Shown: piece after piece, positions 1 through 32,927 of the stretch
Numbering within the stretch: the stretch's first letter is position 1
Layout of the letters: the number at the start of each line of letters is the position of its first letter
Source: Lachnospiraceae bacterium
GTDB lineage: Bacteria > Bacillota > Clostridia > Lachnospirales > Lachnospiraceae
Direction: 5' to 3'
NCBI GenBank assembly: GCA_017540265.1
Contig: JAFYBJ010000064.1
Coordinates: 1 to 32,927, forward strand
Length of the DNA stretch: 32,927 nt
Program-made: the position numbers and the translations under genes
The notes under the pieces: model-generated
The model's database searches: none
Told to the model about the DNA's origin: nothing
The model's input: the letters and a program-made list of their open reading frames with translations, nothing else

Positions 1-17
1 AAGGAATGATCAGGTAA

Positions 18-143
18 TAATGTCATTCTGAGCGAAGTTAATGTCATTCTAAGCGATGTTAATGTCATTCCTGATGATATTAATGTCATTCTGAGCGAAG
101 TTAATGTCATTCCTGATGATATTAATGTCATTCTGAGCGAAGC
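18..143. repeat. Six tandem 21-bp repeat units
   Basis: Six consecutive 21-bp units start at 18, 39, 60, 81, 102 and 123. All share the core TAATGTCATTC. The second half comes in two versions: CTGAGCGAAGT-like (units 1, 2, 4, 6) and CTGATGATAT-like (units 3, 5). The last unit runs on into GCGAAGAATCTT, which gives the longer repeat GTCATTCTGAGCGAAGCGAAG that I recognise as a repeat scattered through many bacterial genomes. The period is two helical turns. No ORF is needed to explain it, and there are no unique spacers, so it is not CRISPR. Confidence 0.85.
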
Positions 144-167
144 GAAGAATCTTCCCAGCCTAAAAAG

Positions 168-234
168 AAAGATCCTTCACTCCGTTCAGGATGACAGGGG
201 GTAAAGAAAGATCCTTCACTTCGTTCAGGATGAC
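168..234. repeat. Two inverted copies of the same repeat family
   Basis: Two 28-bp copies (168-195 and 207-234) begin AAAGATCCTTCAC and end GTTCAGGATGAC. They differ at one base (ACTCCG versus ACTTCG). Read on the minus strand they start GTCATCCTGAACG, a diverged version of the GTCATTCTGAGCG core of the tandem units at 18-143, so the two blocks face each other as an imperfect inverted repeat and could fold in RNA or single-stranded DNA. What is seen is the sequence relationship; any role as terminator or transposable palindrome is inference. Confidence 0.75.
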
Positions 235-640
235 CTTATGTCTTAATTATATCTGTTGGTAACGATAGTTCATCCATCAGGATTTTCACGTTAAGCATGA
301 GGTACGGTGTTCGGATATACTCGTTTGGAATGCCTTGAAGGATGCCGGACTCTTAGAAGGGGAGCCATCGTCACGTTGGAATACAGAACAAGTATGCCAC
401 GGCGCACGTCTCAGGGTTCATGCAAAGGCGTGGTCTGCGTATCAGGTCGATTTCTATTTCTCGCAGGATGGCATCATTGAAGGCTTCTCCTATTCTGCAA
501 TCGCCAGATCTGGCCGGTCAGGATTAGGAAATGATGAAGAGATCAGCCGTTACTTTGCTTCCAAGATTAGCGGAGCTACCCATGCCAGCGAAATTGGTGA
601 AAGCTGGTGATCCCTGGCGGATCGTGTTATACCACATTCA
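235..640. other. Gene remnant region with no recognisable product
   Basis: Between the repeats and the transposase remnant there is an open frame of 91 codons (335-610, TTG start, no good ribosome binding site). Its product, beginning MKDAGLLEGEPSSRW, matches nothing I recognise. The frame stays open upstream to a stop at 266. It overlaps the start of the transposase remnant in another frame. Most likely it is decayed mobile-element or accessory sequence; I do not call it a gene. Confidence 0.35.
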
Positions 641-941
641 GTTGCTTCTGGAATGCATCTATTATTGTGATGCCGGTTGCCCTTACCAGAAAGGAGCAAT
701 CGAAGTTAATCATGAACTGATCCGCCGGATTCTTCCCAAAGGAACCAGCTTCGACAACCTGACGCAGAAAGATGTGGTCAGGATGATGGATCACATCAAT
801 TCCTACAAAAGGAAAAAGCTGAACGATCGCAGTAATTACGAAACGTTCAGCTTCTACTACGGAGAAGAGGTGTTAAAGCTTCTGGGGTGCACTCCAGTTG
901 CCGCTGAAGACATCTTACTGAAGCCTACTCTTCTCAAATAA
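531..941 (+). pseudogene. IS30-family transposase, C-terminal remnant
   Basis: The reading frame contains the C-terminal part of an IS30-type DDE transposase. From about base 650 it reads YYCDAGCPYQKGAIEVNHEL, then IRRILPKGTSFDNLTQ, HINSYKRKKLNDRS and a FSFYYGEE stretch. In this family the NHELIRR-type motif carries the catalytic glutamate of the DDE triad near the C-terminus and is followed by the LPKGTSF and HINSY blocks. The N-terminal HTH and the two catalytic aspartates are missing, and sequence before about 640 does not resemble the family. A full transposase would be roughly 300-430 aa; about 100 residues are recognisable here. It is a dead fragment marking the left part of an accessory island. 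The exact 5' edge of the homology is uncertain. Confidence 0.8.
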
Positions 942-1181
942 TAATCACGACAAAGCCGCCAACATTGCTTACCCATACTGACCAAAGAAGGGGTGGATTC
1001 TCCGATTACAAAAAAATCGAGAGGGAGTCGACCTCCCTTTAGCGTACCTGTCAAAGTCATCATACACGAAAAGAATGGCTTTGAACAGATTGCATCTCGC
1101 CTTACAAACTGGCATCTCAGATTGCAACTCAGCAAGGAATTCTGCAAGGAATTCTGCAAGAAATCGAATGAAAAAGCTTAA
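942..1181. other. Non-coding stretch with small hairpin and short direct repeats
   Basis: This follows the transposase remnant and probably includes the right end of the old insertion sequence. A 6-bp stem with a 5-nt loop (AGGGAG 1022-1027, CTCCCT 1033-1038) could be a weak terminator. The stretch AAGGAATTCTGC is tandemly repeated around 1135-1160. A 62-codon open frame (993-1181) has no convincing start signal or recognisable product. I could not identify the IS30 terminal inverted repeats. Confidence 0.4.
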
Positions 1182-1202
1182 TCTTGATAAAAGTTAAGAA
1201 AA

Positions 1203-1234
1203 TCTTGACATATATCAAGAGTTCTGCATATAAT
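1203..1234 (+). promoter_or_regulatory. Consensus promoter with palindromic operator
   Basis: A perfect -35 box TTGACA (1205-1210) and a perfect -10 box TATAAT (1229-1234) are separated by 18 bp, upstream of the small HTH gene. The -35 lies inside an inverted repeat TCTTGA-N6-TCAAGA (1203-1208 and 1215-1220). A further half-site TCTTGA is at 1182-1187. This geometry fits an operator for a dimeric Cro/CI-type regulator that blocks its own promoter. The boxes and symmetry are seen; binding by the downstream HTH protein is inference. Confidence 0.7.
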
Positions 1235-1285
1235 TTATCTTGCGTAGCCTTTTTTATTATAGGAAAGTGCGGAAAGGAGGTAGCA

Positions 1286-1513
1286 ATGAATGCGGATGTA
1301 ATTCTAAGCTATAGTAAGCTTTGGAAACTAATGGTTGAAAAAAACATCAACAAAACTCAGCTTCATGAAATGGCACAGATAAGCACAAATGCCGTTGCTA
1401 AGCTTAGTAAGAATGAGCCGGTATCATTGGATACATTAGGAAAGATATGTTATGTGCTGAAGTGTGACATAGGGGATATCATGGAAATTGTAATTGAAAG
1501 GGAGGAATCATAA
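1286..1513 (+). CDS. Small Cro/CI-type HTH regulator (controller-like)
   Basis: A 75-aa protein made almost wholly of one helix-turn-helix domain of the short YozG/Cro-CI kind. The HTH is roughly residues 14-65: LWKLMVEKNINKTQLHEMA, then ISTNAVAKLSKNEPVSLDTL and a KICYVLKCDIGDIMEI tail. The start at ATG 1286 is chosen because AAGGAGG sits just upstream; a longer open frame from 1184 would run through the promoter. It precedes a small gene, a restriction endonuclease and its methyltransferase on the same strand, the position of a controller (C) protein that times restriction after methylation. The palindrome over its own promoter agrees with autoregulation. The DNA-binding fold is clear; the controller role is inference. 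Confidence 0.8.
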   Translation: MNADVILSYSKLWKLMVEKNINKTQLHEMAQISTNAVAKLSKNEPVSLDTLGKICYVLKCDIGDIMEIVIEREES

Positions 1514-1689
1514 TGAGTGGCGAAAAAACAAAATGGGCTATAACAGTAGCAAAAAGCGGGGTTTTAGAAATTGAAGCTGATTCAGAAGAGGAAGCAATGA
1601 AAGTGGTGGAAGACAAACCGCTGACAACATGGATTCAATGGGAAGATTCATGGAACATTGTTGATATTGACAAGGTTGTAAATGAGTGA
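1513..1689 (+). CDS. 58-aa protein in R-M cassette (possible DpnD/PcfM-like)
   Basis: A small acidic protein beginning MSGEKTKWAITVAKSG. Its ATG overlaps the regulator's TAA by one base (TAATG), and GGGAGGA lies upstream, so the two are translationally coupled. The pattern W-x-ITV...LEIEADSEEEAMKVV, a beta strand followed by a helix holding the SEEEA motif, recalls the DpnD/PcfM-like small proteins, one of which lies in the pneumococcal DpnI cassette. That likeness is from memory and unverified. No catalytic residues or membrane segment are visible. Its place between controller and endonuclease suggests a job in the R-M cassette, but its function is unknown. Confidence 0.6.
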   Translation: MSGEKTKWAITVAKSGVLEIEADSEEEAMKVVEDKPLTTWIQWEDSWNIVDIDKVVNE

Positions 1690-1757
1690 AAATGCTTTAA
1701 ATCATGTGGGATTTATGATAAAACAATAGGTTAATAAATTAGGAGAGGTGGTAAGCG

Positions 1758-2411
1758 ATGAAAACATTAGAAATCGATGATTTAAAGCGCGAAGCGAAGA
1801 TCTTTTGTGAGTTTATGTGCAAGGAAAAACATAGCAGTTTGATAGGTGTGACCGATGGAAAAGCTGTCGGCACATATGTTGAGCATCGTTTTCAAGAGTA
1901 TTTGAGAGAGAATTATAAACTTGAAATTGGTAGTAGTGCAAAGGGAATTGATCTGCCTGGGGACAATATTCAAACTGATATCAAGGTTACAAGTATAGTT
2001 CAGCCGCAGAGTAGTTGTCCGTTTAAAAATGCACGGCAGAAGATATTTGGTTTGGGATATAATTTGCTTGTCTTTGTTTATGATAAGAAGGATACTGCTA
2101 ATAGTTGTACCCTTGACTTCAAATACTGTACTTTCATAGATAAATCACGAACAGCTGATTTTACTATTACAAAGCGGTTACGTGAAATGGTTGATGATGG
2201 AGCAAACAAAGAGGATATCATCGGATTCTTGATTGATAAAAATGTACCAGGTGATGAGATAGTTTACAGTGACCTTGCGGATGAAATACTAGAGCATAAA
2301 CCCGAGCAGGGATATTTGACTATAAGTAATGCCCTACAGTGGAGATTACAGTATGCGAGAGTAATAGCACTTGATAATAAAGTAAATGGGGTTCTTAATT
2401 ATGAATGGTAA
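1758..2411 (+). CDS. Type II restriction endonuclease, PD-(D/E)XK fold
   Basis: A 217-aa protein predicted to cut DNA at the site protected by the methyltransferase encoded next. The core PD-(D/E)XK signature is visible: E42 in a VEHRF helix, acidic D65 and D69 in GIDLPGDNIQ, then D74-I-K76 at the end of a strand, followed by QSSCPFKNARQKIFGLGYN and a hydrophobic strand LLVFVYD. This arrangement is typical of short Type II endonucleases. The start ATG 1758 has a good AGGAGAGGTGG site. The 3' end overlaps the methyltransferase start by 11 bp, and base composition is AT-rich like its neighbours. I cannot name the recognition site. The fold is well supported; the exact family is not. Confidence 0.75.
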   Translation: MKTLEIDDLKREAKIFCEFMCKEKHSSLIGVTDGKAVGTYVEHRFQEYLRENYKLEIGSSAKGIDLPGDNIQTDIKVTSIVQPQSSCPFKNARQKIFGLGYNLLVFVYDKKDTANSCTLDFKYCTFIDKSRTADFTITKRLREMVDDGANKEDIIGFLIDKNVPGDEIVYSDLADEILEHKPEQGYLTISNALQWRLQYARVIALDNKVNGVLNYEW

Positions 2412-3912
2412 TGAACTGAAGAAGGAGTTCGGTGATTATCAAACCCCTGAGGATTTTGCTTGTGCAGTTTGTGAATATTTGTGTAACGATCTTAATATCC
2501 AACCTAAGTATATAATTGAACCTACGGCAGGAATTGGTAATTTTATAAAGGCTTCTTTAAAAACCTTTGTTGATAGTGAATCAATTGTTGGAATTGAGGT
2601 TAATGAAGAATACTGCGATATATGTAGATCATCTATTCCATCTAACAAGGTAAAGATAGAGTGCAGTAATTTTTTTGGGTATGATTTATCTGATTTCGCA
2701 AAGTATGGGGATCAAACACTTGTTGTTGGAAATCCGCCATGGGCGACTAATTCCGAACTGAATTTTAACTTGCCTGAAAAGGTAAATTTTAAAAGATTGT
2801 CCGGTACAGATGCTATCACCGGTGCTAGTAATTTTGATATTTGTGAGTACATCATTTTGCAGCTTATTGATGCGTTTAAAGATACTAACGCTATAATTGC
2901 AATGCTCTGCAAAACATCAGTTGCGCGGAATGTTTTACAAGAATTAAATAGAACTAAGACAAAAGCAGAATATGTCAAAATGGTAAACTTTAATTCTGCT
3001 AAAGTTTTTGGCATTAGCGCATCTGCATGTCTGTTAGTAGTAAAGCTATCAGATATAATTGATAACGCTAGTGTTTGTGAGGTTTCTGAATTCGAGAATC
3101 CCACAGTGATTGTAAGCAAGATCAAGTGTGAGAATGGTGTTCTTTCATCTGCAATTGACGGAGTAAAAAACCTTGAAGGAAATTGTCAATGCGAGTGGAG
3201 GCAAGGCGTTAAGCATGATTGTTCAAGCATTATGGAATTGGAAATGCTTGGAGGAGGGAAGTATAAAAACAAAAAGAAAGAAGAAGTTGAACTAGAGGAA
3301 ACGCTTGTTTTTCCATTGATGAAAAGCAGTAGTTTTAAGCAGCCAATCATATGCGAAGGCTTCAAAAAATATGTAATAGTCACACAAAAAAAAGCCAGAG
3401 AAGACACTTCTTATATCGAACAATTAGCACCGCATACATGGCACTATCTAATTTCAAACAAAGAGTTATTTGACGGAAGAAAAAGCTCAATATATAATGG
3501 CGCCCCCGCGTTTAGCATGTTTGGAGTGGGTGACTATTCGTATGCAAAATACAAAGTAGGCATTTCGGGATTTTATAAGAAACCGTTGTTCACGCTGCTG
3601 TATAATGCTGATGAGATAGATCATCCAATTATGTTAGATGATACAACGTATTTTCTTTCATTCGACACATATGATGAAGCATATGTGTGTATGGTTTTGT
3701 TAAATTGTGAATCGGTTCAAGATTTTTTATTTTCAATCTCTTTCAAGGATGCAAAAAGACCATATACAAAAAAAGTATTACAGAGATTGGATTTAAAAAA
3801 GTGTTTTAAAGAGATTACAATAGACGAACTTAAGGAGACGGAAAAACGATTAGAATTAAAGCCATATATCACAGAGAGCATGTATGTAGAGCTTAAAGAA
3901 CACGTTAGTTAA
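2401..3912 (+). CDS. N6-adenine DNA methyltransferase of Type II R-M system
   Basis: A 503-aa DNA methyltransferase. Near the N-terminus, GDYQTPEDFA is followed by the AdoMet-binding motif I, PTAGIGNF (residues 41-48), an acidic residue ending the next strand (GIEVNEEY) and the catalytic motif IV NPPW (111-114), which marks amino-methyltransferases acting on adenine N6. The order I, IV, then a long C-terminal half that would be the target-recognition region fits the gamma class. ATG 2401 is preferred over ATG 2386 because GGGG lies 8 bases upstream and the homologous-looking N-terminus starts here. The start is inside the endonuclease gene, so translation is coupled. The protein would protect host DNA; specificity cannot be read from sequence alone. 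Confidence 0.85.
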   Translation: MNGNELKKEFGDYQTPEDFACAVCEYLCNDLNIQPKYIIEPTAGIGNFIKASLKTFVDSESIVGIEVNEEYCDICRSSIPSNKVKIECSNFFGYDLSDFAKYGDQTLVVGNPPWATNSELNFNLPEKVNFKRLSGTDAITGASNFDICEYIILQLIDAFKDTNAIIAMLCKTSVARNVLQELNRTKTKAEYVKMVNFNSAKVFGISASACLLVVKLSDIIDNASVCEVSEFENPTVIVSKIKCENGVLSSAIDGVKNLEGNCQCEWRQGVKHDCSSIMELEMLGGGKYKNKKKEEVELEETLVFPLMKSSSFKQPIICEGFKKYVIVTQKKAREDTSYIEQLAPHTWHYLISNKELFDGRKSSIYNGAPAFSMFGVGDYSYAKYKVGISGFYKKPLFTLLYNADEIDHPIMLDDTTYFLSFDTYDEAYVCMVLLNCESVQDFLFSISFKDAKRPYTKKVLQRLDLKKCFKEITIDELKETEKRLELKPYITESMYVELKEHVS

Positions 3913-3935
3913 AAGTAAATCATTATCATGTACCC

Positions 3936-3979
3936 AAGGTGGCATGGAATCTGAAAGGAGACCATGACCACCTTTTTTT
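3936..3979 (+). terminator. Rho-independent terminator after the methyltransferase
   Basis: AAGGTGGCATGG (3936-3947) pairs with CCATGACCACCTT (3962-3974) with one bulged base, and the right arm runs into seven Ts. This is a good intrinsic terminator 24 bases after the methyltransferase stop. The heptamer TACCCAA lies on both sides (3931-3937 and 3981-3987). Confidence 0.75.
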
Positions 3980-4005
3980 ATACCCAAAAGAAAGGAGATT
4001 TCAAA

Positions 4006-4152
4006 ATGGAACAGCAACAGATTTCACCCAAAAAACAGAAGGCATTGGAGAAGGTGAAGCGAGCCAATACGGAGCTTGCCAAGGTAGTGCGTGAGGAGAC
4101 TGATCCGAGTGATGTGGAAAGAGAGGTGCCAGTATGGCTGTTAAAAGCTTAA
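4006..4152 (+). CDS. 48-aa charged protein upstream of relaxase remnant
   Basis: A short lysine- and glutamate-rich, probably helical protein starting MEQQQISPKKQKALEK and ending VPVWLLKA. A strong AAAGGAG site lies 6-7 bases before ATG 4006. It overlaps the start of the truncated relaxase gene by 19 bp in a different frame, so the two were an operon of an integrated mobilizable element. Small accessory proteins are common just before MobA/MobL-type relaxases, but I do not recognise this one. It may be the only intact gene left of that element. Confidence 0.55.
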   Translation: MEQQQISPKKQKALEKVKRANTELAKVVREETDPSDVEREVPVWLLKA

Positions 4153-4391
4153 GCACCCGTGCCAAGATATGTGGCAGAAGTGCAAAATGCAAGGGCGGTC
4201 ATTCTGCTGTTGAGCAATCGGGTTATATCAGCCGAGAGAAGATGTATTCCGAGTTTGACGGAAAGACCTACTTTGATGTCGCAAATTGCGATATCAAAGT
4301 GAATAATACAAAAAGTACTGATAGTGGGACAATCTATATCTTGGAAGGATATTTGAGGCATTATACAAGAAAAAGTACAAGATACTATTGA
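4134..4391 (+). pseudogene. MobA/MobL-type relaxase, 5' fragment
   Basis: The first 47 or so residues look like the N-terminus of a mobilization relaxase: MAVKSLSTRAKICGRSAKCK then GGHSAVEQSGYISREKMYS and FDGKTYF. In such proteins a G(G/R)SA...YR/SREK block followed by a D-G-type turn begins the nickase domain. Resemblance stops at about base 4272, exactly where a 29-bp palindrome starts, and the rest of the frame (to 4391) reads as low-information sequence. The histidine triad and the rest of the 400-plus-residue protein are absent. GAGAGG upstream of ATG 4134 is a plausible ribosome binding site. This is the scar of an integrated mobilizable element or ICE. Confidence 0.7.
4271..4299. repeat. 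29-bp near-perfect palindrome at relaxase breakpoint
   Basis: Two 14-bp arms around a single central A: left arm CTTTGATGTCGCAA, right arm TTGCGATATCAAAG, with one mismatch. It lies exactly where resemblance of the relaxase gene to its family ends. It could be an element end, a recombination site, or a regulatory palindrome. The symmetry is seen directly; the function is not known. Confidence 0.8.
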
Positions 4392-4472
4392 CAATTAGCA
4401 ACAGGTGAAACAACAAAGTCTCTTGCAGATATCATAAATGGAAAAATGACTGCGGGGAATGCTATATCTTAG
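4392..4472 (+). other. Short coding-like remnant
   Basis: In the same frame as the relaxase fragment, past its TGA, 26 sense codons give QLATGETTKSLADIINGKM followed by TAGNAIS and a TAG stop. A one-base shift upstream gives IIQEKVQDTIDN leading into it, so this looks like the frameshifted 3' end of a decayed gene. I do not recognise the family. The stretch 4300-4391 holds nothing else I can name. Confidence 0.3.
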
Positions 4473-4496
4473 GCAATGAACCGGTAAGTTTTTCGC

Positions 4497-4525
4497 TTGA
4501 CACCTGTAAGCGCTTTCAATAGAAT
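4497..4525 (+). promoter_or_regulatory. kduI promoter with catabolite-responsive element (cre)
   Basis: A perfect -35 TTGACA (4497-4502), a 17-bp spacer and a -10 TAGAAT (4520-4525). The spacer contains TGTAAGCGCTTTCA (4505-4518), which fits the Gram-positive cre consensus TGWAANCGNTNWCA at every position. A CcpA-type or other LacI-family repressor bound there would cover the RNA polymerase site, so kduI is predicted to be repressed on preferred sugars. The boxes are seen; which protein binds is inference. Confidence 0.8.
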
Positions 4526-4591
4526 TAAGGGTGATTCTTTTTTAATAATAACACATAAAAACAATATGAAAGAAATAAGGAGGATATTTTT

Positions 4592-5455
4592 ATGGAACTT
4601 CGTACAGCCAGCAGCCCTAAGGATGTAAAGCACTATACGACAGAGAGACTGCGTGAGGAATTTCTTGTTGAGAAGGTTTTCTTTGAGGATGAGATAAAGC
4701 TTGTTTACAGCCACATAGACCGTATAATCTTCGGCGGCGCAATGCCTGTAGACAGGGAGCTTAAGCTGGAAGCCGGAGATGAATTAAGAGCGAAGTATTT
4801 CCTTGAGAGAAGAGAGCTTGGCATCATAAACATAGGCGGAGATGGTAAGGTTGTCGTGGACGGAAAGGAATATACAGTGATCGCCCGTGACGGAATGTAT
4901 ATAGGAATGGGTTCAAAAGATATCTCCTTTAAGAGCGATGATCCGAAGAATCCCGCAAAGTTCTATATAAACAGCGCTCCTGCCCACAGGACCTGTCCTA
5001 CTGTCCTTATAAAGAGAGAAGGAACAGCCGGTGAGGGTGAAGTGGTGATAAAGCCTGAGAATAAGAAGGAGCTTGGATGCCTTGAGGATTCAAACCATCG
5101 TACCATAAATAAATACATCCTTCCCGGACAGGTTGAAAGCTGCCAGCTTGAGATGGGACTTACGCACCTTGAGCCGGGCTCTGTATGGAACACCATGCCC
5201 AGCCATACACATGACAGACGTATGGAAGTTTATATGTATTTTGATCTTCCCGAGGATGCTTTTGTCAGCCATTTTATGGGTGAACCTACACAGACAAGAC
5301 ATATCATCATGCGCAACGAGCAGGCGGTGATATCACCCAGCTGGTCCATTCATTCCGGTTGCGGTTCCAGAAACTATACTTTTATCTGGGGCATGGTAGG
5401 TGAGAACCAGGATTTCGACGATATGGATGATGTGAGGATGCAGGATCTGCTGTAA
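4592..5455 (+). CDS. kduI: 5-keto-4-deoxyuronate isomerase (KduI)
   Basis: A 287-aa cupin-fold zinc enzyme that converts 5-keto-4-deoxyuronate to 2,5-diketo-3-deoxygluconate in the breakdown of pectin and other uronate polymers; cytoplasmic. The family hallmark metal site is visible: H205 and H207 in PSHTHDRRMEVYMYFDL, E212, and H254 in SWSIHSGCGS. Length and the N-terminal MELRTASSPKDVKHYTTERL match full-length KduI. ATG 4592 has AGGAGG 9-10 bases upstream. It is preceded by a cre-containing promoter and is followed after 11 bases by prmA, so that housekeeping gene may be partly driven by a sugar-controlled promoter. No kduD or other uronate gene is in the window. Confidence 0.95.
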   Translation: MELRTASSPKDVKHYTTERLREEFLVEKVFFEDEIKLVYSHIDRIIFGGAMPVDRELKLEAGDELRAKYFLERRELGIINIGGDGKVVVDGKEYTVIARDGMYIGMGSKDISFKSDDPKNPAKFYINSAPAHRTCPTVLIKREGTAGEGEVVIKPENKKELGCLEDSNHRTINKYILPGQVESCQLEMGLTHLEPGSVWNTMPSHTHDRRMEVYMYFDLPEDAFVSHFMGEPTQTRHIIMRNEQAVISPSWSIHSGCGSRNYTFIWGMVGENQDFDDMDDVRMQDLL

Positions 5456-5466
5456 GGGAGAAAACC

Positions 5467-6447
5467 ATGAAGTGGTTTAAATTCAGTATAGAGACTACTG
5501 AAGAAGCTGAGGATATACTTATCTCCGACCTTTATGACTGCGGGCTTGAAGGTGCGCAGATAGAGGATAAGAGACCGCTTACCGCGCTTGAGAAGGAGCA
5601 GATGTTCGTTGACATACTGCCTGAGACAGAGCCGGATGACGGAACGGCTGTACTTAGCTTCTTTAAGGAAGTCCCGGAGGATCCCGATAAGAAGCAGCAG
5701 CTAAAGGATGAAACCAAAGCTCTTATAGAGCAGATCCTTGAAGAGGATTCTGCTTTTGTCGATACAGGAAGCGGGAAGATCACTGTTTCCGAGACAGAGG
5801 ACATAGACTGGATAAACAATTGGAAGAAATATTTCCACCAGTTTTATATCGATGACATACTGGTGATCCCTTCCTGGGAAGCTGTGAAGGCGGAAGATGC
5901 AGAAAAAATAGTTCTGCATATCGATCCCGGGACTGCTTTCGGCACGGGTATGCATGAGACCACGCAGCTCTGCATCAGGGAGCTGCGTAAGTATGTTTCT
6001 TCTGAAACCAGGCTTTTGGATGTGGGAACGGGAAGCGGCATACTGGGTATACTTTCACTTATGTTCGGAGCTGCGTCGGTTACGGGAACAGATCTGGATC
6101 CATGCGCCGTGGAAGCCGTGGCGGACAATCTTAAACAAAACGGCATAGATCCTGCAGGCTTTAAGCTTATCATCGGAAATGTGATAGGTGATGAGGAGAT
6201 ATGCAGGGAAGTTCTTGAAACAGAGCCTGCCTATGATATCGTAACTGCGAATATCCTTGCGGATGTGCTTGTCCCTCTTACTCCGGTGGTGCCCCGCTTT
6301 ATTAAAAAAGGCGGAATATACATAACTTCCGGCATCATAGAAGGTAAGGAAGGGCTGGTTGCAAAGACCATGGAGGAGAACGGATTTGAAGTGCTCTCGA
6401 TAAGAGAGCAGGGAGAATGGAGATCCGTTACCGGAAAGAGGCTCTGA
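5467..6447 (+). CDS. prmA: Ribosomal protein L11 methyltransferase (PrmA)
   Basis: A 326-aa AdoMet-dependent enzyme that trimethylates lysines and the N-terminus of ribosomal protein L11. An N-terminal substrate-binding domain (about 1-110) leads to the linker DWINNWKKYFHQF, then the PrmA signature DPGTAFGTGMHETT (153-166), motif I LDVGTGSGILG (184-194) and the NILADVL catalytic loop motif. ATG 5467 has GGGAG upstream. The stop codon overlaps the rsmE start as TGATG, so two ribosome-modifying methyltransferases are translationally coupled. This pairing is common in Firmicutes. Nothing in the sequence is unusual. Confidence 0.95.
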   Translation: MKWFKFSIETTEEAEDILISDLYDCGLEGAQIEDKRPLTALEKEQMFVDILPETEPDDGTAVLSFFKEVPEDPDKKQQLKDETKALIEQILEEDSAFVDTGSGKITVSETEDIDWINNWKKYFHQFYIDDILVIPSWEAVKAEDAEKIVLHIDPGTAFGTGMHETTQLCIRELRKYVSSETRLLDVGTGSGILGILSLMFGAASVTGTDLDPCAVEAVADNLKQNGIDPAGFKLIIGNVIGDEEICREVLETEPAYDIVTANILADVLVPLTPVVPRFIKKGGIYITSGIIEGKEGLVAKTMEENGFEVLSIREQGEWRSVTGKRL

Positions 6448-7202
6448 TGCAGCATTTTTTTGTTGATCCCTCTGCGATAGAAGGCAGTCTTATCCGCATT
6501 AGCGGAGATGATGTTAATCATATTAAAAACGTGCTGCGGATGAAGCCCGGAGAAGAAGTGAGCATAAGCACCGGTATGGAAGACAGGGAATACCGGGCGG
6601 AGATCACTGAGCTAAAGGATGATGAGATAATCTGCACCCTTCGTTTTATAAAGGAAAAGGGTGTGGAGCTTCCCGTGCGTCTTACGCTTTTCCAGGGACT
6701 CCCCAAAGCAGATAAAATGGATCTGATAATACAAAAGGCTGTAGAGTTGGGCGTATCCCGCGTAGTTCCGGTGCGGACGGACAGAGCGGTGGTAAAGCTT
6801 GATGATAAGAAGGCTGCAGCCAAAAGAGAACGCTGGCAGAAGATAGCGGAAGCTGCGGCAAAGCAGAGCGGCAGGGCCTATATCCCGGAGGTGTCGTTAC
6901 CTTCAGATATCAGGGAGGCACTTAAAGAAGCAGCAGCTATGGATGCAGCATCAATCCCTTACGAACTGGCGGAAGGTATGGAAGATACAAAAGCCTTTGT
7001 AAAAAAAGTGAGGGAACTTGCGGATAAAAAAGAAGGTACCGCAGGGATATTTATCGGACCGGAAGGCGGTTTTACAAAAGAGGAGATAGAGCTTGCCGTT
7101 TCAAACGGCATAAAGCCCGTATCCCTCGGCCGCAGGATACTTAGAACGGAAACAGCGGGACTTATGCTGCTCTCCGTGCTGATGTACGAACTGGAGCTTT
7201 GA
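6447..7202 (+). CDS. rsmE: 16S rRNA (uracil1498-N3)-methyltransferase (RsmE)
   Basis: A 251-aa SPOUT-class methyltransferase acting on U1498 of 16S rRNA. The PUA-like N-terminus starts MQHFFVDPSAIEGSLIRISG with HIKNVLRMKPGEE; the trefoil-knot AdoMet site is GIFIGPEGGFTKEE then LGRRILRTETAGL near the C-terminus. The start at ATG 6447 overlaps the prmA stop; a longer in-frame start at 6417 lies inside prmA and adds no conserved sequence. The 3' end reaches within three bases of the next start, consistent with one transcript from prmA through nifS. Confidence 0.93.
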   Translation: MQHFFVDPSAIEGSLIRISGDDVNHIKNVLRMKPGEEVSISTGMEDREYRAEITELKDDEIICTLRFIKEKGVELPVRLTLFQGLPKADKMDLIIQKAVELGVSRVVPVRTDRAVVKLDDKKAAAKRERWQKIAEAAAKQSGRAYIPEVSLPSDIREALKEAAAMDAASIPYELAEGMEDTKAFVKKVRELADKKEGTAGIFIGPEGGFTKEEIELAVSNGIKPVSLGRRILRTETAGLMLLSVLMYELEL

Positions 7203-7204
7203 GA

Positions 7205-8371
7205 ATGGAGATATATCTGGACAATTCGGCGACTACACGCGTCTTTCCGGAAGCGGTGTCGCTTATGGATAAAATATATACCGAAGATTACGGCAATCCT
7301 TCAAGCGCGCATTTAAAAGGCGTAGAGGCTGAAAAATATATTAAGGGCGCAAAGGAGAGTCTTGCGAAGATACTCAGGGCAAAGCCCGGTGAGATATATT
7401 TTACTTCAGGAGGCACGGAATCCGATAATCTCGCGCTTATTGGAACAGTGCATGCAAAGCGGCGCATGGGCAGCCACCTGATCACCACGGCGATCGAACA
7501 TCCCGCAGTGCTCCGTACCATGGAATATCTTGAAAGGGAGGAAGGCTGTACGGTCACATATCTTCCCGTGGATAAGGGCGGTGTTGTTGATACCGGGATG
7601 CTTAAGAAAGCGGTAAACGATGATACCATCCTTGTTTCCGTGATGCATACCAATAATGAGATCGGCTCCGTTCAGCCGCTTGAGGAGATAGGCGCTTTTC
7701 TTAAGGAAAAATTTCCGAAGGTCACTTTTCATACGGATGCCGTTCAGGGATTTGGGAAAGCAAAGATATATCCGCATAAGGCCGGTATAGATCTTATGAG
7801 CGTCAGCTCCCATAAGATACACGGACCCAAGGGTATGGGATTTCTTTATGTTGCCGAAGGGACGAAGCTTGCGCCGGTGATATTTGGCGGAGGGCAGCAG
7901 GGCGGAATGCGCTCCGGTACGGAAAATGTGCCGGGGATAGCTGCAATGGCTCTTGCAGCCGGAAAGCTTTACGGAGATATTGACGTTGAAAGAGAGAGGC
8001 TCTTTGAACTGAAAAGTTTTTTTGCTGAGGAGCTGCTTAAGCTTCCGGGTGTATATTTAAACGGGCCGTCCCATACGGATACAAAATGTGCTGCACCGCA
8101 TATACTGAGTGCATCCTTTGAAGGCGTAAGGTCTGAGGTGCTGCTGCATGCGCTTGAAGATAAGGGGATATACGTATCCTCCGGGAGCGCCTGCTCCACA
8201 CATAAGAATACCCTTTCGGATACACTGGGCGCCATAGCGCTTAAGCCTGAGCTCATGGACTGCACGCTGCGTTTTTCGTTTTCGGTATTTACAAAGAAAG
8301 AAGAGCTTGAAGAAACCTTAAAAGCTCTTGCGGAAATGCTTCCTGAACTCAGAAAATATACGAGGCATTAG
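7205..8371 (+). CDS. Cysteine desulfurase, NifS/IscS family
   Basis: A 388-aa PLP enzyme that takes sulfur from cysteine as a persulfide. Visible: IYLDNSATTRVFPEA at the start, GGTESDN, H99 in AIEHP, HTNNEIGSVQP, D178 in HTDAVQG, the PLP lysine K204 in SSHKIHGPKG, and the catalytic C330 in SSGSACSTHKN. GGAG lies 8-9 bases before ATG 7205; the frame can be read from TTG 7199 but that start overlaps rsmE. thiI lies about 2.9 kb downstream on the same strand, so this is probably the dedicated sulfur donor for ThiI, as NifZ is in Bacillus subtilis. Two signalling genes now separate the pair. Partner assignment is inference. Confidence 0.92.
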   Translation: MEIYLDNSATTRVFPEAVSLMDKIYTEDYGNPSSAHLKGVEAEKYIKGAKESLAKILRAKPGEIYFTSGGTESDNLALIGTVHAKRRMGSHLITTAIEHPAVLRTMEYLEREEGCTVTYLPVDKGGVVDTGMLKKAVNDDTILVSVMHTNNEIGSVQPLEEIGAFLKEKFPKVTFHTDAVQGFGKAKIYPHKAGIDLMSVSSHKIHGPKGMGFLYVAEGTKLAPVIFGGGQQGGMRSGTENVPGIAAMALAAGKLYGDIDVERERLFELKSFFAEELLKLPGVYLNGPSHTDTKCAAPHILSASFEGVRSEVLLHALEDKGIYVSSGSACSTHKNTLSDTLGAIALKPELMDCTLRFSFSVFTKKEELEETLKALAEMLPELRKYTRH

Positions 8372-8374
8372 CTT

Positions 8375-10501
8375 ATGCTTCCTTTTAAGACAACAGTAAC
8401 CATATTCGTTGTGGAATTCCTCTGCACTGTCCTTTTGCAGGTCATGTATGTCATGAGCTCGCTGGGGGTGGAGAGGGCTTTTTACGTTTCGCTTGGACTT
8501 ATACCCGTATTTATCGTTTTCCTTCTTTCATACAAGATAAACAGGCCCGGAGTGGTGATCAGGTGCCTTATGTATTCGGCACTTGCCACTTATTATTACA
8601 TATGTACTGCGTCACATACCGAATCCATGCTGGTTTTCATGCTGCTTGCCATGGGCGTGGAGATGGTGCTTTTCTTAGATCAGTTCATAGTAGGTGAGTA
8701 TTTTCTTGTCACCTCCGTGCTCCTTATTCTTATAGGGATATTCAGGATGAATGTTTTGAGCGAAGATCTGGACATGTCCCAGTATGTGGAATATATCGCC
8801 ATGTATGCTTTCGCCGGAGTTACCGCCGTATTCATCACTTACAGTATAGGACGTTATAAAAAGCAGATGGAGGAAAAGGCTGAGCTTGCAAGGGATGCCC
8901 TTGAAGCAAAATCCAATTTCCTTGCCAATATGAGCCATGAGATCAGAACCCCCATGAATGCCATATACGGAATGGCGGAGCTTATGGAAGACATGGAAAC
9001 GGGTGTAAAGGAAAAGGAATATGTGGCAGTCATTAAAAGATCCTCTGAAAGCCTTTTGTCCATAATCAATGAGATACTTGATTTTTCAAAGATCGATTCG
9101 GGAAAGCTTGAGATAATCGAAGAGCCTTACAGTTTCAGGGAAATGCTGCAGGATGTTGTAACGATAATAGAATTCAGGATGAGGGACAAGAATCTGTCTT
9201 TCATACTTGATATGCCGGATAATCTGCCGGGAAGGCTTTTCGGTGATTCAAACCGTATAAGACAGATACTTTTAAACCTTCTCACCAATGCCGTTAAATT
9301 CACAAACAAGGGAAGCGTCACTTTAAGGATAAGATGGGAAGAGGACAGGAGCTATTCAGATCCCAGAGGTATACTTATCATAAGCGTTGCCGATACCGGA
9401 ATAGGCATATCCGAGGAAAACATGCAGAAGCTCTTTACGGCTTTCGGGCAGGTAAATACAAGAAAGAACAGGAATGTGGAAGGCACAGGACTGGGACTTG
9501 CCATTTCAAAGAGCCTTTCCGAACAGATGGGCGGAAGCATAGAAGTGGAATCCAAAGAAGGCGTGGGATCTGAATTCAGGGTAAGGATCCCCCAGAAGGT
9601 GGATGATCCAAAGCCTGAGGCCCTTAATATTAACAGGCTTGAGAATATCATACCGGGCGGCCGTTATCAGGCGGATTTCGTGGCGCCTAAGGCAAAGGTT
9701 CTCATAGTGGATGATAATAAAGTAAACCTTCAGGTTGCCGCGGAGCTCCTTAAGCTTTTCGGTATAAATGCTTATCTGGCCGAAAGCGGGAACGAGGCCA
9801 TAGATCTGATAGCAAGGCATCTTATCACCTACGATATCGTATTTATGGATCACATGATGCCCTTTATGGATGGCGCGGAGGCGACAAAGCGCATAAGGGA
9901 GATGGATAGCAGCTATGCAAAGAATGTGCCTGTGGTGGCGCTCACGGCAAATGCCATAAAGGGTGTTGAAAAACAGCTGCTTGACTCAGGGATGAGTGAT
10001 TATATCTCCAAGCCCGTAAAGGTGGAGCAGTTAGGCCAGGTGTTAAGAAAATGGCTGCCCTCATCAAAGATATTCCCGGCAGGTACCACCATTGAAGAGG
10101 TGGAGAGGCAGGAGGCGCTCATTCCCTGGGACAAGCTTCCGCCGGAGGAGCTTTTGTCCAGGCTTGAGGGCATAGATACCGCCACAGGTGTTTTAAATTG
10201 TGCGGGAAACGTGCAGGGCTATATAGAACTCCTTAAAACATATGCATCTTCAAATCTCATAAATCTCTTAAATGATTTTTATGAAAAAGAGGATATAGAG
10301 AATTACGGTGTGACGGCTCATTCCATAAAAGGCGCCAGCCAGTCGGTGGGAGCCCTTGATGTTGCTGATACGGCCTATGCCCTGGAGCGGGCAGCGAAGA
10401 GGGGCGATATCACATATATATGGGATAATCACGAGGAACTTGTCACGCAGTACGGCAGTATACTGGAAATGCTGAAGAATATTTTCTATCCCGGAAAATG
10501 A
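8375..10501 (+). CDS. Membrane hybrid histidine kinase with REC and HPt domains
   Basis: A 708-aa sensor kinase. Residues 1-160 contain about six hydrophobic segments with almost no extracytoplasmic loops, so no classical sensor domain is seen. A coiled linker leads to the HisKA domain with H188 in NFLANMSHEIRTPMNAIYGM, then HATPase boxes (LLTNAVKFTNKG, ADTGIGIS, GTGLGLAIS), a receiver domain (about 440-555; D446/D447, acceptor D492 in MDHMMPFMDG, K546), and a C-terminal HPt domain with H649 in TAHSIKGASQSVGA. All four phosphorelay stations are present. It begins three bases after the desulfurase stop and precedes a LytTR regulator. The signal sensed is unknown. Confidence 0.92.
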   Translation: MLPFKTTVTIFVVEFLCTVLLQVMYVMSSLGVERAFYVSLGLIPVFIVFLLSYKINRPGVVIRCLMYSALATYYYICTASHTESMLVFMLLAMGVEMVLFLDQFIVGEYFLVTSVLLILIGIFRMNVLSEDLDMSQYVEYIAMYAFAGVTAVFITYSIGRYKKQMEEKAELARDALEAKSNFLANMSHEIRTPMNAIYGMAELMEDMETGVKEKEYVAVIKRSSESLLSIINEILDFSKIDSGKLEIIEEPYSFREMLQDVVTIIEFRMRDKNLSFILDMPDNLPGRLFGDSNRIRQILLNLLTNAVKFTNKGSVTLRIRWEEDRSYSDPRGILIISVADTGIGISEENMQKLFTAFGQVNTRKNRNVEGTGLGLAISKSLSEQMGGSIEVESKEGVGSEFRVRIPQKVDDPKPEALNINRLENIIPGGRYQADFVAPKAKVLIVDDNKVNLQVAAELLKLFGINAYLAESGNEAIDLIARHLITYDIVFMDHMMPFMDGAEATKRIREMDSSYAKNVPVVALTANAIKGVEKQLLDSGMSDYISKPVKVEQLGQVLRKWLPSSKIFPAGTTIEEVERQEALIPWDKLPPEELLSRLEGIDTATGVLNCAGNVQGYIELLKTYASSNLINLLNDFYEKEDIENYGVTAHSIKGASQSVGALDVADTAYALERAAKRGDITYIWDNHEELVTQYGSILEMLKNIFYPGK

Positions 10502-10530
10502 TAGTGCTATGGCGGGCTGTGAAAGATTTA

Positions 10531-10539
10531 TGGTATAAT
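10531..10539 (+). promoter_or_regulatory. Extended -10 promoter for the LytTR regulator gene
   Basis: TGGTATAAT is a perfect extended -10 (TGnTATAAT) in the 72-bp gap between the hybrid kinase and the response regulator. No good -35 is visible at the right distance, which extended -10 promoters tolerate. It would allow the regulator and thiI to be transcribed apart from the kinase. Confidence 0.5.
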
Positions 10540-10573
10540 AAAAATCAGCTTTTAAACAGGCGGGGGTGATGAT

Positions 10574-11269
10574 ATGTTCAGGATCGCGATCTGTGATGAT
10601 GAGGCTACAAGTCTTACTCTAAACAAGATGCTTACGGAACAGATATTAAAAGAAGAGGGCATAGAATACGAGATATGTACCTTTGATGATATTGGACAGA
10701 TGGCTGATACACTGAGCAAGCCGGGACAGCGTTTTGACTGTCTGCTTTCCGATATCCTTTCTACCGGGATGAACGGTATAGAGGCGGCGGAAAAGCTCAG
10801 GGATTTCGGAGAGAGACTTGATATAATCTTTATATCGACCACATCGGATTACGCCCTTGACGGATACAGGGTAAGAGCGCTCAGATATTTAAAAAAGCCC
10901 GTGGACAGTACGCTGCTTAAGGAAGCCCTGCTGCTTTCCTATGGCAACAGTTCCAGGAAGGACAGCATAGCCATTAACTGCGAGGGCAAGTATTACAATG
11001 TCGAATATTCGGATATAATCTTCTGCGAGAGTCAGGCCAGGGAAGTTGAATTCACTCTTCAGGACAAGAAGCTTGTTACGCACATGAAGATATCGGACCT
11101 TGAAAAGGTTCTTCCGGATGAGATATTCTTCCGCTGCCACAGGTCATATATAGTGAATTTAAAGAAGGTGGAAAATATAGAAAGATATAATGCCACCATG
11201 AAGAACGGTCAGCTGATACCCATAAGTCAGCAGCTTTATTCAGAACTAAAGAACAGGTTGAGTCAGTGA
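10574..11269 (+). CDS. LytTR-family response regulator
   Basis: A 231-aa two-domain regulator. The receiver domain (1-118) starts MFRIAICDDE with D8/D9, has the phospho-acceptor D60 in CLLSDILSTGMNGIEAAEKL, and K108 in YLKKPV. The C-terminal LytTR DNA-binding domain (about 135-230) shows IIFCESQAREVEF, FFRCHRSYIVNLKKVENIER and PISQQLYSELKNRL, characteristic of AgrA/LytR-type binders. GGGGGTGAT upstream of ATG 10574 is a strong ribosome binding site. It sits right after the HPt-bearing kinase, so it is a plausible final acceptor of that relay. Targets are unknown, although such proteins often control surface or secreted functions. The stop is one base from the thiI start. Confidence 0.92.
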   Translation: MFRIAICDDEATSLTLNKMLTEQILKEEGIEYEICTFDDIGQMADTLSKPGQRFDCLLSDILSTGMNGIEAAEKLRDFGERLDIIFISTTSDYALDGYRVRALRYLKKPVDSTLLKEALLLSYGNSSRKDSIAINCEGKYYNVEYSDIIFCESQAREVEFTLQDKKLVTHMKISDLEKVLPDEIFFRCHRSYIVNLKKVENIERYNATMKNGQLIPISQQLYSELKNRLSQ

Positions 11270-11270
11270 T

Positions 11271-12455
11271 ATGTTTCAGGCATTTTTAATTAAATACGCA
11301 GAGATAGCGATCAAGGGAAAGAACAGAAACCTCTTTGAAGATGCTCTGGTGCGCCAGGTAAGAAGGGCGCTTAAGAGCGTGGAGGGTTCTTTTCTTGTGG
11401 AGAAGACCAGAGGAAGGGTCAATGTGACTGCCGAGGGCGATTTTGATTATGACGGTGCGCTTGATGCTCTTAAAAAAGTATTCGGCATTACGGCGATCTG
11501 CCCCGTGGTGGTACTTGAGGATAACGGCTTTGAGAAGCTGGCGGAGGATACGGTTTCATATATCTCAAAGGTATATAAAGACCGGAATTTTACATTCAAG
11601 ATAAATGCCCGCAGGGCGAGAAAGAATTATCCCATGGAATCCATGGAGATCAATGCTTCCCTCGGGGAGAAGCTGCTTAATGCTTTTCCGGAGCTTAAGG
11701 TGGATGTTCATTCACCTGAGGTGATGATCAACGTGGAGATAAGGGAAAAGATATATCTTTATTCCATAGTGATCCCGGGCGCCGGCGGAATGCCTACGGG
11801 TACCGGAGGAAAGGCCATGCTCCTTCTTTCGGGAGGGATAGATTCTCCGGCTGCCGGGTACCGCATAGCAAAGCGCGGAGTGGTGCTCAATGCGGTTTAT
11901 TTTCATGCGCCGCCCTATACCAGCGAGCGGGCAAAGCAGAAGGTGGTGGATCTTGCAAAGATAATATCTGCCTATTCCGGAACCATATGGCTTCATGTGG
12001 TGAACTTTACCGAGATACAGAAATATATTTATGAGAAATGCCCTCATGAGGAGCTTACGATCATAATGCGCAGATATATGATGCGTATTGCGGAGAGACT
12101 GGCTCTGGAAAATGACTGCATGGCACTGGTGACGGGCGAGTCCATAGGGCAGGTTGCAAGCCAGACAATGGCTTCACTTATGGTTACAAACGAAGTTGTG
12201 GAGAAGCTTCCCGTGTTCAGGCCTTTTATAGGTTCTGACAAGCAGGAAATAGTGGAGCTCTCAAAGGAGATAGGCTCTTATGAGACCTCTATACTTCCCT
12301 TTGAGGACTGCTGCACCATATGGGTGGCAAAGCACCCCGTGACAAAGCCTTCTCCCGAACGCATAAGAAAGCATGAAAGATTTCTTTCGGATGAAATAGA
12401 CAGGATGATGGAAACTGCCATAAAGAACAGGGAAGTGATCAAAGCGGAAGTATGA
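11271..12455 (+). CDS. thiI: tRNA 4-thiouridine synthase (ThiI), short form
   Basis: A 394-aa enzyme that adenylates and thiolates U8 of tRNA and may supply sulfur for thiamine synthesis. The N-terminal ferredoxin-like and THUMP regions (about 1-165, starting FLIKYAEIAIKGKNRNLFED) precede the PP-loop ATP pyrophosphatase motif LLLSGGIDSPAAGYRIAKRG and a conserved FEDCCTIWVAKHP. The C-terminal rhodanese domain found in E. coli ThiI is absent, as in Bacillus and clostridia, where a separate desulfurase donates sulfur; one is encoded upstream at 7205. The start ATG 11271 lies one base after the regulator stop, and a hairpin terminator follows the gene. Confidence 0.95.
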   Translation: MFQAFLIKYAEIAIKGKNRNLFEDALVRQVRRALKSVEGSFLVEKTRGRVNVTAEGDFDYDGALDALKKVFGITAICPVVVLEDNGFEKLAEDTVSYISKVYKDRNFTFKINARRARKNYPMESMEINASLGEKLLNAFPELKVDVHSPEVMINVEIREKIYLYSIVIPGAGGMPTGTGGKAMLLLSGGIDSPAAGYRIAKRGVVLNAVYFHAPPYTSERAKQKVVDLAKIISAYSGTIWLHVVNFTEIQKYIYEKCPHEELTIIMRRYMMRIAERLALENDCMALVTGESIGQVASQTMASLMVTNEVVEKLPVFRPFIGSDKQEIVELSKEIGSYETSILPFEDCCTIWVAKHPVTKPSPERIRKHERFLSDEIDRMMETAIKNREVIKAEV

Positions 12456-12457
12456 AA

Positions 12458-12487
12458 AAAGCACAGCCTTGCTTAAGTCTGTGCTTT
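12458..12487. terminator. Bidirectional hairpin terminator between convergent genes
   Basis: AAAGCACAG (12458-12466) pairs perfectly with CTGTGCTTT (12479-12487) around a 12-nt loop. It lies between the ends of thiI (plus) and the HPr-like gene (minus). On the minus strand the stem is followed by a run of Ts, which is a good intrinsic terminator; on the plus strand the T tract is short, so termination of thiI may be weaker. Confidence 0.75.
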
Positions 12488-12523
12488 AGTATGCCGTAAG
12501 GCGCTTAAGTTACTTTAAAAGGA

Positions 12524-12763
12524 TCACTTTGCCAGGTAAGGAGCGATCTGTTCAAGTATCTCGTTTATCTTACCTTCCTCTTCCTCGTGAATATCGAGAT
12601 CGATGGGCTTTGATATATCAAGACTGAATATTCCCATGATGGATTTTGCATCTATGACATATCTGCCGGAGATAAGATCGAAATCACAATCAAACTTTGA
12701 GATTTCGTTGACAAAGGCTTTTACCTTGTCTATGGAATCAATAAGAATTTGTATCCTTTTCAT
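12524..12763 (-). CDS. HPr-like protein lacking the active-site histidine
   Basis: A 79-aa protein with the HPr fold. The region ISKFDCDFDLISGRYVIDAK followed by SIMGIFSLDISKPIDLDI aligns with the Ser46 region of HPr, with S41 in KSIMGI matching Ser46. The GLHARPA-type segment that carries His15 is shortened and replaced by DSIDKVKAF, so PEP-dependent phosphotransfer is not possible. This recalls Crh of Bacillus, which has lost His15 and acts only in catabolite regulation. GGAGGTG precedes the ATG on the minus strand. It is a single gene between a terminator and the divergent mtaB. A Crh-like partner role for a CcpA-type repressor would fit the cre site at kduI, but that is inference. Confidence 0.8.
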   Translation of the reverse strand: MKRIQILIDSIDKVKAFVNEISKFDCDFDLISGRYVIDAKSIMGIFSLDISKPIDLDIHEEEEGKINEILEQIAPYLAK

Positions 12764-12806
12764 GCTTACACCTCCACGAAAAATAAAACTGTACTTATAT
12801 TAGGAC

Positions 12807-14183
12807 ATGGATGAGAATAAGTCAAGCAAGACGCTCTTAAAAAGGGCTGCACTTCACAATCTGGGTTGCAAGGTAAACGCTTATGAAAATGATATCATGA
12901 GGCGTGCCCTTGAAGAAAAAGGATATACCATCGTGCCTTTTGAAGATGTGGCGGATGTATATGTGATAAATACCTGCACCGTGACCAATACGGCGGATCA
13001 GAAGAGCCGCCAGATGATACACAGGGCAAAAAAGAAAAACCCGGATGCCATAGTGGTGGCTGCGGGGTGTTATGCGCAGATGCTTTCAAAAAAGGATGAT
13101 ACCGGCGGAGCGGACATCTGCATAGGAAACGGCCTTAAGGATAAGATAGGCGACATCCTTGAAGAGGCGGATGAAAAAAGACGGATATTTACCGAAGATG
13201 AAGAAAGCGCCGCAGTATGCGGAAGCGGAAGTTTAGATAAGATAAAATCCCATACAAGGGCATATATAAAGGTTCAGGACGGCTGCAGCCAGTATTGCAC
13301 CTACTGCATCATACCATATGCAAGAGGCAGGGTAAGGAGCAGAAAAGAAGAGGATATCTTAAAGGAGATAAAAGCGCTTTCGGAGACCGGCGTAAGGGAG
13401 TTTGTGATAACAGGCATACATTTAAGCTCCTACGGAAGCGACTTTGACAGGCCCGGAAAGATAGTGCCGGCGGATTGTTTCGGGAAAGAACGCCTGCTGC
13501 ATCTTTTAAAGAATGTGGCAGCGGTGGAAGGCGTGGAGCGTATACGTCTCGGAAGCCTCGAGCCCCGTATCATGGATGAAGAGTTTGTAAAAGGGCTCGC
13601 TGATATCGGAAAGATATGCCCCCATTTCCATCTCTCTCTCCAGAGCGGTTCTGATACTGTATTAAAGCGTATGAACAGGCACTACACAACAGCCGATTTT
13701 ACGGAATGCGCGGATAATCTGAGGAAATATTTTAATGATCCTGCGCTTACCACTGATGTGATAACCGGTTTTCCGGGTGAGACGGAAGAGGAATTTAAAG
13801 AGACCCTTGCCTTTGCGGAAAAGACGGGTTTTTATGAAATGCATATATTCAGGTATTCCAGAAGAGAGGGAACACCCGCCGCTGCCATGAAGGGACAGCT
13901 TTCCAATGCGGTAAAGGCTAAGCGCAGCGATGCTCTGGAGGCTCTGGGAAAGAGGCTTAAAGCGGATTATATAAACCGTTTTGCGGGCAGGGAACAGGAA
14001 GTTCTCTTTGAAGAGATAAAAGAAGATGATAAGGGAATAATGCGGGCGGAAGGCTATACTTCAAGATATATAAGGCTTTCCGTTCCGGCAGGAGATCTTG
14101 AAGGCTTTAAACCGGGAATGACGGCATATGCGGTATTTGACTGCACTGACGGCGAAGAACCGGTGGAGGCTTATGTTGTGTAG
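12807..14183 (+). CDS. mtaB: tRNA t6A37 C2-methylthiotransferase (MtaB)
   Basis: A 458-aa radical SAM enzyme converting t6A37 to ms2t6A37 in ANN-decoding tRNAs. The N-terminal UPF0004 domain has the auxiliary cluster cysteines C21 (LGCKVNAYEND), C57 (INTCTVTN) and C88 (AAGCYAQ). The radical SAM cluster is C160, C164 and C167 in GCSQYCTYCIIPYARGR, and a TRAM-like domain ends the protein. LGCKVNAYEN marks MtaB rather than MiaB or RimO. The start is uncertain: ATG 12807 has no proper ribosome binding site and lies 5 bases after a TATATT box, so the message could be leaderless. No other in-frame ATG gives a better start before C21. Confidence 0.93.
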   Translation: MDENKSSKTLLKRAALHNLGCKVNAYENDIMRRALEEKGYTIVPFEDVADVYVINTCTVTNTADQKSRQMIHRAKKKNPDAIVVAAGCYAQMLSKKDDTGGADICIGNGLKDKIGDILEEADEKRRIFTEDEESAAVCGSGSLDKIKSHTRAYIKVQDGCSQYCTYCIIPYARGRVRSRKEEDILKEIKALSETGVREFVITGIHLSSYGSDFDRPGKIVPADCFGKERLLHLLKNVAAVEGVERIRLGSLEPRIMDEEFVKGLADIGKICPHFHLSLQSGSDTVLKRMNRHYTTADFTECADNLRKYFNDPALTTDVITGFPGETEEEFKETLAFAEKTGFYEMHIFRYSRREGTPAAAMKGQLSNAVKAKRSDALEALGKRLKADYINRFAGREQEVLFEEIKEDDKGIMRAEGYTSRYIRLSVPAGDLEGFKPGMTAYAVFDCTDGEEPVEAYVV

Positions 14184-14284
14184 CAGACGGCGAAGCGTTT
14201 GTGTTATAACAAGGATGTTATACACAAAAAGCGAGCGGTTTTGTCTGCCACGGATGGCAGACAGCGAAGCGATTGTGTTATAAT
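14183..14284. repeat. Direct repeat pair with nested inverted repeats
   Basis: Two 27-bp copies (14183-14209 and 14257-14283) are identical at 25 positions; both start GCAGAC and end TTGTGTTATAA. Between and within them are two hairpins: TTGTGTTATAAC with GTTATACACAA (14199-14227, one bulge) and a perfect 9-bp stem TGTCTGCCA / TGGCAGACA with a 4-nt loop (14242-14263). Copy one touches the mtaB stop codon and copy two supplies the -10 box upstream of ireB. The hairpins may end or attenuate mtaB transcripts; neither has a U tract. Confidence 0.8.
14276..14284 (+). promoter_or_regulatory. Extended -10 promoter upstream of ireB
   Basis: TGTTATAAT fits the extended -10 consensus TGnTATAAT exactly and lies 42 bases before the ireB start. 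It is part of the second copy of the 27-bp direct repeat; the first copy carries TGTTATAAC, one base off. This would be the promoter for the ireB-ruvX-DUF1292 transcript. Confidence 0.6.
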
Positions 14285-14326
14285 GTACGTTGCTTGAAAT
14301 TTCGAAAGATCCAAGAGGTACCGCAG

Positions 14327-14599
14327 ATGGCGGATATAAATAATACACAGTTCTTCAGGGTTCAGAATGATGATGACGGAGGTGTAAAGCAGATCCTTAA
14401 GGAAGTGTTTGAGGCACTTTCCGAGAAAGGATATAATCCCGTAAATCAGATAGTGGGCTATATAATGTCCGGTGATCCCACCTATATCACCAGCCACAAG
14501 AATGCAAGGAGCATTATCATGAAGGCTGAGAGGGATGAGCTGGTTGAGGAGATGCTTACGGAATATATCATAAGCAACGGCTGGGACGAAGAACAGTGA
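14327..14599 (+). CDS. ireB: IreB family regulatory phosphoprotein (UPF0297)
   Basis: A 90-aa cytoplasmic protein of the IreB/YrzL family, in enterococci a substrate of the PASTA-domain kinase IreK that tunes cephalosporin resistance. The sequence NNTQFFRV near the start, then GGVKQILKEVFEALSEKGYN, NQIVGYIMSGDPTYITSHKN and ARSIIMKAERDELVEE, is the full conserved family pattern. ATG 14327 is preferred over the longer open frame from 14273 because AGAGGT precedes it and the conserved region starts there. The stop overlaps the ruvX GTG start by four bases. The kinase itself is not in this window. Confidence 0.93.
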   Translation: MADINNTQFFRVQNDDDGGVKQILKEVFEALSEKGYNPVNQIVGYIMSGDPTYITSHKNARSIIMKAERDELVEEMLTEYIISNGWDEEQ

Positions 14600-15036
14600 A
14601 AAAGATGATAGGTCTTGATTTCGGCGACAGGACGGTGGGCGTTGCTGTAAGCGACGGTCTGGGTATTACTGCACAGGCAAGAGAGACCGTCTGGAGGGAG
14701 AGACCGGCGAAATTAAGAAAGACCCTTGCAAGGATAGAAGAGATCATAGAAGAGGAGGATGCCGGGCTCATAGTGCTGGGGCTTCCCCTTAATATGGACG
14801 GCACCGAGGGTGAGAGGGCAGTGAAAACAAGAGCCTTCGGGGAAATGATCTCGAGACGGAGCGGACTTCCGGTCGTATTTGAAGATGAAAGGCTTACCAC
14901 CATGCAGGCGGAAGAATATCTTGAAGAGACAGGAGTTCCCAAAGACCGGATGAAGGAATATGTTGACCGTGTGGCTGCGCAGATCATACTGCAGCAATAC
15001 ATGGACAGAGAAGGAAAGCAGGATATAAATGGATAA
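14596..15036 (+). CDS. ruvX: RuvX/YqgF, Holliday junction resolvase-like nuclease
   Basis: A 146-aa RNase H-fold protein of the YqgF/RuvX family, linked to 16S rRNA 5' end maturation and Holliday junction resolution. Visible are IGLDFGDRTVGVAVSD with the first catalytic aspartate, VLGLPLNMDGTEGERA, and FEDERLTTMQAEEYL with the conserved DERLTT motif; a later aspartate in YVDRVAAQIILQQYM completes the site. It starts with GTG 14596, overlapping the ireB stop, and overlaps the start of the DUF1292 gene by 8 bp. This order is widely conserved in Firmicutes. Confidence 0.93.
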   Translation: MKKMIGLDFGDRTVGVAVSDGLGITAQARETVWRERPAKLRKTLARIEEIIEEEDAGLIVLGLPLNMDGTEGERAVKTRAFGEMISRRSGLPVVFEDERLTTMQAEEYLEETGVPKDRMKEYVDRVAAQIILQQYMDREGKQDING

Positions 15037-15283
15037 GATCACATTAACGTCGGATGACGGAGATGATATAGAACTTTACATTCTGGAGCACACAGTTCTG
15101 AGAGGCAGCGATTATTATCTGGCGGCTGCATCCATGGACGGTGACAGCGACGCATATGTACTTAAGGACGTGTCAGGGAAGGAGGATGATGAGGCTGTCC
15201 TTATCATGGTAACTGATGAAACGGAGCTGAAGGTACTGGGAGATATATTCAGCAATCTGATGGAAGATACCGATATAGAGTGA
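15029..15283 (+). CDS. DUF1292 (YrzB-like) protein
   Basis: An 84-aa acidic protein of the DUF1292 family. Features are an N-terminal ITLTSDDGDDIELYILEHT strand pair, a central YYLAAASMDGDSDAYVLKDV region and a negatively charged C-terminus. Function is unknown, but it follows ireB and ruvX in most Firmicutes, as here, and the overlap with ruvX points to coupled translation. It is soluble, with no metal-binding or catalytic motif visible. A 25-bp gap separates it from RNase J. Confidence 0.85.
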   Translation: MDKITLTSDDGDDIELYILEHTVLRGSDYYLAAASMDGDSDAYVLKDVSGKEDDEAVLIMVTDETELKVLGDIFSNLMEDTDIE

Positions 15284-15308
15284 TCTGTACCGGTAAAAGA
15301 GGTATGTC

Positions 15309-16982
15309 TTGAAAAGGGAAAATACGGAAGGGTTACAGCCGCTTAAGGTCATTCCCCTTGGCGGTCTTGAGCAGATAGGAATGAATATAACCGTCTTCGA
15401 ATACGGGGAGAGCATAATGATCGTAGACTGCGGTCTGGGCTTTCCGGAAGACGATATGTACGGTGTGGATCTGGTGATACCGGATGTCACATATCTTGAA
15501 GAGAATGCGGATAAGATAAAGGGCTTTGTGATAACCCACGGTCATGAAGATCACATAGGTGCCCTGCCTTATATATTAAAAAAGATAAATGTGCCGGTAT
15601 ACGCAACCCGCCTTACCATAGGCATCATAGAGCACAAGCTTGAGGAGCACGGTCTGCTTGACAGTGTCGTGAGAAAGGTCATTAATTTCGGACAGACCAT
15701 AACCCTTGGCGAGTTTCATGTGGAATTCGTAAGGACCAATCACAGCATAGTTGATGCGGCGGCTCTGGCTATATATACACCGAGGGGCATCATAGTCCAT
15801 ACCGGTGATTTCAAGGTAGACTATACCCCGGTCTATGGAGATGCCATAGATCTGCAGCGCTTCGGGGAACTTGGAAAGAAGGGTGTATTGGCTCTTATGT
15901 GCGATTCCACGAATGCGGAAAGACCGGGTTTTACTGCGTCGGAACGTACGGTGGGCACGGCTTTAAGGAGCATATTCGAGGAGCAGAAGAATAAAAGGCT
16001 TATCATTGCTACATTTGCGTCAAATGTTGACAGGGTGCAGCAGATAATAAATATAGCCCATGAATATGGCAGGAAGGTTGCCGTTGAAGGGCGCAGCATG
16101 GTGAGCATAATCGATACGGCTATAGCTCTGGAACGCCTGAGCGTTCCGGAAGATACGCTTACGGATCTTGATGGTCTGAGGAACCTGCCGGATGAAAAAC
16201 AGGTGCTCATAACCACCGGAAGCCAGGGCGAGCGTCTGGCGGCGCTTTCAAGGATGGCGGCAGGCACCCACAGGAAGGTCGTGATCACGCCGAAGGATGC
16301 GGTGGTATTCTCATCACATCCCATACCGGGAAATGAGAAGGCGATCACGAAGATAATCAATGAGATATTCTTACGCGGCGCCGATGTTATTTTTCAGGAT
16401 ACACATGTTTCCGGACATGCCTGCTCGGAGGAGATAAAGCTTATTTATTCCCTGACAAGGCCTAAGTATGCTTTCCCCGTACACGGTGAATACAAGCATC
16501 TTAAAGCTCAGGCAAAGATAGCAAGGAGCCTTGGCTACGACAGCGAGCACATACTTATCCTTCATACAGGGGATGTGCTTGAGTTTAATGATAAAGGCGC
16601 ACAGATCACCGATCATGTCCAGAGCGGTTTTGTCTTTGTGGACGGCCTGGGCGTAGGCGATGTGGGCAATATTGTTTTAAGGGACAGACAGAGGCTTGCC
16701 GATGACGGGGTCATGGTGCTTGTAATGGCCATGGATGCCGAAAACAGGGTGGTATCAGGGCCGGAGATAGTGACCAGAGGCTTTGTATACGTGAAAGAGG
16801 CTGATGAGCTTCTGGAAGATATACACATGCTCATTGATGACACTGTGGTAGATTATTACGAATCAGGTGCCGGAAGCGAAAGATGCAGATTAAAGAACAG
16901 CATAAGGGATGCCGTGGGAGAGTATATCTGGAAGAGGATAAAACGCAGGCCCATGGTGCTGCCGGTGATACTTGAGGTCTGA
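15309..16982 (+). CDS. Ribonuclease J
   Basis: A 557-aa metallo-beta-lactamase/beta-CASP RNase that matures and degrades mRNA by endonucleolytic and 5'-3' exonucleolytic cleavage. It starts with PLGGLEQIGMNITVFEYG; the zinc site is H77, H79, D81 and H82 in THGHEDHIGALPYIL, with further ligands in RTNHSIVDAAA and HTGDFKVD. Later beta-CASP blocks include TTGSQGERLAALSRMAAG and FPVHGEYKHL. The start is TTG 15309 with AGAGGT six bases upstream; the nearby ATG at 15304 is out of frame. Only one RNase J is in the window. The adjacent ylbF gene also belongs to RNA decay in Bacillus. Confidence 0.95.
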   Translation: MKRENTEGLQPLKVIPLGGLEQIGMNITVFEYGESIMIVDCGLGFPEDDMYGVDLVIPDVTYLEENADKIKGFVITHGHEDHIGALPYILKKINVPVYATRLTIGIIEHKLEEHGLLDSVVRKVINFGQTITLGEFHVEFVRTNHSIVDAAALAIYTPRGIIVHTGDFKVDYTPVYGDAIDLQRFGELGKKGVLALMCDSTNAERPGFTASERTVGTALRSIFEEQKNKRLIIATFASNVDRVQQIINIAHEYGRKVAVEGRSMVSIIDTAIALERLSVPEDTLTDLDGLRNLPDEKQVLITTGSQGERLAALSRMAAGTHRKVVITPKDAVVFSSHPIPGNEKAITKIINEIFLRGADVIFQDTHVSGHACSEEIKLIYSLTRPKYAFPVHGEYKHLKAQAKIARSLGYDSEHILILHTGDVLEFNDKGAQITDHVQSGFVFVDGLGVGDVGNIVLRDRQRLADDGVMVLVMAMDAENRVVSGPEIVTRGFVYVKEADELLEDIHMLIDDTVVDYYESGAGSERCRLKNSIRDAVGEYIWKRIKRRPMVLPVILEV

Positions 16983-17001
16983 TAGCGGGGCGGTATTTAT
17001 C

Positions 17002-17331
17002 ATGACGACAGAGATCGAAAGAGAGCTTTACCAGCTTGTGGAAGCCGTGAAGCATTCTAAAAACTGCAGGGAATATTACAGATGGAGAAAAGTGCTGGAA
17101 AGCGATCCGGAGCTTTTTGAGAGGGTAAATGTTTTCAGGAAGACAGCCTATGAGCTGCAGATTTCCGAGGATGACGGTACCCTTGAGGATCGTATAGAAA
17201 AATATATGGCTGAAAATGCCGAGCTTACGGAGGAACCCAGGGTCAGGGCTTTTCTTGATGCGGAGCTTGACCTGTGCAGGATGCTTCAGACCATAACGGA
17301 CAAAGTGGTCCGCGGGATAGATTTTAAATGA
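17002..17331 (+). CDS. YlbF/YmcA family protein
   Basis: A 109-aa all-helical protein of the YlbF/YmcA (DUF964) group: REYYRWRKVLESDPELFERV followed by FRKTAYELQ, and a C-terminal EPRVRAFLDAELDLCRMLQT helix. In Bacillus subtilis YlbF, YmcA and YaaT form a complex that works with RNase Y in mRNA maturation, competence and sporulation. Here it directly follows RNase J, so a role as an RNase partner is plausible. ATG 17002 is used; the frame is open upstream into the RNase J gene without conserved sequence. Its stop overlaps the next start as ATGA. Confidence 0.85.
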   Translation: MTTEIERELYQLVEAVKHSKNCREYYRWRKVLESDPELFERVNVFRKTAYELQISEDDGTLEDRIEKYMAENAELTEEPRVRAFLDAELDLCRMLQTITDKVVRGIDFK

Positions 17332-17816
17332 GCAGGAATAAGATACTTTTTCTTATAGCGAAGACAGTATTCGGCATCATTGTTCTGATGCTCATATTTT
17401 CGTTCGTTTATTCCGCATGCAGGAGGGCTTTTGATTTCGGCTTCCGGATCTTTGCGGAGGAACCCGTATCACCGGCGCCCGGGCATACGATATCGGTGGC
17501 GATAGTAGACGGAAAGACCGTGATGGAGACGGCGGAGATACTCGAAAGTAAAGGACTTATAAGGGATTCGAAGCTGTTTTATTTTGAAGAGCTTTTTTCG
17601 GATTATCACGGCAGGCTTAAGCCCGGAATATATGAGTTTTCAACGGCAATGACACCATTTGAGATGATGGATATAATGGCATCATCTTCATCTTCTTCGG
17701 AAAGCGGTGATGAGGAAGAAATATCAGGCAATTCGGAGCCTGAAACGGGTGAGGATGAAGGAAGCGGGACGGAAGAAGATATCGAGGAGATCATAATAGA
17801 TCCGGGGGCTGAGTAG
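17328..17816 (+). CDS. Short MltG/YceG-like membrane protein without catalytic domain
   Basis: A 162-aa protein with one N-terminal transmembrane helix (about 9-29) and an extracellular LysM-like segment: TISVAIVDGKTVMETAEILE, then SKGLIRDSKLFYFEELF and LKPGIYEFSTAMTPFEMMDIM, which is the N-terminal part of endolytic transglycosylase MltG. The transglycosylase domain with its catalytic glutamate is missing; the protein ends in an acidic Ser/Glu-rich tail (SSSSSSESGDEEE onward). It starts by a 4-bp overlap with ylbF. It lies where yrrL (mltG) is found before yrrM in Bacillus, so it is probably a reduced descendant. It may bind glycan or a division partner; this is inference. Confidence 0.75.
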   Translation: MSRNKILFLIAKTVFGIIVLMLIFSFVYSACRRAFDFGFRIFAEEPVSPAPGHTISVAIVDGKTVMETAEILESKGLIRDSKLFYFEELFSDYHGRLKPGIYEFSTAMTPFEMMDIMASSSSSSESGDEEEISGNSEPETGEDEGSGTEEDIEEIIIDPGAE

Positions 17817-18482
17817 GTGGATAATAAAGAAGCCTTTCGAATTTTTTATGAGACTTTTACAGGGGATCTTCCGCCATATCTTGAAAAGATAAGAGAAGAA
17901 GCCGAAAATGAAGGCATCCCGGTCATAAGGAGATCAGAGGAAGGGATACTTTCTTTTTTTGCCTCGATGAAGCCTGATGCGGATATACTTGAACTGGGAA
18001 CCGCGGTAGGTTTTTCCGCTCTTCTTTTATGGGAGGCTTCAGGAAAAAGAAGCAGGATAACCACCATAGAAAATTACGAACCCAGGATAATAAAGGCAGA
18101 GGAAAATATAAGGGCAGCAGGCGCAGATAAGCATATTGATCTGCGTAAGGGAGATGCAACGGATATATTAAAGGAACTAAAAGGCGGATATGATCTGGTA
18201 TTCATGGATGCGGCTAAAGGACAGTATGAGACCTGGCTTAAGGATATAATTCCGCTGTTAAACGAAGGTGCGTTTCTTATCAGTGACAATATCCTTAAAG
18301 AAAGCGAGATAATGAGTCCGCGTTATGCCGTAAAGCGGCGGGACCGGACCATTCATACAAGGATGAGGTCATATTTAAGATGCTTGTTTGAGGATGAGCG
18401 CTTTGATACCATACTCATCGAAAACGGTGACGGGATGGCTGTTTCACGCTACAAAGGAATTAAGCCCGTAAAGGATAAATGA
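17817..18482 (+). CDS. trmR: tRNA 5-hydroxyuridine O-methyltransferase (TrmR/YrrM)
   Basis: A 221-aa class I methyltransferase of the COMT-like family. AdoMet motif I is ILELGTAVGFSALLL (about 57-71), TTIENYEPRIIKAEEN supplies the acidic ribose-binding residue, and YDLVFMDAAKGQYETWL plus LISDNIL carry the metal-site aspartates. The start is GTG 17817, directly after the previous stop, with a GGGGGCTGA site. In Bacillus the homologue TrmR methylates ho5U34 to mo5U34 in tRNA, using hydroxylation by TrhP proteins; the next gene here is TrhP-like. Gene order and fold make this assignment likely, though an unrelated small-molecule O-methyltransferase cannot be excluded. Confidence 0.82.
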   Translation: MDNKEAFRIFYETFTGDLPPYLEKIREEAENEGIPVIRRSEEGILSFFASMKPDADILELGTAVGFSALLLWEASGKRSRITTIENYEPRIIKAEENIRAAGADKHIDLRKGDATDILKELKGGYDLVFMDAAKGQYETWLKDIIPLLNEGAFLISDNILKESEIMSPRYAVKRRDRTIHTRMRSYLRCLFEDERFDTILIENGDGMAVSRYKGIKPVKDK

Positions 18483-19750
18483 TGTCTGACAATGAAAATG
18501 TGAAAAAAAAGAAACCGGAACTTCTGATACCGGCAGGCAGCCCGGATACGTTTAAGGTGGCTGTGGATTACGGTGCGGATGCCGTATATATAGGCGGTGA
18601 TGCCTTTGGACTGAGGGCAAAGGCGAAGAATTTTTCAAGGGACGAAATGGCTGCGGCAATAGCCTATGCCCACGGGAGAAATGTAAAGGTTCATGTGACC
18701 GCAAATATACTCGCGCATAACGGGGATATAGCGGCAGCCGAAACTTACTTTAAGGAATTAAAAGAGCTTGGGCCGGATGCCCTTATCATAGCCGATCCCG
18801 GTATGTTTATGCTTGCCGGTAAGATATGTCCGGAAATAGAGCGTCATGTTTCCACCCAGGCAAACAATACAAATTATGAGACCTTCCGTTTCTGGTATGA
18901 GCAGGGTGCAAAGAGAGCTGTATGTGCCAGGGAACTGTCCCTTAAGGAAATAAAGGAAATAAGGGAAAAGATACCGGAAGATATGGAAGTGGAGGCTTTT
19001 GTACACGGTGCCATGTGCATATCGTATTCCGGAAGATGTCTTTTATCTTCTTACTTTACGGGAAGGGATGCAAACAGAGGCGCCTGCACGCATCCCTGCA
19101 GATGGAGATATGCCGTGATGGAAGAGACCAGGCCCGGAGAATATCTTCCCATAGAGGAAAATGAAAGAGGAACCTTTATCTTTAATTCAAAGGATCTGTG
19201 TATGGCAGAGCATATACCCGAACTTGTGGATGCCGGCATAGACAGCTTTAAGATAGAGGGCAGGATGAAGACGGCTCTGTATATAGCGGTGGCGGCAAGA
19301 ACCTACAGAAGAGCCATTGACGTTTATGATAAAGAAGGGGAGGAAGGTTTTAAAGCCCTGCTTCCCTGGATAAGAAATGAACTGTCCGGCTGCAACAACA
19401 GGCGCTACACCACCGGATTTTATTACGGAAGGCCGGATCATGAAAGCCAGATCTATGATGAGAGCACCTATGTGAATGATGCGGTATTTTTAGGGATCAT
19501 AGAAGAGGTAAAGGACGGTCTTGTACGTATAAGCCAGAAGAATAAGTTTTCATGCGGTGAATCTATAGAGGTCATGAAAAAAGACGGCAGTGATATAAAA
19601 GCCGCGGCTGTGTCGATGTATGACGGGGATATGAACAGTATTGATTCCTGCCCGCACCCCGGACAGACTGTATGGATCGGGCTTGAGGGGGATAAGCTTC
19701 CGGAGCCCGGAGATGTGATAAGGATAAAACGCGGCACTGCCGCGGAATAA
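18479..19750 (+). CDS. U32 peptidase family, TrhP-like tRNA hydroxylation protein
   Basis: A 423-aa member of the U32 family. The N-terminal TIM-barrel-like part reads ELLIPAGSPDTFKVAVDYGA then DAVYIGGDAFGLRAKAKNFS. The family signature EAFVHGAMCISYSGRC is followed by NRGACTHPCRWRY, giving the four cysteines expected to hold an iron-sulfur cluster. IEGRMKTALYIA and the C-terminal barrel (about 335-420) complete the protein. U32 proteins of this kind, such as TrhP, perform prephenate-dependent hydroxylation of tRNA U34 rather than proteolysis. It overlaps trmR by 4 bp (ATGA), so the two steps toward mo5U34 are coupled. Bacillus has two such genes (yrrN, yrrO); only one is present here. Confidence 0.88.
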   Translation: MMSDNENVKKKKPELLIPAGSPDTFKVAVDYGADAVYIGGDAFGLRAKAKNFSRDEMAAAIAYAHGRNVKVHVTANILAHNGDIAAAETYFKELKELGPDALIIADPGMFMLAGKICPEIERHVSTQANNTNYETFRFWYEQGAKRAVCARELSLKEIKEIREKIPEDMEVEAFVHGAMCISYSGRCLLSSYFTGRDANRGACTHPCRWRYAVMEETRPGEYLPIEENERGTFIFNSKDLCMAEHIPELVDAGIDSFKIEGRMKTALYIAVAARTYRRAIDVYDKEGEEGFKALLPWIRNELSGCNNRRYTTGFYYGRPDHESQIYDESTYVNDAVFLGIIEEVKDGLVRISQKNKFSCGESIEVMKKDGSDIKAAAVSMYDGDMNSIDSCPHPGQTVWIGLEGDKLPEPGDVIRIKRGTAAE

Positions 19751-19766
19751 AGAATGAGAGGTCAAT

Positions 19767-20027
19767 ATGAGATTTTTAGCATCATCTGAAGGAAATATCG
19801 TAAACGGCGACTGCGTTGACAGCATACAGATCACTGCATCCGGAAATTACGGCGGCAGCATGTACCGTGTGATCATCAATACAACCGGCGGCAGGGAGAT
19901 ACTCTTTTGTGAGGAGCGTTCAAAGGAAGCTGCTTTTATGCTTTCCGGTGCTATAATGAATACGCTGCTTTCGGGACAGGAAGGCATCATCACCTACGAC
20001 GAGATAAAGAGCCGCGTTCAGTTTTAA
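19767..20027 (+). CDS. 86-aa protein of unknown function
   Basis: A small soluble protein starting MRFLASSEGNIVNGDCVDS and ending YDEIKSRVQF. AGAGGT lies upstream of ATG 19767, and codon choice matches the neighbours, so it is a real gene. The pattern is beta-rich (SIQITASGNYGGSMYRVIIN) followed by a helix (SKEAAFMLSGAIMNTLL). I do not recognise a family. It stands between the U32 gene (16 bp gap) and argC (18 bp gap), so it is probably on the same transcript. Confidence 0.7.
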   Translation: MRFLASSEGNIVNGDCVDSIQITASGNYGGSMYRVIINTTGGREILFCEERSKEAAFMLSGAIMNTLLSGQEGIITYDEIKSRVQF

Positions 20028-20045
20028 GTAAAAAGGAGCAGGAAA

Positions 20046-20990
20046 ATGACAAAGGTTTTTATTGACGGAAGCGCCGGAACAACGGGCCTTCGCATAAATG
20101 AGAGGCTTGAAAAAAGAGATGATCTTGAACTTATGAGGATCGATCCCGAAAAGAGGAAGGATCCGGAAGAGATCAAAAAATATATAAATGAATCGGATGT
20201 GACTTTTCTCTGTCTTCCCGATGATGCTGCGAGAGAGGCTGTGGGTTTCGTTGAAAATCCGGATACGATAATATTCGATACCTCTACCGCCCACAGGACG
20301 GAAGAAGGCTGGGCGTATGGTTTTCCCGAGCTTTCAAAGGCTCACCGCGATGCTGTCATAAGCGGCAAGCGCATAGCGGTGCCGGGCTGCCATGCCAGCG
20401 GTTTCATCTCGCTTGTATATCCGCTCACGGCGGCAGGAATACTGCCTGACGATTATCCTGTGGTCAGTTTTTCACTTACGGGATATTCCGGTGGCGGTAA
20501 AAAGATGATAGCCCAGTATGAGGAAGAGGGAAGGGATAAGGAACTTGATGCGCCCAGGGAATATGCGCTCTCACAGAAGCATAAGCATTTAAAGGAGATG
20601 CAGAAGATATGCGGTCTTACACGTACGCCCTGCTTTTCTCCCATAGTTTCCGATTATTACAGCGGTATGCTGGTATCCGTACCGCTTTTTACCGATATGT
20701 TAAAGGGGAAGAATACTCCCGAAAGCATTCATGAGATCTTCTGTTCACATTATGAGGGTGAAGCTTTTGTGAAGGTGATGCCTTTTGGCGCTGAGGCAGA
20801 AAGTGCCGGGTTCCTTTCCGGCAATATGCTTTCGGGCCGTGATGGTCTGAATATATTTGTAAGCGGAAATGAAGAAAGGATACTTTTATCCGCAGCCTTT
20901 GACAATCTCGGCAAGGGCGCTTCGGGTGCTGCGGTTGAATGCATGAACCTGGCACTTGGTATCGATCCCGCAAAGGGACTGGATCTTTAA
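20046..20990 (+). CDS. argC: N-acetyl-gamma-glutamyl-phosphate reductase, short type (ArgC)
   Basis: A 314-aa NADPH-dependent reductase of arginine synthesis, reducing N-acetylglutamyl phosphate to the semialdehyde. The nucleotide-binding start is KVFIDGSAGTTGLRINERL, with FLCLPDDAAREAV and FDTSTAHRT; the catalytic cysteine is C115 in VPGCHASGF, and SFSLTGYSGGGKKMI follows. The length and sequence fit the shorter second class of ArgC rather than the usual 345-aa type. AAAAGGAGCAGG lies upstream of ATG 20046. No other arginine gene is nearby, so this is an orphan at the end of an RNA-related cluster. It converges on the minus-strand gene with a 4-bp overlap. Confidence 0.92.
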   Translation: MTKVFIDGSAGTTGLRINERLEKRDDLELMRIDPEKRKDPEEIKKYINESDVTFLCLPDDAAREAVGFVENPDTIIFDTSTAHRTEEGWAYGFPELSKAHRDAVISGKRIAVPGCHASGFISLVYPLTAAGILPDDYPVVSFSLTGYSGGGKKMIAQYEEEGRDKELDAPREYALSQKHKHLKEMQKICGLTRTPCFSPIVSDYYSGMLVSVPLFTDMLKGKNTPESIHEIFCSHYEGEAFVKVMPFGAEAESAGFLSGNMLSGRDGLNIFVSGNEERILLSAAFDNLGKGASGAAVECMNLALGIDPAKGLDL

Positions 20991-20995
20991 GATCC
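20981..20995. repeat. 15-bp palindrome over two convergent stop codons
   Basis: GGATCTT-T-AAGATCC is perfectly symmetric and contains both the argC stop (20988-20990) and the stop of the minus-strand gene (20987-20989). It could give a short hairpin at both transcript ends, but there is no T run, so terminator activity is doubtful. Confidence 0.6.
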
Positions 20996-21610
20996 GGCAA
21001 GTATTAGTTTTACAAGGGCGTTACGCTCATTTAAATCTGAAGGGGCTGCCGAGCATATCATGGCCGGTTCCTCCGCCCGGTGCTTTATCACGTCTTTTAC
21101 AGTCATGTCGAAGGCTTCGGGGAAGGACCACAGTGCGTGATCGATGGCAGCCTGCTGCCTGAAAAACTCCATGTCGCTTTTTAGTTTTCTGATAAGCGCC
21201 CTGCAGCCGGGGTGCCTGTCGAGGTCTTCCCTGTCCGGGACAAAATCCGCTATTGTGGAACCGGTATGTTTTATATCATTCTTTATGCACAGGTCCATAA
21301 GGGCGGTGCGGTAAGCCATATCCAGAAAACGTCCAAGCTCGGTTTCGTCAATCTTAAAAAAATCCATGGCAAGAACAAGATCCAGAGCTCTTCCGTAAAG
21401 GGGGAGACCGGATTCGTCTTTATATCCCGGAAAATAATCGTTTGCCGGCCCTCTGTCGGAAGGTATCCGTTCTTCGGGCTTATGATAGGTCTTAAGCAGC
21501 CATTCCGTTTCATCGATGGAAAAACGGACTAAAGAAGCTTCTTTTAAAGTAAGCCTTCCCGGAGTTTCATTAATAAGCATCAGTTTTTTTGCAGCGTCAT
21601 TTTTATCCAT
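20987..21610 (-). CDS. 207-aa protein of unknown function
   Basis: A soluble, mainly helical, charged protein starting MDKNDAAKKLMLINETPGRL. Segments such as YGRALDLVLAMDFFKIDETE and ALIRKLKSDMEFFRQQ suggest a helix bundle. No catalytic motif, signal peptide or membrane segment is visible. On the minus strand a TATAAT box (21627-21632) lies upstream, while the ribosome binding site is weak, so a start slightly downstream is possible. It diverges from the lipoprotein gene across a 131-bp gap and converges on argC with a 4-bp overlap. I do not recognise the family. Confidence 0.7.
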   Translation of the reverse strand: MDKNDAAKKLMLINETPGRLTLKEASLVRFSIDETEWLLKTYHKPEERIPSDRGPANDYFPGYKDESGLPLYGRALDLVLAMDFFKIDETELGRFLDMAYRTALMDLCIKNDIKHTGSTIADFVPDREDLDRHPGCRALIRKLKSDMEFFRQQAAIDHALWSFPEAFDMTVKDVIKHRAEEPAMICSAAPSDLNERNALVKLILAGS

Positions 21611-21648
21611 GCTTTTATTTTACATTATTATATGATCCAGGGTCAAAC

Positions 21649-21678
21649 TTGCAGGATGTGGACTAAGAGATGTATAAT
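21649..21678 (+). promoter_or_regulatory. Promoter for the lipoprotein gene
   Basis: TTGCAG (21649-21654), an 18-bp spacer and TATAAT (21673-21678), 63 bases before the lipoprotein start. It is the only good promoter seen upstream of the lipoprotein-MMPL-GLUG gene set. Confidence 0.55.
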
Positions 21679-21741
21679 CCATTATCAGCTTAAAAAACTT
21701 TTTTGCTAAGTGAGGTTTTAAGAGAATAAGGGAGGAATATT

Positions 21742-22287
21742 ATGAAAAGGAAATTAATGACGGCTTTTTTTGCTGCAGCACTCATGGTTGCATCATTTAC
21801 AGCCTGCGGAAATGAAGAAGAGGTTCATCCGGAGGTAACGGAAGAAGAGCTTGCGGCAGCTGCCGAAAAACAGGCGAATAAAGAAAAGGATCCCGTGGAG
21901 TCCATGTCTGAAGAAGCAAAGGAAACAGACCCTGTCATGAAAAAGCTCAATGAGATGGCGGGATGGTATACCGGAACGTCTACAAGCGGGGAGACTATAT
22001 TCTTTGCAGAAAACGGTGATGAAGCCGTGCTGGCTGTAGGCGATACGGTTTATGACGGAGCGGAGGCCGTATCTGAGGAAAAGACGGCAGCAGGCGAGAC
22101 GGTGATCACTGTAACGGATGCAGAAAGCGGGGAAGCTTTCACATGGAATCTTACTTATGATGTACAAGGTGATTATTATCAGTTTGATCTCGGAACAGAT
22201 TACGGAACGGCTGATCTCATCTGGTGCGAAAAGAATGAAATGTTTGAAAGCTTAAAGCGCATCGAACTGGCTGCAGAAGCAAAATAA
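21742..22287 (+). CDS. Small secreted lipoprotein
   Basis: A 181-aa protein with a lipoprotein signal peptide: positively charged MKRK, hydrophobic TAFFAAALMVAS, and the lipobox FTAC with the lipidated cysteine at 22. An acidic, probably flexible linker (about 24-65) leads to a beta-rich domain (WYTGTSTSGETIFFAENGDE, then VLAVGDTVYDGAEAV and FTWNLTYDVQGDYYQFDLG). GGGAGGA precedes ATG 21742. The export and lipid anchor are clear; the domain family is not recognised. Its position before the MMPL permease and surface protein suggests it may be an extracytoplasmic partner of that pair. Confidence 0.85.
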   Translation: MKRKLMTAFFAAALMVASFTACGNEEEVHPEVTEEELAAAAEKQANKEKDPVESMSEEAKETDPVMKKLNEMAGWYTGTSTSGETIFFAENGDEAVLAVGDTVYDGAEAVSEEKTAAGETVITVTDAESGEAFTWNLTYDVQGDYYQFDLGTDYGTADLIWCEKNEMFESLKRIELAAEAK

Positions 22288-22295
22288 AAAGAAAA

Positions 22296-22342
22296 AAAGA
22301 ATGACTTTGGGGACGGGGGTTTTGGGCCCTCGTTCTTTCTTT
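22296..22342 (+). terminator. Hairpin between lipoprotein and MMPL genes (possible attenuator)
   Basis: AAAGAATGA (22296-22304) pairs with TCGTTCTTT (22330-22338) with one G-U pair, and a T-rich stretch follows. The 25-nt loop is unusually G-rich (GGGGACGGGGG, GGGCCC). It sits 12 bases before the MMPL ribosome binding site ends, so it may lower transcription into MMPL or simply end the lipoprotein message. Confidence 0.5.
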
Positions 22343-22354
22343 AAGGAGGTATAT

Positions 22355-24865
22355 ATGGCCGCTAAAGAGGAAATCGAAACGACGGATACGGCTAAGGAAA
22401 AAAAGGGGAACGCATCAAGCCCGGTGATAAAGGTCGCTACCTTTATCGTAGACAGGCGTAATCTTTTCTTCCTGCTTTTTATCATCGGCGCGATAATCAG
22501 CCTGGTGACAAAGAACTGGGTAAAGGTTGAGAATTCCCTGGCTGCGTATCTACCGGATACGGCTGAGACTTCGAGGGGCCTTGATCTTATGGAAGAGCAG
22601 TTTGTCACCTATGGCAGCGCAAAGGTCATGGTAATGAACATTCCATATTCCGAAGCGGAAAGGATAGCAGACAGGATAGAAAAAGATCCGAGGGTATCCA
22701 TGCTTGGCTTTGACGGGGAAAAAGAACATTATAATAATTTTTCCGCTCTTTACGATATTACCTTCATTTATCCGAGTGATGATGACAGGGCCCTTGAAGC
22801 CCTTGAAGATATAGAAGAGGGACTTTCCGGATATGATCTTTATGTATCTACTTCCCTTGGAGATGCGCAGGCCGAGCAGATAGAGGCGGAGATGCAGGTG
22901 GTAAGCCTGATAGTTGCTGTCATAGTTCTTACGGTGCTTATATTTACGTCCCAGACTTATGCCGAGGTGCCGGTACTTATCATTACCTTCCTTGCATCCG
23001 CGATACTCTCGGCAGGAACGAATTTCCTTCTGGGGACCATATCCTTTGTCTCAAATTCCGTGACGATAGTGCTTCAGCTGGCGCTGTCCGTGGATTATGC
23101 CGTGATCTTCTGTAACCGGTATAAGGAAGAGCATAAGACTCTGGATATAAGAGAGGCGGACATAATAGCACTTAGCAAGGCGATACCGGAGATCTTTTCA
23201 AGCTGCTTAACCACGGTTGGCGGACTTGTAGCTATGATGTTCATGCAGTATGGCGTGGGCCGGGATATGGCAATATGCCTTATAAAGGCGATTTCTTTCT
23301 CGATCTTAAGCGTGTTCTTACTGATGCCCGGACTTATCATGATCTTCGGGCCACTTATGGATAAGACAAAGCACAGGAATTTCGTGCCCAGGATAAACTT
23401 CGTGGGAAGGTTTGACTATGCCACGAGACACGTGGTCCCGTTACTCTTTCTTCTGGTGGTCCTTGCGGCAATGTTCCTGCAGAACAACTGCCCTTATGTT
23501 TATGGTTATTCCAAGTTAGTCACACCCATAAAAAATGATACCCAGATAGCTGATGAGATGATAGAGGAAAGCTTCGGGGATTCAAATTTTGTGGCGCTTA
23601 TGGTTCCTGCGGGAAATTATGAAAAGGAAGGCAGGATGATAGATGCGCTTTTAGCCTGTCCGGAAGTAAAGAGCGTGACCGGACTTGCAAGCACGGAAGC
23701 AATGGACGGATATATGCTGACGGATAAGCTTACCGCAAGGCAGCTTTCGGAGCTGCTCGATCTCGACTATGAGGTGGCGGAGCTTCTGTATACCGCTTAT
23801 GCCGTAAATGATGAAAACTATGCAAAGCTGATAAACGGCTTAAGCTCTTATTCAGTACCGCTTATAGATATGGTCATGTTTGCTTTTGAAGAGGTAAAGG
23901 AAGGATATGTAACGCTGGATGATGACCTCTACAATGATCTTAAGAGTGCAAACGATAAGATGCAGCTCGCAAAGGACCAGCTCCAGGGAGAGGATTACAG
24001 CAGGATGTTAGTATATTTAAATCTCCCTCAGGAAGGTGATGAGACCTTTGCTTTTCTTGACAGGATGCATGAGATAGGGGATGGATATTACGGTGAGGGA
24101 GAAACGATAATAGCCGGCGAGTCCACCAGCCAGTATGATCTTATGAAAACATTTAACCGCGATAATATCGTGGTTTCCGTGGGCTCAGTACTTATAGTAC
24201 TTGCCGTGCTTTTGTTTACTTTTATGAGCGCGGGCATGCCCGTCCTTCTCATTGCGGTAATACAGGGCGCGATATGGATGAACTTTGCTTTTCCTACGAT
24301 AATGGATACGAACATCTTCTTCTTAAGCGAGCTTATAGTAAGTTCCATTCAGATGGGTGCGAATATCGATTATGCCATTGTTATCTCCGGAAGATTCTTA
24401 GAGCTTAAAGACAGGATGCCAAGAAAAGAGGCTATAACGGAGACCTTAAATTTCGCATTCCCGACCATAGTTACCAGCGGTTCCATGATGACGCTTGCCG
24501 GGGTATTTATAGGACAGCTTTCTTCCGACGGTGCCATAAGCGGTGTGGGACAGTGCATTGGAAGAGGTACCATTATTTCAATTGTGCTGGTTATGTTCGT
24601 GCTTCCGCAGATCCTCCTTGTAGGAGAAAAGATAATAGACAAGACCAGCTTTAAGATGTCGGTGCCCATAAAGCTTGACAGGGGCTTCGGTCTTGTCCGT
24701 GTAGACGGAATGGTAAGAGGAAACATAAACGGAACCGTTATAGGCGAGATGAATGCCGTGGTAAGAGGTGAAGTCAATGCCCTGGTGACGCTTGGAAAAA
24801 TGGAGACCATAAGTGAGGAAGATGCTTTAAAAGAGCTTGCCGTAAAGGAGGGTGACGTACAATGA
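22355..24865 (+). CDS. MMPL/RND-family membrane transporter
   Basis: An 836-aa permease with the RND duplicated layout: one transmembrane helix (about 35-52), an extracytoplasmic domain, five helices (about 185-360), then the same again (helix near 390, large loop, helices about 620-760). The conserved intramembrane acidic motifs are present in both halves: LALSVDYAVIFCNRYKEE and QMGANIDYAIVISGRFLE. Proteins of this class export lipids or other hydrophobic molecules using the proton gradient. ATG 22355 follows AAGGAGGT; the longer frame from 22301 lies in a hairpin. The last 64 residues form a soluble tail with V-x-G repeats. It overlaps the next gene by 4 bp. The substrate is unknown. Confidence 0.9.
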   Translation: MAAKEEIETTDTAKEKKGNASSPVIKVATFIVDRRNLFFLLFIIGAIISLVTKNWVKVENSLAAYLPDTAETSRGLDLMEEQFVTYGSAKVMVMNIPYSEAERIADRIEKDPRVSMLGFDGEKEHYNNFSALYDITFIYPSDDDRALEALEDIEEGLSGYDLYVSTSLGDAQAEQIEAEMQVVSLIVAVIVLTVLIFTSQTYAEVPVLIITFLASAILSAGTNFLLGTISFVSNSVTIVLQLALSVDYAVIFCNRYKEEHKTLDIREADIIALSKAIPEIFSSCLTTVGGLVAMMFMQYGVGRDMAICLIKAISFSILSVFLLMPGLIMIFGPLMDKTKHRNFVPRINFVGRFDYATRHVVPLLFLLVVLAAMFLQNNCPYVYGYSKLVTPIKNDTQIADEMIEESFGDSNFVALMVPAGNYEKEGRMIDALLACPEVKSVTGLASTEAMDGYMLTDKLTARQLSELLDLDYEVAELLYTAYAVNDENYAKLINGLSSYSVPLIDMVMFAFEEVKEGYVTLDDDLYNDLKSANDKMQLAKDQLQGEDYSRMLVYLNLPQEGDETFAFLDRMHEIGDGYYGEGETIIAGESTSQYDLMKTFNRDNIVVSVGSVLIVLAVLLFTFMSAGMPVLLIAVIQGAIWMNFAFPTIMDTNIFFLSELIVSSIQMGANIDYAIVISGRFLELKDRMPRKEAITETLNFAFPTIVTSGSMMTLAGVFIGQLSSDGAISGVGQCIGRGTIISIVLVMFVLPQILLVGEKIIDKTSFKMSVPIKLDRGFGLVRVDGMVRGNINGTVIGEMNAVVRGEVNALVTLGKMETISEEDALKELAVKEGDVQ

Positions 24866-27800
24866 AGAAAAGAAAGTTATCCGTAAGAACTGCGGCATTT
24901 CTTATCGCTGTACTTATCTTAAATACAGCCGGAATAAGGGATCTCCATGCTGCTCCTGTTCCGGAGGAAAAAGAAGAGTCATCTGTATCGGAAAATGCAT
25001 CTGAGATCATAAAGGAAACCATAGAGATAGAAAGCGCAGATGATCTTGTGGCGCTTTCAGAGCGGTGCAGGCTTGATTCGGGATCGGAAGGTCTCTATGT
25101 GATACTTAAGAATGACGTAAACCTTTCGGGATCGGTTTTTAAGTCCATACCGTTTTTTGAAGGGCATTTTAACGGAGACGGCCATACCATATCGGGATAT
25201 ACCTGGGGCGGGGACGGATATGTGACAGGTTTCTTCAGGTATACGGGAAAGAACGCCGTGGTGGAGGATCTTAAGCTTTCCGGATTTATACGTGCAAATG
25301 AGGGAAAGAATGTGACCGGAGGCATCGCCGGTATAAACAGGGGTAAGATAAAAAACTGCAGCATAAGCGGCAGCGTCATGGGAAAGAATATCACCGGAGG
25401 TATCGCAGGCATAAATGAAAATACCGGCGATATCACGGGCTGCAGCTCGGAGGCCGGGGTGACGGGATATTATTACACGGGCGGAATATGCGGAAAGAAT
25501 TACGGTTTTATATCCGGCTGTTCAAATAAGGGCAGCATAAATGATACAAAGGAATGGGTTACCGAGGATGACCGCCTGGATAATGAGAAACTAAGTGATA
25601 TAAACGACATTGAGGATCTGAAGAACGTACGTATACAGAGCGGGGTGGATACCGGAGGAATAGCCGGTTATTCGAAGGGAATAATAATATCTTCGGTAAA
25701 CAGCGGTGTTACGGGTTATCCTCATACAGGCTACAATGTGGGCGGCATAGCCGGACGCCAGGCAGGGCTTATATCCGGGTGCATTAACAACGGAAAGATC
25801 TACGGCAGAAAGGATATAGGCGGCATAGCGGGACAGATGGAGCCTTTTGTAGAGTTAAACGAGGTGGAGTCGCTTACAACATCCGTTGACAGTCTTCATG
25901 ATATGATCGAGAACCTCTTAAGTGATCTGCGCAGTACAAATACCGCGATAAACGGTGATTTCGAGGAATTAAGGGATCTTGCGGATGAAAGCCTGGATAC
26001 AGGGGCCGCATTAAGGAGCGGGGTTAAGAGTTATATCAATACAAACACCGATACCATAAATGAACTGGGCGACAGGACAGGGGAAGTGACGGATATGCTC
26101 CCTGTCGTTACGGACAATATGAGCGATGCCGGAAGACATATCGCAGATATGAACAGCTCTCTTGCCGAAGTAAGGAAGGCGATCGACAGCGTAGACAGCT
26201 ATAGCGGCGCAGATAAAAAGAAGATTGAAGTTCAAAAGAAAGCCCTGGATGAAGCAGAGGCTGTTGTTAATGAACAGGCTGCAGTGATCGCCGCCTGCAC
26301 GGAGGAAATAAAAGCTGTCCGCGCAAAGTATTCCGAAGGGACAGGATTTGCGCTTTATTCCTTAGAGGATATGAAGACCATAGCGGCAGATATAAAGATG
26401 ATGTCGGACGCCCTGAAGCTCGAGATCTCCGCAGTTTCCGGGATAGCTCATTGTGTGGCTGTACTTGAAGAGATATATGCTAAAAATGCAAAGAGCGGAG
26501 TGCAGGATGCGGGAGCTTCCTTTAAGCAGGCGGGAAAGGATGCCTCGGATACACTGGATTATTTTAATAATGCGCAGGCGGGCGTTTCGGACATCGTAAC
26601 CTACCTGAATGCCCAGGACGATCTTTTACTTGTGGGGATAGGAAGGAATATAGAGGACAATACAGGAAAACTAAACACCCATATGAACAGCATGCTGAAT
26701 ATAACGGAAAAGCTTTTGGAACACTCCGCAGATTATCCGCAAAAGGTGGGCGACGACTTAAGAGCCATAAACGATCAGATAAATCATATCTACTCGCTTG
26801 TGGATGATACTTTCAGCAATGTGGAAGACAGTATAGATAATACTTTTAGCGACGTATCAGAATATGCCCTGCTCACGGCAAGACAGGGAAAGATCACCAA
26901 ATGCACGAACAACGGTATTGTACGCGGGGATATCAATACCGGAGGCATCACGGGAGCCATGGCGATAGACGAAGATGATCCGGAAGGAAATGCAGCCGGC
27001 TCAGTAAATACGTCACTCGGAGGAAAATATACAACACAGAATGTATTGCAGTATTCGGTAAACAATGGATCTGTGCATTCAAAGAATGATGGCGCCGGAG
27101 GCATAGTGGGCTTTATGCGTCACGGTGTTGTCGACGGATGCAGATCCTTCGGACCTGTAGGCAGCAGCGACGGAAGCTATGTGGGCGGTATAGCAGGCCA
27201 GTCTCTTTCTGTAATACTCTCTTCTTATGCCATGAATATCCTCGAGGGCAAAGAGGATGTGGGCGGTATAGCAGGCTATGGTACCAGCATATCGGGGTGC
27301 TATGCCATTCCGGATATCGTCAGACATGAAGGCAGTGCGGGAGCCATAGCGGGACAGATAAAAATAGACGGCGATACGGAGGAACTTCATCTTGCAGATG
27401 TGAAAGGAAATCTTTTTGTGAGCGAAAAGTTCTGCGGGATAGACGGGATAAGCTATAAAGGCTCTGCGGAAGCTGTGGGATATGATGAGCTTACGGCTTT
27501 AAGAAACTGCCCCGAAGAGTTTAAGAAATTAAAGATAAATTATTATCTTGACGAGGATGAGGATGATGATGAGAATGACCTGATATTCCTGGGAAGCGAG
27601 GATGTGGCATACGGAGATGACATGAGCGTTCTTGATTATCCGCCCGTTCCTTCAAAGAAAGGGTATTTTGGCAAGTGGCCGGATACGCAGGGAATGAAGG
27701 CAGAGGGCAATATGATGGTCACCGCAGTATATGTTAAGAATGTGGAGACTCTTGCCAGCGCCGAAAAGAACAGCGCTTCGGGAAACAAGCCCCTTGTGCT

Positions 27801-28203
27801 TGCGGATGGTATTTTTGACGATAATGCGGGAATACGGGTGGAAAAAACGGAAGAACCGGCGTTTTATGCGGATATGCCTTATACGGATCATGTGATATAT
27901 AAAGTGGATACGGAAGGGCTTAGCGTATCTGAAGATGAGCCGGTTATCTTAAGATTTTACGATCCTTACGGAGAAAGGGCAGAGCTCTTTGCCTGGAACG
28001 GGAATTCCTGGGATAAGCTGGATGCTCCGGTCAGAGGTTCATATCTCCAGACAGAGATGAAAGAAGGTGTGAGCATATACTGCGTGGCGCTTCCCTTCGA
28101 TATGCGTATCGCCTACGCAGGAGCAGCGGCTGTCCTTATCTTTATGGCTGCAGCCGTCATCGTGATCAAAAAGATAAAAAGGCGAAAAAAGAATAATACA
28201 TAA
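24862..28203 (+). CDS. Large membrane-anchored GLUG-repeat protein with helical insert
   Basis: A 1113-aa exported protein. Signal peptide: MKKRKLSVRT plus hydrophobic AAFLIAVLILNTAG, cleaved after about residue 30. GLUG-type repeats (TGGIAGINRGKIKNC, TGGICGKNYGFISGC, VGGIAGRQAGLISGC) occupy about 150-325 and return at about 690-830 (TGGITGAM, GGIVGFMRHGVVDGC, VGGIAGQS). Between them, about 330-665 is predicted helical coiled-coil without a membrane segment. An acidic stretch (about 895-907) and further beta regions follow, then a C-terminal transmembrane helix (1083-1102) and a KKIKRRKKNN tail, so the bulk faces outside. The ATGA overlap with the MMPL gene implies coupled synthesis and a shared complex. 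No catalytic motif is seen. Confidence 0.88.
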   Translation: MKKRKLSVRTAAFLIAVLILNTAGIRDLHAAPVPEEKEESSVSENASEIIKETIEIESADDLVALSERCRLDSGSEGLYVILKNDVNLSGSVFKSIPFFEGHFNGDGHTISGYTWGGDGYVTGFFRYTGKNAVVEDLKLSGFIRANEGKNVTGGIAGINRGKIKNCSISGSVMGKNITGGIAGINENTGDITGCSSEAGVTGYYYTGGICGKNYGFISGCSNKGSINDTKEWVTEDDRLDNEKLSDINDIEDLKNVRIQSGVDTGGIAGYSKGIIISSVNSGVTGYPHTGYNVGGIAGRQAGLISGCINNGKIYGRKDIGGIAGQMEPFVELNEVESLTTSVDSLHDMIENLLSDLRSTNTAINGDFEELRDLADESLDTGAALRSGVKSYINTNTDTINELGDRTGEVTDMLPVVTDNMSDAGRHIADMNSSLAEVRKAIDSVDSYSGADKKKIEVQKKALDEAEAVVNEQAAVIAACTEEIKAVRAKYSEGTGFALYSLEDMKTIAADIKMMSDALKLEISAVSGIAHCVAVLEEIYAKNAKSGVQDAGASFKQAGKDASDTLDYFNNAQAGVSDIVTYLNAQDDLLLVGIGRNIEDNTGKLNTHMNSMLNITEKLLEHSADYPQKVGDDLRAINDQINHIYSLVDDTFSNVEDSIDNTFSDVSEYALLTARQGKITKCTNNGIVRGDINTGGITGAMAIDEDDPEGNAAGSVNTSLGGKYTTQNVLQYSVNNGSVHSKNDGAGGIVGFMRHGVVDGCRSFGPVGSSDGSYVGGIAGQSLSVILSSYAMNILEGKEDVGGIAGYGTSISGCYAIPDIVRHEGSAGAIAGQIKIDGDTEELHLADVKGNLFVSEKFCGIDGISYKGSAEAVGYDELTALRNCPEEFKKLKINYYLDEDEDDDENDLIFLGSEDVAYGDDMSVLDYPPVPSKKGYFGKWPDTQGMKAEGNMMVTAVYVKNVETLASAEKNSASGNKPLVLADGIFDDNAGIRVEKTEEPAFYADMPYTDHVIYKVDTEGLSVSEDEPVILRFYDPYGERAELFAWNGNSWDKLDAPVRGSYLQTEMKEGVSIYCVALPFDMRIAYAGAAAVLIFMAAAVIVIKKIKRRKKNNT

Positions 28204-28220
28204 TAAACTGCATGCTTTTG

Positions 28221-28229
28221 TGCTATAAT
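28221..28229 (+). promoter_or_regulatory. Extended -10 promoter immediately before ispE
   Basis: TGCTATAAT is a perfect extended -10. A transcript starting about 7 bases after it would begin only 3-5 bases before ATG 28240. No good -35 is apparent. Confidence 0.55.
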
Positions 28230-28239
28230 GTATTTTATT

Positions 28240-29175
28240 ATGTACAAAGAAGTAAAAGTAAAAGCCTGTGCAAAGATAAATCTGACCCTTGATGTAAGGG
28301 AAAAGAGAGAGGACGGATATCACGAGATATCCTCTGTTATGCAGAGCATAAAACTTCATGATGACCTGGAAATCAGTGCAGCCAAAAACGGCATAAGTCT
28401 TAGTGTGATCAGTGAAGGGGGAGAGGCATCACAGGCGCTGGGGCATTCCCTGGTGCCTGCGGATGCCGGAAATATCGCCTGGAAGGCGGCAGATCTGTTC
28501 TTTAAAAAAGTTTCCCCTGAAGAAAAGGGAGTTCATATCAGACTTACAAAACGTATACCCGCGGCAGCAGGCCTCGCAGGCGGGAGCACTGATGCGGCAG
28601 CTGTTTTAAAAGGTCTTAATGAGCTTTACGGTACCGGACTTGTCCTTCAAGAGCTTGAGGCCCTTGGGGCGGAGCTTGGTTCGGATGTTCCTTTTTGTTT
28701 AAAAGGCGGGACCGTGTTATGTACCGGCCGTGGAGAAATACTTGAAGAGCTGCCTGATGCAGGCGGTATCGCCATGGTGCTCGCAAAACCTGCAGTTTCG
28801 GTTTCGACGGGCGCTGCCTATGGTGAGCTTGACAGTCTTGAAAAGGAACATAAGCTGTTTCATCCGGATACGGAAGCTCTTGTTAAGGCTTTAAAGGGCG
28901 GGAAGCGGATGGATGCTGAAACGCTTGCTCCTTATCTTGGAAATTCTTTTGAAAAAGCTGTAGCCGGAAAACACGGCATTATCGGAGAGATAAAGGATGC
29001 TCTCATGCAGTGCGGCGCTCATGCAGCCCTTATGAGCGGGAGCGGTCCTTCGGTCTTTGGCATATTTCCTGATCTTACGGCGGCCGGGGAGGCACTTGGG
29101 GAGATAAGAGGACGTTTTAAGGATGTGTATTTTTGTGTAACGGAATTTGAAGAGGGAGACAGGAAGCGTAGCTAA
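28240..29175 (+). CDS. ispE: 4-diphosphocytidyl-2-C-methyl-D-erythritol kinase (IspE)
   Basis: A 311-aa GHMP kinase of the non-mevalonate isoprenoid pathway. It starts KACAKINLTLDVREKREDGY with the conserved lysine 12 and DGYHE; the ATP-binding GHMP motif is PAAAGLAGGSTDAAAVL (107-123), then GSDVPFCLKGGT, and a C-terminal LMSGSGPSVFG loop. ATG 28228 is also in frame but lies in the -10 box TATAAT, so ATG 28240 is preferred. There is no ribosome binding site before either, and the promoter spacing suggests a leaderless message. It is followed after 18 bp by a gntR gene with a strong ribosome binding site, a pairing common in clostridia. Confidence 0.94.
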   Translation: MYKEVKVKACAKINLTLDVREKREDGYHEISSVMQSIKLHDDLEISAAKNGISLSVISEGGEASQALGHSLVPADAGNIAWKAADLFFKKVSPEEKGVHIRLTKRIPAAAGLAGGSTDAAAVLKGLNELYGTGLVLQELEALGAELGSDVPFCLKGGTVLCTGRGEILEELPDAGGIAMVLAKPAVSVSTGAAYGELDSLEKEHKLFHPDTEALVKALKGGKRMDAETLAPYLGNSFEKAVAGKHGIIGEIKDALMQCGAHAALMSGSGPSVFGIFPDLTAAGEALGEIRGRFKDVYFCVTEFEEGDRKRS

Positions 29176-29193
29176 CCGTAAAGGGGGGGAGAT

Positions 29194-29874
29194 ATGTGGA
29201 AAATAGAGGAAGATCTTAAGCTTGAGGCAGATGAGTTTACTCCGCTAAGGGATGTGGTGTGCAACGCCATAAGAAGGGCTATCCTTACCGGACAGATGGA
29301 ACCCGGAACAAGGCTTTTGGAGGTTCATCTGGCAGATACCCTGGGTGTCAGCCGTACGCCGGTCCGCGAAGCCATAAGAAAGCTTGAGCAGGAAGGGCTT
29401 GTGATCATAAGACCCAGGCGCGGTGCTGAGGTGGCAAGGATCACTGCTCCGCAGATGAGGGATATGATGGAAGTACGCATCATGATGGATGTGCTTGCTG
29501 CCGAGCTTGCCGCAGGCCGCGCGGATGCCACCGCTATTGAAGAGATAAAAGCTGTCGAAGAACAGTTCGAAGAGGAAATAAGAAACGGCGATCTGCACAG
29601 TATAGTGGAAGCTGATACGAGATTTCATGCTGCGATCGCTGCCACAGGCGGGAACAGAAAGCTTATTGAGATAAACAGGGAAATGGAAGACCAGGTGAAC
29701 CGTTACCGTTATGAGACGGATAAGATCGTGGAGACAAGGCCTGATCTTGTGAGGGAACATACGGCGGTCATAAAGGCCATAGAAGCAGGCGATCCTGAAG
29801 CAGCGGGGATTGCTGCAAGGGCGCATATAACAAGGCAGGTGGATGTTTTCCTTAAAAAATTTCCCGAGGAATGA
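29194..29874 (+). CDS. GntR-family regulator, FCD (FadR-type) domain
   Basis: A 226-aa transcription factor. The N-terminal winged helix (about 15-82) shows VVCNAIRRAILTGQMEPGTR followed by LGVSRTPVREAIRKLEQEGL and RPRRGAEV. The C-terminal FCD domain (about 90-215) has the usual D-x-x-FH pattern (EADTRFHAAIAATGGN), EHTAVIKAIEAGD and AARAHI, which provide the aspartate and histidines that bind a metal and a carboxylate ligand. GGGGGGGAG lies before ATG 29194. The ligand and targets are unknown; the gene may be co-transcribed with ispE. Confidence 0.93.
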   Translation: MWKIEEDLKLEADEFTPLRDVVCNAIRRAILTGQMEPGTRLLEVHLADTLGVSRTPVREAIRKLEQEGLVIIRPRRGAEVARITAPQMRDMMEVRIMMDVLAAELAAGRADATAIEEIKAVEEQFEEEIRNGDLHSIVEADTRFHAAIAATGGNRKLIEINREMEDQVNRYRYETDKIVETRPDLVREHTAVIKAIEAGDPEAAGIAARAHITRQVDVFLKKFPEE

Positions 29875-29911
29875 TAAAAGATTAAGAACACGCAGACGGA
29901 GGAAGCCGGTT

Positions 29912-30382
29912 TTGACGAAGGATGTACTCATATCATTAAAGGGACTGCAATACAGAGGTCCTGATGGAGAGCAGGGTGATGCTGAAATGATAGTCCCCGG
30001 TTCTTACTACGAAAAGGACGGAAAGAAGATCCTCATATATGATGAGCCCGCAGGAGACGGAGATGGGAATACACATACAATGGTAAAGATAATGCCCGAT
30101 TCCGTTGAGATAAGCAGGAAGGGATTTACAAACAGCAGCATGAACTTCTATAAAGGGCAGAAGAATATGTGCAGCTATAATATGCCTTTCGGAAGTCTCA
30201 TGATGGGGATAGATACGGAGGATATAAAGATCGATACCCCCGATGATGATATGATGAGGATAGAGATAGACTACAGGATGGATATAAACTATTCCTTCTA
30301 TGCCGACTGTAAGATGGTGATGGAAGTCAGGTCGAAGGCAGGCGCCGGAGTAATGTTTAAAAATCCTATTTCAGCGGTTTAA
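29912..30382 (+). CDS. DUF1934 (YwiB-like) beta-barrel protein
   Basis: A 156-aa calycin-like protein of the DUF1934 family: VLISLKGLQYRGPDGEQGDA, GSYYEKDGKKILIYDEP, MVKIMPDSVEISRKG and a C-terminal LMMGIDTEDIKID, MRIEIDYRMDINYSFYADCK region. The start TTG 29912 is chosen because GGAGGA lies 8 bases upstream; the frame is open from 29843 inside gntR, but those residues are basic and unrelated to the family. Function is unknown; homologues are small cytoplasmic proteins. Its 3' end overlaps the minus-strand membrane protein gene by 17 bp, so the two transcripts converge. Confidence 0.82.
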   Translation: MTKDVLISLKGLQYRGPDGEQGDAEMIVPGSYYEKDGKKILIYDEPAGDGDGNTHTMVKIMPDSVEISRKGFTNSSMNFYKGQKNMCSYNMPFGSLMMGIDTEDIKIDTPDDDMMRIEIDYRMDINYSFYADCKMVMEVRSKAGAGVMFKNPISAV

Positions 30383-30845
30383 CTCCGGCTTTTTCCTGAG
30401 CTTTTTCAAGGGCGCGCTTAAAGACGCCCTTTTTCTTTTTGCTCTTTTCCTCGAGTTTTGTACCGTGAACACCCTTTACGCCGGTTATGTAATTGCCGCT
30501 TATGGTGGCTTTCACTTCTTTTTTCACGGGTATCTGCTCGAAGATATTCTCATCGCAGAACATGGTCATTATCTGCGGACCTATCTTAACCTTTACCATG
30601 GGAACCTTTATTCCTCTGGAGATCTTGGGAACCTGGGCCATCACGGATGCGGGAAGATTGGCATCCTTAAGTTTCATCTTCTTCTTGTCGATGACTAAAA
30701 GAGAGACGCTCATCTTGTTTGCTTCTATCATGGCCTGCTGCTCATCCTGGCGGGCCTTAAGTTTCTTTCCGGCAAAATAGAGTCCTGTGATGATCAGAAC
30801 GATCACAGCCATAACTATTATGAAGATTATCCATCCTGTGCTCAT
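30366..30845 (-). CDS. Single-pass membrane protein of unknown function
   Basis: A 159-aa protein beginning MSTGWIIFIIVMAVIVLIIT, an N-terminal transmembrane helix, followed by a charged KKLKARQDEQQAMIEANK segment, a cytoplasmic-looking central domain (about 45-130) and a very basic C-terminus (KSKKKKGVFKRALEKAQEKA). GAGGT upstream on the minus strand supports ATG at 30845; a frame open further to 31028 crosses the divergent promoter region and is not used. I do not recognise the family. The basic tail may contact nucleic acid or lipid head groups, which is speculation. It diverges from the GH13 gene with a shared promoter region. Confidence 0.72.
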   Translation of the reverse strand: MSTGWIIFIIVMAVIVLIITGLYFAGKKLKARQDEQQAMIEANKMSVSLLVIDKKKMKLKDANLPASVMAQVPKISRGIKVPMVKVKIGPQIMTMFCDENIFEQIPVKKEVKATISGNYITGVKGVHGTKLEEKSKKKKGVFKRALEKAQEKAGVKPLK

Positions 30846-30889
30846 ATGTATATACCTCGGATCAATGATTTTTAAAATAAAACAGGGAC

Positions 30890-30938
30890 ATTTTAGCATA
30901 ATGCAAAACTTGTAAACAAGTCCCCTGTTTGCTAAAAT
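30890..30938. promoter_or_regulatory. Back-to-back promoters sharing a 14-bp palindrome
   Basis: Plus strand: -35 TTGTAA (30910-30915), 17-bp spacer, -10 TAAAAT (30933-30938) with TGC before it, toward the GH13 gene. Minus strand: -35 TTGTTT (30914-30919), 18-bp spacer, -10 TAAAAT (30890-30895) with TGC before it, toward the membrane protein gene. The two -35 boxes overlap inside the perfect palindrome ACTTGT-AA-ACAAGT (30908-30921). One bound dimer would affect both promoters. Confidence 0.7.
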
Positions 30939-31004
30939 CTTGATGAAATGCGTAATTATCCGGATCCTTCGGAACTGAATGGATACAGATCGTGAGGTAT
31001 GAGC

Positions 31005-32927
31005 ATGGACGCAGGTAAGTTTCTCCATCTGAATCAGTATTATATTGCGGGGATGAGACCCCTTATAAGGAAGAATTCTTTTTATTCCGATACCACGGGA
31101 AATTTCATATCACCGTCAAAACCGGCTGCTTATGATATGCTGAAGGTCCGCTTCAGGGCTGCTCACAACAATCCCGATCATGTTTACCTTGTGAAAGGCA
31201 GCGGGGAGACGGCAGAGAAGGTACTCATGGACTTATATGAGTGCGACGAGCTTTTTGATTATTACATGGCTGAGATACAGCTGGAAGATGCTCCGCTCAT
31301 ATATCATTTTGAGATACATGTTGGGAAGATAACTGTCCTGTTTGATACAAGGGGCGTGGCAAAAAATATTGATGAGCATTTCCGTTTCAAGGTGATCCCG
31401 GGCTTCAGGACACCGGAATGGATGGAAGGCGCCGTTATGTATCAGATATTTACGGACCGCTTCTGCAACGGGGATAAGTCAAATGATGTGCAGGACAGGG
31501 AATATGCCTATATAGGCGAACATGTGCATCACGTGGATGATTGGGACAGATATCCCGATGCCATGGATGTAAGGAATTTCTATGGAGGGGATCTGCAGGG
31601 CGTGCTGGACAAGATGGATTATCTGGCAGATCTGGGAGTTGAGGTGATATATTTCAACCCGCTTTTCGTTTCTCCTTCAAATCATAAATATGACATACAG
31701 GATTACGACCATATCGATCCTCATTTCGGAAAGATAATAAATGACGGCGGTGAACTGCTGGCAGAAGGAGACAGAACCAATTCGAGGGCATCGAGATATA
31801 TAAAGAGGGTGACGGATCCGGAGAATCTGGAAGCGTCCAACAGGCTTTTTTCCGAGGTGGTTGCAAGTGCCCACAGACACGGCATTAAAGTGATAATGGA
31901 CGGTGTGTTCAATCACTGCGGGTCTTTTAACAAGTGGCTTGACCGGGAAAAGATCTATGACGGAGTGAACGGATATGAGAGGGGGGCATTTACGGATAAG
32001 GAAAGCCCCTATCATGATTATTTCCGTTTTTTTGAGGACAGATGGCCTGATAATACCACCTACGACGGATGGTGGGGAAATGATACTCTTCCCAAGCTCA
32101 ATTATGAAGAATCGGAAAAGCTTCACGATTATATTCTGGAGATAGGGCGCAAGTGGGTATCTCCGCCTTATAATGCCGATGGCTGGAGACTTGACGTGGC
32201 GGCGGATCTGGGCCGCGGTACGGAATACAATCACAGATTCTGGCAGGATTTCAGAAAAGCCGTAAAGGCTGCAAATCCCAATGCCGTTATACTTGCGGAG
32301 CATTATGGTTCCCCGAATGCATGGCTGCAGGGAAATGAGTGGGATACGGTGATGAACTATGATGCCTTTATGGAGCCTGTGACCTGGTTCTTTACGGGAA
32401 TGCAGAAACATTCGGATGAGTTCAGGGCAGATCAGTTAAATAATACGGATAATTTCTGGAATGCGATGATATATCACAGTGCGGATATGCCTTTCCAGTC
32501 TCTCGAGATAGCAATGAACGAGCTCTCAAACCATGATCACTCGCGTTTTCTTACAAGGACAAACCACAGGGCGGGGCGAACGGGAAGCCTCGGGCCTGCG
32601 GCAGCGGATGAAGGTGTGAACAAGGCTGTTATGAGGGAGGCTGTACTCCTTCAATTTACATGGCTGGGAGCTCCGACTGTCTATTACGGGGATGAAGCAG
32701 GGCAGACGGGTTTTACGGATCCCGACAACAGAAGGACCTATCCCTGGGGGCATGAGGACATGGAACTCATAGCCTTTCATAAAAAGATGATAGCCATAAG
32801 GAAGAAATATCATGAATTCAAGCATGGCTCGATAAAGGTTATAAAGCGTGCTTACGGTCTGCTTGCTTACGGGCGGTTTTCAAGGGAGGGGCAGTCCGCG
32901 GTGCTCATAAATAATACCGATGATACC
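31005..32927 (+). CDS. GH13 alpha-amylase/neopullulanase-like enzyme (partial, 3' end outside)
   Basis: 641 codons are open to the window end with no stop. Residues 1-135 form a beta-rich N-terminal domain like that of neopullulanase-type enzymes. The barrel starts at about 138 with AVMYQIFTDRFCNGD. GH13 conserved regions are present: MDGVFNHCG, GWRLDVAAD with nucleophile D397, LAEHYGS with acid/base E432, and NHDHSRF with D511, followed by YYGDEAG. The full catalytic triad is intact. There is no signal peptide, so it should act in the cytoplasm on maltodextrins or similar alpha-glucans. ATG 31005 is preferred over 30999 because GTGAGGT is then correctly spaced. Expression is probably controlled by the palindromic divergent promoter. 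Confidence 0.92.
   Translation, partial: MDAGKFLHLNQYYIAGMRPLIRKNSFYSDTTGNFISPSKPAAYDMLKVRFRAAHNNPDHVYLVKGSGETAEKVLMDLYECDELFDYYMAEIQLEDAPLIYHFEIHVGKITVLFDTRGVAKNIDEHFRFKVIPGFRTPEWMEGAVMYQIFTDRFCNGDKSNDVQDREYAYIGEHVHHVDDWDRYPDAMDVRNFYGGDLQGVLDKMDYLADLGVEVIYFNPLFVSPSNHKYDIQDYDHIDPHFGKIINDGGELLAEGDRTNSRASRYIKRVTDPENLEASNRLFSEVVASAHRHGIKVIMDGVFNHCGSFNKWLDREKIYDGVNGYERGAFTDKESPYHDYFRFFEDRWPDNTTYDGWWGNDTLPKLNYEESEKLHDYILEIGRKWVSPPYNADGWRLDVAADLGRGTEYNHRFWQDFRKAVKAANPNAVILAEHYGSPNAWLQGNEWDTVMNYDAFMEPVTWFFTGMQKHSDEFRADQLNNTDNFWNAMIYHSADMPFQSLEIAMNELSNHDHSRFLTRTNHRAGRTGSLGPAAADEGVNKAVMREAVLLQFTWLGAPTVYYGDEAGQTGFTDPDNRRTYPWGHEDMELIAFHKKMIAIRKKYHEFKHGSIKVIKRAYGLLAYGRFSREGQSAVLINNTDDT

Follow-up and report, generated by a model that had tools for sequence, protein, structure and literature searches.

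Many Lachnospiraceae carry an MMPL transporter gene followed by a gene for a large GLUG-repeat protein, and the two genes form a conserved two-gene unit. The pairing of a pump with a surface protein across these relatives suggests a two-part machine that moves something outward through the cell wall. RND pumps are best understood as machines crossing an outer membrane or a mycomembrane. The pair is a concrete object for asking why bacteria with neither of these membranes keep MMPL pumps and how the cargo crosses a thick wall. It is common in the family (37 of 250 sampled genomes), and its constant partner with a helical arm offers an object of two genes, or in one genus of a single gene, for expression, imaging and knockout. 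A function for the pair would give a role to many proteins known to family libraries only as 'GLUG' or 'MMPL'. We found no paper on the MMPL-GLUG pair in the open-access library searched.

The analysed window is a stretch of 32,927 nt of contig JAFYBJ010000064.1 (assembly GCA_017540265.1) from a Lachnospiraceae bacterium, read on the forward strand. Three open reading frames lie on the plus strand at 21742-22287 (181 aa), 22301-24865 and 24862-28203 (1113 aa), where a first-pass annotation had placed them, and the latter two share an ATGA overlap. That annotation had grouped all three into one envelope system; the MMPL and GLUG genes were borne out as a conserved unit, the lipoprotein gene was not. 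The MMPL frame opens at 22301, corresponding to 854 aa. Because a Shine-Dalgarno sequence precedes the ATG at 22355 and two relatives align from near this codon, we corrected the start to 22355, which yields a protein of 836 aa. The features of the locus are as follows:

21742..22287, +, lipoprotein ORF of 181 aa with a lipobox-like FTAC, judged to lie outside the system
22343..22349, +, Shine-Dalgarno sequence AAGGAGG of the MMPL gene, just 5' of ATG 22355
22355..24865, +, MMPL/RND transporter, 836 aa (PF03176; weak matches to solved structures)
23093..23098, +, first Asp-Tyr pair (residues 247-248, numbered in the 836-aa protein) of the putative proton relay
23681..23986, +, ECD2 segment, candidate docking site (102 residues, length nearly fixed)
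24368..24373, +, second Asp-Tyr pair (residues 672-673) of the putative proton relay
24689..24799, +, C-terminal tail, presumably cytosolic, carrying a four-residue V-x-G repeat (motif)
24862..24865, +, ATGA start/stop overlap of the MMPL and GLUG genes (sequence)
24862..28203, +, GLUG beta-solenoid/helical-arm membrane-anchored protein, 1113 aa (PF07581)
24862..24954, +, signal peptide of the GLUG protein (about residues 1-31, judged by eye)
25012..25845, +, first solenoid half (residues 51-328; strands in the model, invariant GGI.G rungs)
25846..26850, +, helical insert (residues 329-663, 335 aa; helical periodicity, helices at 335-658 in the model)
26851..27501, +, second solenoid half (residues 664-880; strands at 677-827 in the model, invariant rungs)
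28105..28194, +, C-terminal membrane helix and basic tail (residues 1082-1111; helix in the model)

The association of the two genes is nearly exclusive. Among 250 genomes of the family, counting the source genome and requiring the GLUG protein or a strong relative of it, 37 carry both genes, one carries the MMPL gene alone, none the GLUG gene alone and 212 neither (Fisher 1.6e-43, the genomes not being independent of one another). In the sole MMPL-only genome the gene stops 62 bases short of the contig end. Starting from the MMPL gene, we found the GLUG gene next downstream or fused in all 60 fetched loci with room for it: 38 of 38 among the 40 loci from the class and phylum scans (four of them fused), 20 of 20 in the genus and 2 of 2 further loci in the family. 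A lack of conserved linkage was one of the two outcomes that the first-pass annotation had named as fatal to its proposal, and on this count the proposal clearly survives. The pair is also found in further families of the class. With the GLUG start taken closest to the MMPL stop, the genes could overlap in 30 of 35 relatives, and no more than 13 bases separate them in the remaining five.

Four genomes of one genus carry the MMPL and GLUG genes as a single reading frame of 1912-2003 residues. These fusions retain a signal-peptide-like stretch between the two parts, and the GLUG part should therefore lie outside the membrane. If signal peptidase cuts the fusion at this stretch, the fusion proves coupled production rather than contact. 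The two proteins may well be in physical contact, for which the fusions are indirect evidence.

The lipoprotein does not share this conservation. No relative of it was detected in any of 103 fetched regions, 101 of which contain an MMPL gene. Tried as a third component, it had a homologue in one of 59 other genomes, and that genome lacks a pair-type MMPL. Between the lipoprotein and MMPL genes, a hairpin was not significant (z -1.6) and a terminator scan returned none.

The transporter matches PF03176 (MMPL) with 100.5 bits against a curated cutoff of 20.5, and the NCBIfam HAE3 family with 107.3 bits, under its cutoff of 351.9. It is weakly similar in sequence to the solved Dispatched, HpnN and MmpL3. 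In RND/HAE3 transporters, among them MmpL3, the proton relay is formed by Asp-Tyr pairs in TM4 and TM10, and the two Asp-Tyr pairs of the window MMPL are its putative counterparts. In pair 1 both residues are kept in 76 of 76 pair-type MMPLs; in pair 2 the aspartate is kept in 75 of 76 and the tyrosine in 76 of 76. Both pairs are likewise kept in 18 of 18 other MMPLs. Transporters of this kind have 12 transmembrane helices and two ectodomains; simple hydropathy gives nine transmembrane segments in the window MMPL and 8-12 in the other MMPLs examined.

Two further features concern the pair-type transporters. The ECD2 segment is 101-107 residues long in all 73 pair-type MMPLs measured and 100 residues long in locus L076, and it could be the docking site for the GLUG protein. 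The V-x-G repeat of the C-terminal tail is present in 52 of 72 unfused pair-type MMPLs versus none of the 18 others; the tail also has a weak match to Bactofilin, below the cutoff (E 0.041). The sampled pair-type MMPLs cluster as one clade (33 of 33, support 0.80).

From sequence comparison and a low-confidence single-chain model, the GLUG protein is judged to be a beta-solenoid interrupted by a helical insert of variable length. PF07581 (GLUG) matches with 34.7 bits against a curated cutoff of 20.5, in four stretches, the best at residues 202-227. The helical insert of about 335 residues described in the first-pass annotation is backed by hydrophobic periodicity across 69 GLUG proteins, by the model and by the alignment, in which no column within the insert is invariant. 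The solenoid halves carry invariant rungs. Across the 69 proteins the insert ranges from 158 to 837 residues (median 350), a fivefold variation that is not obviously compatible with a fixed conduit. The C-terminal anchor helix likewise held up: in 65 of 69 sequences a hydrophobic segment exceeds the threshold, and of the four below it one falls short narrowly and one is in a split frame.

The AlphaFold model was built from three sequences and has a mean pLDDT of 51.4 and a pTM of 0.44. In the first solenoid half, block pLDDT reaches 60-83 (residues 161-230) and 71-85 (residues 261-330) and is lower elsewhere; in the second half it is 84-90 (residues 681-700) and 50-87 (residues 731-830). Within the insert it is 38-74 (residues 411-580), falling to 24-45 at both ends. 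The model is least confident where the insert exits and re-enters the solenoid, and it does not settle whether the two solenoid halves join or whether the insert forms a hairpin. A Foldseek search with the model returned nothing at E <= 0.001. In Pfam and NCBIfam the protein matches no HlyD, lipoyl, barrel, MmpS, protease or adhesin family, matches up to E 1 having been considered for HlyD-type domains.

We consider it rather likely that the two genes encode one machine, in which a proton-driven MMPL exporter of hydrophobic molecules works with a dedicated wall-reaching partner. In the cytoplasmic membrane the MMPL protein would work as an RND-type exporter that is driven by protons and takes up a molecule of hydrophobic or amphiphilic character. 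Its dedicated partner, the GLUG protein, would be exported by Sec, held by its C-terminal helix and seated against the transporter's outer face. From the beta-solenoid the long helical arm would project into the thick wall, and we infer that it may guide cargo of this kind through the wall as a conduit, or shield it, with pump and partner probably forming a trimer. A TetR-like gene lies at most two genes upstream of the pair in 33 of 81 loci, divergently in 28; three of these genes are confirmed by Pfam, and 48 of the 81 loci have no such gene within two genes. Its presence at roughly four of every ten loci points to a small molecule as inducer. In the window no TetR-like gene adjoins the pair, and the upstream gene of 207 aa matches no family. 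Apart from the TetR-like gene, nothing recurs beside the pair in 42 clustered regions, including any lipid, polysaccharide, signalling or substrate-naming gene.

These neighbourhoods bear on two other accounts of the transporter. The MMPL protein might flip or extract a lipid or glycolipid, with the GLUG protein at the wall as its acceptor, or as the place where a surface layer is assembled, rather than as a conduit. The solved structures to which the transporter is weakly similar include the lipid movers HpnN and MmpL3, and a variable insert length suits an acceptor; however, the lack of recurrent lipid or polysaccharide genes by the pair argues against this account, and the TetR-like genes fit inducible efflux somewhat better. 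We regard it as unlikely. We think it less probable still that the MMPL protein serves as a motor or sensor, driven by protons, which moves, releases or signals through the GLUG arm, with no small-molecule cargo. Dispatched releases lipid-linked proteins, and the weak similarity to it, the constant pairing and the fusion would fit such a role, but signalling genes do not recur nearby. The GLUG protein, moreover, appears to have a signal peptide and an anchor of its own, and should therefore not need the MMPL protein for its export.

The view of the GLUG protein as an ordinary adhesin of the cell surface, co-transcribed with the pump by chance, is close to refuted, and we give it very little credence. 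GLUG repeats are known in other proteins, seven of the 44 family genomes matched by the GLUG search had a generic match only, and two of 42 fetched GLUG regions (L069 and L073) lack an MMPL gene. Both regions have an explanation: L069 comes from a genome that has the pair as well and holds its second GLUG gene, and L073 is a generic GLUG match (E 7.7e-17). Chance co-transcription is contradicted by the co-occurrence counts (37/1/0/212), by the linkage in every locus with room and by the fusions.

An exporter with a wall-reaching partner has parallels in known systems. HlyD-type periplasmic adaptors, such as that of the tripartite pump AcrAB-TolC, carry an alpha part within a split beta domain. 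The pair resembles AcrAB-TolC in combining an RND pump with an anchored partner built on this plan, but no match to HlyD, lipoyl or barrel domains was found in the GLUG protein. From their inferred taxonomy the hosts are taken to be monoderm, and an outer-membrane channel would therefore not be expected. Whereas MmpS has one transmembrane helix and an Ig-like domain, the partner here is a GLUG/helix protein of 1113 residues with no MmpS match. It shares the GLUG motif with surface proteins such as the pneumococcal IgA1 protease (GLUG region), and the low-confidence model gives weak fold matches to 7uvl and 6xja (E 0.04-0.05). It differs from these proteins in that a helical insert splits the solenoid, the MMPL neighbour is constant and no protease or adhesin family is matched.

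The mycobacterial transporters MmpL4, MmpL5 and MmpL10 (with MmpS4/5) are described as having a long coiled-coil extension outside the membrane (PMC12501195, PMC12183618). MmpL5 has a 196-residue insertion in periplasmic domain 2, for which a coiled-coil tube is predicted, with genetic evidence in favour (PMC12501195). These systems and the pair have in common an MMPL transporter and a long extracytoplasmic helical part. Here, unlike in MmpL5, the helical part belongs to a separate anchored protein and lies inside a split GLUG solenoid, and in place of a coiled-coil ECD2 insertion the window MMPL has a segment of about 102 residues. An adaptor-like reach across the wall, as the first-pass annotation had imagined it, is plausible, and its functional precedent is found in these mycobacterial coiled coils (PMC12501195, PMC12183618).

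Two other arrangements were met among the MMPLs. A second MMPL clade has another partner, whose gene lies within 1.5 kb of an MMPL match in 36 of 40 cases. Like the GLUG pair, these pairs place an MMPL beside a secreted protein with a plan of beta domain, long helix and short beta part; the beta domain is a different one (VDET.YVNLDYYG) with no GLUG match in the partners scanned, and the C-terminal segment looks amphipathic by eye, rather than being a clear membrane helix. The ECD2 segment is 24 residues long in 12 MMPLs with the coil partner and in locus L088, and in four other MMPLs the same site holds a large insert of 555-745 residues, a further likeness to the mycobacterial transporters. 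A comparison of the two helical partner types gave one match over 80 coil columns at 6% identity (hhalign 95.7% probability, E 1e-08). We did not accept it as homology, because the coil matches obtained to SMC, EzrA, Mce and others are a caution that coils can match on composition.

We tentatively entertain, at somewhat less than even chances, a broader view in which these arrangements are a monoderm answer to the tripartite RND pump. A proton-driven MMPL exporter would be combined with a wall-reaching arm, supplied by one of three interchangeable routes. Either a split GLUG solenoid or a different split beta protein would provide it in trans, or a large ECD2 insert would do so in cis. The length of the GLUG arm (158-837 residues) would then tune its reach through the wall.

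Against the padloc defence systems, the MMPL protein had no match at E <= 0.01, and the GLUG protein had seven weak matches in its coil region (best E 0.00077), which we take as chance. The GLUG profile found none in a viral collection; the MMPL profile found one match there, beside phage-like genes.

The analysis centres on an MMPL transporter gene and the GLUG protein gene downstream of it (the pair), which in the window follow a lipoprotein gene:

21742-22287, lipoprotein gene, 181 aa
22355-24865, MMPL gene, 836 aa; the reading frame opens at 22301, and the start with a Shine-Dalgarno sequence is the ATG at 22355
24862-28203, GLUG protein gene, 1113 aa, overlapping the MMPL stop as ATGA

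The transporter scores 100.5 bits against Pfam MMPL and the GLUG protein 34.7 bits against Pfam GLUG (cutoff 20.5 in both cases), the latter in four stretches with residues 202-227 the best. The lipoprotein has no above-cutoff match among the Pfam and NCBIfam profiles. The host is a 1.9-Mb draft genome with an estimated completeness of 73%; the MMPL proteins of two named relatives, both Lachnospiraceae MAGs, are ~73% identical to that of the window. On this basis we take the family as Lachnospiraceae or a near neighbour.

The pairing of the two proteins is constant. In a sample of 250 genomes of the family, the host's own included, the GLUG protein query matched 44 at E <= 1e-10: 37 strongly (best E <= 1.1e-29) and seven through generic GLUG proteins (best E >= 7.7e-17). 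The MMPL profile gave matches above 550 bits in 38 of the same genomes, with other MMPLs at 496 bits or less; when whole proteins were scored, other MMPLs reached 605 bits, against at least 991 for the MMPLs of the pair (pair-type MMPLs). Both proteins are present in 37 genomes, neither in 212, and the GLUG protein alone in none. In the sole genome with the MMPL only (G016), the gene contains a stop and runs out 62 bases before the contig end. Fisher's test of the co-occurrence gives 1.6e-43, a value that ignores kinship of the genomes, though 249 genera were sampled.

The association extends to gene order. Starting from the GLUG protein, we obtained 42 regions, comprising the two named MAGs and 40 others that cover all 36 strong genomes besides the host and one of the seven generic ones. 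An MMPL gene lies upstream in 40 of them; the exceptions are a generic GLUG match (L073) and a second GLUG gene (L069), whose genome contains the pair as well. This second protein (L069:6941-9697) is 918 aa long, with no MMPL on the fetched region. Searches starting from the MMPL at E <= 1e-105 matched 45 of 391 genomes of the class and 7 of 398 of the phylum; outside the family, we fetched 36 of 40 class matches and four of five phylum matches. In all 38 of these 40 loci with downstream room the GLUG gene is present, as the next gene on the same strand in 34 and fused in four; the remaining two (L134, L144) stop at the contig edge. A split reading frame occurs in four loci (L135, L146, L149, L169). 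The same linkage is found in two further genomes of the family (L098, L100) and in 20 of 20 fetched loci of the genus; a pair-type MMPL occurs in 26 of 35 genus genomes, in one of them as fragments. The conserved linkage on which the first-pass annotation staked its proposal holds in all 60 loci fetched from the MMPL side that have room for the second gene. Its reading of the genes as coupled by ATGA is also borne out: beyond the overlap at 24862-24865, overlap is possible in 30 of 35 pairs, a count that uses whichever GLUG start is closest to the MMPL stop and so favours overlap, and the genes are 1-13 bases apart in the other five. One genome (G205) carries two broken copies of the pair (L067, L068), with both genes in pieces and their order kept. 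A viral contig (L074) has an MMPL of the pair kind, a divergent TetR-like gene and adjoining phage-like genes, and is possibly the host flank of a provirus.

Fusion of the two proteins into one reading frame of 1912-2003 residues occurs in four genomes, all of one genus (L130-L133). The MMPL part stops just past the last membrane helix and is followed by a short, basic and Ala-rich hydrophobic stretch that resembles a signal peptide and ends in (V/A)RA; the mature GLUG part comes after it. Whether this stretch is retained as a membrane helix or cut, the GLUG part should lie outside and is made 1:1 with the transporter. In this genus one more genome, the fifth (L134), is cut by its contig end; a relative from the same family (L135) is unfused.

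The GLUG protein is a beta-solenoid split by a helical insert, as had been proposed. Among 69 long sequences, the window's included, the insert spans 158-837 residues (median 350; 335 in the window, residues 329-663), and displays the hydrophobic periodicity that helices give (101 degrees per residue), which is absent from the solenoid parts. The claimed C-terminal helix likewise recurs: 65 of the 69 pass the threshold for a hydrophobic helix, and of the other four one falls just below and one has a split frame. No column of the insert is invariant across 36 aligned sequences. An AlphaFold model built from three sequences only (mean pLDDT 51.4, pTM 0.44) is best in the solenoid, with block means of 60-85 (161-230, 261-330), 84-90 (681-700) and 50-87 (731-830); the insert has pLDDT 38-74 in its middle and 24-45 at both ends. 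The model favours neither a joined solenoid over separate halves nor a hairpin over another form of the insert. Foldseek with it returned no hit at E <= 0.001.

The sampled pair-type MMPLs group in a single clade (33 of 33, support 0.80). Two Asp-Tyr pairs, at positions that we take to match the proton relay of MmpL3, are conserved in 75-76 of 76. A segment of the ectodomain ECD2 measures 101-107 residues in all 73 measured; we infer that it is a candidate docking site, although its length is not unique to the pair, since an MMPL with no partner found (L076) has 100 residues there. The C-terminal tail of the window's MMPL (24689-24799) carries a V-x-G repeat of four residues and bears some resemblance to a very short bactofilin; the Bactofilin match is below cutoff (E 0.041), and the tails of two relatives gave none. 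The motif is present in 52 of 72 unfused pair-type MMPLs and in none of 18 other MMPLs.

Other MMPLs are also associated with helical parts. A second clade (support 0.985) has a different secreted partner, the coil partner, and all 13 of its 13 MMPLs have an ECD2 segment of 24 residues; no partner was found for one member (L088). This pair type, with its GLUG-free helical partner, is seen at L077-L080, L085-L087 and L090-L094. In the coil partner, a conserved beta domain is followed by a long helical part and another, short beta part, and the end looks amphipathic. Of 40 coil-partner genes in the 250 genomes, 36 have an MMPL match on their own strand no more than 1.5 kb away, and two of these genes sit upstream of the match; of the other four, one (G185) is 77 kb away and three have no MMPL match listed on the contig. 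A common origin of the two partner types was considered, and comparison did not establish it. Four MMPLs of 1217-1381 residues (L081-L084) carry 555-745 residues at the same ECD2 site, and no partner gene was recognised directly downstream of them. The two partner types and the MMPLs with large inserts suggest that in these bacteria the working of an MMPL often involves a long helical part beyond the membrane, whether in trans or in cis.

According to PMC12501195, the second periplasmic domain of MmpL5 has an insertion of 196 residues, for which a coiled-coil tube within a trimeric pump is predicted, with genetic support; PMC12183618 reports that removal of such coils stops transport by MmpL4, MmpL5 and MmpL10. 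By analogy, the helical arm would come in trans from the GLUG protein: with a membrane anchor, and with the arm held by the solenoid, this protein would guide or shield hydrophobic cargo through the wall. The pair may work like the MmpL tube or a tripartite-pump adaptor, with a putative MMPL-GLUG contact, trimer, conduit role and cargo. The GLUG protein is, however, not a member of the adaptor family (no HlyD match), and the pair does not belong to MmpL/MmpS: MmpS gave no match, and its MMPL carries no long coil of its own. A search of an open-access library yielded no publication on the pair.

The lipoprotein, initially proposed as a third component, drops out of the system. A tblastn search with it found no hit at E <= 1e-3 in 103 fetched regions, of which 101 contain a pair-type MMPL, and the one homologue among 59 other genomes (G004) is in a genome without a pair-type MMPL. 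Clustering of 42 regions revealed no other general recurrent neighbour. In 33 of 81 pair loci a TetR-like gene is found no more than two genes upstream, divergently in 28, and three of these checked in Pfam are TetR_N + TetR_C_8; none was seen beside the pair in the window. Directly 3' of the GLUG gene is an ispE-like gene (region 28228-30382), as in six of 20 fetched genus loci, five of which also have GntR-like and DUF1934 genes. Elsewhere in the window, 17328-17816 encodes a short YceG/MltG-like protein (below cutoff, first 66 of 275 profile positions only), and 1758-3912 a type II restriction-modification pair (REase_II endonuclease, 253.9 bits; MTase_II methyltransferase, 386.3 bits) accompanied by a small regulator-like ORF at 1184-1513.
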